64,000 nucleotides of DNA from Spiroplasma endosymbiont of Lasioglossum villosulum (GTDB taxonomy: Bacteria; Bacillota_I; Bacilli_A; Mycoplasmatales; VBWQ01), in contig NZ_OZ026539.1 in NCBI RefSeq assembly GCF_964020195.1, positions 500,299 to 564,298 of the forward strand, written 5' to 3'. Each line of letters begins with the position of its first letter. Positions within the stretch are counted from its first letter, which is position 1. Position numbers and translations under genes: made by a program. The notes under the pieces are model-generated. The model ran no database searches. It had not been told where the DNA came from and saw only the letters and a list, made by a program, of their open reading frames with translations. Shown piece by piece: positions 1-64,000 of this stretch.

Positions 1-63
1 AACAGCCGAAGATAATAACACTCGAATTAAACCTAAAATAATTTTTATAATTTTAAAAATCAT
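1..63 (-). CDS. Partial small hydrophobic protein, start only
   Basis: The first 21 codons of a minus-strand gene that leaves the window. It begins MIFKIIKIILGLIRVLLSSA, a hydrophobic stretch with basic residues at its start, so it should be a membrane or exported protein. An AGGAATA ribosome site lies about 7 bases before the ATG, and the gene starts 5 bases after the fibre gene stops, so it is the next gene of the phage operon. A holin or lysis protein would fit the position, but the visible part cannot show that. Confidence 0.5.
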   Translation of the reverse strand, partial: MIFKIIKIILGLIRVLLSSAV

Positions 64-67
64 AATC

Positions 68-1663
68 TTATTCCTGTAATTCTTCTAATTTTTTAAAAAT
101 ATAATCTCTACCCATACCCCACATTATTCTATTGTTATAAACATTAATTTCAATTTGTTGGTTATTATTATTATTATTTGCTATTCATAAACTACTTTTT
201 ACAACGCTTGTATCTAATTGATAATAAAAATTAATTATTTGTCAACTATAATTTTTATTATTTTCTTGACGTGTATAATCCCCATAACTTATATATATTC
301 TATAATGTGTTTTATCTTTAAATATATATTTTATATAATTTTGATTATTATTATTTTTATCTGTTATAATTTCTCCTACTTCTTTTCAATTTGAACCACT
401 TGGAGTTGGTTGTGGTTGTTTTTCTAATATTTCATTAATTGCTTGTAATAATTTTTTATTTTGAGTTTTTAATATTTGATATTCATTATTTTCTAATAAA
501 TCCTTACAAAGTAATGAATTTTCTTCATCATTTAATGAAACTTCATTTGTTTCAGTATTATATTTAAAATAATCATTTGAAAATTTTTTATCTTTTATTT
601 TTTCTTTTAACTCATTAATACCACCAACAATAGTTTTATTAGTAGTTTCTAAATTAGGATTTTCAGTACTAAGAGCATTAATAGTAAAAGCATATGAAAA
701 TTTATCTATATCCACTTTATCTTCTAATTTTTTATCAATTTCTGATTTATTATAATAATTAGTTAAATTTGCACTAATGGTATTAGTTTCATCAATATTA
801 ATATTTGAACCAACAGTTAATTTATCTTGTTTTTTATCTAATAATTGATTAGTTTCTTGTTTATTATAATAGTTAGTTAAATCTGGAATTTTACTATCAA
901 CATATTCTTTAGTTGTAGCATCACTTAAAAATGTAGGGGTACCAACATCAATAATTCTTTTTCCATTAACATCAATACCTTTATAATCTTTTGACTTTAT
1001 AAAATTAGGATTATCTTTATCAACTTCTCATAATGAATCAATATTACTATCAACATTAAATTTTAATTTAGGTATAGTATCACTAACATCTTGAATAGTA
1101 ATACCAGTACCTTCAATTAATCCCATTTTTTGTAAAAATGTTTTATTACCAGAATCTCAAGTAATAACTCTTGTATCACTTTCATCAAATATACTAGGTG
1201 TATTAAAATTATCTGTATTACATGAAATAGGATTATTAATTGCTTTTCTTGGAGTATGTAAATTTGCTTGTTGTAATAAATTATATACTTCCATTAATAC
1301 ATAATCTGGTTCACTTGGTGGACTAATACTACTTGATAAACCATTACCACTAATAGATACTGAACTTCTTATAAATGCCATTCCATCAGTTAAATAATAT
1401 ATAGTCATTCTTGCTGTTGCTCTTTTAACTAATTGTTGTTGAGTTTCATTAAGATTTTTAAATCCTATTACTTCAATTTGATTACCAGTAATAGTATTAA
1501 TTCTTTCACTTGAAATAGCAATTGCCATAATAGTAAAATCAGTTTTAGTATTATCAGTAGTAGTTTGGTCTGCATCTGGTATAAAACCATATATAGTTTT
1601 TAAATCATCTTTTGTAATATAATTTAAATTTACATTTCAATCAATATTATTTTTGTTTTCCAT
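68..1663 (-). CDS. Phage tail-fibre / baseplate-type protein, 531 aa
   Basis: A 531-residue protein readable only with TGA as Trp. The middle holds two copies of a motif typical of phage fibres and appendages, LTNYYNKQETNQLLDKKQDK and LTNYYNKSEIDKKLEDKVD, plus a short coiled stretch near NEILEKQ. The N-terminal third (to about residue 170) is unlike the rest and probably attaches it to the virion. The C-terminal region is rich in Asn and Tyr. The start has a GGAAGG ribosome site and overlaps the end of the preceding gene by 17 bases, so the two are co-translated. Likely a receptor-binding or side fibre. The family call rests on the repeat motif only; virion location is inferred. Confidence 0.6.
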
Positions 1664-2426
1664 AATCTTTATACCTTCCATATCCTTGTACTGCTTGTGA
1701 TTTATTAACCGTACTAATAACTGATTTATTAGGTTTAGTTACTGCTCTATTTAATTGACTAACATTTTTTCTAACAGTAGAATTCATTTCTTTTCTAGTT
1801 TTATTAACTCCACCTAAATACTCTCTAATAAAAATACTATTAGCACCCGTACCATAAGCACCCATAGATTTACACATATCAATTCAAGTTTCTCTTCAAA
1901 CATTAAAATAATCATATGATTTACTTAAATTTGTTCTATATGTTAATGTAGCAATACCATACGTACCAGATTGTGCTTGTACTACGGGAGTTCATATACC
2001 ACCTGTTAATGCACTACTAGAAAGATTTACATAAACTCCAATCATACTGTCATAATCTTCTTGTGTTAAAGAATTCATTATTATTTCTTTACCTTTATCC
2101 ATTAATGACTTACCATTTAAATATTGTTTTTGAATATGTTGTAATTTAGCAATATTATTATTAGTAATATGTGTCATTATTTTTTTATGAATTACTGGTA
2201 AATTTGTTAATTTTTGTAAAACTTGTTGAAATTCAGCTAATTCTTTTTGAGATTTACCTTGTCCTAATACTTTTAACATTAATTGATTTTTTAATATTCC
2301 TGCTGGATTTTTTAAAAAACTATTAAATAATGAATTACTTTTTTTAAATTTTTCTATTAATTCAGCAGTTTGTATATCACTAACAGCAGTTTCTAATATC
2401 ATTCTTAATAATAATATAATAGGCAT
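1647..2426 (-). CDS. Phage virion-module protein of unknown function, 259 aa
   Basis: Not recognised. The 259 residues start with a short hydrophobic stretch (MPIILLLRMILETA), followed by a Lys- and Gln-rich helical region to about residue 125, then a less charged segment with WTPVVQAQSGTYGIATLTY, and a basic tail ending YGRYKDYGKQK. It lies between the capsid and fibre genes, where head-completion, connector or tail genes usually sit. Its stop overlaps the fibre start by 17 bases. One continuous frame with TGA as Trp. A head-tail connector or internal virion protein is possible but unproven. Confidence 0.6.
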
Positions 2427-2442
2427 TTAAATTACTTCTTTA

Positions 2443-3633
2443 TTACTTCTTTGTAAAAGTTACTTGTAAAGAACCATCATATAAAGTTTTACCTTCAACA
2501 TTTGCACTTGTTGCTGTTAAATTTGAAAAATTAGCATTACCTTTTTGATAATTAGGATTTTTAGCAATAACTGCTTTTTCTACTTCATCTGCAGTTGGAG
2601 TATCACCAGCCATAGTTATTTTTCCTAAATTAGTAAATTCAATTGCTGTGGCAATATCTATACTTGAAGTAACTGTAAATCCTTTAACTAAATCTGGACG
2701 TAATGCTTTACCTTCTGAAACTAAAAACTTATGAAAATTCTTAACATTACCATTTGTTTGTAAAACAAAAGTATTATCTTGACCACGATTAAATGGAAAT
2801 GCTATTGATTCTTTATGAACTAATACAGCATCACATCCTAAAAAATTAAATGATTCTTGTTTATCAATAACTCCAGCAGGATAATTTCTTCCTAATCAAG
2901 GACATTCTATAATTTTAATACCACCAATTTCTACAATTTTACCATCTTTTAATGCTTGTGAAGCACTATCACTACCTAATGTAGTTATTGATAATAATAC
3001 TAATGGTTTAAAAAAACTAGATACTCATAATACATAATCTTCTTCATCTGTACCAATATATTCATCAGTAATTCTTGCTTTTAATGTTGCTAATGTATTT
3101 GATATTTTTAATCATAAAAGCATTCTATAATCATCTATTTTTGGATTACTTGGTAATGCAATATTAATAATTCCATTATCTTTGGCTGTTTTAACTGCTA
3201 ATGCTAATAATTTTGCTACTAAATATATTTCTACTGATTTTGCTTTTGCATCAATTCAACTTGATGCTAAACTATCTGATACAAGAACATTACCATCCTC
3301 ATATCTTGCACCTAATAACTTTAAATCTAATGTTTCTTCTTCAAAATTAATTTCTTTCTTTTTATTTAAAAGAATTTGAACTGTATTCACTGCTGTTAGA
3401 TTATTGGCACCAGCACCTGCTGTATAATCTTCAGTAGGATTTCTTTTCGTAATATTATAAATAGCAGTACCAGCATCTAATTGTTCTCTATTTTCTACTG
3501 TTGCATTAATTAATGCTACTCTTTTTGATAATAAAACTTTTAAATTTTTAATATATTTTACTGATAAATCTAATTTCCCAGTTGGATTACTTGGGTCATT
3601 AATTGTTGTTGATTGTGTTGTAATAATTGCCAT
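2443..3633 (-). CDS. Phage major capsid protein, 396 aa
   Basis: A 396-residue protein beginning MAIITTQSTTINDPSNPTG. The length, the strongly expressed-looking composition, and segments such as KPLVLLSITTLGSDSASQ, IGGIKIIECPWLGRNYPAG and DAVLVHKESIAFPFN fit HK97-fold coat proteins, in which a substrate-like strand is followed by a region with IA-F. The C-terminal part (VTSSIDIATAIEFTNLG onward) reads like an added Ig-like or surface domain. It follows the scaffold gene directly, the usual scaffold-capsid order, with a GGTAGG-type ribosome site overlapping the scaffold stop. Called from order, size and motifs; no structural comparison was possible. Confidence 0.72.
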
Positions 3634-3828
3634 ATTTTTAACCTACCATTCCTATTTTTCTAGTATCTACTTCATCTTCTTTTTCTTCTTTAAATTTATC
3701 TTTTACATCTAAAGAATTACTAATATTTGTATCTTTATTTTTATTAAATAAATGTGGAAAATCTTTATTTAATAATGATAATTCTTCATCAATATCATCT
3801 TTATCTCCAAGATATCTTTTTAATAAAT

Positions 3829-4907
3829 GCTAAATTGTAAAGGTAAGTGCAACTAAATTATTTTTCTATCCAAATATTCGATTGGTGAAAGATAATTTAG
3901 TATTTTTCTTGGTCTTTGGTTTAAAGACAATATAAATTTATGAACTTCATTTTTATTAGTTTTTGAAAAAATAAATTTTTTAGGAAATTTTTCTCTAATT
4001 AAACCATTAGTATTTTCATTAGTACCTCTTTGTCAAGGTGAATATGGATTGGCAAAATAAATTTTTATATCTAAATTTTTTTCAAGTTGTTGTCAATTTG
4101 AAAATTCTTTGCCACGATCAAAAGTAATAGTTTTAACAATGTTTTTAGGAAGAATTGATAAATAATAACTAACATTTTTATTAATAACTTTAGTAGTTCT
4201 GTTTTTAACTAATATTGCTAAAGTAAATCGTGATACTCTTTCAACTAAAGTTATTAAACATGATTTGCTTTTACCTCGTGATGATACTATAGTATCTCCT
4301 TCTCAATGACCAAGTGTTATACGATCATTAACATTTATATCTCGTTCTTTAATTGATTTACCATTAAACTTGCCACGATTTTCTTTAGATTTTCGTTTTT
4401 TACCTTTTCTTCTTAAATTTTTACTAGTAACTTTATCAAGCATTCCAAAATAAATTCAAGTATAAATTGTTTTAAAACTAATAACTCACTCTTTATGAAA
4501 ATTTTTAATTCTGCCATAAATTTGTTCAGGTGATCAACCTAATAGTAATTTTTGTTGTACATATTTTACTAAATTCTTATTTTTAAACTTATGAAAACTA
4601 ATATGTGATTGTTTTCGATTTTCAGCTTTATTTTGTGCAATTAATGAAAAATAATGATTATTATCTTTATTTCTATTAATTTCTCGAATAATAGTACTAA
4701 TACTTCGATTAAGATTTTTAGCTATTTCACTAATTTTAAATTTAAATTTCAATTGATTCTCAATATAAATCCTTTCATCTATGCCAAGATGTTTATAACT
4801 CATATAAAAACTCCTTACTTTTTTCTAAACTAAATTTAGCATTATGAAATTTTTATATGAGAATTTTTTGCAATTTTATTTACTTGCACTTACAAGTATA
4901 ACTCAGC
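3829..4907 (-). mobile_element. IS30-family insertion sequence, about 1.08 kb
   Basis: A complete element with one transposase gene. The ends are imperfect inverted repeats of about 30 bases starting GCT; the best-matching core is GTAAGTGCAA followed by C or G and TAAAT, at 3843-3858 and 4878-4893. The flanking AAAT (3825-3828 and 4908-4911) is a target duplication: deleting one copy plus the element restores the scaffold frame exactly. The intact ORF, ends and duplication suggest a recent insertion. Boundaries could shift by a base or two because of the repeated flank. Confidence 0.8.
3853..4803 (-). CDS. IS30-family transposase, 316 aa
   Basis: A full-length DDE transposase. The N-terminal part has the IS30 helix-turn-helix region (MSYKHLGIDERIYIENQLK, then IAKNLNRSISTIIREI). 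The catalytic core carries GDTIVSSRGK, the TFDRGKEF motif and the ending PYSPWQRGTNENTNGLIREK, which supplies the final acidic residue. The C-terminus reads NQRPRKILNYLSPIEYL as in the family. Start has AAGGAG 8 bases upstream. It should catalyse movement of its own element by transesterification at the terminal repeats. No frameshift was seen, so it may be active. Confidence 0.9.
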
Positions 4908-5187
4908 AAATTAATATTTTCTTGTGATAAATTATATTTTTTATAACTTTCTGAATGTCTAATTTCTCTATCTTTATCAGTTTTTTCTTTATATAAAGCA
5001 TTATATTTTTCTTCTAATTCTTTATATTTATTTTCTAAAGTTGGTTCTTTAACTTCTTCAGTTTCTGGTTCTTTTGTATCTTCAGATTCAGATTCTTTTT
5101 CAGTATTTTCTTCTGATTTTACTTCTTCTTCTTTAGTTTCTTCTTGTTCATCTTTTTCTTTTTCTTCCATAGTATTACCTTCTTTCA

Positions 5188-5316
5188 TTAATATTTTAAT
5201 TTCATTACTAGGGTAATTAATAAATTTTCTACTTCTAATTTTTTTAGGTTATTATCATTAATTACTTTTAAACTTTCTATAACAGCATAAATTTCATTAA
5301 TTGTTTCATTTACCAT
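5188..5316 (-). CDS. Small phage protein, 42 aa, unknown
   Basis: A 42-residue protein, MVNETINEIYAVIESLKVIN then a charged Leu/Glu/Lys-rich helix. A very strong ribosome site (AAAGGTGGTGG) sits 8 bases before the ATG, and the gene lies between the large virion protein and the scaffold, so it is probably real despite its size. The heptad-like spacing of hydrophobic residues suggests a single coiled-coil helix. No family is recognised; small head-decoration or assembly factors occur in this position in other phages. Confidence 0.5.
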   Translation of the reverse strand: MVNETINEIYAVIESLKVINDNNLKKLEVENLLITLVMKLKY

Positions 5317-5371
5317 AATTACCACCACCTTTCTAAGTTGAACTTTTGGGATTAATTACCAATGACGTAGT

Positions 5372-8194
5372 TTAAAGATTTCAATTAGCATTAGCAAATC
5401 CAGATTTTAGAATTTTTGTAGGTGCATCAAATGTAGTTATAAATTGATATTCAATGATAATTAAATTATCATCTTGACTTTGATATGCTTTTGTTTTAAA
5501 AGCCATTATTTTAAATCATGTTGATGAAGGTATTGTGTGACCACTACTTGGAGTATCATTTGTTCATAATAAATCATTAATATATATATTATTTAATCTT
5601 TCTGCATTTGTTAAAGAAGCAGTTTGACTAATTGGTAAACTAGTACGATTATTTATATTAAATATCCAATTATTATTAGTATCATTATGATTTCCAGAAT
5701 TATTATTATAAATAATATCCTTATCTTGAAAAAGGGCAGTATCATTTTGGTTATCTGGTAAATTACCAATATCATTTAAATTTATTTTAATAGGTGTAAA
5801 TCAACTTTTTGAATTAGTATAACTCGGATTATCTGGAGAAAAATTTCAATTATCTTTCATATTTAATGTAAAATTAAATGTTATACTTTCATAATCTTCT
5901 TTAAATTTATCAACATTATCATAACCATATTGATTTATATAAATACCAATACTATTATGAAATTTACCTTTAACATCTTCTAAAATATGTGGTCTCATTT
6001 GAAAAATATCATTTAGTGATGCTTCTAATGTTCTATTAATATCATTATTAATCCCATATTGACTTTGATTACTTAAATCAATAAATATAGGATGTGCTCT
6101 TTCTATTAATGGTGGTGGTTGTATTGCTTGTGGATAATTAAATGGTTGGTCAAATTTAAAAGTATTATTTGCTAAAATAAATGTATTTTGAATTAATCTA
6201 CTATTATTACTTGCTTTACCAACTGTTTGATAAGTACCACTTCAAATACTAAAATTATCATTAATAGCACCACTTCTATTATCTGGCATTGAATAAAATG
6301 TGATTTTAAAATTACTTTTACCTACAACTTTAATATCAATCATATCAATTGCTCATTTTAATATATTTTTATTAGTAAAATCTGATTCCTTTAATAAAGG
6401 ATTAATATCATTATCTGGTGGTAATAAATATATTTGTGTTTTATCAGTTTTATCTAATTGAACTAAATTATCAGTTGTAAGATTATAACTATTAATACTA
6501 GTATTATCATTAATATTAAATTTTGACATTGCTAAACTATCAGTTAAATTAAATGTAAATGATGTCATATGACTTGCTGTTCCAGCAACAGATTGAATAG
6601 CATCTGGAGTATCATTTCTAAATACATCGAATGGAATTAATGCTGGATTAGTACTTTGTGAACTATATAATAATGTTGTATAAAAATTATATAATTCAGT
6701 AGATATTAAACCATTGATATAAGGAAATTGAGGTATTAATAAATTACTACTTAATTTTGCTCCAATATCTAAACCACCAACAAAAGCATTCATAAATGAG
6801 CCAAATATAGGTATAGTATTAAGATTAATTTTAATAGTTTCTCTGATTGTTAACGGTATTTCACTAATAGGATTATAAATAAAATAATGTAATGCATTAA
6901 TAGTATTTAATTGTTTAAATTTATTATTATTCATATTATAATGAGTATTACCAATAAATTTTTTATTATTTTTATTATAATATTGAAAATATGGATTACC
7001 AGCCGTTGCATAATTATAATTTTCAATTTCTGCACCATTTAAAAAATTATTATCTCAATAATTTACTAATCTATTTGATACATCAACTTTATTAGTATTT
7101 TTAGTTTTTTCAACATTAGTTCTTAAATGACCTTCATAATGTTTAGTTGCACCATCATCATAATTTGGTGCAATTACTTTTTGTCAATCTGAATAACTAT
7201 CCATAACACTCTGTCCTTGAACAGTTAATACATAATTAGTTTCTGGTAATGCTTGAAAACTTACTGGGTCATATGTACTACATTGATATTCTCATGGAAA
7301 TAATAATTTACTTGGATATTGTCTATATTTATGTTGTTTAGTATTTTCAGGATTATTATCAATCTCTCTACCTCATAATGCTATTGAAATAGGTTCTACT
7401 GAACCATAAAAAGATATTTGACAATGAGTAACTGGTAAAGGTGTTAAATAATTTGAATCTAAAATAATATTATTATTTTCATCTAATGCTGGTAATGCTA
7501 CTGGGTCAGCAGGTGCACCTAATTGTACATATTGATTAATTGCTAATCCACTATGCGCTAATTTATCATTTAAACTACTAAAAGTACATTGAATATAAGC
7601 CAATTCTTTATTTTCATTATTATATGTTTTACTAGCAACTTCAAGAATATATCATTGTCTATCAACTTTAATACTTTTATCAGTATTTATAACTTTATTA
7701 ATTTCTGGAATCATATATAACTTATATAAATTTGAAACAATATTATTAATAAAATTAAAATTCTTTTTTTCATTTGGAATATTAATAACTACATTTTTAA
7801 TTGCTTGTTCTTGAATAAAAGCATTATTTGCTGGTGTTGCTGAATAAGTAATACCTAATTGGTCTGATAATATATTCCCATAAAACACATCACCAATTTG
7901 TAATTGTTTATATGCTTCATCTGGATTATCTTTATTTTGAATAGGATAATAAGAATGGTCTCAAACTGCTTGTATTGCTTCTCTACCAGTAAATATTTTA
8001 CTAAATGAAGTATAATCATTAGGAATGCTAGTTGGTGGTTTATAACCAGTTTCTGTTGAATTTATAGCACCTAAAATAATAGTAAAAGGACATACACGAA
8101 ATTGTAAATCTTTATTTTGTGTAAAATCTTTTTCAATTTCACCAGTTGATTTTCAAACTGTTTTAATTAATTGATGATTTATTTTCGGTATCAT
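5372..8194 (-). CDS. Large phage virion protein, 940 aa, possible tail knob
   Basis: One continuous frame of 940 residues, rich in Asn, Tyr and aromatic residues, with beta-strand-like patterning throughout, as in tail or appendage proteins. Residues about 435-512 form the one long hydrophobic island (IPIFGSFMNAFVGGLDIGAK, then LLIPQFPYINGLISTELYNF). It starts inside the last codons of the portal gene with a TAGGAG ribosome site, so its translation is coupled to the portal. No tape-measure or tail-tube gene is visible in this module, so a short-tailed virion is plausible and this may be its tail knob, where an internal hydrophobic loop enters the membrane. That role is an inference from layout and composition only. 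Confidence 0.6.
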
Positions 8195-9458
8195 TTTTAG
8201 TTTCTCCTAAAAAAGTATTATTAAATTCAATTTCTTCTTTTTGATATTTTCTATTTTCTTCAATAATTTGTTGTGCTTCTTCTTCACTAACACCATATCT
8301 TTTTACAATAATTCTTTTAATATTAGTAATACCTAATCTTAATTCTGCTTCATCAATTTCAAGTGATTTTAATCTATCTGTAATAGTATTTTCTTTAATT
8401 TCAAATGTTCATTTAGATTTATCACCATCTAATTCCATAAGAATAAAACATCTTTGCAATATTTCATTTCAATCATTTTGATTTAAAGTTCTTTTAATTC
8501 TTGTAGTTTCCATATCTCTTGAATTAGTAATTAATACTTCTGCTTCAGTTTTTTGACTTGTAGTATCATTTACTGGACTATAGCCACTACCCTCAAATGC
8601 TTTATCAATAATAAATTGTATAAATTCACCATATTTATCTAAAATGGGATTACCTTGTAATATTGCAATTGGTGGTGTTCCACTAGTACTTCCCATACTT
8701 CTTAAATTTGCTTGTAAAATAAATTTACCTATTAATTTTTTTAAATCAAAAGCAGTTTTAGATTGATTTATTTCTTGTTCAGTAATATCTAAAAATACAC
8801 GAGTTATATTACATTCAAGTTCATGTTCAATTGATTCAAATGTTTTATTTAATAATTTTTGTAAATTTTTAATTGGAGTCATATCTGGATAATAATCACC
8901 AATAACTCCACCAAAGAAATTCTTTTTAGGTAAATTTTGCATAAATTTAACTGGAATAATACCTAAATTATGATTTTAAATTAATGGTAATTGTAAATCT
9001 TTACTTATTTTTTCTTGTAAACCATCTAATGTAACTGTATCACTAGTAAAATATCTAATAATTTGATTTGGAGTATATGTTGTTTTAACATAAATATTTT
9101 GGTCATCATATTGTACTCTTGACCATGTTGATGCACTATATTCAGTTTCTAATACTCTAGCTACTCTTGATTGAGCATATGGTTGAGCAAAATTTAATGC
9201 TATTCTTCCAGTTTTACTTCTATCAATTTGAACAATACTATAACCATAACCAGATTTAATATGACAATCTTGATAAAATAAACTATCAAAATTATTTCAT
9301 TCTTTTAATTTTTCAATAGCATTTTTATATTCTGGATGTTCACTTGTTAAAGTATAACCATTACCTCATAATAATTTACTTGCATGATTTGCTATTATTT
9401 CTTGAAGATTTATCATACATCACTTAGGAGTTAATATTTCAGTATTATGATTATTCAT
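8163..9458 (-). pseudogene. Phage portal protein with an in-frame TAA stop
   Basis: Both halves lie in the same frame and together would give about 431 residues, the usual portal size. The N-terminal 160 residues include GYGYSIVQIDRSKTGRIALN and IIRYFTSDTV. A TAA at 8976-8978 then interrupts, and the frame resumes at once with NHNLGIIPVKFMQN, the HN-G-IP-V segment common in SPP1-type portals, followed by the central helical region (LQKLLNKTFESIEHEL) and the acidic tail. It follows the large terminase, whose stop overlaps its start region, and has a GGAAG ribosome site. No ribosome site precedes the next ATG (8942), so restart seems poor. A dead gene is likely; readthrough or a base error at the stop are alternatives. 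Confidence 0.75.
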
Positions 9459-9461
9459 ATG

Positions 9462-10820
9462 TTACTTCCTTTCAAAATAAGGATTTATATTTGCACTTAA
9501 ATTTCTAATATATGGTTCTATAGCATAATCAAATGCATCTCGTAAATGGTCATTACCCGCTAATGGTATTTGTTTAATACTCTTAGGGTCTCATACAGCC
9601 AATCTAAATTCATCTAATAATGCTTGTGCATTCATACTAATATTTAAGCGTTCTGATGCCATTAAAGCCACATTCTTACCTATTCTAAATTCAAGTCTTA
9701 ATTTCACACAATCTTTAAAATATAGCCATGAATTAACTTGATATTTAATTGCTGTATCATTTAACATTTCAATAAATGTATAATTACTAAAATCACAATA
9801 TACAGTTAAACCATATTCATATAACAAATTATTTTCTTTTGCTAATTTAATATAAAACTCAACTACTAATCTTGCTAATTGTTTATTATCATAACGAATT
9901 AATTTATTTTCTATTTTTAATGAATCAATAACATTAACAAATTTAAAATTATAATCAAATCCTATTAATAAACATGCTAAAGCATCATCTTTAAATCCAT
10001 AATCTAATCCAGCACTAAAGCGATAACTTGGTTGTAATAATCTACTAATTTTATGAATTAAATGTGAATATATTCCACCAGATTCATAACCTACTAAACC
10101 ATGACTTCTGACTCTTGCAGATATTGGGTCTAGAGCTTCTAATTCTAATAAACTTTCATCTTCATGTTTTGGTAATAAATAATTAAGTTTTCAATTTTGA
10201 TAATGAACAATTCTTTTATCTTTTTCATTAAAATAAAATTGTTCATATTCATTAATTATTTGTTTTTCATTTTGTGGACAATAAGTAACTACATTTTTAA
10301 TATAATAATTTAAAATACTTCAAGGATTACAACTATTAATTTCTAATAATTGACTATAACCACGAATAGCATCTGCCATATCTTGTCAATCTTTTTCAGC
10401 AATTTGATGTGCTTCATCAACATGTCTAATTACATAATCATATTTTGAATTATCTGGTAAACCAGTTAATTTAATTTCACTATTATTTTGTTTATATAAA
10501 GCACGACATTCAATTTCACTATCTTTATATTTAATAGTTTTACGTGTTTCAGAAAGTGTATAATCTAACCCAATTGCAAATAATACTCATCTATTTTTTA
10601 ATTGATTTCAAGTATCATATAATTGTTCACTCATATTTCTAAAAACATAAGTTTTAACTTTTGTATTAGGTAATACAGTTGCTTTACATTCAAAATCAAA
10701 ATCTTGAATAGTTTTACCAGATTTACGACTACCTAATTGGTCAATTCTTTTTACAGTTAAAGATTTTTTATAATACATTTGTTTTAAAATATCATTAAGA
10801 TATCCAAAATGTTCTAACAT
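9462..10820 (-). CDS. terL: Phage terminase large subunit (packaging ATPase/nuclease), 452 aa
   Basis: Motor of DNA packaging. Walker A is GSRKSGKT at about residues 31-38. Walker B with the catalytic acid is DYVIRHVDEAHQ. The C-terminal RNase H-like nuclease shows FSAGLDYGFKDDALACLLIG (first acid), GLTVYCDFSNYTF (second) and HLRDAFDYAI (third). All motifs are in family order and the length is near normal. The start overlaps the last bases of the small subunit gene, and the stop overlaps the portal start region, giving the standard small terminase - large terminase - portal order. No defect seen, so the protein may be made even though the downstream portal is broken. Confidence 0.93.
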
Positions 10821-11209
10821 TTATTTTTACTCTTATTTTCTAAACTAATTGCTATAGGGGTGGTATTATCATTATTTTTTATATCAATTTTTGTAGATAA
10901 ATGATATTTATTAACATATGCTCTTTCTAAATATCATGAAGAATTAGAAGAATGTGACTTTAAATATCTTTGTAAATTTAAGTGTTCAATTTGAGAATGC
11001 GCTCAATTAATTTGTTGTAAAAAAGTATTTCTCTTTTTTTCTTTTCATTTTTTTAAAGTATTTTCAGTTATATCTAAATAAATTAACATTCCTAATTTAG
11101 TAGGTATTTCATCAAAATCTTTACAATGAATAAAATAATTTTCTAATGCTTCTCTTAATTTTGTAGCATCATTAAAAATTGTTCTTATTTTTATTTTTTC
11201 TTCTTGCAC
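10814..11209 (-). CDS. terS: Phage terminase small subunit, GP3-package type, 131 aa
   Basis: DNA-recognition subunit of the packaging complex. Near the N-terminus it has LREALENYFIHCKDFDEIPT then LGMLIYLDITENTLKKW, matching the helix-turn-helix core of GP3-type small terminases, in which an acidic helix precedes a recognition helix. The C-terminus is a charged tail. Start: GTG at 11209 is preferred because AAAGGAG lies about 8 bases upstream; ATGs at 11227 and 11242 are in frame but lack ribosome sites, and the first of these overlaps that site. Its end overlaps the large subunit start by 7 bases. Confidence 0.75.
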
Positions 11210-11360
11210 ATAAAAATCTCCTTTCATATGCTTTAAAAACATAAAAATTTATGCTATAATTAATATAATCTTTAAGTTAGAACTGGGTCGTAATAACTTA
11301 TTAACTTTATTAATTACTTCATATACTTTTTTATTTAATTTTTATAATATAATTATAACA

Positions 11361-11388
11361 AAAAATAGCATTATACTGCTATTTTTTT
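11361..11388. terminator. Bidirectional terminator-like hairpin
   Basis: An A-rich arm ending in ATAGCA and its complement TGCTAT, separated by six bases and followed by seven T; the A run on the other side serves the minus strand. The stop codon of the small membrane protein gene lies in the loop, so it probably ends that transcript. Confidence 0.7.
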
Positions 11389-11652
11389 ATTTACTTTTTT
11401 TAATTTGATTTTAAATTTAAACATTTTTTTAATTTTATTTCCTAAATTTTTTCAAAATTTATATTCGGGATGTTGTGATTTATACATAATCATACAACCA
11501 ATAAAAGTACCTACTATAGGCAATGAAATTGTTATCAAAAAAATACCAAAAATTTTATCATTATTACAATATTTAATTCCATAATGTATTAATAAAATTC
11601 ATGTCATTTCTACTACTATTATTAATAATATCCATAATGTTCTTTCTAACAT
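11371..11652 (-). CDS. Small two-helix membrane protein, 93 aa, holin candidate
   Basis: A 93-residue protein with two hydrophobic helices: LWILLIIVVEMTWILLI near the start and IFGIFLITISLPIVGTFIGC in the middle, followed by a strongly basic tail rich in Lys. A clean AAAGGA ribosome site precedes the ATG. It is transcribed ahead of the terminase genes and separated from them by a terminator hairpin. Two helices, a short loop and a basic C-terminus fit phage holins, but such small membrane proteins are common and no homology is visible, so the holin role is a suggestion only. Confidence 0.55.
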
Positions 11653-11710
11653 TTTTATTTTCCTTTTCTATTTATATTTTTCTTTATTGTACATTATTTT
11701 ATTAAAAAAG

Positions 11711-11738
11711 AAAAGATAACTAATAAAAGTTATCTTTT
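11711..11738. terminator. Terminator-like hairpin at the prophage edge
   Basis: Stem AAAAGATAAC / GTTATCTTTT with an 8-base loop, A-rich upstream and T-containing downstream. It separates the phage operon from the transposase gene on the other strand. Confidence 0.6.
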
Positions 11739-11746
11739 AAACGTAA

Positions 11747-11761
11747 ATAGAATTTGCAGTT
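11747..11761 (+). repeat. 15-bp direct repeat, left copy
   Basis: The sequence ATAGAATTTGCAGTT occurs here and again, identical, at 13081-13095. The two copies bracket the transposase gene between the prophage edge and the first chromosomal genes. They could be an attachment core or leftover element ends; the sequence alone does not say which. Confidence 0.5.
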
Positions 11762-11779
11762 TATTTTATCGTTTTTTAA

Positions 11780-12955
11780 TATTATACTCTAAAATCTGAA
11801 ATCACTAATATTTTAGCAAAATATTTTCAAAAAATCCATGATTATGATGAATATTTTTTTCTAAATAGAAATAAAAATCAATATAAAGTTGCTTGAACAT
11901 GTAATAGAACAGTAAATACTCCAATTGGAATAGGAACTTTTAGACAAAGAGTTTATTGAGATGAAATAAATAAAAAACATTATTATCCAATTTATGAAGA
12001 ATTTGGGATTAAAAAAAGAGCAAGAATTACTAATGATTTATATTTTGAAATATTAGATAATTTAATTGAAAATTTAATAAGTAAAAAAGGTTATTTTAAT
12101 ATTCAATCAGAATTTAAATATACTTCTTTTTCTAAAAATCTTATTTCAAGAATTTTTAAAAATGCAAAAATTGAAAAATTAATACCAGAACAAAAATTTA
12201 AAGTATTAGATAATGAAAAATTAAATATATGTGCAGATGATGCTTATATAACTTGTTGAGATGAAAATGGTTTAAAACAGCAATATTGTTGTAGACTTTT
12301 AACTTTTAATTTAGGTAGAAAAGAAATTTATTCATATAGAAATAAATTAGATAAGAAAATAACTTCATTTATGTTATTTAAAACTAATAATGCTCCAAAA
12401 CAAGAAGAATTACATAATTTTACAATGCAAACTATTAATAATCATTATGATATTAAATTAAATATATTTGCTATTAATTGAGAATATAATAATTATAATG
12501 TAGTAGTTGCTGGGGATGGTGCATTATGAATTAGAGCAATGGCTAGTTGATTGGGTTGTTATTATATTTTAGATAAATATCATGCTTATAGTTATTTATG
12601 AAAATCTTTTGTTAATGTTCGTGGTAAACATCAAAAGAAAGCACTTGATTGAACAAAGTATTTAGATGTAACAACTACTTTTTCAAATGGTAAGTATAAT
12701 GAATTAATTACTATTTTAGAAAATAATCATAATAAAGTTACTAAAAAAACTTATAATTATTTTAAAAATAATGAACAAGGAATTATTAATCAAAATGCTG
12801 ATTGAAATATTGGTTGTAGTGCTGAAAGTGATGTATATCATTTTTTAAAATCTTTAACTAATGGAGCAAAAATATATCATCATCAAACATTGAATAATAT
12901 GTTAATAGCAAAAGCAAATTATTTAAATGCTAGAAGTTATCTTAATAGTACTTAA
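11780..12955 (+). pseudogene. ISLre2 / UPF0236-type transposase lacking a start codon
   Basis: An open frame of 391 codons starting right after a TAA and containing no ATG, GTG or TTG in its first 40 codons. The protein reads like the ISLre2 family: CNRTVNTPIGIGTFRQRVYW near the N-terminus, DDAYITCWDENG (first acid region), VVVAGDGALWIRAMASWLGC (second), LDKYHAYSYLW, and a C-terminal NIGCSAESDVYHFLKS that should supply the last acid. Only about 20 N-terminal residues seem to be missing compared with relatives. No clear terminal repeats were found. Probably a 5'-truncated copy; use of a rare start such as ATT cannot be excluded. Confidence 0.7.
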
Positions 12956-12978
12956 TAAGTTAAAATTTCATATTTTTT

Positions 12979-13004
12979 ATTCTAATTTTAAAATTAGAAT
13001 TTTT
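12979..13004 (+). terminator. Terminator after the transposase gene
   Basis: Perfect 22-base palindrome ATTCTAATTTTAAAATTAGAAT followed by TTTT, 24 bases after the transposase stop. Confidence 0.75.
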
Positions 13005-13057
13005 GTGTTGTTTAAATGTAATTTTATAATTATATTTTTTAATCTTTTTAAAATTTA

Positions 13058-13442
13058 TGGTATAATTTAATTAACAAATCATAGAATTTGCAGTTATATT
13101 GTTAATGTTACTTCATAGTTCTAAGGGTTAATCTCATACGTCCTTTGACAACCGCCCTTTTATATTTATTGTAAAATTAAAATTTTATTTAATTTTTAAC
13201 TAATATTTTTTAAATTTATTATTTTATTTTAAATAAATTTTTACTATTTTAGTGGTTTTTTATTTTTTTATTATAAATTATTTTTAATTTTTTTAGATTT
13301 ATTTGAAAAAATATTAATTAAACACTTTCTATTTTAAATGATTAAAAGTAAAATAATGTTTTTTTAATAAAACAAGAAATAAATATATTAATAGTTTTAA
13401 AAAAACTACTAAAATATTTTTAAAATTTAATGGAGGATGAAA
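13058..13442 (+). promoter_or_regulatory. Extended -10 promoter and about 370-base leader of the SemiSWEET genes
   Basis: TGGTATAAT (13058-13066) is a perfect extended -10 box. Downstream is a noncoding leader before the first ORF. It contains a possible stem TTAACAA/TTGTTAA (13071-13105, enclosing the second 15-bp repeat copy) and a second pairing AAGGG/CCCTT around 13123-13158 with AACCG near its 3' side. The rest (13200-13430) is A/T runs without clear structure. The first 90 bases are much less AT-rich than the flanks. A structured regulatory RNA is possible; it matches no riboswitch class I could recognise. Confidence 0.4.
13081..13095 (+). repeat. 15-bp direct repeat, right copy
   Basis: Identical to 11747-11761 (ATAGAATTTGCAGTT). 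This copy lies just inside the predicted transcript start of the SemiSWEET leader, within a potential stem-loop. Confidence 0.5.
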
Positions 13443-13790
13443 ATGCAAACTTTTATTGGAATTATAGGTTATTTAGCCGGAATATTATCTATTATAACAT
13501 TTATTCCACAAGCAATAAAAACAATAAAAACTAAGGAAACTAAACATATAATCTTATCAACTTATATAATTTATAATATTGCTAATCTTTTTTTCTTGAT
13601 ATTTGGAATACTTTCAGTAACATTACCAGTAATGTGACCAGAAGGTGCTGATACTCTTGAAATTGCAATTTGAGGTTCTACCTTAATAATACCGTATACA
13701 GTAACAATGACTGCAACTAATTGTATTATTTATGTTAAAGTAAAAAATATGAAAACGTTGGGCGAAAATGCTAGAACTTTGGAGGAATAA
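13443..13790 (+). CDS. SemiSWEET-type PQ-loop half-transporter, first of a pair, 115 aa
   Basis: A three-helix membrane protein of the SemiSWEET/PQ-loop family, which moves small sugars as a dimer. The PQ motif is in helix 1 (IITFIPQAIKTIKTK), followed by helix 2 (YIIYNIANLFFLIFGILS) and helix 3 (LIIPYTVTMTATNCIIYV). Start chosen at 13443: GGAGG lies 6 bases before it, while the ATG at 13437 directly abuts that site. It ends 5 bases before the next SemiSWEET gene, and its last codons hold that gene's ribosome site, so the two are translated together. Substrate is unknown. Confidence 0.82.
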
Positions 13791-13795
13791 AAATA

Positions 13796-14164
13796 ATGGC
13801 AAATACTGAATGATGAATTATTACTATAATAGGGATTATTGGAGCACTTGTTGCTGTTATAGCATTTTGTCCACAATCTTTAAAAACAATAAAAACTAAA
13901 AAAACAGATGGTATTTCTTTACTTACATTTATTCTTTATACAACAGCTAACAGTTTATGAGTATTATGGGGCATTATTCATTTATCATATCATGGCGGAT
14001 CTGAATCAACAATTTTAATGAAAGATTTAGTTATAATTTGTGCTAATACACCTTGTGCAATATGATCAGGAATTATTCTTGGTATTAAAATTAATAATAT
14101 GTATAAATATGGTGAAGATTGTAAAAAATGAAAAGGTAAAGTAAATATAAAGAGCAACTTTTAA
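13796..14164 (+). CDS. SemiSWEET-type PQ-loop half-transporter, second of a pair, 122 aa
   Basis: A second three-helix PQ-loop protein. The motif AVIAFCPQSLKTIKTKKTDG in helix 1 is closest to the family consensus, then LYTTANSLWVLWGIIHL in helix 2 and DLVIICANTPCAIWSGIILG in helix 3. The ribosome site GGAGG lies within the end of the upstream gene. The two proteins clearly share ancestry (both have PQ plus KTIKTK) but differ elsewhere, so they may form a heterodimer, building one complete SWEET-like pore from two genes. A strong terminator follows. Confidence 0.85.
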
Positions 14165-14200
14165 TAGTTTAGTTTTTATTAAAAATAATAATTTATTACT

Positions 14201-14228
14201 AAAAATGCATTGTAATGATGCATTTTTT
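14201..14228 (+). terminator. Terminator of the SemiSWEET operon
   Basis: Stem AAAAATGCAT / ATGCATTTTT with a 7-base loop and a T run, 37 bases after the second gene. Confidence 0.85.
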
Positions 14229-14319
14229 AATAGTTATAATAGTAAAATACTTATCAAAATTAAAAATAATAATTTAAGTTATAATATATGTATAATTAAA
14301 AATTTTGTGGGGTTAAATA

Positions 14320-15603
14320 ATGATAATTCAAAATGATGTTTATAAAATTCTAGTACAAGTAATCCTAGAAAAAGGTCATTGTAATGTTTTATTAGCACAA
14401 ATGATGCGAGATAAAAATCTAACATTATCAGAAAAAGAAGCAATTGAAAAGATAGTACTAGGAACTTTAAAAAATCAAATTTATTTAGATTATATATTAA
14501 ATCAAATATGAAATGTTTTGAAATCAGTAATTACTATTCCTTTTCACATAACTATTTTATTATGAATAGTTTTATATGAAATCTATTTTTTAGAAATTAC
14601 TAATAAAGAAATTTTCATTGAAAATACTTTAAAAAAAGTAAGCACCATTGATAATAAACTAACATTTATTATTTCTAAAGTATTAGATTTATGTTTTACT
14701 GAATTTAGATCAGAATTTAACTTACAAAAAGAAAGTAAACAAAATATTAAATTAATTAAATATAGTTATCCTAGTTGATTATATTCTTTAATAAAATCAC
14801 AATTTAGTATTAATATTGCAAATCAATTGATAAAAGATAACTTAAAAATGCCATTAATTAGTTTTAGAGTTAATACATTAAAAACTACTGTTAATAAAGT
14901 GTTAAACAATGAAAATTATAAATCTTTTAACTTTTGTTTAAGCGAGATAGTATCTGATGGTATTATTAGTTCAAAGTCAATTTTTAACACAAAATTATAT
15001 GAAAATGGTGAAATTATTAAACAAGACCAAGCAAGTATGCTAGTTAGTCATTTTTTAGATCCACAACCATATGATGAAGTATTAGATATGTGTGCAGGAA
15101 TTGCTAGTAAAACAGCTCATATGGCAGCTTTAATGTCTAATCACGGTAAGATAGTTGCTTGTGATATCAATGAAGAACGATTAAAAATTGGTGCTACTTA
15201 TTTAAAAAAATTAGGCGTAACAAATACTGAACTTAAATATGGTGATTCTACAATATTGGATTTTAATAATAAGTTTGACAAAATTTTAATTGATGCTCCT
15301 AGTACTGCTTGAGGTTTAATTAAAAGAAAACCAGAAGTTAAACTTATCAATTGAAGTAAAGAAGAAATTAATCACTTAATTACTGTTCAAGCAAAATTAT
15401 TAAATAAGGCTTATCAACTTTTAAAACCCGAAGCGATAATTGTGTATGTTACTTGTACTTTCAATATTAAAGAAAATCAAAATCAAATTGAGAAGTTTGT
15501 TAAAAATCACGCAGATATGACAATCATTGCAGAAAAACAATTTTTTGGTTTTAATAACAATACTGATGGATTTTATATTTGTAAATTAAAAAAAGGAATA
15601 TAG
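14320..15603 (+). CDS. rsmB: 16S rRNA m5C967 methyltransferase RsmB, 427 aa
   Basis: Family architecture is clear: an N-terminal NusB-like helical domain (residues 1-150) and a C-terminal SAM-dependent RNA m5C methyltransferase domain. The SAM loop reads VLDMCAGIASKTAHMAALM, against the usual CAAPGGKT. Motif IV reads LIDAPSTAWGLIKRKPEVK, so the Pro-Cys of the family has Ser. The motif VI cysteine is kept (VYVTCTFNIKENQNQIEKF). The motif VI cysteine is the methyl-transfer nucleophile in this family and the motif IV cysteine helps release the enzyme, so catalysis may be altered. It heads the rsmB - phosphatase - kinase - rsgA - rpe - thiN cluster common in Firmicutes and mollicutes. GGGG ribosome site. 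Confidence 0.85.
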
Positions 15604-15614
15604 GGGGTCAGTTT

Positions 15615-16364
15615 ATGAAAATAAATGCTAGTTATAAAACAGATGTTGGTAATTATCGTACAAATAATCAAGATGCCGTTTTATATTTAACAAATAATAC
15701 GGGACAAGTTATTGGTGTTGTTTGTGATGGTTTGGGTGGTCATAAATGTGGTGAAGTGGCCAGTAATATGGCTGTTAGTATGTTAAAAAAATTTTTTGAA
15801 ACAACAGATTTTACTAAATTAAAATACGATAAACAAATTCATGCATGATTACAAGAAAAGATAGATATTATTCAAATTGAAATGAATAATTTTAGTTTAA
15901 GTAATGAACAAGCGCTTGATATGGGAACAACTATGGTAATAATTTTAATTACTAATAACAAAGCTTATTTAGTAAATATTGGTGATTCACGTATTTATCA
16001 ATATAGTGAACAAGGATTAAAACAGTTAACAGTTGATCATAATATTTTAAATCTATATTTACAAAAAAACACAACTAAAGAATCAAGTGTTGATTTAAAT
16101 CACACTTATTGAAAGGCATTAACTAGTGCTCTTGGTCCACGTAAGCCATTAAAAACCGATATTTTTCATTTACCCTTAATAATTCCATCATATTTTCTTT
16201 TAACTAGTGATGGTGTTCATGATTTTTTAGAAGAATATGAAATAGTTAATATATTAGAAAAAAATGGAAATATTAATAACAAAGTTAAGTTATTAATTAA
16301 GCAAGCATTACTTAATGTTTCAACTGATAATGTTACTGTATTATTAATGGAAATAAAATTTTAG
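15615..16364 (+). CDS. prpC: PP2C-family Ser/Thr protein phosphatase, 249 aa
   Basis: Metal-dependent phosphatase that reverses the action of the kinase encoded next. Conserved metal-binding motifs are present in order: YRTNNQDA (motif 1), GVVCDGLGGHKCGEVAS (motif 2), MGTTMVIILI, VNIGDSRIYQY (motif 8), and LLTSDGVHDFLEE plus a final STDNVTVLLM. Length is normal for bacterial PrpC/Stp. The start follows rsmB by 11 bases with a GGGGGTC ribosome site. Cytosolic. With its partner it should regulate translation, cell division or metabolism by reversible phosphorylation. Confidence 0.92.
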
Positions 16365-16436
16365 TCTTTTGACATTTTTGTGTAAAATATAAATTATAAA
16401 TAAGTTAGTAATTTTTAAAAAATAAATTTAAAAGTA

Positions 16437-17420
16437 ATGGTGAAACTAATGGAAATAAATAAATTATTGAATAATCGTTATTATATTTTAAAAATTATTG
16501 GTTCGGGTGGTATGGCTAAAGTTTATGAAGCACAAGATAAATATTTAAATCGGCAAGTTGCTTTAAAAGTAATTAATCCAATTTCATCACTAGATGACTT
16601 AATAAAAGAACGATTTTTGCAAGAAATTAGAGCAGTATCTAGAGTTAGACATCCCAATGTTATTTTGGTATATGATGTTTTTATTGATAAGAAAGATTGA
16701 TGCTTAGTTTTTGAATTATTAGAAGGTAAAACATTAAAAGAATATTTAAGTAATTATTCAGTTTTATCAGTTAATGAAGTTATAGTTATTATGAAAGAAA
16801 TTTTAAAAGGGGTTAATGCGTGTCATGCAGTCAATATTATTCATCGTGATTTAAAACCCGAAAATATTATTTTAACTAGTAGTGGAGCAATTAAAGTTTT
16901 AGACTTTGGTATTGCTGTTATTGATGATTATGAAGTTAAAAAATACGCTAATCAAGTTGTAGGAACAATGAAATATATTGCTCCAGAAGTAGTAAAATTT
17001 CAAAAACCAACAATTCAAAGTGATATTTATGCTTTAGGTATTATATTATATGAATTATTAGTTGGTAAACCACCTTTTTTTCATAAAAATCCACAAATAT
17101 TAGCGGCCAAACATATTAAAGAACCAATGCCATTAATTCATGAAATTAATAAAAATATTCCACAAAGTTTAGAAAATATTATTTTGAAGGCAACTGCTAA
17201 GGATATTAATGATCGCTATCGGACAATTAGTGAATTGAGTAATGATTTAGATTGTTGTTTAAAAACGGAAAATAAAAATAATATGTTATTTAAGAAAAAT
17301 TACTTAAATTCACAAAAATTAAAAAAACCATTTTATTTAAAAAAAGAATTTTTATCATCTTTAATTTTAATTATATTATTACTTATTGGTGTTATTATAA
17401 GCATATTAATTTTATATTAA
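16437..17420 (+). CDS. prkC: Membrane-anchored eukaryotic-type Ser/Thr protein kinase, 327 aa
   Basis: Complete Hanks-type kinase: glycine loop GSGGMAKVYEA, ATP lysine in VALKVI, catalytic loop HRDLKPENI, DFG loop VLDFGIAV, activation segment end GTMKYIAPEV, and the YALGIILYELLVGKPPF region. A single transmembrane helix ends the protein (LILIILLLIGVIISILILY), and there are no PASTA domains outside, as expected without peptidoglycan. Start uncertain: ATG 16437 and ATG 16449 are in frame and neither has a good ribosome site. A TTGACA box at 16369 may be a promoter, although no well-spaced -10 is clear. It ends 12 bases before rsgA. Confidence 0.9.
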
Positions 17421-17432
17421 TTGGAGGACACT

Positions 17433-18314
17433 ATGAACTTTAAACAAGGAATAGTTATTGGAGTTGCAAATAACTTTGTTGAAGTAAGAATTGAAAATCA
17501 AATTTATTCTTGTTTAATCAAAGGAAATTTAAAATTTCAAACAACAAAAATTTTAGTTGGTGATTATGTTAAAGTTAATTTTAAAGATGATAAAAATCCT
17601 TTGGTTGAATCAATTTTACCTCGATTTAATGAACTATATCGACCAAGCATTGCTAATGTTGATCAAGTATTAATTGTTAGTTCTCTTGTTAATCCTTTTC
17701 TTAGTAGTTTTCTATTAAATAAATTATTAACTATTTTTAATTATTATCATTTAAAAATAATTTTAATATTTACAAAAATTGATTTGGTAACTAAAGATAA
17801 TGAAGTTTGAACAAAAGTTAAAGCATATCAGAATTTAAATTTACCAGTAATTTTTATTTCAAATGTTAAAAAAAATGGTATTGAAGATTTAAAAAAAGTT
17901 TTTACAAACAAGTTATCAATATTAACAGGTACTTCAGGAGTGGGAAAGAGTTCAACTTTAAATAGTTTGGATAATAATTTAAAACTATGAACACAGGATA
18001 TTTCTACAAGTTTAAATCGTGGTAAACATACCACAACTAAAACTCGCCTTTATTTTTTACATGATGGTATTATTGCAGATACACCTGGTTTTTCGGTCTT
18101 TCAATTGCAAGGTTTAAGTAGTATTGATATTGCTACTAATTTTCCTAGTTTTACTAATATTTGACAAAATTGTAAGTTTCGTACTTGCTTACATCAGCAA
18201 GAACCAGAATGTGCAATTAAAAAAGCAGTTGCAAATAAAATAATTTCTGGTTTTTTTTATGAAGATTATTGTAAAATTTTAATAGAATTCAATAAAGTTA
18301 ATAATTTAAAATAA
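17433..18314 (+). CDS. rsgA: Ribosome small-subunit GTPase RsgA, 293 aa
   Basis: Circularly permuted GTPase that matures the 30S subunit. The N-terminal OB domain ends near residue 65. G4 is FTKIDLV, G5-like ISNVKKNGI, then G1 [14 protein letters not shown], then G3 ADTPGF, the permuted order that defines the family. The C-terminal zinc site is visible as [20 protein letters not shown] (Cys-Cys-His-Cys). GGAGG precedes the ATG by 6 bases. Located between the kinase and rpe genes, its standard place. Confidence 0.93.
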
Positions 18315-18327
18315 AGGATGGTAATAT

Positions 18328-19014
18328 ATGAAAAAAGAAGTAACAATTGCCGCTAGCATTTTAACTGCTAACTTTCTATCTTTAAAAGATGATTTATTAA
18401 ATTTACAAAATGCAGGAATTAATTGAATTCATTTTGATGTTATGGATCATCATTTTGTTGAAAATTTAAGTTTTGGTGCAAAAATATTAAGTGATGTATG
18501 TAAATTTAGTTCTAATATCAATATTGATTGTCATATGATGGTAAAGATAACAACATTAAAAGTATGTGATTATTTAAAACCATTTATAATTTTACCGCAA
18601 GTTAAAAATATTACTTTGCATTATGAAGCATTAACAGAAGAACAATTAAAAGAATTCCTGCAATGAAAAAACCCTGGTTTTAAAAAAGGAATTGCCATTA
18701 ATCCTGATACACCAATTTCAAAAATTTATGATTATTTGAAAGATCTTGATACAATTTTAATTATGAGTGTGCAACCAGGTGCGGGTGGACAACGTTTTTT
18801 AGATTTAACTATTAATAAAATTAAAATGTTAGTAAAACATATCGATAATAATTTTCCAAATATTACAATTGCTGTTGATGGTGGCATTAATAATTTAACA
18901 GCAAATGATTGTATTACTGCTGGTGCTAATTACCTAGTAGCGGGTAGTTATTTATTAAATAGTGATAATTCAGTAAAAAAACAAGTTGCGATGTTAACAA
19001 ATTATGAAAAATAG
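18328..19014 (+). CDS. rpe: Ribulose-phosphate 3-epimerase, 228 aa
   Basis: Interconverts ribulose 5-phosphate and xylulose 5-phosphate in the non-oxidative pentose phosphate pathway. A TIM barrel of normal length with IAASILTANFLSLK, WIHFDVMDHHFVEN (metal and catalytic Asp), DCHMMV, ILIMSVQPGAGGQRF and the phosphate-binding IAVDGGIN. The second His of the family's MDGHFVPN is kept while Gly becomes His, a small deviation. An AAGGATGG ribosome site precedes the ATG; the 3' end overlaps thiN by 11 bases. Confidence 0.92.
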
Positions 19015-19666
19015 TGATATTAAACAATTAGTAATTGTTTGTCGTGATTATAATTTAAATTGAGAACAATTTATTAATCCAATTTTTATTGGTGTTGAAA
19101 CTGGTATTTTATCATTATTAAAATATAAAAAACCAATTAAGTTTATTTGTGGTGATAATGATACCGTTAATAAACAACAGTTAAAGATTTTAAATGATCA
19201 AAGTAAAATACATAATTTTGAAATTATTACTTTTAATAAAGAAAAAGATTTTATTGATAGTGAACTTGCGATAGTTACTGCAATTTCCAAAAAAATTAAT
19301 TTTCAACAAATAGTGATAGTAAGTGATGGAATACGTTGGGATATGTTACTTGCTAGTATTAATATAATAAAAAAATATGAATGTTTTAATCCAATTTTAT
19401 TAGGTGAAAATAATTATTGTTTTTTATTAAAAGCAAAATCAGAATATATTTTTTACAATTGACAATTAACATATAAATATATTTCTTTTTTTAGTTTAGA
19501 CAATGAAGAAGTAATTTATAATTTTAGTGGTTGTAAGTTTTATCCAAATCAGGATATTACTGTTACTAATAATAGTACACAAACTATTAGTAATGAATTT
19601 AACAAAAAAGAAAGACCAAAACTAATTATTAAAAAAGGAAAATGTTTAGTTTTTTTACATAAATAA
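19004..19666 (+). CDS. thiN: Thiamine pyrophosphokinase, divergent, 220 aa
   Basis: Called from position and partial motifs. It overlaps rpe, the usual location of thiN, and has about the right length. Motifs align loosely: FICGDNDTV for the family's GDxDS, FNKEKDFIDSELAIV for KDxTDxE, and VSDGIRWDMLLASINII for GGRxDHTLAN, so the Arg-x-Asp-His element is degraded. If active it transfers pyrophosphate from ATP to thiamine to make the cofactor needed by transketolase and pyruvate dehydrogenase. The loss of motif residues leaves some doubt about activity. Confidence 0.72.
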
Positions 19667-19774
19667 TTTTTTAAAATTTAGAAAAACTAATTATTATTTT
19701 ATGCCAAAAGTATATTAATAAAATCTTAAAAAAAGATAGTATAATAAAAATCATAAACTTAATATAAGTTTTAT

Positions 19775-19812
19775 AACCCTTATTTTTATTAAAAATAAAT
19801 GGGTTTTTTTTA
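19775..19812 (+). terminator. Terminator after thiN
   Basis: AACCC ... GGGTT with AT-rich inner pairing, followed by T8. It closes the rsmB-thiN cluster. Confidence 0.8.
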
Positions 19813-19838
19813 TTTTTTAAAAGAGGAGAAATTAAAAA

Positions 19839-20744
19839 ATGGTAAAAGAAAAAATGTTATCTGCAACAAAGTTAATAAAAAAACTTGAAAGTATAAAGTT
19901 AAAATATCAAAAACAACATAATACTCAAATTCCTTATTTTAAAAGAATTATTGAAGAATTAAAAGGAATATTTTTGGTTGCAGATATTCCTAATGTTATT
20001 AAAAATCTTAAATATCTTCAATATAATTGTGGAAAAAGTACAAAAAAATATTCTGATAAAGCAATAATGCCAATTTTATCTTTGTTTACTGTAACTATTA
20101 GTTTTTTAGAAGCACAAGCAAATAAGGGAACATTGTCAATAGATTTTAAAAATATATATAAATATGATTTAAGTAATGTTTTAACTACTTCAGAAGATAA
20201 GTTATTTGTATTAGGTTTACAAACTGATTTAGAAGTTGAAATAAAGCATAGAGATAGTTCTAAAAGTTTAGATGATTTAACACTATATGATAGTTCAGAC
20301 ATTAGTGAAATTTTTAAAGAAATGCAAGAAAAAATACATGATTTAAAAATACTAAAAGAAGCTAAAAATAAAATATGTGGACAAATTAATAATTTTAATT
20401 TGAATTTCAAAAATGAAAAACAATTATCAAGAAGATGGTGACATTGACCACTTAAATTTTTGACTTGTGGAATGTGAGAAAGTAATAAAATTAAAGCAAT
20501 TAATAATAAATATAGTAAGGATAGTTTTGATAAATTAATTTGCGAACATAATGGATTAAATACTAAAATTAATAAGTTAGAAAGTGATATTGAAATTTTA
20601 AAAACTAAAGTTAATAAATTAGAAAAGAAAACTAAAATATTAGGAAGTAGTAGTTTAAATTATGGTAAAAAATGAAAATCAATAAATGATTTAGATGAAC
20701 ATAATATTGTAGAAAAGAGTTTTTCATATCAAAATTTATTATAA
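19839..20744 (+). CDS. Hypothetical coiled-coil protein, 301 aa
   Basis: Not recognised. A 301-residue, Lys-rich, mostly helical cytosolic protein with an AGAGGAG ribosome site. Residues 1-70 are helical with basic patches. Residues 85-105 are the most hydrophobic (IMPILSLFTVTISFLEAQA) but probably not a membrane helix. The C-terminal third (LNTKINKLESDIEILKTKVN and following) has clear heptads, a parallel coiled coil of about five turns. It is isolated by terminators on both sides. The product might be a scaffold or cytoskeletal element, but there is no direct evidence. Confidence 0.65.
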
Positions 20745-20790
20745 GACGTTATTATTTGGTGATAATTTATTTTTTTAATTTAAAATAAAA

Positions 20791-20830
20791 ATTAATCTCT
20801 TTAAAATTTTATTTTTAAAGAGATTAATAA
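20791..20830. terminator. Strong bidirectional terminator
   Basis: 16-bp stem ATTAATCTCTTTAAAA / TTTTAAAGAGATTAAT with a short T/A loop, between convergent genes. Confidence 0.85.
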
Positions 20831-20888
20831 TATTTTTTGTTAAAAGGATATAATTTAAGCAATAAGAAATAATAATTATAAAATTATT

Positions 20889-21239
20889 TTAAATTTTAGT
20901 AGTTTTAGATATTTTACTTGGAAGTAATGTTGTGGTTGTAATTCCCATTAGTAGTAATAAAGGTCATTCAAATTCTAATAATGTATCTAAGTCTAATTTA
21001 TTTGTTAATAAAAAACCTAAATATAAAACTACTGTCAATAAAAATGCAAATATTATTGTTAATAATTTAATTATAAAATAAAATTTAAGTTTTTTTAATT
21101 CGTATTTATCATTTTCAGTTTGTTCATCATTTTCTTTTGAATTCAAATTATTTTTAGTTTGAATATCAATCGTTTCGATAGTTTTTTTTAATTTTTGATC
21201 ATTTTTATCATTTGTTTTTTGAATCTGCTTTTGTTTCAT
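20889..21239 (-). CDS. Hypothetical membrane protein, 116 aa
   Basis: A Lys/Gln/Asn-rich hydrophilic N-terminus (about 60 residues, MKQKQIQKTNDKNDQKLKK) followed by a strong transmembrane helix (FIIKLLTIIFAFLLTVVLYL) and a second weaker hydrophobic stretch (PLLLLMGITTTTLLP). The ATG at 21239 has AGAGG at 8 bases; an upstream ATG would add residues without a ribosome site. No family recognised. Topology predicts a cytosolic N-terminal tail on a hairpin-like membrane anchor. Confidence 0.6.
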
Positions 21240-21385
21240 TTTATCCTCTTTTTTTAATTTATATAGTAATAAACACTTATAGTATATCAAAAATAATAAT
21301 TAAATAAGATAAAAAAGTATAAATGTTTGTTTTTGTTTAATAAACACTAAAAATTTACCTTTTATTAAGTAATTACACAAATTAT

Positions 21386-22089
21386 TTATAATGTAATTGA
21401 TTTATTTAATTCATCATCATATTCTTTTAAAAGTTGTTTTGAATCGTTTATAATTTGTTTTATTTCTGGTGAATATTGTTCCATTTGTGCTTGTGATACT
21501 TCGAACCTCCCTATTCTTATTAGTTCAAGTTCAATTTTTTACTAATTTTTTCTTCTTTTAATTCAGAAGAACAAGATCATAATGATAATGGTTCATCTGA
21601 AAATAGCTTGCTTTCTAATTCTTTGATTTCTTTTCAAATATTTTTAATTTTTTCTTCAATTTCTTTAATGTTCATTTTTTCTTTTTTACGTTCTTCATTT
21701 AAATTTAGTATATATTCTGTAATTCCAAGTTGGTCATCATTAATTTCAAAAAATGTAATTAAAGATGTTAATATTTTGATGCCAGTATTTTTGCTATTTT
21801 TTATTATTTGTGCAATATTTGGAAAATCTGTTTTAAATTGTGTTCAGTTTTTTGATTCTTGTTTATTTTCATTATCTTGTAATGGTTTTTCTTCAAATGT
21901 TTCGAATTCTTGAGATTGTTGAAGATTTTCCTCATTAACTTTTGTATCATTATCTAAGATTATAGTTTCAAATATTTTTAATAAATATTCACCTGGTATT
22001 TTTTTGTTAATATTTTTTATTGCTTCTTTTTTTCTTTTTTCTCATTCATTTTGTAATAGTTTTTCTTTTTCTATATAAATTAAAGGCAT
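21386..22089 (-). pseudogene. Hypothetical helical protein with a one-base frameshift
   Basis: The first 189 residues (MPLIYIEKEKLLQNEWEKRK onward) are charged and helical, with PGEYLLKIFETIIL and an acidic Glu-rich stretch. The frame ends at 21520, but a shifted frame continues without a gap (ELELIRIGRFEVSQAQMEQY to KSITL) for about 50 residues. The shift lies at an A6 run on the coding strand (21535-21540); A7 would restore one ORF of about 234 residues. No family is recognised. Either a broken gene, a slippage switch, or a base-count error in the run. Confidence 0.55.
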
Positions 22090-22134
22090 ATCTTTTAATC
22101 TTTTTCCTTTCTTTAATTTTAATTTAATAAAAAA

Positions 22135-22162
22135 CCTAATATAAATAAATTTCTATATTAGG
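22135..22162. terminator. Terminator-like hairpin
   Basis: CCTAATATA / TATATTAGG with a 10-base loop, upstream of the 21.4-22.1 kb gene and 270 bases before mupG. The intervening 22163-22433 shows no gene. Confidence 0.5.
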
Positions 22163-22433
22163 AATCAACTTTTATTAAATTATAAATAAATATTAGCATA
22201 AAAAATAATTATATTTATAAAGTTAATACTTAACATGAATAAATGTAAATTATAGATTTATTAATGTATAAGGTGTATTAAAATTAAGATTAGCGTAGTC
22301 AATTTTCTTATTTTTATGTAGAAGTAGTTATTTTATCAAACTAGGAATCCTTTACATTATTTATTGTAAAAATTAAAAATTATTAAGTTACAAAATGATA
22401 AAATTAATATATAAAAAGTAAAGGAGGAAGTAA

Positions 22434-23537
22434 ATGGAAAAAATTGGTGCTGCAGTTTATTTATATTTAGCAAATTTAGAAGAAATTAAAAATTATACCG
22501 AATTATTAGCCAAGAATAATATTAGAACTATTTTTACAACTTTAATTAGTTTTAAAAAAACAGATTATGAAAATTTAAAAAAATTAGTAGTATTAACACA
22601 AATTGCTAAAAAGTATAATATGCATGTTTTTGCAGATATTAATATTGAATTTATTAATGAATTTAATCTGAATCTTAATAAACGACTTGATTTCATAAAG
22701 TTTTTTAAAATGTATGGTTTATCGGGTATTCGTTGCAATGAAGGAATTGATATTAAACATTAAGCAAAATTAAGTCAAAATCGTTTAAATTTTAAAATAT
22801 TTATTAATGGTTCATATGTTGTTAATGATATCAACTACTTAATATTATTTTATAAAGCTAATGTTAATAACCTTATTAGTTGTTATAATTTTTATCCACA
22901 AAGATATACCGGTGCTGATATTGACTTTTTTTGTTTAAATCAATCTGAAAGCGTTGTTAATAAAATTTCATTTGCCAGCTTTGTTACATTATTAGGAAAA
23001 GATAAAATTGGACCTTGAAAATATAATGATAATTTACCAACATTAGAACTGCATCGTGATTGACCATTGGTAACACAAATTCGTCATTATATTGCTTTAT
23101 GCATTGATATGATAATTATTGCTAACCAGTTTTTAACAGAATATGATTTGAAAATGATAAATGAAATTGATTATAAAAATTTATCGTTAAAAATTGAGTT
23201 AAATTCTAATATTACTGATAGTGAACAACAGATTCTTTTTGACAAAAATATTCATAAAGTTAGATCTGATTTAGCACGAGATATAATTCGTAGTGTTATT
23301 TCTCGAGTTATATATCAAGAATTGGATATCCCCGCTAACAATACTAATCAATGATTAGAAAAAGGTGATGTTGTTATTCTTAATAATAAAGCATAAAATT
23401 ATCGCGGTGAATTACATATTATTACAAATAAAATTAAAAATGATGGTATTCGTAACGTTGTTGGTAAACTTTCTAAAGAAGATTTAAATTTTATTCTATT
23501 TTTAGTGTCAAATCGTTCATTTAGATTTATTTTATAA
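22434..23537 (+). pseudogene. mupG: MupG/DUF871-family 6-phospho-N-acetylmuramidase with two stops
   Basis: All parts lie in one frame totalling 368 codons, near the family length. The TIM-barrel part begins MEKIGAAVYLYLANLEEIKN with an IFTTLISFKK strand, then VFADINIEF and GLSGIRCNEGI. TAA at 22761-22763 interrupts after 109 residues; the frame resumes with FKIFINGSYVVNDINYL, NFYPQRYTGAD and LEXHRD-like LELHRDWPLVTQI. A second TAA (23394-23396) cuts before the C-terminal cyclophilin-like tail NYRGELHIITNKIKNDG. The enzyme cleaves MurNAc-6P-GlcNAc during uptake of peptidoglycan fragments, a function of limited use in a wall-less cell, which fits its loss. AGGAGG ribosome site. Confidence 0.85.
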
Positions 23538-23756
23538 ATAAATTTTTATTTTATTTATTAAAAACATAAACATTTAAAATATGATAAAATCATTAAGTAT
23601 TATTAAATAATAGTTAGTAAGTGTGAAATTTTAAAAGATAATCTTACTTTTAATTTTTTTTAAAATAAAAAGTTTAATATTGTATAAAAATATTGATAAT
23701 TTTTTAATTTACTAATATAATTGTTAAAGTAAAATAAAAAATAGGAGCTGACATGA

Positions 23757-23972
23757 ATGCATTCAGTGAAAAAATCACCATCATCAGACAACAAAGAAAA
23801 CGAAGAACGAACAAGTAGTGAACAAGAGTTTCAACGTCTTTTAAAAGGATTTAGTAAAAAGGCCCAAGAAACTAAAAGAGCAGAAAAAAGACATAAACAT
23901 TTTCTTTCTGCGCGTGATGAAAAACGCGAAAAACAAAGCGTTGCTGCTAAAAAGAAAAAACATCGTAAGTAA
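23757..23972 (+). CDS. Small, very basic hydrophilic protein, 71 aa
   Basis: A 71-residue protein beginning MHSVKKSPSSDNKENEERTS and ending in SVAAKKKKHRK. Nearly half the residues are Lys, Arg, Glu or Ser; it is probably disordered with a helical middle. AGGAG precedes the ATG by 9 bases (an overlapping ATG at 23753 is in another frame). The base composition is less AT-rich than the neighbours. The basic tail suggests RNA, ribosome or DNA binding. No family recognised. Confidence 0.6.
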   Translation: MHSVKKSPSSDNKENEERTSSEQEFQRLLKGFSKKAQETKRAEKRHKHFLSARDEKREKQSVAAKKKKHRK

Positions 23973-24026
23973 TAAAAAGGAAAAAATGGTAATCACTGTT
24001 AATTATTATTGGCGGTGATTTTTTAT

Positions 24027-26078
24027 ATGAAATATCCTTTTGTTCAACAAGAAACAGAAAATGATTGTGGTTTGGCATGTCTTGCTATGATATATAGGTT
24101 TTATTTTAAGAAGAAGTTATTAATTAATGACATAAAAAAAGATATATTTTTAACAAAATTGGGAATTAATCTTTTAGAATTAAAACAATTGGCTAGTAAT
24201 TATAATTTATTATTAAAATCTTATAATATTAATTTTGATAAATTAAAATCACTAATAATTGTTAAACCATTAATTATTCAAATATATAATGCTAATGTTG
24301 GATTTCATTTTGTAGTTATTTACAAAAAGAAAAAAAATAAATGACTGGTGGCAAATCCAGAAGATATTGAACTTAGTTGAAAAAATATTGAAGATTTTGC
24401 AAAAATTTTTTACAAATGTTGTTATTTCAACTAATATAATAAATAAATTCTTTATTACTAATAAAAAAAAGATGAATAAAATTAAAAATTTTTCACCATT
24501 TTTGATTCCAAATTATTTATATTATTCATTAATTATTATAATTAATAATTTATTTTTGGTTACTACCTTTTTTATAGCACAAGTATTTTATAAGCATTTT
24601 ATTAATCAAATTATTTTAAATAATAGTTTACAGTTAGCAATGATTTTATTATTAAGTTTCTTTTTTATTAATTTAATGAAAATTTTAATTGAATATATTT
24701 TAAATAAAATATGTCAAAAATTTTATTTTTATTTCAATAACTTTTTAGTAGATTTATTTCATAATAAATGATTTAAAAGTAAACCAATAGAAATACAAAA
24801 ATATAATGGTAGTGATTTTTTACAAATATATCAAGATATTAATAATATATCAACTATGTTTTGTTATAATAGTTTAGAGATAATTATTAATTTTATTACT
24901 AGTGTTATTGTTAGCATAGTTTTGATTAAGATTCATTTTATGATTTGATTAGTAAATTTATTAAATGGTTTTATAACAGTATTAATTATTTTTATAATAA
25001 TGTTATGAAAAAAACCATTAGTAAAAAAAGAACTAGTTACCAAATTAGATTTGCAGCAACAAATAATTTTAAGTCAAAAAAATTTTGAAGATGCCTATTT
25101 TCGTAATTTGCAACTGCATATTAAAAGTATATTAGTTAAAAAGTATAATACACATATTAATAATTATTGACAATTAAATAATTTAGTTATTAATAATAGT
25201 TCGTTAACAAGTTTTATTAAAAATATTATTAGTTTTATTACTATATATTTATCATTAATATTAATTTTTGATGGTAAAATTAATCTATCTCAATTAATAT
25301 TTATTACTAGTATTAGTATTTATATTAATTCTTTTTTTCAAAATATTGGTAATAGTCTTATTTTCTTTCCGGTTTTTATTAATTGTAGATTACAATATAA
25401 GAATAACAAAAATTTTTTTTCAATATCAATTAATAAAATAGTATTAAAAGATTGTTATTTTAATTTAAGAAATAAAGTAGTTTTTAGTAATTTAAATTTA
25501 ATATTAAAACAAAGTAATATTATTATTGGTCCTTCTGGCATTGGTAAAACAACCTTACTATCATTATTAATTCAGAAATATGTGCCTTTTCAAGGTAAAA
25601 TTTTAATTAATAATGAAATTGGATTAGATAATATTTCATATGAATTTTGACAAAAAAAATGTATTTATTTACATTCAAATTCTATTATTCATAACGGTAC
25701 AGTTTTAGAAAATATCTTATCATTTAATATTACAAAAGAAAAATTAATAAATTTTCAAAAATTAGGATTTAATGATCTCTTGGGCAGTTTAGGTTTAACA
25801 ACATTTTATTATTATCAAGAATATGGGGCTAATCTTAGTCAAGGTCAAAAACAAATAATTATTTTCTTAAGTTTATTTTTTTATGATTGAAAAGTAATTT
25901 TATTAGATGAAATTTTGAGTAACATCAATAATGATTTAAAAATAAAGTTAATAACTTTATTATTGAATCATTATAAAAAAAAATTATTATTTATGCAGGT
26001 CATGATTTAACACTAGTAAAATTATTTAAAAATGTAATTGATTTAAATAATTATAAAAGTATAGATGGTAATGAATAA
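24027..26078 (+). pseudogene. C39-peptidase ABC exporter (bacteriocin type), two frameshifts
   Basis: Order of parts as in peptidase-containing ABC exporters: an N-terminal C39 domain (QETENDCGLACLAMIYRFY with the catalytic Cys, VGFHFVVIY with His, then LVANPED where the usual Asp is Asn), a transmembrane region of about five or six helices (IIIINNLFLVTTFFIAQVFY onward) and an ATPase (IIIGPSGIGKTTLLSLL, NLSQGQKQIIIFL, VILLDEIL). Such proteins cut double-glycine leaders and export the peptide. A one-base shift at the A5T6 run (24401-24411) separates the peptidase; an A9 run (25975-25983), one A short, separates the last 33 residues (IYAGHDLTLVKLF). GGCGGTGA ribosome site. Likely nonfunctional unless slippage corrects it. 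Confidence 0.8.
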
Positions 26079-26481
26079 TGATTTTTTTTAGAAAAAGTAC
26101 TTATTTATTAGGGAGTAGTTCAATTTTTCTTTTTTTAGGACTCTTATTAGGTTTAAAAATTATTAATATTCCTCATGTTTATGCTGGTAATGGTCAAACT
26201 ATTTTTATAAGTGAGACAAGATATGAAAATAAGGGACACTTTGCTTATTTATTAGATTTTAAAAGAGAAGAATGTTTAAAGTTTAATAGTTTTAATCAAA
26301 TTACTATTTTTTTCTCTATTAATAAATGTTATTTAACAATTTTTTTCCAAAATGAAATGATAATAATCAACTTTTAATTGAAGAAAATATTAATTCTAAT
26401 ACATATTTAAATCAAATGGTATTAATAATTATTGGTGAAGAAAGTTTGTTAACATTTATTTGAAATAATATTACAACATAA
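26078..26481 (+). pseudogene. Exporter-linked membrane protein, HlyD-like candidate, frameshifted
   Basis: Its ATG overlaps the exporter stop (TAATG), so the two belong together. It starts with a signal anchor (YLLGSSSIFLFLGLLLGLKI), then a short extracellular-type region (GQTIFISETRYENKGHFAYL). The frame fails at a T7 run (26340-26346); T8 would restore a continuous frame ending LLTFIWNNITT, 133 residues in total. One membrane anchor followed by a small beta-rich domain beside a C39 exporter suggests an accessory protein, but it is much shorter than typical HlyD proteins. Function is inferred from position. Confidence 0.55.
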
Positions 26482-26527
26482 ATGTAAATATTGATATAAT
26501 TTAATCAAAAAGAAGTTAGGTAGATAA

Positions 26528-26998
26528 ATGCCAGCAAAAATTAATATTGTAAATATTTACAATGATCATAACTATGACATTAAAAATTTTAATATTTTAT
26601 CAGAAAAAATTTTAAATGCAGTAGCTATTAAGTTAAAACAGAAAATTACATGGTGTATTGCTGTTATTTTTAATGACGAACAGACTAGTATTGAATTAAA
26701 TAAAATGTATCGTCATAAAGATTATGTTCCTGATGTTTTATCATTTGGAAATAATGATGATGATTTTCCAAATATTAATATTGATATTAGAGATTTAGGT
26801 GATGTTTATATTTGTTATTCAAAGGCAGTAGCGCAAGCACAAGAATATGGCCATAGTTTAATTAGAGAATTATCATTTCTTTTTATTCATGGATTACTTC
26901 ATACATTAGGATATGATCATCAAAATAGCGTAGAAGAAAAGGTTATGTTTGATTTACAAGATGAAATTTTAAATATTCTTGGTATTACTAGAAAATAA
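26528..26998 (+). CDS. ybeY: Endoribonuclease YbeY, 156 aa
   Basis: A metal-dependent endoribonuclease for 16S rRNA 3'-end maturation and ribosome quality control. The zinc motif HGLLHTLGYDH (family HxxxHxxGxxH) is intact, and upstream YRHKDYVPDVLSFG matches the family's TDVLSFP region. Length is normal. It begins the ybeY-cdd-era-recO-glyS-dnaG-rpoD run that is a conserved order in mollicutes. AGGTAG ribosome site. Confidence 0.95.
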   Translation: MPAKINIVNIYNDHNYDIKNFNILSEKILNAVAIKLKQKITWCIAVIFNDEQTSIELNKMYRHKDYVPDVLSFGNNDDDFPNINIDIRDLGDVYICYSKAVAQAQEYGHSLIRELSFLFIHGLLHTLGYDHQNSVEEKVMFDLQDEILNILGITRK

Positions 26999-27009
26999 GG
27001 AGTGGTATA

Positions 27010-27444
27010 ATGGAACAAGTTATAGATTTATTAGTATTATTGAAAAAAGCAAAAGCAATACAAAAAAATGCTTATGCTCCTTATTCTTTATTTAGAGTTG
27101 CTGCAATAGTAATTTTGAAAAATAGTAAAGAAGTGTTAGGAGTAAATGTTGAAAATGCTGCATACTCAGTAGGCATTTGTGCTGAAAGAGCGGCTTTGTC
27201 ACAAGTTATTGCTCAAGGTTATAAAAAAGAAGATATTATTAGTTTATTTTTAATTACTGATAGTGAAACTGTTGGTTCTCCTTGTGGTATGTGTCGTCAA
27301 TTTATGATTGAAATTATGCCAGAAACATGTCCTATTTATATTAGTAATAAAAATGAAAATAATGATACTAAAACAATTTGTAAAATATTAGTAAAAGACT
27401 TATTACCTTTAGCGTTTAAACCAAGTTCATTGAAAGGGAATTAA
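27010..27444 (+). CDS. cdd: Cytidine deaminase, 144 aa
   Basis: Converts cytidine and deoxycytidine to uridine forms in pyrimidine salvage. Zinc motifs are ICAERAAL (Cys and catalytic Glu) and SPCGMCRQFM (two Cys). The APYSLFRVAA and VENAAYSVG segments are standard. Short AAGGAG spacer from ybeY; 3 bases before era. Cytosolic tetramer in the family. Confidence 0.95.
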   Translation: MEQVIDLLVLLKKAKAIQKNAYAPYSLFRVAAIVILKNSKEVLGVNVENAAYSVGICAERAALSQVIAQGYKKEDIISLFLITDSETVGSPCGMCRQFMIEIMPETCPIYISNKNENNDTKTICKILVKDLLPLAFKPSSLKGN

Positions 27445-27447
27445 TTT

Positions 27448-28344
27448 ATGAATAATAATTTTAAATCAGGTTTTGTTAGTTTTATTGGTAGAAGTAATGT
27501 TGGAAAATCAACTTTATTAAATACCATTCTTCAAGAAAAAAAGGCAATTGTGTCTAATAAACCACAAACAACCAGAAATCAAATTCAAGGTATTTATAAT
27601 AGTGATGATATGCAAATCATATTTTTTGATACTCCCGGCATTCATAAACATAATAACCAACTTGGACGAATGATGAATCGCGATGCTAACCGCGCCACTA
27701 AAGAAACTAACATTATTTGTTTATTAGCGCCATGTAATGAATACATTGGAAATAGCGATAAACATATTATTAAATTATTATCAGAAAGGGTAAATACAAC
27801 TATTCTACTTTTATTAACTAAGGTTGATTTAGTAACAAAAGAAAAATTAATGGATAAAATTAATGAGTGAAAAGATTTATTACCATTTAAAGAAATAATT
27901 CCAATTTCTGCTATAAAAGAAATGAATTTAGATATATTATTGAAAAAACTATATGAGTATTTACCAATTGGTGAAAAGAATCATTTAATCGAAAATAACG
28001 ATGATGTTTCAGATAATACTTTAATTAAGGAAATTATTCGTGAAAAAATTTTAAATTTAACAGAAGAAGAAATTCCTTATAGTGTAGCAGTATTAATTGA
28101 AAGTATTAATTATAATCCAAATACTAATATTACTGATATTAATGCTGTTATTGTTGTTGAACGAGACTCACAAAAAGGAATTATTATTGGTAAAGGAGGT
28201 AGTATGATTAAAGAAATTGGAATAAGAGCTAGAACAGATTTAGAAAGTATTTTTGATTCTCATATTATATTAAAAACTTTTGTAAAAGTAATACCTGATT
28301 GAAGAAATAATCCTAGAAAATTAAAAGAGTTAGGTTATAGTTAA
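27448..28344 (+). CDS. era: GTPase Era, 298 aa
   Basis: 16S rRNA-binding GTPase of 30S assembly. G1 GRSNVGKSTLLN, switch region KPQTTRNQIQG, G3 FFDTPGIH, G4 LTKVDLV and G5 PISAIKE are all present. The C-terminal KH domain carries GIIIGKGGSMIKEIGIRAR. Full length and intact. It overlaps no neighbour; recO begins 3 bases after its stop. Confidence 0.96.
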
Positions 28345-28347
28345 AAT

Positions 28348-29043
28348 ATGTTTAATATTGATACTGGTTTGATTTTAAACATTAACTACATTAAATCAAT
28401 AAATAATGTTACTATTTTAACATCAAATTATGGTGTTAAAATAGTTTCTTTACCAGAAATAAAAATCAATTTAAATAAATATAGTCTTTTAGATTGTTGA
28501 ATTTTTATTTTTAATCAAAATTATGATTGTTCAAACTTATGTATAACATATAAAAAAATAAAAAGTTTTAATAGTTTTATAAATGAAAAAAGTTATCAAT
28601 TGATTAAGAGTTTTAACAAGATAGTTATTAATTATTTAGAAAAAATTAGTATTAATAATAAAAATATCTTTTCTTTTTTATTTAATTTATATGAACAGTT
28701 AATGATAAATAGTAATTTTAAGAAAGTTTATGTTTTTTTCTTATTTCATAGTTTAATATTTCAAGGAATTCAGTTTAACTTTACTAATTGTATTAATTGT
28801 AATCAAATAACTAATTTGTATTTAATTAATTATGATTTGGGTGGTGTTTTTTGTAAAAATTGTTCTTTAAAATTAGCTATAATTAATTTTGACATTGTTT
28901 TGTTTAAAAAAATATATCAACTTTATTTATTAAATTATCAAGATATTAATAAATGAAAAGTTGAAAAAGAAGAACTTAATAAAATTCTTAATATTTTAGA
29001 AAACCACTGTCAAAAATATAATAATAAATTAATAATTACATAA
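28348..29043 (+). CDS. recO: DNA repair protein RecO, 231 aa
   Basis: Loads RecA with RecR in gap repair. The N-terminal OB-like domain begins NIDTGLILNINYIKSINNVT; the central four-Cys zinc site is CINCNQ ... GVFCKNC. The sequence is divergent and hydrophobic-rich as in other mollicute RecO proteins, with a helical C-terminal half. The gene between era and glyS is recO in relatives, which supports the call. Confidence 0.82.
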
Positions 29044-29067
29044 ATATTTTAATAATTAGTTGTTATA

Positions 29068-29114
29068 TTGTTTTTAATAATATATAACACTTATAATAGG
29101 TTGACAAAACCTAT
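29068..29114 (+). promoter_or_regulatory. Promoter of glyS-dnaG-rpoD with short leader hairpin
   Basis: TTGTTT (29068-29073), 18-base spacer, TATAAT (29092-29097). A small hairpin TAGGTT/AACCTA follows at 29097-29114. The 95-base rest of the leader has no T-box element that I can see. Confidence 0.6.
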
Positions 29115-29207
29115 CTATGAACATATTATTAACAAGATTATTCTTTTTAGAGATTTTATGTATTATTTAAGATATTTAAGAAAATTTTTATGATTAATGG
29201 AGGGGCA

Positions 29208-30623
29208 ATGATTAATAAAATTATCAATGATAAGTCAATGAAGGAAATAATTACTCATTTAAAAGAAAATGGTTTTATTTTTCAAGGATCAGAAATTTAT
29301 TCAGGTCTTGCTAATAGTTGAGATTATGGTCCGCTTGGTGTAGCACTTAAAAATAATATTAAGAAAAGTTGATGAGTTTTTTTTGTCGAAAAAAATCCAT
29401 ACAATGTTGGGCTAGATAGTTCAATTATTATGAAATCTAAAGTTTGAGAAGCTTCAGGGCATTTGAGTAATTTTAGTGATCCATTAATTGATTGTAAAAA
29501 ATGTAAGTCTCGCTTTCGAGTTGATAATTTAATTAATCATTATTTTCCTAGTATTAATTGTGATAATTGAAGTAATGAAAAATTAGAAACATATATTAAT
29601 CAAAATCATATTAAATGTATTAAATGCAATAATGAAGATTGAACTAAAGTTAGACAATTTCAATTAATGTTTGAAACATATCAAGGTGTTTTAAAAGAAG
29701 ATAAAAATAAAATTTATTTAAGACCTGAGACCGCACAAGGAATATTTATAAATTTTAATAATGTAAGAAATAGTTGTAATAAAAAAGTACCATTTGGTAT
29801 TGGTCAAATTGGTAAAAGCTTTAGAAATGAGATAACTCCTGGTAATTTTATTTTTCGTACTAGAGAATTTGAACAAATGGAATTAGAATTTTTCTTTATT
29901 CCAAAGGATAAAAATGATAATACTTGATTTAATTATTGAGTTGATCAATGTAAAGAATTTCTCTCTCTAGTAGGTTTATTGAACTCAAAAAATATAAAAT
30001 TTAAAAATCATGAACAAAATCAACTAGCACATTATGCATTAGCAACTACTGATATTGAATATAATTTTCCTTTTGGTATGAGTGAATTATGTGGTATAGC
30101 TAATCGTGGGAATTATGATTTAACAAAACATAGTGAGAATTCTGGTATAAATTTTGAGATTCAAGATCCTAATGTTACAGTAAAAAGAATGGTTATTCCT
30201 TCAGTTATTGAACCTTCAATTGGTGTTGAAAGGCTTTTATTAGCTTTAGTTTGTGAAGCATTTACAAAAGAAGTTTTAAAAGACGATAAAGAACGGTTAG
30301 TGTTAAAATTAAATAAGAGTATTTGCCCTTATCAAGTAGCTGTTATGTCTTTAAATAAAACAAAATTAGGTAAAGAGGCATATGAAATTTTTGAAATGTT
30401 AAATAAAACACAATTAAGAGTAATTTATGAAGCATCATCAAGTGTTGGTAAATCTTATCGTTATCAAGATGGTATTGGTACTATGTATTGTGTAACAATT
30501 GATTATGACACAAAAACTAAAGGTACTGTTACAATTAGAGATCGTGATACTACAAATCAAGTTATAGTTAAAGTTGATCAACTTAAAGAATATTTATATG
30601 ACAAATTAGACATTATTTGTTAG
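29208..30623 (+). CDS. glyS: Glycyl-tRNA synthetase (single-chain, class II), 471 aa
   Basis: Charges tRNA-Gly. The start segment [20 protein letters not shown] and [10 protein letters not shown] are typical of the dimeric bacterial/eukaryotic type. Motif 2 is [16 protein letters not shown] with [14 protein letters not shown]; motif 3 is [14 protein letters not shown]. The C-terminal anticodon-binding domain begins [14 protein letters not shown] zinc-ribbon-like insertion (CKKCKSRF ... CIKCNNE) is present. Start at 29208 has GGAGGGG 4-9 bases upstream. Intact. Confidence 0.95.
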
Positions 30624-30639
30624 AATTGTGTGAAAAAAT

Positions 30640-32415
30640 ATGGATATCGAGTTTAATAAAAAAATTAATGAAGTTAAAGCAAAAATTAATATTGTCGAAG
30701 TTATGGGTAAATATTTAAATTTGATCCGTAAAGGCAATAATTTTTGAGCTATCTGTCCTTTTCATGAAGACTCTACTCCTTCATTATCAATTTCACAAGA
30801 AAAACAAATTTATAAATGTTTTTCTTGTGGTGAACAAGGAAATGTTTTTATTTTTTTACAAAAATATAAAAATATTAATTTTATTAATGCTCTTAAAGAA
30901 GCAGCAGATAATGTTAATTTAAATTTAAAAGAGTTTGATATTAATTTATCTGAATTTAATGTTGAAACTAAAAAAAATCCACTAAAAATTTTAAATAATA
31001 TTGCAATGAATTTTTTTAGTTATCAGTTACTAACTGATATTGGTCAAGAAGCAATGAAATATTTACAAAATCGTAATATTACTACTGAAAATATTAAATA
31101 TTTTAATATTGGTTATGCACCTATTAATAATGAATTAATAGATTATCTTAATGCACAAGGTTATAAAGATAATATTGAATTTGTAAAATTAGGACTTATG
31201 AAAATTAATAATAAGGATCAACTTCTTCCTACCTTTTCAAATCGAATTATGTTTGCTATTAAAGATGAAGATGGAGACTGTGTTGGTTTTTCTGCAAGAA
31301 ATTATAATAGAGAAGATAAAAGTTATAAATATATTAATAGTCCAGAAACAGATTTTTTTAAGAAAAGTAAAATTTTATATAACTTTAATAATGTTAGAAA
31401 TTATATTAAAAAAAATGAAGTTATTTATTTGACTGAAGGTTTTATGGATGTTATTGCTCTAAATAATCAAAATATTAAAAATGTTGTTGCTTTAATGGGA
31501 ACAAATTTAACAAAAGAACATATTTTACTTTTAAAAAAAATTACTACTAATATTATTATTTTTTTAGATGGTGATTTACCAGGAAAAATAGCATCTTTAA
31601 AAATAGCTAGTGTTTTATTATCAAATAATTTTAAAGTACAAATTATCAATAATGATACTAAATTTGATCCTGATGAATTAATAAATAAATTTCCTCAAAA
31701 ATTTTATGAAATAATAAAAAAAACTATTCATCCTTTTGAATTTGCAATTAATTTATCATTAACTAAATATAACATTAAAAAAGATAGTTATGAACTTAAT
31801 GAATTTTTAAAATCATTAGTTCCAATTTGAACAAAAATCAATGATGTTATTACTCAAAAGTTTTATTTAAATATGTTAGCAAAAATAACTAATTTATCCA
31901 CTGAAGACTTAATACAAATTTTAAATATTGATAATAATTTAGTAACTACAACTTTTAGTATCAAAAATAAATCTAAAATAGAAGTAAAAAATATTTTTTT
32001 TGAAGCACAAGAACAACTTATTTTTTTAGTAATGTTATCAAGAAATGTTTATTTAATTTTAGAAAAAGAAAAAATTATTTTTCCAAATCAAGATTTTATG
32101 AATTTATACTTTTTAATTAGTCAAAAATATCAAAATAATCAAATAGAAGCAATTAATTTTGATTTAATTTTAGAAGAACTTAAAGGTAATTCACTTTTAA
32201 ATATTTTAGAAAAACTTCTTGATAAGTATAAAAATAAAAAGTTTGATTTAAAACCTCAAATTATTAATGATTACTTAAAAATTATTAATAATCAACTAAT
32301 TGATTATGAAATAAAAATGATCAATGATAAATTGAAATCTGAAAAAAATATTGAAAAACAAATATTGTTATTAAAAGAAATATCAGTATTAAAAAATAAA
32401 ATAAAGAAAAAATAA
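30640..32415 (+). CDS. dnaG: DNA primase DnaG, 591 aa
   Basis: Makes RNA primers at the replication fork. The N-terminal zinc domain is CPFHEDSTPSLSIS ... YKCFSCGEQGNVF. The TOPRIM core shows EVIYLTEGFMDVIAL (catalytic Glu), then IIIFLDGDLPG (Asp-x-Asp). The C-terminal helical domain (about 430-591) is the likely helicase-binding part and is poorly conserved. Start: ATG 30640, 16 bases after glyS, without a strong ribosome site, suggesting translational coupling. Intact. Confidence 0.94.
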
Positions 32416-32447
32416 GTATGATGATAAATTAAGGATAAGGTGAAAAT

Positions 32448-33800
32448 ATGGCTGCTATACAACAAAAAACGAAATTGAAAAAACTTTTAACTTTAGAGGA
32501 AGTAGAAAGTAATTTAATTAAAAAATTAGAAAAGAGTCAAGCAAAAGAATTAAAACAAGAAGATGTCATTAAAGAGTTTGCACATTTAAAATTAGATGAT
32601 GATACGATTGAGGAAATTTTTGATCGGTTAGAAAAAGAAGGAGTAGTCTTTACTGATATTTTGATGGATGAAGTTGAAGATGATGCTAATTTTCCCGATA
32701 TTGATGATGAACAATTACCTGATGATTTAGATATTGATATTTTAGTTAGTGATTTGAGTTTTAAAAATACAATGGGGATCTCTAATGATACAAGAAGAAA
32801 AGATGGAATTAAGTCTTATTTTAATATTTTGGGAACAAGTCAAATATTGAGTCAAGGTGAGGAAATTAAATATGCTAAAATGTTAGAATCAAAAGATGTT
32901 GAGGAAAGAACATATGGTCGTGAGCAATTAATTAAATCAAATTTAAAATTAGTAGTTTCTGTTGCTAGAAAACATTTAAATCGTGGTTTAGATTTTGCTG
33001 ATTTAATTGAAGAAGGTAATATTGGTCTTATTAAAGCAGTTGATAAATTTGATTATCGCCGTGGTTTTAAATTTTCAACTTATGCTACTTGATGAATTAG
33101 ACAATCAATTACACGAAGTTTAGCTGATCAAGGTAAAATGGTTCGTGTACCTGTTCATATGGTTGAAAGAATTAATAAGTTAACAAGAATTGAAAGAAAC
33201 TTAACACAAGAATTAGGTCGTGATCCTACTCATGAGGAAATTGCCAATAAAATGGGACAAAACATGACAGCCGATCGTGTTCGTGAAATTAAAAAACTTG
33301 CTATTGAACCAGTATCTTTAGAAAAACCAATTGGTGAAGAAGATGATACACATTTTGGTGATTTTATTAAAGATAAAAATATGCTATCTCCCGATGAATA
33401 TGCTGAAAGACATTGATTAAGAGAACAATTGGATCGTGTTTTTGCTGAAGTATTAACAAAACGAGAAGAAAAAGTTATTAGAATGCGTTTTGGAATTTTA
33501 CCAACAAAATTAAGAAGATTATTAGAACTTTGTGAAGATGAAAAAGAAATTACTGAATTAAAAACAGTAGTTAATAATTTACAGTTACACTATGATACTA
33601 GTTTAGATAAAACAGAATTGTTAAGTGATAAGGTTGTTCATCGTCATATTACTAAGTACGATTCTCCAAAAACTCTAGAAGAAGTTGGTAAAGAATTTAT
33701 TGTTACAAGAGAAAGAATTAGACAAATAGAAGCAAAGGCAATTAGAAAATTAAAACATCCGTCTAAATCTAAACATATTAAAGAATTTTATAAAGGATAA
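32448..33800 (+). CDS. rpoD: Primary sigma factor RpoD with an insertion in region 4, 450 aa
   Basis: Housekeeping sigma70. Region 1.1-like N-terminus (about 1-100, acidic), region 1.2-2 ([19 protein letters not shown] ... [20 protein letters not shown], then [20 protein letters not shown] and FSTYATWWIRQSITR), region 3 ([15 protein letters not shown]), and region 4 ([15 protein letters not shown] ... [20 protein letters not shown]). Between the two halves of region 4, where most sigma70 proteins have about five residues, this one has about 57 (residues 351-407, [20 protein letters not shown] to HITKYDSP). The gene is open throughout, so the insertion is coding. AAGGTG ribosome site. Confidence 0.95.
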
Positions 33801-33808
33801 TAGTTAAC

Positions 33809-34585
33809 ATGTTAACTATCAATAATATAATTAATGTTTTAGAAACATATTTTCCTTTAAAAGATGTTTGTGAATGAGATTTTTCAGGAATACAAATTAA
33901 ATCAAAAACAAAAACCAATATTAATAAAATTTTAGTTTGTTTAGATGTTACTAATGAAGTTTTAACTGAGGCCATTAATAATAATATTGATTTAATAATT
34001 TCTCATCATCCATTAGTTTTTGCTAAAGATATTAATCAATCTAATATTTCAAATTGAAAAAAAGAATTATATAGTAAAATACTAATAGCAGATATTAATG
34101 TATATTCATTACATACTAATTTTGATATATCATTAGTAGGTATGAATATGTTGATGGCTAAAGAATTAAGAATTAAAAATATTCATTTTATTAATGAAGA
34201 AAAGTTGGCAATAGTTGGTAAATTTGATAGACAAATGCCATTAAAAGAATTGATTAATAACTTAAAAAAATATTTTAATGTTGCAAACATACAATTGGTT
34301 AATAATAAATTGAGTGATAACAATATAGTGACTGTTGCTTTATCTGCTGGTGCTGGTGGTGATATTATTAGTAATTTATCTAGCAATATTGATTTATTAA
34401 TTACTGGAGAAATGAAATGAAACTATATTATGGAAGCTAAAGATAGAAAAATTAATGTTATTTTGGTTGGTCATTATATGGAACAAAAATTTGTTGATTT
34501 TCTTTTTCAATTACTTATTGAAAAATTATCAACAAAAGTTAAAGTTTTTAAATATAATTTAGAAAATCCTATTACTTTTTTTTAA
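33809..34585 (+). CDS. Nif3/DUF34-family metal-binding protein, 258 aa
   Basis: Dinuclear-metal hydrolase-like protein often annotated as GTP cyclohydrolase 1 type 2. Metal residues are in DLIISHHPLVF (His-His), NVYSLHTNFD and the C-terminal ILVGHYMEQKFVDF (His and Glu), and the middle has VALSAGAGGDII. It follows rpoD by 8 bases; in many Firmicutes trmK lies between them, but here it is absent. Cellular function in bacteria is unsettled, with a role in metal or cofactor handling suggested. Intact. Confidence 0.88.
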
Positions 34586-34808
34586 ACTTATAAAATTTAA
34601 AAAGGAAAAAACTATTTTTTAAATAAAAATAAGTTTTAGGGGGTTGATAAATATGATTTTAGAAGATTTAGAACCAATGACTGATCAAGAGTGTCAGGCA
34701 GTTAGTGGTGGTTTTGCTCAATTTTAATGGGTGCCGTGTTAGCGGGGATAGCAATTCCTGTTATTAAAAATTTATGAAATAGTGTTTCAGGAAGTATTAA
34801 GTTACCAG
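34578..34808 (+). repeat. 231-bp direct repeat, copy 1 (double-glycine peptide module)
   Basis: Nearly identical to 44671-44902, 10.1 kb away. It runs from the stop region of the Nif3 gene through an upstream A/T tract, ribosome site and the peptide coding sequence to TTACCAG. Roughly a dozen differences, including one missing base in this copy. Confidence 0.85.
34653..34727 (+). CDS. Double-glycine leader peptide, truncated by a frameshift, 24 aa
   Basis: Reads MILEDLEPMTDQECQAVSGG then FAQF and a stop. The pattern of an acidic/hydrophobic leader ending V-S-G-G matches the cleavage site used by C39 peptidases on bacteriocin precursors (hydrophobic residue at -4, Gly-Gly at -2/-1). AGGGGG lies 8-13 bases before the ATG. 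Compared with the copy at 44746 a T is missing in the run after CAA, so the frame ends and the mature part continues in the overlapping ORF starting at 34727 (TAATG). The leader is intact while the core is out of frame. Confidence 0.65.
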   Translation: MILEDLEPMTDQECQAVSGGFAQF

Positions 34809-35221
34809 GTGGTATTGAAAGTCAAAAAAAATATTTTAAAATTATTATTCCCGAAGATGTTTTTAATTTAGTTAATGCATATTATCAAAATTTAACGCAA
34901 GAACATTTTTATTTATTATTATTAAATAATCAAAATAAATTAATTCATCAAAATTTATTATATAAGGGTACTAATGATACTATGAAAATTGATGTTAAAG
35001 ATATGTTGCATCTGACACTTATTCATAAATCAAGTAAAGTAATTTGTATTCATAATCATCCTAGTGGTAATAGTGAACCCTCACTATCTGATTTATATAT
35101 CATCGAAGAAATTAAAAAAAATTTTCAGGTTTTTAATATTACCTTAGTTGATCATATTATTATTGGCAAAGGTAATTATTTTAGTATAAATTTAAATAAA
35201 AAATATTATAAGCTTAAATAA
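34727..35221 (+). CDS. Chimeric ORF: bacteriocin-like core fused to a RadC/JAB domain, 164 aa
   Basis: The first 26 codons (MGAVLAGIAIPVIKNLWNSV then SGSIKLPG) are the hydrophobic core of the double-glycine peptide, shifted out of its leader. Without a break the frame continues with KYFKIIIPEDVFNLVNAYYQ, the start of the RadC metal domain: the JAMM motif is ICIHNHPSGNSEPSLSD with ITLVDHIIIGKGNYFSI closing it. The N-terminal helix-hairpin-helix part of normal RadC (about 100 residues) is missing. Either the duplicated peptide module recombined into a radC gene, or the remnant is translated as a truncated RadC. No good ribosome site before 34727 except coupling to the leader peptide stop. Confidence 0.7.
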
Positions 35222-35364
35222 AAACTTAAAAAAATACATTACTTAAATTTAAAAATATAGTAAAATTATTATGGTTTAGTGTGTAAATAATATTTAACTT
35301 ATCAAGAATGGACTAGTTATTAAACATAGTTTGTTATTAGATATTGATAAGAAAGGAGAAAATT

Positions 35365-35964
35365 ATGTCAACAATTAAACCTAGCAATGAATCATTTACT
35401 GCCCAACCGTCACTATTTGGAAAAATTATGGTTTATTTATCTTTTGTTTTAATATTTCCAATAATTTTATTTATTGTTTCTCGTAATAATTTTCTAAGAT
35501 TACAACAATCAATTGAAGAAACTGCTTCTGATATTGATGTACAATTAAAGCGTCGTTTTGATTTATTAACAAAATTAGTAGATGCTACTAAAGATTATAT
35601 GAAATTTGAAAAAAGTACATTAACAGATGTTGTATCTTTACGAAGTGGAAAAATGGAAACAATGAGTGATCTTTCAAAAGCAGATAGTGCACTTAATGCA
35701 GCTTTTGGAAAATTTAATGCTTTATTAGAAAATTATCCTGATTTAAAAGCAAATACTACTGTTTTACAATTACAATCAGGTGCCAAAGATTGTGAAGATA
35801 ATATTGCTGCTGCTAGAAGATTTTATAATGCTAATGTTAAAGTGTTCAATAGTAAAATTAAAACCTTTCCAAGTAATGTTGTAGCATCAACATTAAATTT
35901 AGTTTCAAAAGATTACTTTCTTGCATCAGATAGCGATCGTCAAGATATTAAAATTGACTTATAA
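35365..35964 (+). CDS. lemA: LemA-family membrane protein, 199 aa
   Basis: One N-terminal transmembrane helix (IMVYLSFVLIFPIILFIVSR) followed by the LemA four-helix region: RLQQSIEETASDIDVQLKRR and FDLLTKLVDATKDYMKFEKS, then AFGKFNALLENYPDLKANT and NVKVFNSKIKTFPSNVVAS. Length is typical. GAAAGGAG precedes the ATG. Function is not settled; in other bacteria it is often next to a membrane protease or TPM protein, which is absent here. A terminator follows. Confidence 0.9.
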   Translation: MSTIKPSNESFTAQPSLFGKIMVYLSFVLIFPIILFIVSRNNFLRLQQSIEETASDIDVQLKRRFDLLTKLVDATKDYMKFEKSTLTDVVSLRSGKMETMSDLSKADSALNAAFGKFNALLENYPDLKANTTVLQLQSGAKDCEDNIAAARRFYNANVKVFNSKIKTFPSNVVASTLNLVSKDYFLASDSDRQDIKIDL

Positions 35965-36007
35965 AATTAAATTTATTTTTGAAAATATATTTAAATTAGT
36001 TTTTTAT

Positions 36008-36068
36008 CCCTTTCTTTAGACAAATAAATTGTTTTGAATAAACATTTATGATTTGTTTGAAGAAAGGG
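36008..36068 (+). terminator. Terminator after lemA
   Basis: CCCTTTCTT / AAGAAAGGG with inner pairing CAAAT/ATTTG, 44 bases after the gene and followed by a T-rich stretch. Confidence 0.7.
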
Positions 36069-36256
36069 TATTTTATTTAAAATTAAAATTTATATTAATT
36101 AGAGTTAATTATTTTATTCTTTATTTCATTTTTTATTTAAGAAAAATTATATTTTGGTATAATCTAACTTATTAAGTAAGTTCTTAATAAATCTTAAAGA
36201 AAGTAGTAAAGTAATATGAATATTTTTTTCAATTTTTTTCAAATTTTTCTTTTTTA

Positions 36257-37125
36257 ATGTTTTTATTATGAATTTTTTTGTTTGCATATTTATTTTTTAA
36301 AATTATTAAAAATAAATTAGTTATTAATTATAAAATATTAAATTTTCAAAGAAAACATGTTTTTGGTAATATTAGTTATCAAAAGATTTTTTATTTATTG
36401 TTATTAATGTTTTTATTAACGCAAATTTTACCATACAATATTGTTTTTAATAATAGTTTACAAGTTACTCAAGTTTATTGTTTTCAAATTTTATGATGTT
36501 AAATTATTTTATTTCTATTTTTACACTTTTAACTTTTTATTTTTTTATTTTTAGTTTCTTTTTAGGAATTAATAATAATATGGAAAGAAAATATACTTTA
36601 CAATTTATTAGTTTTTTGCTTCTTTTTGTAAATTTATTTTTCAATTTAGTTGCTATTCCTAATCAAACATTGAATTTATTAAATGCTATTAATATTTTTT
36701 CTGTTATTCCTTTTATTTTTATATATATTTTAGTTTTTCGTTTATTTTTAAATCTTTTTAAATGTTTTTTTACTTTTAGTATTACGCAAATAATTAAGTT
36801 AACTTTATTTATTTTTAATTATCAAGGTATTAAAGCTATCTTCATTAATAATGAAAATAAAATTAATATTTTAGTTTTTTTAAAACAATTATGAAGTATA
36901 TTTTTATTACTTGCCGAAAATGAAGAAAACTATACTTTGTTGTTAAATACTACTACTAATAGTAGTAATTCAAAATTATTAGTTTCTGATATTTCTATAA
37001 TCAATACTAAAGTTATTAAAAGAAACATAAGTTTTATTAGTAAAAATAAAAAGGTTTTTTTAAAAGATAAAATTTTAAAAGACTATATATTTGTTAATGA
37101 TTGAAAAATGAGTTTAATTCAATAA
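36257..37125 (+). pseudogene. Polytopic membrane protein, probably one gene with a frameshift
   Basis: The first frame (36257-36502, 81 residues, MFLLWIFLFAYLFFKIIKNK) has two hydrophobic helices and then stops; a frame starting by 36478 continues (MMLNYFISIFTLLTFYFFIF) to 37125 with about four more helices and a hydrophilic Asn/Lys-rich tail. Adding one T to the T4 run near 36482 makes one ORF of about 289 residues. The two-gene alternative, with an overlap, cannot be excluded. No family is recognised. The region lacks a convincing ribosome site before 36257. Confidence 0.5.
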
Positions 37126-37448
37126 ATTTAAAACATAATACATATAATAAAAATTAATTTCATTTTACAATTAGTAAAAAAAAAATAGTGATGAAAATAA
37201 GTACGTTCTTATTAAAATATTTAGTAAGTAAACAATTGATTTGTATTTTTACAAAAACGTAAAATACCATTTTAAAATACTAAAAATATTATTTGTTAAA
37301 AAATAAATATTTTTAGAATAGTCTTAATTTTAAAAATCACAAAATGCCATTATATCCTTACAAATAATTATCAATAATTATATTTTAAAAGTGCATTAAA
37401 TAAAAAAATAATTAAATATTTTATTAAAAAGCAAAGGAGAAAATAAAT
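37126..37448 (+). other. Intergenic region with one hairpin
   Basis: 323 bases without a gene. The only structure seen is a hairpin CTAAAAATATT ... AATATTTTTAG at 37280-37316, which could be a terminator, and the AAAGGAGAAAATAAAT ribosome-site region of the next gene at the end. Confidence 0.6.
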
Positions 37449-37631
37449 ATGTTTGTATGAAATTTTTTAGAAATTGTTGCTAAGTATACAAAAGATGATG
37501 CTACTACTACTGGTGGTACTCCAATGTTAAGTATGTTAATAGTATTTATTTTGGTAGTTGGTGCTTTAAGTTTATTAATATTTATTATATATAAAGTCAT
37601 AAAAAAAATTAGATCAAAGTCAAAAAAATAA
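37449..37631 (+). CDS. Small single-pass membrane peptide, 60 aa
   Basis: 60 residues: MFVWNFLEIVAKYTKDDATT, a short Gly/Thr linker, one strong transmembrane helix (MLSMLIVFILVVGALSLLIF) and a basic tail (KVIKKIRSKSKK). Positive-inside rule puts the C-terminus in the cytosol. AAAGGAG lies 9 bases upstream. It is 43 bases before an ABC transporter pair and may be an accessory subunit, but no family is recognised. Confidence 0.65.
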
Positions 37632-37674
37632 TAAAAAAGAATTTTAAATTCAAAAAAGAAAGGATTTTTTAAAT

Positions 37675-38670
37675 ATGTTAAAAAATTTTAAAAATGTCGT
37701 TAAAGAAAAAGTTTTTCATATTTTTAATACTGATTATGTTGTTAATAATAATCATGAGTATTCTGAATATGCTATTGGAATTGGAAATTTAACAAAAAGC
37801 TTTAAAAAATTTGTTGCAGTAGATAATGCCACAATTAGTGTTCCAAAAGGAACTATTCATGGTTTTATTGGACCAAATGGTTCGGGTAAAACAACTACTA
37901 TCAAGTGTTTAGTGAGTGCAATGTTAGTAACTAAAGGTGATTTACTTATTTATGGAAAAAATGCTTGAAGTGTTGCTGCCAAGAAACATATTGGTTACAT
38001 TCCTGAAGCAGCAAAATTTCCACGAAGAGTTAGTACTTATGAATATTTAGTTTCAATGGATGAAATTAGTGGTTTAACTCATAAAGAAGCAAAAGTTAAA
38101 ACTGAAGAAGTTTTAAAAAACTTGGATTTATGAAAATTTAAAAAACGTAGTCCTAATGAATATTCTTCAGGCATGAAAAAAAAGGTGTTATTAGCACAAT
38201 CATTATTAAATAATCCAGATGTTTTAATTTTAGATGAACCAGCTGCTAATTTAGATCCAACAGCTAGAACCGAATTATTTAATGATTTAAGAAAATTACG
38301 TAAACAAGGTAAAACCATATTTATTTCATCACATATCTTGTCAGAATTACAAAATTTAGCTGATGAAATAACAATATTGAATTATAGTAAAGTAGTTTAT
38401 CGTGGTCAAATTAATCATAGTGAAACTAAATATGAAATTAGTTGCAATGATAAATTACAAATTGCTTTAGAAGAAGATCAATTTTCTGTAGAAAAAACAG
38501 GTAAAACTTTATTAATAACTATTAATTGTCAAGAAGACATTAATAAAATTTTAAAAATTGCTTTAGATAACAATGTTAATATCAATTTATTAAAGCCATA
38601 TATTGTTGATTTGCAAACAATGTATGAACGTATTGTTATGGAAGCAAATCAAAAGAAGAAAGGAGAATAA
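37675..38670 (+). CDS. ABC transporter ATP-binding protein, 331 aa
   Basis: Exporter-type ATPase. Walker A is IGPNGSGKTTTIK, the signature NEYSSGMKKKVLLAQSLL, Walker B VLILDEPAANLDP, and the H-loop FISSHILSELQ. An N-terminal extension of about 35 residues precedes the domain, and a C-terminal region of about 100 residues follows (YEISCNDKLQIALEEDQ), as in drug and lantibiotic resistance-type transporters. GAAAGGA ribosome site. It forms an operon with the permease gene, which starts 3 bases after its stop. Confidence 0.92.
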
Positions 38671-38673
38671 AAA

Positions 38674-40071
38674 ATGCCAATATTTCGTTATACTTTTAAA
38701 AAAATTTTAGTTTCTCCATCAACATGAATAGTTTTTATTTTAACAGTAATCATTTTAGGACTTAATTGAGGTCTTAATGCTTCAGGTATTATTAATAATG
38801 ATTCAAATACTAGTTGAACTAGTGAGTTAGTAAAATTATTTTATTTATCATCTTGAAAAGGAATAGCTTTTTCTGGTTTTATAGGTTTGATGTTACTTAT
38901 TTTTATTGGTATTAAATCTGTTCAAATCTTTCGTGATGAAATTGAAGATGGAACATTATTAATATTAGTATCGAAACCAATTAGTCGTAATCGAATTTGA
39001 TTTGAAAAATGATTATCCTTTCAAACAATTGTAATTTCATATATATTTTTATCAATATTTCTTGCAAGTATTATATTAATGTTGCCTGGTATTGGTGATA
39101 CAACATTGTTTGTGACATTATTGCCATATTTATTTATTTTATTTGGTATTGCTTTAATTTTTGATTTAATTTTTACTTCAACAGCATTATTAATTTCTTT
39201 AGTTTTAAATGCAAAAGCAACAATTGCTATTACAATAATGTTTGCTGCTTTAAGTAGTATTTTTGCTTCAGGAATTGATGGTATGATTAGAATTTCAAAA
39301 GATTATTTTGCTCTTTCACAAGCAGTTGCTGTTTATCATCAAATAGAAAATAAAGTTAGTTCTAATGATTTAAATTGATTTAAAAGTGAACAAACAAATA
39401 ATTCTTATATAAATGAAATAGAAAAGATAATGAAGAAAGTTTATCAAAATAGTATTAGTGATATTGATTATCCTAATAACTATAGTCCAGAAAGAGAACA
39501 GTTAGTTATGAATGAGATAGTTAATGGTTTAATTAAAAAACCTTATACTAATGATGATATTAGTTTAATTAAACATATCATTAATATTTCTAATGTTTTT
39601 CGTCAATGAAAAGAACAGAGTTATCAAGAAATAATGACCGGAGTTGGTGTTGGTAAAAATCATATTAATCCAAATTCACTAATTAAACCAGGGGATAACG
39701 GTGTTAATTATACAGTTGAAAATGTTTTTACCTCATTAAATAAAAAATTTACTAAACAAGAAATTAATGATTTTAATAGTAAAATAAGTCAAAAGAGAAT
39801 TAGTCGTTATTTTAATATTTTTTATCAATGATCTTATTTATTTAATGGTATTATTAATGAACAAACATCATTATATGTTAATCCATCTATATTTCAATCA
39901 ATTGATGATCCATATCTTATTTCCTTTAATGAAGTTAATGGTCAAGTTGATAGTAATTCAGGAAATCATAAAATTATTAATTTTCCGGTTTTAATATCAA
40001 TATATGTTATATTGGGTTTAGGATTATTAGCAGGTAGTTGATACTTATTCAATCGTAGAGATTTTACTTAA
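38674..40071 (+). CDS. ABC transporter permease, ABC-2 type, 465 aa
   Basis: Partner of the upstream ATPase. The N-terminal half has about five membrane helices (STWIVFILTVIILGLNWGLN, GIAFSGFIGLMLLIFIGI and later PYLFILFGIALIFDLIFTST). The coupling-type segment IFRDEIEDGTLLILVSKPIS is typical of ABC-2 permeases. Residues about 245-425 form a large hydrophilic extracellular insertion, then one last helix (VLISIYVILGLGLLAGSWYL) and a basic end. Substrate unknown; such exporters move lipids, peptides or drugs. A strong terminator ends the operon. Confidence 0.88.
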
Positions 40072-40120
40072 AAAGTATAATATAAAATATTTTAATATTT
40101 ATATTAGTTAGTTTTATTTT

Positions 40121-40155
40121 TAGATAGCATGAACTAACTTCATGCTATCTATTTT
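40121..40155 (+). terminator. Strong terminator of the ABC operon
   Basis: 13-bp stem TAGATAGCATGAA / TTCATGCTATCTA with a 5-base loop and a T5 tract. Beyond it, 40156-40411 holds no gene; it contains one CACGCAAA site (40389-40396), discussed with the Rep gene. Confidence 0.9.
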
Positions 40156-40411
40156 TAAAATAAATGAATTTGTAACTATTTAATTATATTAAAACACTTA
40201 AAATATAAAAAAATAATTATCAAAATGATAATATGTAAATCATGTAAAATTAATCTAGATTATTAAGTAACGTTTTTCTTTTATTTTGTTTATAGTTATA
40301 TTTTATATAATTATGTGTTATTATATTGTTGTATTAATCAATAATTAACGATTACAACTTTTATAGTCTTTTAAGATTATTTTGGTTTCACGCAAAGGAT
40401 TGTTTTTTATT

Positions 40412-41353
40412 ATGCAACAAGATTTTTATATTAAAAAGGTTTTTTATGCTTGTTATGTAAAAAATATAGTGTTACCTATTTCATTTTTGAGTAATATTGG
40501 AAATAAAAAAGGTAAATGTTATGTTGGTAATAAGCAAAAATTGAGAAATAGTACTGTTCGTGCAAAAAATAACTTAATTCAAAAAGCATTGCATAATTTT
40601 TATGATAGTAAAATAATGAGTTTTGTTACTTTAACCTATAAAGATAATATGCAAGATATTAAAAAAGCTAAGAAAGATATTGGCTTATTTTTTATTAAAT
40701 TAAAAAAATGATGAAATGACCCTAAACGTTTAAAATATTTAGGTGAATTAAAGTATTTTTATGTTTATGAATATCAATCTCGTGGAGCAGTTCATTTTCA
40801 TATAGTTTTTAATAGAAAAGTACATAAAAGTATGTTATTAGAATGATGAACTCATGGTTTTAGTGATTTAAAAGTAGTTAAAAAAGGTACAAATGAATTT
40901 GTTATTAAATATTTAGGTAAATATGTTACAAAAGCATTTGATGATATTAAGTCTTTAAATCAAGTGGATGTAGGCATTAAAGCATATGCTTTTAGTCGTA
41001 ATTGTAAAAATCCTATTATAATTCGTGGTATTAAAAAAATAACAATTCAAGATATAATTAAAGCAAGTTTTAATGCAACAAATGTATTTTATTTTAAAAC
41101 TCCAAAAGATAGTGATGGTAATACTATTTTAACTGGTGGTATTATTGAAAGTACTGTTGTAAATGATTACTTTAAGGATTATGAAGATTATGAACGATAT
41201 ATATATTTAAGTGCTTTATCGCATAAACACTATTTACGGACTAGTGAAATTGGTTATTTAATTCATAAAGATAAAGATGTTTCAACTTGGTTAGATAAAA
41301 TTTTTGGTGATAAAGTTGAAAAAATAATTTTTGGTAATAAAAAGTTAAATTAA
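40412..41353 (+). CDS. HUH-type replication initiator (plectrovirus-like Rep), 313 aa
   Basis: Rolling-circle Rep. The motif YEYQSRGAVHFHIVF supplies the HUH metal site (His-Phe-His); the downstream IKYLGKYVTKAFDD holds the nucleophile tyrosine candidate, and MSFVTLTYKDN is the N-terminal motif. These match the replication proteins of spiroplasma plectroviruses. C-terminal third is helical and charged. Start: ATG 40412; an upstream TTG frame would add 10 residues, and AAAGGA lies 16 bases before the ATG, so the start is not certain. No capsid, assembly or other plectrovirus genes follow. The gene is intact and may still act on the nearby stem-loop. Confidence 0.82.
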
Positions 41354-41372
41354 ATTTTAATTACAATACTTG

Positions 41373-41396
41373 TATATATATATATATATATATATA
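41373..41396. repeat. (TA)12 dinucleotide repeat
   Basis: Uninterrupted 24-bp alternating TA tract, palindromic and easily melted, 20 bases after the Rep stop and 10 bases before the TTTGCGTGG stem-loop. Confidence 0.9.
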
Positions 41397-41405
41397 ATGT
41401 TATTT

Positions 41406-41441
41406 GTAATTATACTTTTATTTGCGTGGAAGTATAATTAC
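41406..41441 (+). other. Candidate rolling-circle origin stem-loop
   Basis: Perfect 12-bp stem GTAATTATACTT / AAGTATAATTAC with a 12-base loop TTATTTGCGTGG. The exposed motif TTTGCGTGG is rare in this AT-rich sequence yet recurs three more times (two inverted) around the Rep gene. A conserved sequence exposed in a hairpin loop beside an HUH Rep is the usual form of a nicking origin. Structure is seen; function is inferred. Confidence 0.6.
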
Positions 41442-41878
41442 GTTTTTATTTGTTTTTTTGTTTTTTGTGTTATTATGTATGTAGATATTTATTTGCTTAA
41501 TAATTGCATTAATGTAACGAGTTAATAGTAGTAAAGGGTTATTGAGAGTAAATATTTAACTATTACAATTGTTTATACAATTTCACGCAAAGAATAATTA
41601 GATATTTACTTTTTTTTGGATTTGATTAATTTTTAATTATTCAAATTGTATTAAACATAATAGTTTTATTAAAGACAATTTAATATTTTTACGTAATGTA
41701 TTTATATATATTTATTATGATTTTTTTTAAAAGAAAGAGAGGCATACCTCGGTTCGGTTAAATTAAAATTCAGGTTAAGTATGTAGGGTAATTTATTCTT
41801 TTTCCTATTTGCGTGGGAATTTTTTTATATTTATTAAAAATAAAAAAAAAATAAAAAGGTTAATAAAGCAATATTAAA

Positions 41879-41969
41879 GGTTGGTTCCAACCAGAACCTT
41901 GGTTGGTGGAACCATGGGCTTTAAAGCCCATTGGGGTAGGTTGCGAAGCAACTAGGGGCAACGTCCCTA
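41879..41969 (+). other. GC-rich cluster of hairpins (candidate single-strand origin or structured RNA)
   Basis: In about 90 bases, in order: GGTTGGTTCCAACC and the longer GGTTCC ... GGAACC pairing (41883-41913); the perfect 18-bp palindrome ATGGGCTTTAAAGCCCAT (41914-41931); GTTGCGAAGCAAC (41940-41952) whose core GCGAAGC is known as an unusually stable DNA mini-hairpin; and AGGG ... CCCT (41955-41969). GC content is around twice that of the surroundings. Lies directly upstream of the surface-protein gene. Confidence 0.7.
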
Positions 41970-42012
41970 AGAACTTGAAAAACTTAAGAGTATTAAGGAG
42001 ATGTTTTAATAT

Positions 42013-43103
42013 ATGGCAAAAGAGGTTAAAAAAGGAAAAATTATTACTGCTATTGTTGGTGGTACTACTTTAGTTGGTGGAGCCACTGCTGGTAGTATTG
42101 CAGCAACTGTTGAAACAGAAGAAGTAGAAAACGAAGAAAAAAATATAATAATATAAAAGGTTTTAAAAATATATCTGGTAAAAATAATTTTATTAGTAGT
42201 ATTTCTAGTTTAACAGTAGATGATAAAGGTGTGGTATGAGCAACAACGACTACAAATGGATTGTATAAATTAGAAAATGGTGAACAATTTACCAAAATTA
42301 ACGTCTCTGGTATTGATGAACGCGGTAATTTTTATAGTTTATTAAGTTTAAATGGAACATTTTATTTAGGAATATTAGAATATATGGGAACCGGCTTTTT
42401 ATATAAGAGTAATGCCATCAAAGATAATGTAATAGAATTTAATAAAGTTCCTGGTCGTGGGTGAAAAAGGAATTATGGATTTATTACAAATTTTATAAAC
42501 ATTAGCAATGGTAATATAATTTATGCTGCAGCTAATACAAGTAAGACTACGAGTTATTTATACTATACTACTGATAATTGAGCAACATGTTCTTGATTTA
42601 GTAACATTGAAACTTTAATTACAAGTTTAGCAGTATCTAGTAATCAAACAGTTTTTGTACCAACAAAAACTGTTGAAAACAAAGGTAAATTATATAAATC
42701 AACAAGTGGAACAACATTTATTGAGGTACCTGGTTGAAAAGAAAATAATGGTGAAGTTCATAGTTTATTAACTGTTAATGATATAGTTTATATAGGAACA
42801 AAAACTGGTATTGGTCAAGGTAAATTATTTAAAATTACTAATGATGGTATTGTTCATGAGATTACAGAATGAGGCAAAGATGCTGGTGATATTGGTGAGA
42901 TTCATAGTTTATTAAATATTAAGGGAATTATTTATGTAGGAACAAAAACTGGTGTTGGTCAAGGTAAAATATTTAAAAGTAAAAATGATAATAATTTTGA
43001 ATTAATACCTAACTGGGATATAAGTAATGGTGAAGTTTTAAATCTGTTTAATATTAATAATGATTTATATGTAAGGACAAAAGTTTCAAAACAAATTAGT
43101 TAG
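42013..43103 (+). pseudogene. Surface protein with propeller-like repeats, frameshifted after the anchor
   Basis: Begins MAKEVKKGKIITAIVGGTTL then a Gly/Ala-rich membrane segment and an acidic linker (ETEEVENEEKN). At an A7 run (42137-42143) the frame stops; A8 would continue into about 320 residues of extracellular repeats with the pattern of beta-propeller blades: SSLTVDDKGVVWATTTTNGL, VHSLLTVNDIVYIGTKTGIG and IHSLLNIKGIIYVGTKTGVG. AAGGAG ribosome site. Similar in plan to the intact gene at 43372. It may be an adhesin or sensor. The run right after the anchor is a good place for an on/off slippage switch, but a dead gene or a base-count error are equally possible. Confidence 0.6.
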
Positions 43104-43371
43104 TTATTTAGATGAATATAAAATTATTTTTTTTATATCTAGTTGAATTTAGACTTTGATTAGATATTTTTAAAGTTATATTAAATAATTTTACTAAACA
43201 AAATAATTAATATTTATTAAATTATCTATACTGTAATTGACAAATATATACTATGATATATAATTTTGTATATCATAAAAATGATATTATTAATTTAAAT
43301 TAAGAAACAAATTATTAAAATTTTAACAATATTATAAAATTATAAATGAAGATTAAAGGAGATATATAATT

Positions 43372-44553
43372 ATGAATTTTAAAAAAATATTATCTGTAAT
43401 TACACCATTAAGTATTTCAACTTCAACAATTGGAGCGGGGATTATATATTATGATAATTTTGGTCAAGAAAAATTAATTACTAATATAAGCGAAATTAAT
43501 TTGCAAAATATCATCGTTGAACCTAATTTAGGACAAGTTAATAGTGGAAAAAATGAAATTCCAACAAAAGCGGCCTTATTAATAAACATTAAAGAAGCAA
43601 ATCCAGAAGCTAGTTTATTAACTATTAATGATTTTGATATTGTAAAAGAAGATAAAAATAACGTTACAATTAAAGGCAAAGGTAATTATATAGGAGAAGT
43701 TAATTTATATTACACCGTTACTAACTTTATTAATAAAAAACTAACAAATGAGAAAATTTATGCTTTAGCAATTGATTCACGAAATAATATTTTTAGAACG
43801 CAAGAAGATAAAGTTTATAAGCTTACTGTTACAGGAATAGAAACTTTAATGGATGGATTGGATTCAGGTAAAACTGCTAGAAATATAATAGTTGATGCAG
43901 AAGATAATGTTTATGTTGGAACTGATAGTGGTGTTGTTTACAAAAGTGATGGTAAAAATAGATTTGTAAAAATTTCATTGCCAGATTCAACAAATTGAAT
44001 ATGAGCTTTAACAGTTAATAAAAAAACCGGCATTGTTTATGCTGGTAACGATGATGGTGTATATAGCATTGATAAAAATGGTAATGTTAATCATATGTTA
44101 GGAACACATGATTATATTAATAGTTTAGCAGTAGGTGAAGATGGTTCTGTTTATGCGGGTGCTGATAATCGTGGTAAAATTTATAAAAGTTATGATGGTA
44201 TAAGTGAATTTAAATTAATTAAACAACGAGATGATGCTGGATCAATGAAAAGTTTAGTAATAGATAGTACAAATAATATTTTTGCTGGCTCTGATAATGG
44301 TAGTATGTATGCTAAAATGTTAGAAACAGGCCATGAAATTAAACGTTTAGTAATAGATAAAGAAGGTAGTTTATTTATTGGTGTTGATTCAAATGAAGTT
44401 TATAAAAAAGTAAAAGACTCATCTATATTTTATAAAATGATAGGAATAGAAAATGGTTGAGAACATATTCTTGCTTTAACAACTGATCAAGGTGATAATT
44501 TATATGCAGCAGGAACTGAAGGGTACTTATATATAAGCAAAAATTTTAATTAA
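43372..44553 (+). CDS. Exported surface protein with propeller-like repeats, 393 aa
   Basis: N-terminal signal or anchor (FKKILSVITPLSISTSTIGA). Residues about 30-110 form a small domain with a Lys/Asn-rich strand pattern (NLGQVNSGKNEIPTKAALLI, VTIKGKGNYIGEVNLYYTV), as in repeats of spiroplasma lipoproteins. From 115 on there are seven or so blade-like units with GTDSGVVYKSDGK, GNDDGVYSIDKNG and GADNRGKIYKSYDG, which look like WD/PQQ-type propeller strands ending in a Lys-Ser. AAAGGAG ribosome site. No Cys lipobox. Probably faces the host. Not assigned to a named family. Confidence 0.65.
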
Positions 44554-44626
44554 TATTTTAGAAATTATAAAAATAGTTTAAATTGAATTTATTGTAATTA
44601 TTAACAATTAAAATTTTTAGTTAAAG

Positions 44627-44667
44627 GAATATTTTATTTGAGTATCAAATAAAATATTCTTTTTTTT
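44627..44667 (+). terminator. Terminator before the second peptide module
   Basis: GAATATTTTATTT / AAATAAAATATTC with a 7-base loop and T8. Confidence 0.85.
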
Positions 44668-44670
44668 AAT

Positions 44671-44902
44671 TTTTTTAAACTTATAAAATTTAAAAAGGAA
44701 AAAACTATTTTTTAAATAAAAATAAGTTTTAGGAGGTTGATAAATATGATTTTAGAAGATTTAGAACCAATGACTGATCAAGAGTGTCAGGCAGTTAGTG
44801 GTAATTTTCCTCAATTTTTGATGGGTGCCATGTTAGCAGGAATATCAATTCCTGTTATTAAAAATTTATGAAATAGTGTTTCAGGAAGTATTAAGTTACC
44901 AG
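44671..44902 (+). repeat. 232-bp direct repeat, copy 2 (double-glycine peptide module)
   Basis: Counterpart of 34578-34808, one base longer. Same upstream tract, ribosome site and peptide coding sequence. It carries AGGAGG where copy 1 has AGGGGG. Confidence 0.85.
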
Positions 44903-44988
44903 ATAGTTTTTATTGTAAATCGTTATATAAAAATAAAAAATATTTATTAATTAATATAAAATTACATATTTTTTTCTTAAAAGAATAA
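44746..44988 (+). CDS. Bacteriocin-like peptide, leader mutated at the double glycine, 80 aa
   Basis: Reads MILEDLEPMTDQECQAVSGN followed by FPQFLMGAMLAGISIPVIKN and LWNSVSGSIKLP, then about 28 residues of probably unrelated tail (YKNKKYLLINIKLHIFFL). The leader is that of copy 1, but the second Gly of the cleavage site is Asn. The core is a hydrophobic amphipathic stretch with Gly and Pro as in class II bacteriocins, with one Trp. AGGAGG lies 8 bases before the ATG. So this copy has the open core and a damaged cleavage site; copy 1 has the reverse. After the duplication block the C-terminal part looks replaced. Confidence 0.6.
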
Positions 44989-45103
44989 ATAACACTAAAA
45001 AATGACTTTTACTATAAACATTATGTATACTGAAAAAAGAATGTATAATAATAACAGAAAATAATTTTTATTTTTGGAAAAAAATTTTTGAGTACGAACG
45101 ATT

Positions 45104-45967
45104 ATGAGAAATATAAAAACGTTGTTAAAATTATTAGGAGCAGTTAGTTTAAGTACTGTTGCAGCAAGTTCAGTTGTGGCTTGTGGAGGAGGAGCAAATC
45201 CAAATCCTACACCAACTAAAGAAATGGATGTTCAAGTTAAAAAAGATTTTGGTTTTTTAGATACAAATGCTAATTCACTAGTTAAATTGAGTATTGATAT
45301 TAATGCAACTAGTAAATTAGCATCATGAAAATCTGAACAATTAGCAATTACTGCGACAGCTTTATTAAAAGGTGATACTGGTGAGCAAAAAGCTAAGTCA
45401 AATGATGCTGCGAATTTTTTAGTTAATGTTTTAAAAATTGAAGCAAAAACTGGTGAAGGTGAAAACAGAATATTTGAGGTTAAAAAAACAAATGAAATTA
45501 GTATCAATGTTTAATCATATTCACCTGCAATTTCTAAGAAGGCAGATAATGCTGATTATGTAGTTACTGGTGGAACACTAATTTTTAATTTTCAAAAAAA
45601 TAATAAGTCATTAGGTGATAATTTCTCATTAGATATTTTGGGTCAATCAGTTCAAGGATTAGTTACATCAATTTTACCAACTACAATATCAAATGCTAAT
45701 TTTGAATCTATTCCTGGATTTGCAGTTGGGGAACCAAAAGCAAAATTTCCAGTTGGTACAGATTTAACACAATATTTTAAAACTACTGAACTTGAAGGTA
45801 AAACAGTAAAAAGTATTGCTGACCTTATTAAACAAGGTGCTTTAAAAATTAAAGTTAGTGAAGCTGCAGAAGGTACAGGAAATTTTGTTAAAGGAAATAC
45901 CATAAAAGTAAAAATATCAATTGGTGATATTCAATTTGCTACTGAAGAGACTTTATTTATATCTTAA
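45104..45967 (+). pseudogene. Lipoprotein with an in-frame TAA, 287 codons
   Basis: Signal peptide MRNIKTLLKLLGAVSLSTVA then SSVVAC with the lipobox Cys at residue 27, followed by a GGGANPNPTPT linker. The body is Ala/Lys/Asn-rich (SLVKLSIDINATSKLASWKS, VGTDLTQYFKTTELEGKTV). TAA at 45512-45514 (codon 137) stops it; the same frame continues to 45967. Similar in layout to spiralin-like surface lipoproteins, though no specific family is recognised. Truncation would give a short secreted lipoprotein. A terminator follows. Confidence 0.75.
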
Positions 45968-45990
45968 TTATTAAAATTAATAAATATAAC

Positions 45991-46020
45991 AAAGAAGAGT
46001 GAAATTTCACTCTTCTTTTT
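45991..46020. terminator. Bidirectional terminator
   Basis: Perfect palindrome AAAGAAGAGTGAAA / TTTCACTCTTCTTT followed by T tract, between the lipoprotein and the remnant on the other strand. Confidence 0.9.
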
Positions 46021-46038
46021 ATATAGTTATATTTAATT

Positions 46039-46525
46039 TTATTTAAATGGAGAACTAAAAGGATTACTATTTTGTTTTCTATCTCAATGAGAACTTCCAG
46101 CATTTTGATTACTTTTATTTTTCATTTCTTCATTTCATTGTTTACCTTGTTTTTTAGGGATTCACATTGAATGGGTAGAAGGTGGAGCATAATAAACAGT
46201 TTTTATGTTTTGTGCTATTTTATTTTACTTGCTTTTATTTCTTTATCATATAAAACATCACCAGAACAAATGCCACAATTTGTTGTTCCTTTAGTCTTTG
46301 TTTCTATGGCAAATCTATTTCTTAATCTTTGATCTATTTTTAAATTAGTTACTTCATTTCTATTAGCATAGTTGTGCTTTTTAATTGTTGTTCAGTAAGT
46401 TTCACAAATGATTCTGTAACTCCACATATTGTTTGTTCTTCTAGTACAGTTTCTTTTAATCTATTTTGTTGATTTTGCAAATGATATTTAAGTTGTTGTC
46501 TTTCTTGTGTTTTAGATTTAAACAT
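46039..46525 (-). pseudogene. Decayed gene of unknown function
   Basis: Starts well, with GGAAG 9 bases before ATG 46525, giving 58 residues (MFKSKTQERQQLKYHLQNQQ) that end at 46349. A second frame continues with KIDQRLRNRFAIETKTKG and a Cys-x-x-Cys (NCGICSGD), ending by a TAG near 46225. A third frame completes with MWIPKKQGKQWNEEMKN to SNPFSSPFK at 46039. At least two frameshifts. The family is not recognised; the C-terminal HWD-type segment and Cys pair might hint at a nuclease or phage protein, but this is not enough for a call. Confidence 0.55.
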
Positions 46526-46775
46526 TTTTCTTCCATCTTCCTTTTTAAATATAAAAAAATTATTTACTTTTAAAATTAAAGTAATTAGTTTAAAAAACTT
46601 AATATTAAGTTTTTGTTATTTTATATCATAAATAAATATTTTATATGTGTAATTTACTTTTTACTTTTATAATATATTGTGTGTTTTTATTGGTATTATT
46701 TTTTAAGAAAAGTAAAAAATATTTTTATAATATAATTTATTAAAATACAATTCTATTTTTATGTTTAAAAATAAT

Positions 46776-46927
46776 TTGTTTAAAATATAAAAAATATGCT
46801 ACAATATACAGGCTTAATTTAATGAAAATAAGCAACACATTTGTGAATTCATTGCCTAGTGCTTTTTAATTAAAAAGTGGCCAATGTTAGAAATAAATGG
46901 AAGAAAAACAAATTAGAAGGAGACAAT
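46776..46927 (+). promoter_or_regulatory. rpsB promoter and structured leader
   Basis: TTGTTT (46776-46781), 18-base spacer, TACAAT (46800-46805). The 120-base leader includes a hairpin with CATTG/CAATG ends and a CTTTTT/AAAAAG core (about 46850-46887). Leaders of ribosomal protein operons are often autoregulatory. 46526-46775 upstream shows no gene. Confidence 0.55.
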
Positions 46928-47704
46928 ATGTCAGTTGTAACACGTGAACAACTCCTTGAAGCGGGAGTTCAGTTTGGTCACCAAACTAAAAGATGAGATC
47001 CAAAGATGCGTAAATATATTTTTGGTCAAAGAAATGGTATTCATATTATTGATTTACAAAAATCAATGCGTAAATTAGATGAAGCTTGTCACTTTGTTAA
47101 AGAAACTAGTGAAAATGGTGGTAAAGTTTTATTTGTAGGTACAAAAAAACAAGCCAAAGAAGCTGTGCAAGAACTTGCAATTAGTTGTAATTCACCTTAT
47201 GTAACAGAACGTTGATTAGGTGGTAATTTAACTAATTTTAAAACTATTAAATCAAGTATTAAAAAGTTAATTGATATTGAAAATAAAGAAAAAAGTGGAG
47301 AAATTAAACTTTTAACAAAAAAAGAGCAAATGTTAGTAATTAAAGAAAAAGCACGTTTAGAACGTAACCTTGGTGGTATTAGAAATATGTATAAATTACC
47401 AGAAGCTATTTTTGTTACTGATACTATTACTAATAAAATTGCTGTCGAAGAAGCAGTTAAACTTGGTATCAAAATTATTGCGATTTGTGATAGTAATTCA
47501 AATCCAGATAATATTGATTATATTATTCCTGGTAATGATGATGCTACAAAATCAATTACTTTAATTACAAAGAAAATTGCTGAAGCTATTAATGAAGGAC
47601 AAAGTGTAAAACCAGTTATTGATAAAAAAGAAATAGTAGTAGAAGAAACTACTAGTCTTGATGAAAATAAAACTGAAAATGGAATTGAAAAAAATAAAGA
47701 ATAA
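46928..47704 (+). CDS. rpsB: 30S ribosomal protein S2, 258 aa
   Basis: Clear S2: [103 protein letters not shown] and [21 protein letters not shown]-terminal acidic tail longer than usual. AGAAGGAG ribosome site. Together with tsf, a membrane protein and pyrH it forms a cluster; S2 binds the body of the 30S subunit. Confidence 0.97.
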
Positions 47705-47719
47705 AGGAGAATAGTTTAT

Positions 47720-48598
47720 ATGTCAGAAGTTAAAGTAGATGTTAAATTATTGAAAAAATTAAGAGATACAACCGATTTACCAATTACTGATTGTAAAGAA
47801 GCTTTGATAGAAAAAAATAATATTTTTGAAGCAGCACTTTCCCTATTAAAAATTAAAGGTTTAGCAAAAGCAGAGAAAAAAAGTATTAATAAAGCCACTG
47901 AAGGGGTTACTAAAGTTGTTATTAGTGGTAATAATGCAATTATTGCTGAATTAAATTGTCAAACTGAACAAGTTGCTGATTTAGAAGATTTTAATGATTT
48001 ATTTACTAAGATTTTAGAAACAATTTTAAAACATCAACCTAAAACTATTGAAGAAGCTTTAATGTTAAAAGCTGATGGAAGTAGTGAAAGTTTAAATGAT
48101 GAGATAAGATTTGCTATCGCTAAATTAGGTGAAAATATTGTTTTAAATCGTTTTCAATATTTAAGTAAAAATAGTGATGAAGTTTTTGGTTCATATATCC
48201 ATGGTGGTGGTAAATATAGTGGTTTAGTTATTATCAAAGGTGTTGATAAGGAAAGTGATATTCCAAATAATGTTGCTATGCAATTAGTATCAGCAGATGC
48301 TAAATACATTGATATTGCTCACATACCCGCAACAGTTCGTGATAAAGAATTATCAATTATTAGTGAAAAAACAAAAGAAGAAGAAAAATTGAAAGCAAAA
48401 AAACGTCCTGATAATATTCTTGAAAATATTATAAGAGGTCGTTTTGAAAAAGTATTATCTGAATTAACTATTGTTGATCAACTTTATATTAAAGATAATA
48501 CAATTAAGGTTAAAGAATATTTAACTAAAAATCATGCTACAATTATAGCTATGATACGTTATCAATTAGGTGAAAAAATTGATAGTTCTGCCAAATAA
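47720..48598 (+). CDS. tsf: Elongation factor Ts, 292 aa
   Basis: Nucleotide exchange factor for EF-Tu. N-terminal UBA-like helical module LLKKLRDTTDLPITDCKEAL, then GLAKAEKKSINKATEGV and QTEQVADLEDFNDLF. The dimer core shows GSYIHGGGKYSGLVIIKGVD. 15 bases after rpsB with AAAGGAG. Intact. Confidence 0.95.
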   Translation: MSEVKVDVKLLKKLRDTTDLPITDCKEALIEKNNIFEAALSLLKIKGLAKAEKKSINKATEGVTKVVISGNNAIIAELNCQTEQVADLEDFNDLFTKILETILKHQPKTIEEALMLKADGSSESLNDEIRFAIAKLGENIVLNRFQYLSKNSDEVFGSYIHGGGKYSGLVIIKGVDKESDIPNNVAMQLVSADAKYIDIAHIPATVRDKELSIISEKTKEEEKLKAKKRPDNILENIIRGRFEKVLSELTIVDQLYIKDNTIKVKEYLTKNHATIIAMIRYQLGEKIDSSAK

Positions 48599-48618
48599 AC
48601 ATTTAGGAGGTAAATAAA

Positions 48619-49200
48619 GTGAATTTTCAAATTATATATTATATTGCATTAGTAATGTTTATATTATTATTAGTTATTCTTGTTTGAGGATGATATAGTT
48701 TTAATAAACCAAAAACAACTATTAAATTTTTGAATTTAAAATTATTAGTAGCAACATTAATAGTTGGGGTAATTGGTTTAGTTATCTCGATTGTTCCAAT
48801 TGGAATGCAAGTTTGAACATTTGAACCAGAATATATTAAATCTGATCCTGCTTTTTTAAGTTTATTAATAGTAGAGTATATATTTTTAGTTATCATGTTA
48901 GGATTAGCATATATTTTTAGTTTTGATTTTGGTATCGCAGTTGATGAACATAATATTTATTTCTTTGGACAAAGCGTTAATACTAGTAAAATTGTTGCAT
49001 TGGAACAAAAGAAAAATGTTTTAAAAATTGTTTATGAACAGGGTATTAAAAAAATTAAAAAACGTTTAATAATTATTACTCCACAAGCACAACTTTTTGT
49101 TAAAGATCATTTAGCACAAAAAGTTATTGCTAACGTTGAATTAGAAACTGTCGCTGAAAGCGCAAATAATGATTCATTATCTAGTGATAATAGTAAATAA
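48619..49200 (+). CDS. Conserved-position membrane protein, 193 aa, GTG start
   Basis: Three transmembrane helices in the first 110 residues: IIYYIALVMFILLLVILVWG, LLVATLIVGVIGLVISIVPI and IVEYIFLVIMLGLAYIFSF. The C-terminal 80 residues are soluble, beta/alpha in pattern (AVDEHNIYFFGQSVNTSKIV, KRLIIITPQAQLFVKDHLAQ) and end in a Ser/Asn tail. GTG start is supported by AGGAGG 8 bases upstream. It interrupts tsf-pyrH, and its hairpin terminator stands before pyrH. No family name recognised. Confidence 0.75.
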
Positions 49201-49202
49201 AT

Positions 49203-49232
49203 AAGAAGCCACAAAGCAATCTGTGGCTTCTT
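49203..49232 (+). terminator. Terminator or attenuator before pyrH
   Basis: AAGAAGCCACA / TGTGGCTTCTT with an 8-base loop directly after the membrane protein stop, 17 bases before pyrH's ribosome site. It may reduce readthrough into pyrH. Confidence 0.75.
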
Positions 49233-49263
49233 ATAATATTAAATTTAAGGAGGATGATCAAAA

Positions 49264-49992
49264 ATGGAACAATTTAAATATAAACGAATATTATTAAAAA
49301 TTAGTGGTGAAGCTTTAGGTGATGGTAGTAATGAATTATATAATAATGAAAGTATTGATAATGTTTGTCAACAAATTCAAACCCTAGTTAAGGCAAAAGT
49401 AGAAGTTGGTTTAGTAATTGGTGGTGGTAATATTTGACGTGGTGCTAAACAAGGAGAAAAGATTGGTTTAAAAAGAATTAATGCTGATTATATGGGAATG
49501 TTAGCAACTATTATGAATGCTTTGGTAATTGAATCAAAGTTAAAAGCGCTTAACGTAAAAGTTATTGTGCAAACATCATTAGAGATTAATCAAGTTGCTG
49601 AACCTTTTTATTACAAAAAAGCTATTAGTAGTTTTGAAAAAGGCTATGTTTGTATTTTTGCTGGTGGTATTGGTTCACCATACTTTACAACGGATACTGC
49701 AGCAGCACTTCGTGCTACTGAAATTAATGCGGATATATTATTAATGGCAAAAAATGGCGTTGATGGTGTTTATGATAAAGATCCAAATATTAACAAAAAT
49801 GCTATTCGTTATTCACATTTATCATATCAAGATATTACTAATAAACAATTAAAAGTAATGGATTTAACTGCTTCAACAATGTGCATGGAAGCTAACTTGA
49901 AAATTATGGTATTTGATATTAAGGTTGAAAATAATATCATTAAAGCAGTACAAAATAAAGCAATTGCAACTATTATTAGCAATCAAAATTAA
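49264..49992 (+). CDS. pyrH: UMP kinase, 242 aa
   Basis: Phosphorylates UMP to UDP; hexameric amino-acid-kinase fold. YKRILLKISGEALGDG, LVIGGGNIWRG, RINADYMGMLATIMNAL, GGIGSPYFTTDTAAALRATE, LLMAKNGVDGVYDKDP and DLTASTMCMEANLKIMVF match the bacterial PyrH family. AAGGAGG ribosome site. The frr gene, usual next neighbour, is absent here. Confidence 0.96.
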
Positions 49993-50015
49993 CAAATTAA
50001 AGGAGAGAAGATAAT

Positions 50016-51008
50016 ATGAAACTATTAGATTTTATTTTATCTATTTTACAAAAAAGCAAAACATCAATCAGAATTTTATTTCCAGAAGGTGATAATGAAA
50101 AAGTACAGGCAGTAGCTTTAAAAATTATTAATGATAATTCACCTGTTAAAAATTTTATTACACCAGTTTTATTATTTAATAATGATAAAGAAATTCCTAG
50201 TAATATTAAAAATTCTAATATTAAAACATTATCTATTGAAGAAAATCAAGTAACAAATTTTACTAATCAATTATATGAATTAAGAAAAGCAAAGGGTTTA
50301 ACTTTAGAAGCAGCTAATAAATTGGTATTAAGTCGTAATTACTATGGAATGATGTTATTAAATAATAAAGAAGTTAATGGTTTTGTTGGTGGTATTACTT
50401 TTACTACTGCTGATATTTTATGTCCGGCTTTACAAATTATTGGACCAAAAGCAGGTACTAAAACTGTTTCAAGTACATTTATTATGAATAAAAATGAAGA
50501 AATATTTTTATTTAGTGATGGTTCAATTAATTTAAATCCAACAGCTGAACAATTAGCAGATATTGCAAAATCTACAATTCACTTTGGCGAACTTTTAGAA
50601 TTTAATCCAATTAAATTAGCAATGTTATCTTATTCTACTAATACTAGTGGTAGTGGTGAAAGTGTTGATAAAGTACGTAATGCTACTAACTTTGTTCAGC
50701 ATTTAAAATTAAAGAATGTGCAAGTAGCAGGACCAATTCAATTTGATGCTGCTTGAGATCAAGAAGTGCGAAATAAAAAATTCCCAGAATTAACAATTAA
50801 AAATCATTGTAATGCATTTATTTTCCCAACTTTAGATGCTGCTAATATTGGTTATAAAATTGCCCAAAGATTAGGTGATTATAAAGCTATTGGTCCTATT
50901 GTTTTGGGTTTAAATCAGCCAGTTAATGATCTTTCTCGTGGTGCTACTATTGATGACATTTATTACACAGCATTGATCACTGCTATTCAAACATTAATTA
51001 AGAATTAA
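50016..51008 (+). CDS. pta: Phosphate acetyltransferase, 330 aa
   Basis: Converts acetyl-CoA and phosphate to acetyl-phosphate. RILFPEGDNEKVQAVALKII, GLTLEAANKLVLSRNYYGMM, GGITFTTADILCPALQIIGP, SSTFIMNKNE, AMLSYSTNTSGSGESVDKVR, GPIQFDAAW and FIFPTLDAANIGYKIAQRLG are family segments. Normal length. Paired with ackA 18 bases downstream, the ATP-making acetate pathway of mollicutes. GGAGAG ribosome site. Confidence 0.96.
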
Positions 51009-51026
51009 TAAGGAGATAAAACAAAT

Positions 51027-52280
51027 ATGTCAGAACAAAATAAAATTTTAGTTATTAATGCTGGAAGTAGTTCTATTAAATTTCAACTTTTTAATGCTAT
51101 TAATAATGATAAACAACCTCATTTTACTATTTTTTGTAAAGGTTTAGTTGAAAGGATAGCTATTAAAAATAGTAATTTTATTATTGAAATTGCTAATGGT
51201 GATAACTTTATTAAACATGAAGTAACGAAAGATATTCCCGATCATGTTATAGGAGCACAAACAGTTATTGATGCATTAATTGAGTATAAGGTCATTAATA
51301 ATTTTGATGATATTAAACGAATTGGTCATCGTATGGTTCACGGTGGTCAAAAATTTAATAACTCAATTGTTATTGATGAGAAAGTCATTGCTGGTATCAA
51401 AGCATGTATTCCATTAGCACCATTACATAATCCACCAGCTTTAAAAGGATTATCATCTTTTCAAAAATTAGTTCCACATGCTAAACATGTGGCAGTATTT
51501 GATACTTCATTTCATAGTACTATTCCTGAAGAAAAATATCTTTACTCAGTTCCATATGATTGATATAAAACATATGAGGTAAGAAGATATGGTTTTCATG
51601 GTACTAGTTATCGTTATATTTTAGATAAATTAACTAATATTTTAAATAAACCAAAAGATAAGATTAATGCTATTATTTGTCATTTAGGTAATGGTGCTAG
51701 TATTTGTGCTATTAAAAATGGTAAAAGTTTTAATACTAGCATGGGATTAACACCATTAGATGGTTTAATTATGGGTTCTAGAAGTGGTATCATTGACCCT
51801 TCTATTCATGGTTATATGTGTAATGTTAAAGCAGAAGCAACTATTGAAACTATTACTAATGATTTAAATAAAAGTTCAGGTTTATTAGGAATTAGTGGAC
51901 ATTCTTCTGATTTACGTGATGTTCTTGCAAGTAGTAATGATAAAAACCATAAATATCATTTACAATCACAATTAGCAATAAAAATGTTTGTTCAAAGAAT
52001 TGCTAATTATATTGTTCAATATGGTAATGATTTAGATAGTAATATTGATGCATTAGTATTTACAGCAGGTATTGGTGAAAATTCTGTAATTATTCGTCAA
52101 TTAGTTATTGAGGAAATTAAAGTGTTTACTTTAAAATTAGTAACTAATAAAAATAATGATAAGTATAATGATTACTTAGAAATTAGTGATAAACAATCAG
52201 AAGTTCCTATTTTTAAAATTAGAACAAATGAAGAATTAATGATTTGTCAAGATACATATAATTTATTAAAAAATATTTAA
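51027..52280 (+). CDS. ackA: Acetate kinase, 417 aa
   Basis: Makes ATP and acetate from acetyl-phosph­ate. Conserved parts: ILVINAGSSSIKFQLF, IGHRMVHGGQKFNNS, APLHNPPALKG, VAVFDTSFHSTIPEE, RRYGFHGTSYRYI (catalytic His and Arg region), IICHLGNGASICAI, MGLTPLDGLIMGSRSGIIDP and VFTAGIGENSVIIRQ. AAGGAG ribosome site. Intact; forms an operon with pta. Confidence 0.96.
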
Positions 52281-52405
52281 AAAATAAAAAAAATATATTA
52301 AGGTTTTTTGTTTTGATATATAATGTTTAAATTAAGTGAAAATACTTAATAATTATCAAATTTTAATTAAAAATAAATACTTTAAAGATTCAAGGAGAAA
52401 AAAGT

Positions 52406-52645
52406 ATGACATATAAAGACATTAAAGAAAAGAAAATTTTTAAAATTTTTGAAAAAGATGAAATTGAAAATTTTGATAAAAGCATGATAAATAAAATAAA
52501 TAATTATGACAAAAAAAATAAACAAACTAATAAGCCGTTCTTAAATAATAATTGAGATACTTGTCGTGGCTTATTAGAAATTAATAAATATCATCATGAT
52601 CATGATGGAAGTAGTTCATCAGTAATGGCAATTTCAGCTTCTTAA
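52406..52645 (+). CDS. Small peptide with a His/Asp-rich C-terminal motif, 79 aa
   Basis: A strong AAGGAG lies 9 bases before the ATG. The N-terminal 45 residues are charged and Lys-rich (MTYKDIKEKKIFKIFEKDEI). The C-terminal end is very different: NNNWDTCRGLLEINKYHHDH followed by DGSSSSVMAISAS. The HHDHD motif could bind metal, the single Cys is just before it, and the leader/core contrast recalls peptides that are cut and modified. No matching family recognised, and no modification enzyme lies beside it. Isolated between ackA and nox. Confidence 0.5.
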
Positions 52646-52787
52646 AATTATTGTTATATTCATTTACTGAACAAAGAAAGAGTTGTAACTATTAAATAAA
52701 AAGTGATAAAATAATGTATATATTTGTATTTGTGATTACACAATAAAAGAAATTGAAAAAAAGTAATAAGTAAGAGAGGATTTTAGC

Positions 52788-54290
52788 ATGGAAAGAAAAC
52801 AAAAGATAGTTGTTATAGGTGTTAATCATGCCGGAACAACAGCATTAAAGGCAATTATGAGGTCTAATTCAAATAGTGAAGTAGTAGCATATGATCGTAA
52901 TGATAATATTTCATTTTTAGGATGTGGAATTGCGCTTTGAGTTGGTAAAGAATTTACTGATCCAAAAGGATTATTTTATGCCACAATTGAAAAGTTAAGA
53001 GCATTAGGTGTTAAAATTAAAGAAAAACATGAAATGATTAAATATGATAGTAAAGCAAAAACTGTTACTATTAAAAATTTAGATACTAATGAAGTATTTA
53101 TTGAAAGTTATGATAAGTTAGTATTAGGAATTGGTTCATGACCAATCTTAAATCCAGGTGGTAAAGAAATTCCTGGTTTAATTGCTCATAAAGATGGTGC
53201 GATTGTTAAAGATACTTTAAATGGTGTTAAATTAACAAATGGCATTCATTTATCAAAACTATACCAACATGCTCAAGAAATTATTTCTGATTTGAGTAAA
53301 CCGGAAGTAAAAAAAGTAGTAGTAATTGGTGCAGGTTATATTGGTATTGAATTAGTAGAAGCTTTTTATAAAGATAAAAAAGAAGTTACTTTAATTGATT
53401 TTGAAAATCGTATTATGCCTCGTTATTATGATGAAGAATTTACAAATGATGTTGAAGCAGATATGAAAAAAGTAGGAGTAAAATTACAATTAGGAGAAAC
53501 TTTACAAGAATTTATTATTAAAGATGATAAAGTGAGTGAAGTAAAAACTAATAAAGGAACATATAAAGCTGATTTAGTAATTATGGCTGTTGGTTTCTTA
53601 CCAAATACTGCTATCTTGAAAGATGAGAATGGTAAAGTTCAACTTAACTTAGATCCTCGTGGTGCAATTGAAGTTAATGAATATTTTCAAACTTCAGATC
53701 CTAATGTTTATGCAATTGGTGATTGTATTAATATTCGTTCAAATGCTTGAAATAAAAATGTTAATATTGCCTTAGCAACTAATGCTGTACGTAGTGGTTT
53801 AATTGCTGGATTAAATGTTGCAAAAACAGATCCTAAAACAAGAATCGCCTTTCCTGGTGTTCAAGGAACAAATGCAATTACTGTTTTTGGTTGAAAGTTA
53901 TGTGCTACTGGTTTATCAGAAGTTTCTGTAAAAGCAATTTTAGGTTCTAATAATGTAGAAGCATATTTTTATCAAGATACAGTGTTTCCACCTTTTATGA
54001 GTGAAAATCATGAAGTAAAAATTAAAATTATATGAGAAAAGAGTTCTCGTCGTATTGTTGGAGCTGAAATTGGTTCAACTCATGATCATACAGAAACAAT
54101 TGCAATGTTTTCATTAGCAATATTGAAAAAGGTTACTATTGATGAAATTCCATTAATTGATATGTATTTTTTACCACACTTTAATAAGCCTTATAACTTT
54201 GTTACTGCGACAGCACTTTTAGCAACAGGAATTTTAACAAAAGAAGATGTTACATATCCAGATCCATATTTAAAAGGTAAGAAAAAATAG
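52788..54290 (+). CDS. nox: NADH oxidase / CoA-disulfide reductase family flavoenzyme, 500 aa
   Basis: Flavin- and NADH-binding oxidoreductase. FAD motif IVVIGVNHAGTTALKAI; redox Cys in ISFLGCGIALWVGK; NAD-binding VVVIGAGYIGIELVEAF; second FAD segment VNEYFQTSDPNVYAIGDC; dimerisation domain in the C-terminal third. It is water-forming Nox-like by sequence of the active-site region. About 40 residues longer than the usual 450-460. It regenerates NAD+ during glycolysis. GAGAGG ribosome site. Confidence 0.92.
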
Positions 54291-54329
54291 ATTGTCTTGT
54301 CAAATTAATTTTGAGAGGAATAAAATATA

Positions 54330-55464
54330 ATGGTTAGTAATGAAAAATATTTAAAACTTAGAGCAAGAATGACTTCACCAGTTAAAGAAAGTAAATATAA
54401 AATTGCTTGATGATTAAAAATTATTTTGATATTTACTTTTCCATTATGGATTATTTTTTTTAATTACTAATTTTTTTATTGGTTTAATGATGCGAAATGT
54501 TATGGAAAATTTTCAACGAATTGGACGAAGTACTAATCCAAATTTTGATAAAATTGATCTTAATACTTTGAGTTTTTATAATCGAGATATGGAATTACAA
54601 AATTCTCTACAACTAATGATTGATGATAGTAATTGGGATATGATGGAAGCACAAGATATGACGATAACTACTTATGATAATCGCTTGTTATCAGCTTTTT
54701 TCATTAATAATCATCAATCTAATAAAAATCATAAATGAATAATTGCAACTCATGGTTGACAACAAAATTACTATAGCATTTTATATTTAGTTAAACATTT
54801 TTATGAGCAGGGATATAGTATTGTTACTTATGATACAAGAGGTCATGGTAGTAATAATATTCATGATGCAATTACTTTTGGCAATAAAGAAGCAGATGAT
54901 TTATATGCTGTTATTTTAAGTCTTAATAATTATTTAACAGAAACAGATTTTAAACAACCCCCCAATATTACTTTAATTGGTAATAGTATGGGTGCTAGTA
55001 CTGTTTTGGAAACAATATCTCGATTTGATACTGGTAAATTTGGTGTTAAATGTGCAATTTCTGATTGTGGATTTGATAGTTTTAGTCATATTATTAAAAT
55101 TATGGGTAAACAATACTTTAACCTTCATTGATTTTGATTTTATTATGGTGTTAAATTTTTCTTTAGGTTAAAAGATAAATTTAATATTAATAGTATTAAT
55201 CCTATTAATAAATTAAAATATTGTTCTTCAATTCCTGTATTATTTATTCATGGTAATGATGATGAAACTGTACCAGCAACAATGGCACAAAAAATGTATG
55301 AAGAGAAAATAAATTATGAAGAAGAAACAATAAGTGAATTATTAATTATGCCATTTGCTAAACATATAAGAGCCGTCACTACCGATTATGATACATATTG
55401 CAAAACTACTTTAAAATTTGTTAATAAATGAACAAATTTTAAAACTGAAGATAAAGGAGATTAA
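54330..55464 (+). pseudogene. Alpha/beta hydrolase with a frameshift in a T run
   Basis: The first frame (MVSNEKYLKLRARMTSPVKE, then an N-terminal membrane anchor) stops after a T8 run (54454-54461). A frame one base away begins LITNFFIGLMMRNVMENFQR and gives the complete hydrolase: IIATHGWQQNYYSIL, TYDTRGHGSN, nucleophile elbow LIGNSMGAST, catalytic acid in FIHGNDDETVPA and His in MPFAKHIRAV. T7 would join them, giving about 378 residues. The catalytic part may be translated alone from ATG 54487. Related to serine aminopeptidase-type membrane-linked hydrolases. Substrate unknown. AGAGG ribosome site. Confidence 0.75.
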
Positions 55465-55471
55465 ATTAATA

Positions 55472-56464
55472 ATGATTTATTATATTAATAATAGCAAAGA
55501 CCCATATTTTAATTTAGCAGCCGAAGAATATTTGATTACTAATCCTTATATAACTGATGAAATCTTATTATTATGACAAAATAATAATACTATTGTTGTT
55601 GGTAGAAACCAAAATACAATTGAAGAAATTAATAATGAATATGTAAGAACAAAAAAAGTTAATGTTGTACGAAGATTATCTGGTGGTGGAGCTGTTTATC
55701 AAGATTTAGGAAATTTAAATTTTACTTTTATTTTTGATAAAAATAAAGATAATGCTCGTAATTATGCTCTTTTTACAAAACCAATAGTTAATGTTTTACA
55801 AAGTCTAGGTTTAAATGCTCAATTTAGTGGTAAAAATGATATTTTAGTTGATGATAAAAAAATATCGGGTAATGCCCAATATACATATAAAAATCGAATT
55901 TTACATCATGGTACTATTCTTTTTAATGTTGATATGCAAATGTTACCAAAAGTATTAAAACCTGATTTGGATAAATTAAAATCAAAAGGTATTAAATCAG
56001 TACAAGCACGAGTAACAAATATTTTACCATTATTAAATCCACCAATAACAATTGAAGAATTTCAAAATTTAATTATTGAACAATTAAAAAGTACAAAAAA
56101 TACAAAGATTATGGAATTTTCTGAAAAAATGATTGCTGATATTGAATTATTAGCAAATACTAAATATCGAACTTGAGATTGAGTTTATGGTAAATCTCCA
56201 GATTTTGATTTAAAGCATAAAACACTTTTTCCTAGTAAAGGAACTATTCACGTTTGAATGAATGTTAAGGCAGGAATTATTGAAAATATTAAAATATATG
56301 GTGATTTCCTAGGCTCAGCAGGTACTACTAGTTTAGAAGAAAAACTAGAAAAACAAAAATATAATTTAGCAACTATTACTAATATCATTGAAAATGCTAA
56401 TATTAATGAAATTTTTGGTGAAAATTTTCTTGTTGAAGAAATCATAAAAAGTATAATAAAATAA
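55472..56464 (+). CDS. lplA: Lipoate-protein ligase A, 330 aa
   Basis: Attaches lipoate to E2 or GcvH proteins. YYINNSKDPYFNLAAEEYLI, LLLWQNNNTIVVGRNQNT, VVRRLSGGGAVYQDLGNLNF, GKNDILVDDKKISGNAQYTY and HHGTILFNVD are the family's lipoate- and ATP-binding segments. The C-terminal accessory domain includes FPSKGTIHVWMNVKAGIIEN, and its last 94 codons are duplicated 2.5 kb downstream. Intact; follows the hydrolase by 7 bases and ends at a terminator. Confidence 0.94.
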
Positions 56465-56466
56465 TA
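56182..56466 (+). repeat. 285-bp direct repeat, copy in lplA 3' end
   Basis: The last 285 bases of lplA with the stop region. Its twin (58735-59019) is nearly identical, differing at a couple of positions (GCAGGT to ACAGGT, GAAGAAAAACT to GAAAAAAAACT). The two copies bracket a 2.27-kb segment carrying a surface-protein gene on the opposite strand. Confidence 0.9.
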
Positions 56467-56500
56467 AAAGTTAAGTAAGCGTATGTGTTTAAGCATATAT

Positions 56501-56543
56501 TAAAATCCCTATTTACTTTTATAAAAATAGGGATTTTAATTTT
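56501..56543 (+). terminator. Terminator after lplA
   Basis: TAAAATCCCTATTT / AAATAGGGATTTTA with an 8-base loop and T tract. Confidence 0.88.
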
Positions 56544-56718
56544 GAAAGTGAACAAAAAAATGTTGAAATTCTAAAAAAGATAATTTACTAAATGGAAGTA
56601 TTATTAAAAATATGATTTTTGCTTTGTAAACAAAAAAATATTATTTAACAATAATGTTTTTTTATATTTTTATTAATCAATAAAAATGTTAAAGTCTTTA
56701 AAAGAAAATAAGAATAAA

Positions 56719-56762
56719 AAAAGAATAATTCTAAATCATGTATGATTCAAATTATTCTTTAA
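56719..56762. terminator. Bidirectional terminator near the surface-protein gene end
   Basis: AAAGAATAATT / AATTATTCTTT with an inner AAATCAT/ATGATT pairing; 60 bases beyond the stop of the minus-strand gene, its likely terminator. 56544-56718 shows no gene. Confidence 0.7.
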
Positions 56763-56822
56763 TAAATTCAATGTTGTATTTTAGCACTCTATAATATAAT
56801 TAATTTTATTTAAAAAGTATTT

Positions 56823-58510
56823 TTAATAAGGTTCAGCAGGAGGAAATCGTTTAATAAGAGTAGCAGTAATAATATCATTTTTGACATCGCCATAATCAAA
56901 TCTAATGTCTATATTGATATATTTATCATTTTTATCTTTTCGTTCAAGATCATCATCAGTTAGGTTTCTACCATCAACTGTAGCTTCATGAAGTTTTAAT
57001 TTATTAGGATCATATCAATCTTTTCATCCTCAATCTCGTAGAACGCCATACGCAATTGATTCAGCAATTGGTTTGATTTGTTTTAATCATTGTTCAGCAG
57101 TATCATCATCACTTATTTTGCGGGATCATTCTGGTAAATGATTAAATGTTTTTTTAAAAGCATTAATTAAATCTTCCTCTTTTGGATTTATTAATTTTGT
57201 AATTGTGATTTTAACATCACCTGTGAAGTTGCTTTCTGGTTTAGCGGTTAAAATTGCATGACCAGGATTATTTATTGAGGCACTATTAAACTCTTTTATT
57301 TCAAGATCTTCTTTTACTACACCAGAATTATTATTTAAACTAAGTACTTCAGGAATAATAACTATGTTATTATTGGCATTTCTTCCTTCAACTTCAGTAT
57401 TTGTAATTACATCTACTAATTTTAATTTATCATTAACGGTAATTTGTAAATTAGTTTCGGCATTGGTGATTGTATCATAGTTATAATTGATTTTAGCTTT
57501 GAGTGTGGTTGCTTTTTTTAAATCATCAGCATTTAATTTGTGATCAGCAATAGTAATTTGATTGAATTTAAATGATGATTTTTTAAATAGTTCTTTAATT
57601 TCGCTAGTTAGTTGTGCTTGAATGAAATTAGCAGTAATTTTGTTAGTTATAGTTTCTGGTTGGCTATCAATTATTGTTGTGATTGAATAATTATTTTTAT
57701 TAATGGCATCACTAATGTCTTTTGCTGTTATTGTTTCATTAACGGTAATTTGTAAATTAGTTTCGGCATTGGTGATTGTATCATAGTTATAATTGATTTT
57801 AGCTTTGAGTGTGGTTGCTTTTTTTAAATCATCAGCATTTAATTTGTGATCAGCAATAGTAATTTGATTGAATTTAAATGATGATTTGTTAAATAGTTCT
57901 TTAATTTCGCCAGTTAGTTGTGCTTGAATGAAATCAGCAGTAATTTTGTTAGTTATAGTTTCTGGTTGGCTTTTTTTATTAGTTTCCAATGTATAATTTA
58001 TTTTATTAATGGCATCACTAATGTCTTTTGCTGTTATTGTTTCATTAACGGTAATTTGTAAATTAGTTTCGGCATTGGTGATTGTATCATAGTTATAATT
58101 GATTTTAGCTTTGAGTGTGGTTGCTTTTTTTAAATCATCAGCATTTAATTTGTGATCAGCAATAGTAATTTGATTGAATTTAAATGATGATTTGTTAAAT
58201 AGTTCTTTAATTTCGCCAGTTAGTTGTGCTTGAATGAAATCAGCAGTAATTTTGTTAGTTATAGTTTCTGGTTGACTTTTTTTATTAGTTTCCAATGTAT
58301 AATTTATTTTATTAATGGCATCACTAATGTCTTGATTAGTAAGACATTTATTGGAAGTATTATTAATTTTATAATAAATTCCTAAACCAGTAGCGGTGCC
58401 AATGGTAATAAGTCCTAATGCAATAGCATAAGTTTTTCAATTTTTGTAAAATTGTTTTTTTCTTTTTTTTCATTAGTTAAAGTAAGATCTTTGTTAATTA
58501 TTTCAGTCAT
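56823..58510 (-). pseudogene. Membrane-anchored surface protein with 102-residue repeats, frameshifted at the N-terminus
   Basis: Starts MTEIINKDLTLTNEKK with GAGG ribosome site, then fails at a run of seven A on the coding strand (58455-58461); eight A would join it to the membrane helix (YAIALGLITIGTATGLGIYY) and about 540 more residues. The body has nearly three copies of a 102-residue unit: SQPETITNKITADFIQAQLT, GEIKELFNKSSFKFNQITIA, DHKLNADDLKKATTLKAKIN and ITNAETNLQITVNETITAKD. The C-terminal region differs (ITITKLINPKEEDLINAFKK to LIKRFPPAEPY). Likely exposed on the cell surface. The frame break in the anchor may be an on/off switch or decay. It is alone in a segment bracketed by a duplication of the lplA 3' end. 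Confidence 0.65.
57431..58333 (-). repeat. 306-bp tandem repeat, about 2.95 units, in a coding region
   Basis: Units begin at 57431, 57737 and 58043, each 306 bases (102 codons), nearly identical. The frame is preserved, so copy number can change by whole units without breaking the protein. Repeats of this type allow size variation of surface proteins. Confidence 0.92.
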
Positions 58511-58734
58511 TATTCCTCTTTTTCTTTCAATCTTTTTCATAAAAAAATAATTATATTATTTAATATTTGCAAGTATTATAAAATTGCATAATAAATATTA
58601 TAACAATTATTCAGTTTTAATGTAAACTATTCGTTTAAAATAGAAATAGAAAGCATAAATCTTTCTTATGTTTTTTTTATTTAAAGTAATATGTAAGTAT
58701 TTTAATAAAACCATAGATAAATTAATATTTATTC

Positions 58735-59019
58735 AGTTTATGGTAAATCTCCAGATTTTGATTTAAAGCATAAAACACTTTTTCCTAGTAAAGGAACTAT
58801 TCACGTTTGAATGAATGTTAAGGCAGGAATTATTGAAAATATTAAAATATATGGTGATTTCCTAGGCTCAACAGGTACTACTAGTTTAGAAAAAAAACTA
58901 GAAAAACAAAAATATAATTTAGCAACTATTACTAATATCATTGAAAATGCTAATATTAATGAAATTTTTGGTGAAAATTTTCTTGTTGAAGAAATCATAA
59001 AAAGTATAATAAAATAATG
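58735..59019 (+). pseudogene. Duplicated 3' end of lplA (partial gene)
   Basis: The last 94 codons of lplA, beginning VYGKSPDFDLKHKTLFPSKG, without ribosome site or start. Two or so substitutions separate it from the source copy (56182-56466), including Ala to Thr in LGSAGTTS and Glu to Lys in SLEEKL. It is not expected to be translated. Confidence 0.85.
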
Positions 59020-59075
59020 AATAAAATTCTTATTTATGATATCCTTACTCTTATAACTAATATTAAAGAGGAAAT

Positions 59076-59834
59076 ATGAAGAAATATTTATGGATTTTAT
59101 TTATAATGTTTATTTTTATAACACCAATTAGCAATGTTATTACATTTTTAGTAAATAATAGTTTTGATCAAACAAATAGTATAAATGATATTCTTTATCC
59201 AACACGCGGTTGACCAAAAAAAGATAGAAATCAATTAAATGTTTGACAATTTTTATATCAAGATGCTATTGATAAAGTAGGTAAAACTAATGATGATATT
59301 GTTAATGGTTTTAATAATTTTTATCTTGCTGAATTTGATAAATACCGTGATTCAGCAAGTAAAAATGCTGGTAAACCTGGCTATGATGAAATTGGTATAC
59401 CAACAGCAGATATTAATGATTATATTAATAATAAAATTATTCATTCACAATCAATGCAAATATACATGGCCTTAACATTGCGAACATATTTTATTGAGTT
59501 TACTATTAATAAAATTAATGATCCAAGTAGTAATTATATTAATGCAAATGAATATTTAAACTTATGAGTTATGAAGTATTTTGAAGCTGGTTTTTATTTT
59601 CAATGAGTAAAAATTTGAATTCAAGATTTAGGTAGAACAATTGAAAAATCAATTGTTATTGATTTTTATACTTTTGATAAATATGTGGAACGAAATAACA
59701 AAGGTGAATATATGTAAAATAAACCACCCATTGCCAATACAGTAAAGCTACTATTAATTTTGGATTCTGATATGAAAAAAATGTTTAATCAATTATATGA
59801 AGAAATTTTAAATAATAATTTACAAGGAAAATAA
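59076..59834 (+). pseudogene. Hypothetical secreted or anchored protein with in-frame TAA, 252 codons
   Basis: N-terminal hydrophobic helix (WILFIMFIFITPISNVITFL), then a Tyr/Asn/Asp-rich soluble domain (YPTRGWPKKDRNQLNVWQFL, DDIVNGFNNFYLAEFDKYRD). A TAA at 59715-59717 ends it after 213 residues; the same frame continues NKPPIANTVKLLLILDSDMK to 59834. It is followed 2 bases later by an ABC ATPase gene and seems to be the first gene of the ABC-GH85 operon. AGAGG ribosome site. No family recognised. Confidence 0.6.
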
Positions 59835-59836
59835 AA

Positions 59837-60540
59837 ATGATTATTCTAGAAAATATAAGTAAAAATTATGGTAAAAATCAGGTTTTAAAAAATATTAATT
59901 TAGAGATACCTGCTTCACAATCACTTGCTATTTTAGGTGCTAATGGTTCTGGTAAAACTACTTTGGTTGAAATTATTTCACAAGTTTTAAAACCAACATC
60001 AGGTAAAGTATTATTTCTTGATGATGTTGGTAAAAAGGTTAGTCGGAAAATTGGTGTTCAATTTCAAGAAGGTTATTGACCGGTTGGTACACGAATTATT
60101 GATTTAAAACAATTTTATAAAAATAAAAAATATATTAAAAGTGAAGAAGGCAAAGGATTAATTGATGTTTTTGAGTTAAATGATATTTTGAAAAAAGAAA
60201 TTTCTTTACTTTCGGGTGGTCAAAGACAAAGATTTAATTGTTTTTATCAATTTTAAATGATCCTGAAATTTTAATTTTAGATGAGTTAGTTACTGGTTTA
60301 GATTTAAAAATGCAAATTAAACTTGTTAATTTTATTAAGTCATGAAAAGAAATTAAAAAAATTAATTTATTAATTGTTTCACACACACCAGAAGAAGTTG
60401 AATTACTTTGTGATCGGGTAGTAATTTTAAAAAATGGTGAAATTTATCAAGACCAAAGTATTGATGCAATTATAAAAAAATATGGTAGTTTACGTAAAAT
60501 GATGGTGGAGTATTATCAAAATGAAGTTAATGGTAACTAA
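59837..60540 (+). pseudogene. ABC transporter ATPase with a one-base frameshift
   Basis: Walker A ILGANGSGKTTLVEII, Q-loop VQFQEGYWPVG and signature LLSGGQRQRFN are in the first frame, which stops after a T5 run at 60241-60245. T6 would continue SILNDPEILILDELVTGLDL (Walker B) and LLIVSHTPEEVELLCDRVVI (H-loop) to 60540, about 234 residues. Without the second half there is no ATP hydrolysis site. The permease starts 20 bases before this frame ends. Partner of the following permease. Confidence 0.75.
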
Positions 60541-61399
60541 AGAATTATTCAAACAAAGTACTGTTTCTAAATTTTCAAGACTTTTTTCTTTAATTTCAAA
60601 AGTAATTTTTGTAAATCCTAGAACTTACATTTTTGTATTTTTATTAGGTTTTTTAATTTCTGCATTATCATCATGATTATGAAATAATTATAGTTACTAT
60701 CAAATTTTACCTTCCATTTTGTTAAATTTTTTATCAATATCAGTTTTTATTTCATCTTTTTATTTAGGAATATTTATGATTGAGTGGCGAAAGAAAAACT
60801 TTTTAAAAAGAATAAAAATAATTGGTATTAATGAATATTATATTATTTTAACAATTTTTTTATCAAATTTAATAATGGTATCATTATCAGTAATTATTAA
60901 TATTATTTGTTATAATATTTATTCTTTAATTTCAATATTTAATTTTCATCTAAATTTGCTTTCTAATATTAGATGATTTATTTGAATTTTCTATATATTT
61001 GCTATAATATTATTAACATTTTTTTTAACAGTTGCTAACATATTTATTACAACATTTTTCCCTAAGTTTAATTTATCATTTGTAATGCTTGTTGTTTTTA
61101 CCATATTTTTCATTATTTTTTCGGATGTTTTAATTCAACCAACAGTAACTAACAATAATTTAATATTTATTATTATTGGTTATTTGTGTCCAACTAAATA
61201 TTTTATTTGGTTTAATATGTTGATTACTTCATATCAATTTTTAGGTCCACTAGGAATAAGTCAAATTATTCAAAATTATAATGAAATATCATTTGTTGTT
61301 TTTACTAGTATTTGGCAAACATTAATTGGAATCTTGATATTTACTATGTTGTTTTCTTATTTATCAAAAAGATTTTTTAATTGAGGAATGAAAGGATAA
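60521..61399 (+). CDS. ABC-2-type permease, 292 aa
   Basis: Six membrane helices, for example IFVNPRTYIFVFLLGFLISA (first), VIINIICYNIYSLISIFNF, IFYIFAIILLTFFLTVANIF, FVMLVVFTIFFIIFSDVL and TLIGILIFTMLFSYLSKRFF. Overlaps the ATPase end by 20 bases, so translation is coupled. The cargo is unknown; the next gene encodes a secreted glycosidase lipoprotein, but such enzymes usually leave through the Sec system. Intact. Confidence 0.8.
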
Positions 61400-61405
61400 A
61401 AAATA

Positions 61406-63976
61406 ATGAAAAAAAAATTATTACTTTTTGGTGTTTTTAGTTTAATTTCTGCTCCTGCTAGTTTAGTAGTTGCTTGTAATATTGGTAGTTTAGATGGTAG
61501 TGATTATTTAAATGGTTTACCAAATTTTGACTGAACAAATTCAGATTATGGAGATGGTATTAATTTTGATAATACTAACTCGCAAAATATTATTAATAAT
61601 ATTGGTAATATTAATGATTTGGGAAATGTTAAACCAAGCAATACTGGTCATTATTTAAATTATTCAAAATTTAATACTGGTTTTCAATGAACACAAAACA
61701 TTAAAAAACAAGCAGTGACTGGCGTTCCTTTGAATAAAGGTTTTATGCCTAATGGTAATTATGCTTCTGATTTTGGTATAACTTCTTCAGCTCGAAAATA
61801 TTTAAGAATGAATTCAATTTTAGATTGGAATCCACAAAAAGACTATGATGCAAAGTATAATCGAGCAACAGTACCTTTACAGAAACGTCAATTTGTAGCA
61901 ACATACAACTCAAGTAACCAAGATGAGAATATTAATTATAATCAACTAGGATTTTCAACACGAAAACATCGTACTTTTGATAATACAATAGTGGGGACAA
62001 AAAATCCATTTGAAAATACACCATTAAATTGACAATATACTAATTATTTTATTAATTGATCAGGTTCTTGATTTGAAGGGCCAATTGTTCCACCACCAGC
62101 TGATGTTATTGATAGTGCACACATTAATGGAACACCAATATTTGGTAATCTTTTTCTTGATGGATATCATGGTTTAACAAAAGAAATGTTAAAAGATTTT
62201 CTTAGCAAAAATAGTGATGGTACTTATAAAATAGTTGATATTTTAATTAATATTGCTAATTATAATGGCTTTGATGGTTGATTTATTAATAATGAACCAA
62301 ACGGCGCTGCTCCCAATGGTACAGTTTTAGATTATAATGTTATGGCCGAAATTATTAAAGAATTTAATTATAAAGTAGCTACTGCTAGTGATCCAAATAT
62401 TCAAGCATTAAAAATAATTTTTTATCGTAATGGTGCTACAGTTTCAAAAGGTGTTAGTGGATATAATGATATAGAAACATTAAAAATGGCAGATAGTGGT
62501 TATCGTAAAACTAATGGTGAAGTTACACCAACTGATATTTAATTAACTTTTGGTGAAACACCAGATAAAACAACATCATTTTTAACAGATTATCCAAATT
62601 ATAGTGGTAAAAATTTAAATACTATTCTTGATGCTGGAGCTAATGCCCAATTTTTTGGAAGTTATGATTTTCGACAATTAGGGTATGCAAAAACAATGAT
62701 TGCTGGTAAACCTCAATATAATAAAAATGTGTATACTGGAATTTCTGATTTTTTAGATAATGGTGCTGGAACATTTGGATCGTATGCTTATAATTGAGCT
62801 AAAAATCATAATGTTAATGGTACTAGAGTTTATTTATTTGCGACACAAACAACAAATTTATTTAATAATATTCAATTTTCAGGAACAAATACTTTTATTA
62901 GAAATAATAATATTGGTATGCAAGCAAATAATAATGCAAATGATTATCAAGGTTGAAATGCAAGTGATAATTATCAAGAGGCAGCATTTATATCGGATCC
63001 TAGAATAAAAACTGCAGTTACTAAAGGAAAACCAAATCTATTTGTTAAAGATACTATTTATAATTATTTAACTAATAATGGTTATAACTCATCAAGTTAT
63101 GGCATTGGTGATTTAGTTAAAGAACGAACTACTTTATTTGATGATAATCAAATTTTAAATAAGAAAACTAATTTTTCAATGGGTAGTGGTATTAAATTTG
63201 TTAATCATGATCAAAATGGTAATAGTATTGTTGCTAATGATTATCCATGAACAAATCGTAGATTAACTGATATTTTACCAACTTATCAATGAAAAATTTA
63301 TGATGATGCTCATCCAGAACAACCATTAGATATCTCTAAAATTTCTGGTTTTTATGATTATGATCAAGTGTATGAAAAAGGAAATTCAATTGCTATTGGT
63401 TCGGGTTTTAATGAAGAAGGTGGTATAATTAATGGCGATTGAAATACAAGTAAAGTTTATGATTGAGATATTATGGGAACTAATTTAATTAAAAATGACC
63501 ATCAGATCAGTTTTATTTATAATACTAATGGTGATAATAATGCTAAAGTTAATTTTTTAGTTACTATTACTGATCAAAAATCGTTAATAGCAAACCGTCA
63601 AACTTTTTCACCAAATAATGAAGAAGAGTTACAAGGTGGTTGAGTTAAAATTACTTTGGATTTAAAGAAAATTGGTGGTATTAATACTTTTAATCGTATT
63701 TTTAAATTAGGATTACAAATTAAAGCAACTAATAATAATTTTAAGTTTAATGTTGGTGAATTTGAAATAAATAGGCCAACAACTAATAATCAAATCAAAG
63801 AAAATACAGTAATTTTAAATCCAAAATCAGAATACGTAATTAATCGAACAGTTAATAATCAAATATTATACAATGCTCGTTTTCAATGAGATGCTGTTAA
63901 TATTGAAAATTTAAGTTATTATGCTATTTATTATTTTGATGAAAAAAAATGATATCGTGTTGGCGAAACTAATTAA
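61406..63976 (+). pseudogene. GH85 endo-beta-N-acetylglucosaminidase lipoprotein with in-frame TAA, 856 codons
   Basis: Signal peptide MKKKLLLFGVFSLISAPASL then VVAC with the lipobox Cys. The catalytic domain of glycoside hydrolase family 85 shows YWGSW-like NWSGSWFEGPIVPPPADVID, GTPIFGNLFLDGYHG and NYNGFDGWFINNEPNGAAPN, whose Asn-x-Glu pair is the catalytic site. A TAA (62540-62542, codon 379) stops it there; the same frame resumes LTFGETPDKTTSFLTDYPNY and continues to the C-terminal carbohydrate-binding-like domains (GSGFNEEGGIINGDWNTSKV). The enzyme cuts the chitobiose core of N-glycans, useful on host glycoproteins. Truncated protein still keeps the catalytic Glu but loses half the protein. 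Confidence 0.85.
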
Positions 63977-64000
63977 AACTATTATTTTTAAAAAATTTAA

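Follow-up and report, generated by a model that had tools for sequence, protein, structure and literature searches.

The window, by which we mean the whole stretch of 64,000 nucleotides that was analysed, is part of a single contig of 1,512,716 bases and was translated with table 4 (TGA = Trp), under which alone its long ORFs emerge. It contains a gene for a putative surface protein whose two parts lie in different frames (Table 1). ATG 42013 opens an anchor frame of 47 codons that ends at the TAA at 42154-42156, and the exposed, propeller-like part is read in another frame, open over 335 codons (42096-43100) without an internal stop up to the TAG at 43101-43103; in DNA so AT-rich, an open frame of this length is unlikely to result from chance alone. 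The two frames part at an A7 run in the linker, shortly 5' of the TAA, where run length decides the frame, and the gene is broken relative to its own domains. The first-pass annotation had described a break just after the anchor, lying between it and the exposed part, and the frame coordinates agree with both the break and its position. The possibility that the exposed frame has its own start, at GTG 42231, was considered and is not favoured, because only a weak Shine-Dalgarno-like sequence, as judged by eye, is present and overlaps the GTG.

Table 1. Features at the locus of the interrupted gene, in window coordinates.
Feature	Position	Strand	Basis
Upstream block (left flank of the element), similar to the sequence upstream of L093 and L069; likely the old promoter	40202..40261	+	Flank comparison
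Rep-encoding mobile element, 1,717 bases	40262..41978	+	Further copies, common ends
Rep ORF inside the element, 323 aa	40382..41353	+	PF23343, E 1.1e-20; DNA match to phage Rep
Right-end hairpin cluster of the element	41836..41978	+	DNA fold, z -3.41; dispersed matches
Start region with Shine-Dalgarno-like AAGGAG at 41995-42000	41979..42012	+	Sequence; right-flank match to L069
Anchor frame, 47 aa, ends at TAA	42013..42156	+	ORF reading; relatives known
Exposed, propeller-like frame, stop TAG 43101-43103	42096..43103	+	ORF reading; relatives by sequence matches
A7 run within the linker	42137..42143	+	Sequence
Adjoining propeller-like ORF of 393 aa, intact; consensus promoter of its own at 43237-43264	43372..44553	+	ORF reading, Pfam, promoter scan

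The anchor peptide consists of a basic start, a hydrophobic stretch and an acidic linker, in this order. Because the hydrophobic stretch is only moderate (best 19-residue Kyte-Doolittle mean 1.34), we regard it as a likely rather than a proven membrane anchor. The exposed part matched other repeat genes of the genus, the best match besides itself having an E value of 3e-20. The 290-aa window protein had no Pfam hit, and weak Pfam hits to beta-propellers fell on the neighbouring gene and on one related gene. A structure model of the exposed part was all-beta, of low confidence (pLDDT 52.8) and at most consistent with a propeller, and the fold matches of this model were weak (TM ~0.25). Since the part has no Pfam hit of its own, a poor model and weak fold matches, its label is limited here to propeller-like.

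Two short ORFs elsewhere in the window, at 44737-44988 and 34590-35221, start with MILEDLEPMTDQECQAVSG, which by eye we take to resemble a double-glycine bacteriocin leader. Near 34.6 kb, the copy continues into a RadC-like domain (PF04002) that is read in a different frame; the version of this ORF in G005, one of the related genomes, is longer and open.

The start region of the interrupted gene is bordered directly upstream by the Rep-encoding element, whose ends are sharp and common to its copies. Three other full-length copies were detected in the same genome (91-92% identity), and a copy in G005 covered 1,571 positions at 88% identity. The DNA of the Rep ORF matched the Rep of Spiroplasma phages SVTS2 and SVGII3, and this match and the reading of TGA as tryptophan both suggest that the window comes from a Spiroplasma. 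This Rep, which is of plectrovirus type, is the only ORF of the element, four full-length copies of which are present in this genome. Judging from copy flanks that were examined in part, it appears to be a mobile element that is driven by Rep and does not depend on phage coat genes. The hairpin cluster at its right end also stands alone at many places in the genus, with ~75% identity.

Comparison of the two flanks with related anchor-type genes suggests that the element split the upstream region of the gene. With the left boundary placed at 40262, as taken from the ends common to the other element copies, none of 3876 random window stretches scored as well as the left flank against the upstream region of L093, and 35/3876 did so against that of L069. 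The right flank matched the start region of L069 (0/3876 random stretches as good) and, weakly, that of L093 (183/3876). When the flanks were joined, they aligned end to end with the upstream regions of both genes. The corresponding counts for L077, L140 and L148 were 713, 46 and 173 of 3876 for the left flank and 15, 1575 and 293 of 3876 for the right flank. If the boundary was set at 40247 instead, the left-flank test was not significant (233/1000 random stretches as good for L069 and 46/1000 for L093). We infer that the split block is probably the promoter of the gene; a promoter scan of 40202-40261 found no strong sigma-70 site, and the core motif of the block was neither rarer nor commoner in the window than expected by chance. 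As the element lies between the block and the start region, the likely promoter would be separated from the gene. A further disabling lesion, which the first-pass annotation had named as a sign of decay instead of switching, was therefore found in this element, the silencing itself being presumed. Read-through transcription into the gene is possible, because the Rep gene has the same orientation.

Eleven anchor-type genes outside the genome G001 were examined, namely that of the window and ten others. Three copies from G001 (L079, L141 and L143) had been dropped before the count because of apparent homopolymer errors in that genome, and three further matches (L144, L145 and L146) were dropped because by eye they look like membrane-transport proteins. 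The anchors of L077 (E 4e-6) and L078 (E 9e-11) are clearly related to that of the window gene; the similarity is weak for six genes (E 0.001-0.006) and weaker still for L147 (E 0.14) and L148 (E 0.16). All of the genes except one were interrupted (10/11). The interruption was located at the linker A-run in the window gene, L093, L092 and L142 (4/11 genes, in three gene groups) and between the start and the anchor or inside the anchor in L069, L077 and L078, the frame change of L077 being at a short AA and not at a long run. Nonsense changes were found soon after the linker in L091 and L140, and in L092 as well. L147 is interrupted by a later stop, and L148 is open across the 1,500 bases read. 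Further lesions are present in L092, in L142 and in L091, which is in frame at the linker, and L093 has none ahead of the stop common to its group; the linker breaks of L092 and L093 may be one common event. The linker run length differs between strains in two cases, with A9 in L091 vs A8 in L092 and L093, and A8 in L140 vs A7 in L142. In 600-base comparisons, the pairs among L091-L093 differed by 2-5 synonymous and 7-11 nonsynonymous changes and by one or two stops; these numbers, which are small and include bases past the shared stop, are compatible with relaxed selection. As for the G001 copies, L079 is frameshifted both early and at the linker, and L143 at the linker; L141 keeps its frame through the linker, after which it passes into unrelated sequence. 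The anchors of L077 and L078 closely resemble the segment 42013-42120 of the window, yet their exposed parts are DUF285 and not propeller-like. Such similar anchors on quite different exposed parts suggest that anchor and exposed domains have been shuffled between genes.

We further searched for other alleles of the gene in a set of six genomes of the genus, the window's own among them. No close copy was detected in the five other genomes. The gene was also not found upstream of its syntenic neighbour in G001, G002, G004 and G005, and the G003 contig ends ~3.8 kb upstream. Viral contigs and plasmids held no allele, nor did a wider collection of genome contigs, where one weak match was to a Flavobacteriales contig. 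An order-wide search gave matches in 8/198 genomes, the window's own included and the others distant, and a search of Rfam gave one match, far below the gathering score.

We consider it fairly probable that the locus carries a strain-specific gene in the process of being lost, coding for a propeller-like protein that is anchored in the membrane and exposed at the surface, and that it represents recent decay with two lesions. The break is real, and the gene probably an ordinary one in decay. The element would have separated the gene from its upstream block, which is probably the promoter, as supported by the flank comparison; an ordinary slip in the linker A-run would have ended the frame; and the gene as read would yield at most a short membrane peptide. 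Because the frame is broken after the anchor and the element separates the likely promoter, the gene looks lost rather than switched. The state of the anchor-type genes, 10/11 of which are interrupted by linker A-runs, early frameshifts or nonsense changes, argues for the same reading, as do the ordinary nature of the A7 run and the failure to find a close copy in the five other genomes. On the other side, no other stop interrupts the exposed frame, transcription from the Rep gene might read through, and the scan did not pick out the upstream block as a strong promoter.

The exposed protein might also be toggled by slipped-strand changes at the A-run of the linker, the assembly having captured its OFF state. 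This phase variation, which the first-pass annotation had favoured from the position of the tract between anchor and exposed part, appears rather unlikely to us. Its premise, that surface genes of Mollicutes can be switched at such a tract, is sound: the Vaa gene of Mycoplasma hominis is ON with eight A and OFF with seven or nine A, with a switching rate of ~10^-3 to 10^-4 (PMC524362; PMC2831843). In addition to this precedent and to the position of the tract, the strain differences in linker run length (L091 vs L092 and L093; L140 vs L142) speak for a switch, as do the three further genes of two groups that are out of frame at the linker, which a shared switch would predict. The linker pattern fits such a switch but would also be expected if dying genes break at their weakest spot. 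A search of the open literature returned, among the matches listed, no paper on a phase-switched surface gene of Spiroplasma.

The tract itself is ordinary for the window and no longer than tracts in many intact ORFs. Within the 53 ORFs that reach 150 aa or more, there are 51 sense A7 runs by position, or 55 if overlapping ORFs are each counted, compared with 45.5 in codon shuffles; runs of at least eight are fewer than in the shuffles (13 observed vs ~37). Runs of at least seven A (68 in total) are spread over 33 of the 48 non-overlapping ORFs, and 17/68 of them fall within the first 60 codons (25% vs ~18% expected by length). Run lengths were compared with two relatives, G005 (30.9 kb of alignment) and G003 (24.2 kb), the two comparisons covering largely the same window runs. 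In the region 46800-48600, G001, G003 and G005 are ~99% identical to the window, and G002 and G004 ~79%. The coding A7/T7 runs agreed in 42/42 cases with G005 and in 40/40 with G003, and coding runs of at least eight in 15/15 and 9/10 cases, respectively. Noncoding runs of seven agreed in 13/16 cases with G005 and in 8/9 with G003 (21/25 together), whereas noncoding runs of eight agreed in only 2/5 and 1/4 (6/9 differ). Runs of seven are thus mostly stable between these genomes, which argues against a switch at the A7 run. For another gene, cited in PMC2831843, the change from T8 to T7 is faster than that from T7 to T8, and on this basis a run of seven may be nearly locked. The mobile element inserted upstream and the additional lesions of L091, L092 and L142 also count against switching, and no ON allele of the gene was found in the genomes and contigs searched; where related genes have another run length, they carry further lesions and do not represent an intact second state. 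Given the element upstream, the ordinary tract, the relatives that are broken otherwise and the lack of an ON allele, the proposal that this gene is phase-variable is not supported.

A broader version of this proposal is that the lysine- and glutamate-rich linker after the anchor serves as a class-wide slippage switch of the exposed repertoire, with the window gene as one member in the OFF state. Such a linker occurs in several surface-protein groups of the clade, whose exposed parts are propeller-like, DUF285 or of at least two other kinds. We hold this broader version to be distinctly unlikely.

Homopolymers are the usual site of sequencing and assembly errors, and an error in the A-run, with the gene in frame in the organism, has to be weighed as well. 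G001 seems to show such errors, as 5/39 of its coding A/T runs of at least six differ from the window. Three of these five runs lie inside ORF 46877-47704, which, by eye, we take to be ribosomal protein S2. The homopolymers of G001 are one base shorter inside conserved ORFs at positions equivalent to 47143, 47624, 47688, 47876 and 63942 of the window, and these single-base shortenings are probably assembly errors. For the window itself, an error is very unlikely, because all 82/82 comparisons of its coding A7/T7 runs with G005 and G003 agree.

Least likely of all, and hardly to be expected, is a recoding event in which -1 ribosomal frameshifting or RNA polymerase slippage on the A-run would give some full-length protein: the codons GAA AAA AAT do hold an in-phase A AAA AAT from which a -1 slip would enter the exposed frame, but this heptamer is common (31 in 48 ORFs), the downstream segment 42144-42243 was no more structured as RNA than expected by chance (z 0.19), and by eye no strong Shine-Dalgarno-like stimulator is present upstream of the run.

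If switching did occur, the gene would count as a Spiroplasma contingency gene for a surface protein. As a gene in decay, it offers an example of how ordinary slips at homopolymers, together with a Rep-type mobile element, turn over anchored surface genes in these bacteria, and it cautions that in an AT-rich genome a homopolymer frame break alone is no proof of a switch.

Among known systems, Vaa of M. hominis (PMC524362) resembles the window gene as a surface protein of a Mollicute whose gene has a short A-run in its coding sequence, close to the 5' end, in which seven A are OFF. This likeness concerns tract and position, and the window gene differs in that no ON allele was found and that a mobile element separates it from its likely promoter. 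The DUF285 surface proteins of Mollicutes (PF03382) are linked to the window gene through L077 and L078, which join a closely similar anchor to DUF285, whereas the exposed part of the window gene is propeller-like. Although only lightly damaged, the window gene shares with the homopolymer and mobile-element pseudogenes of host-associated bacteria a gene that is open except for one break of the frame, an adjoining element, absence from close relatives and many broken relatives.
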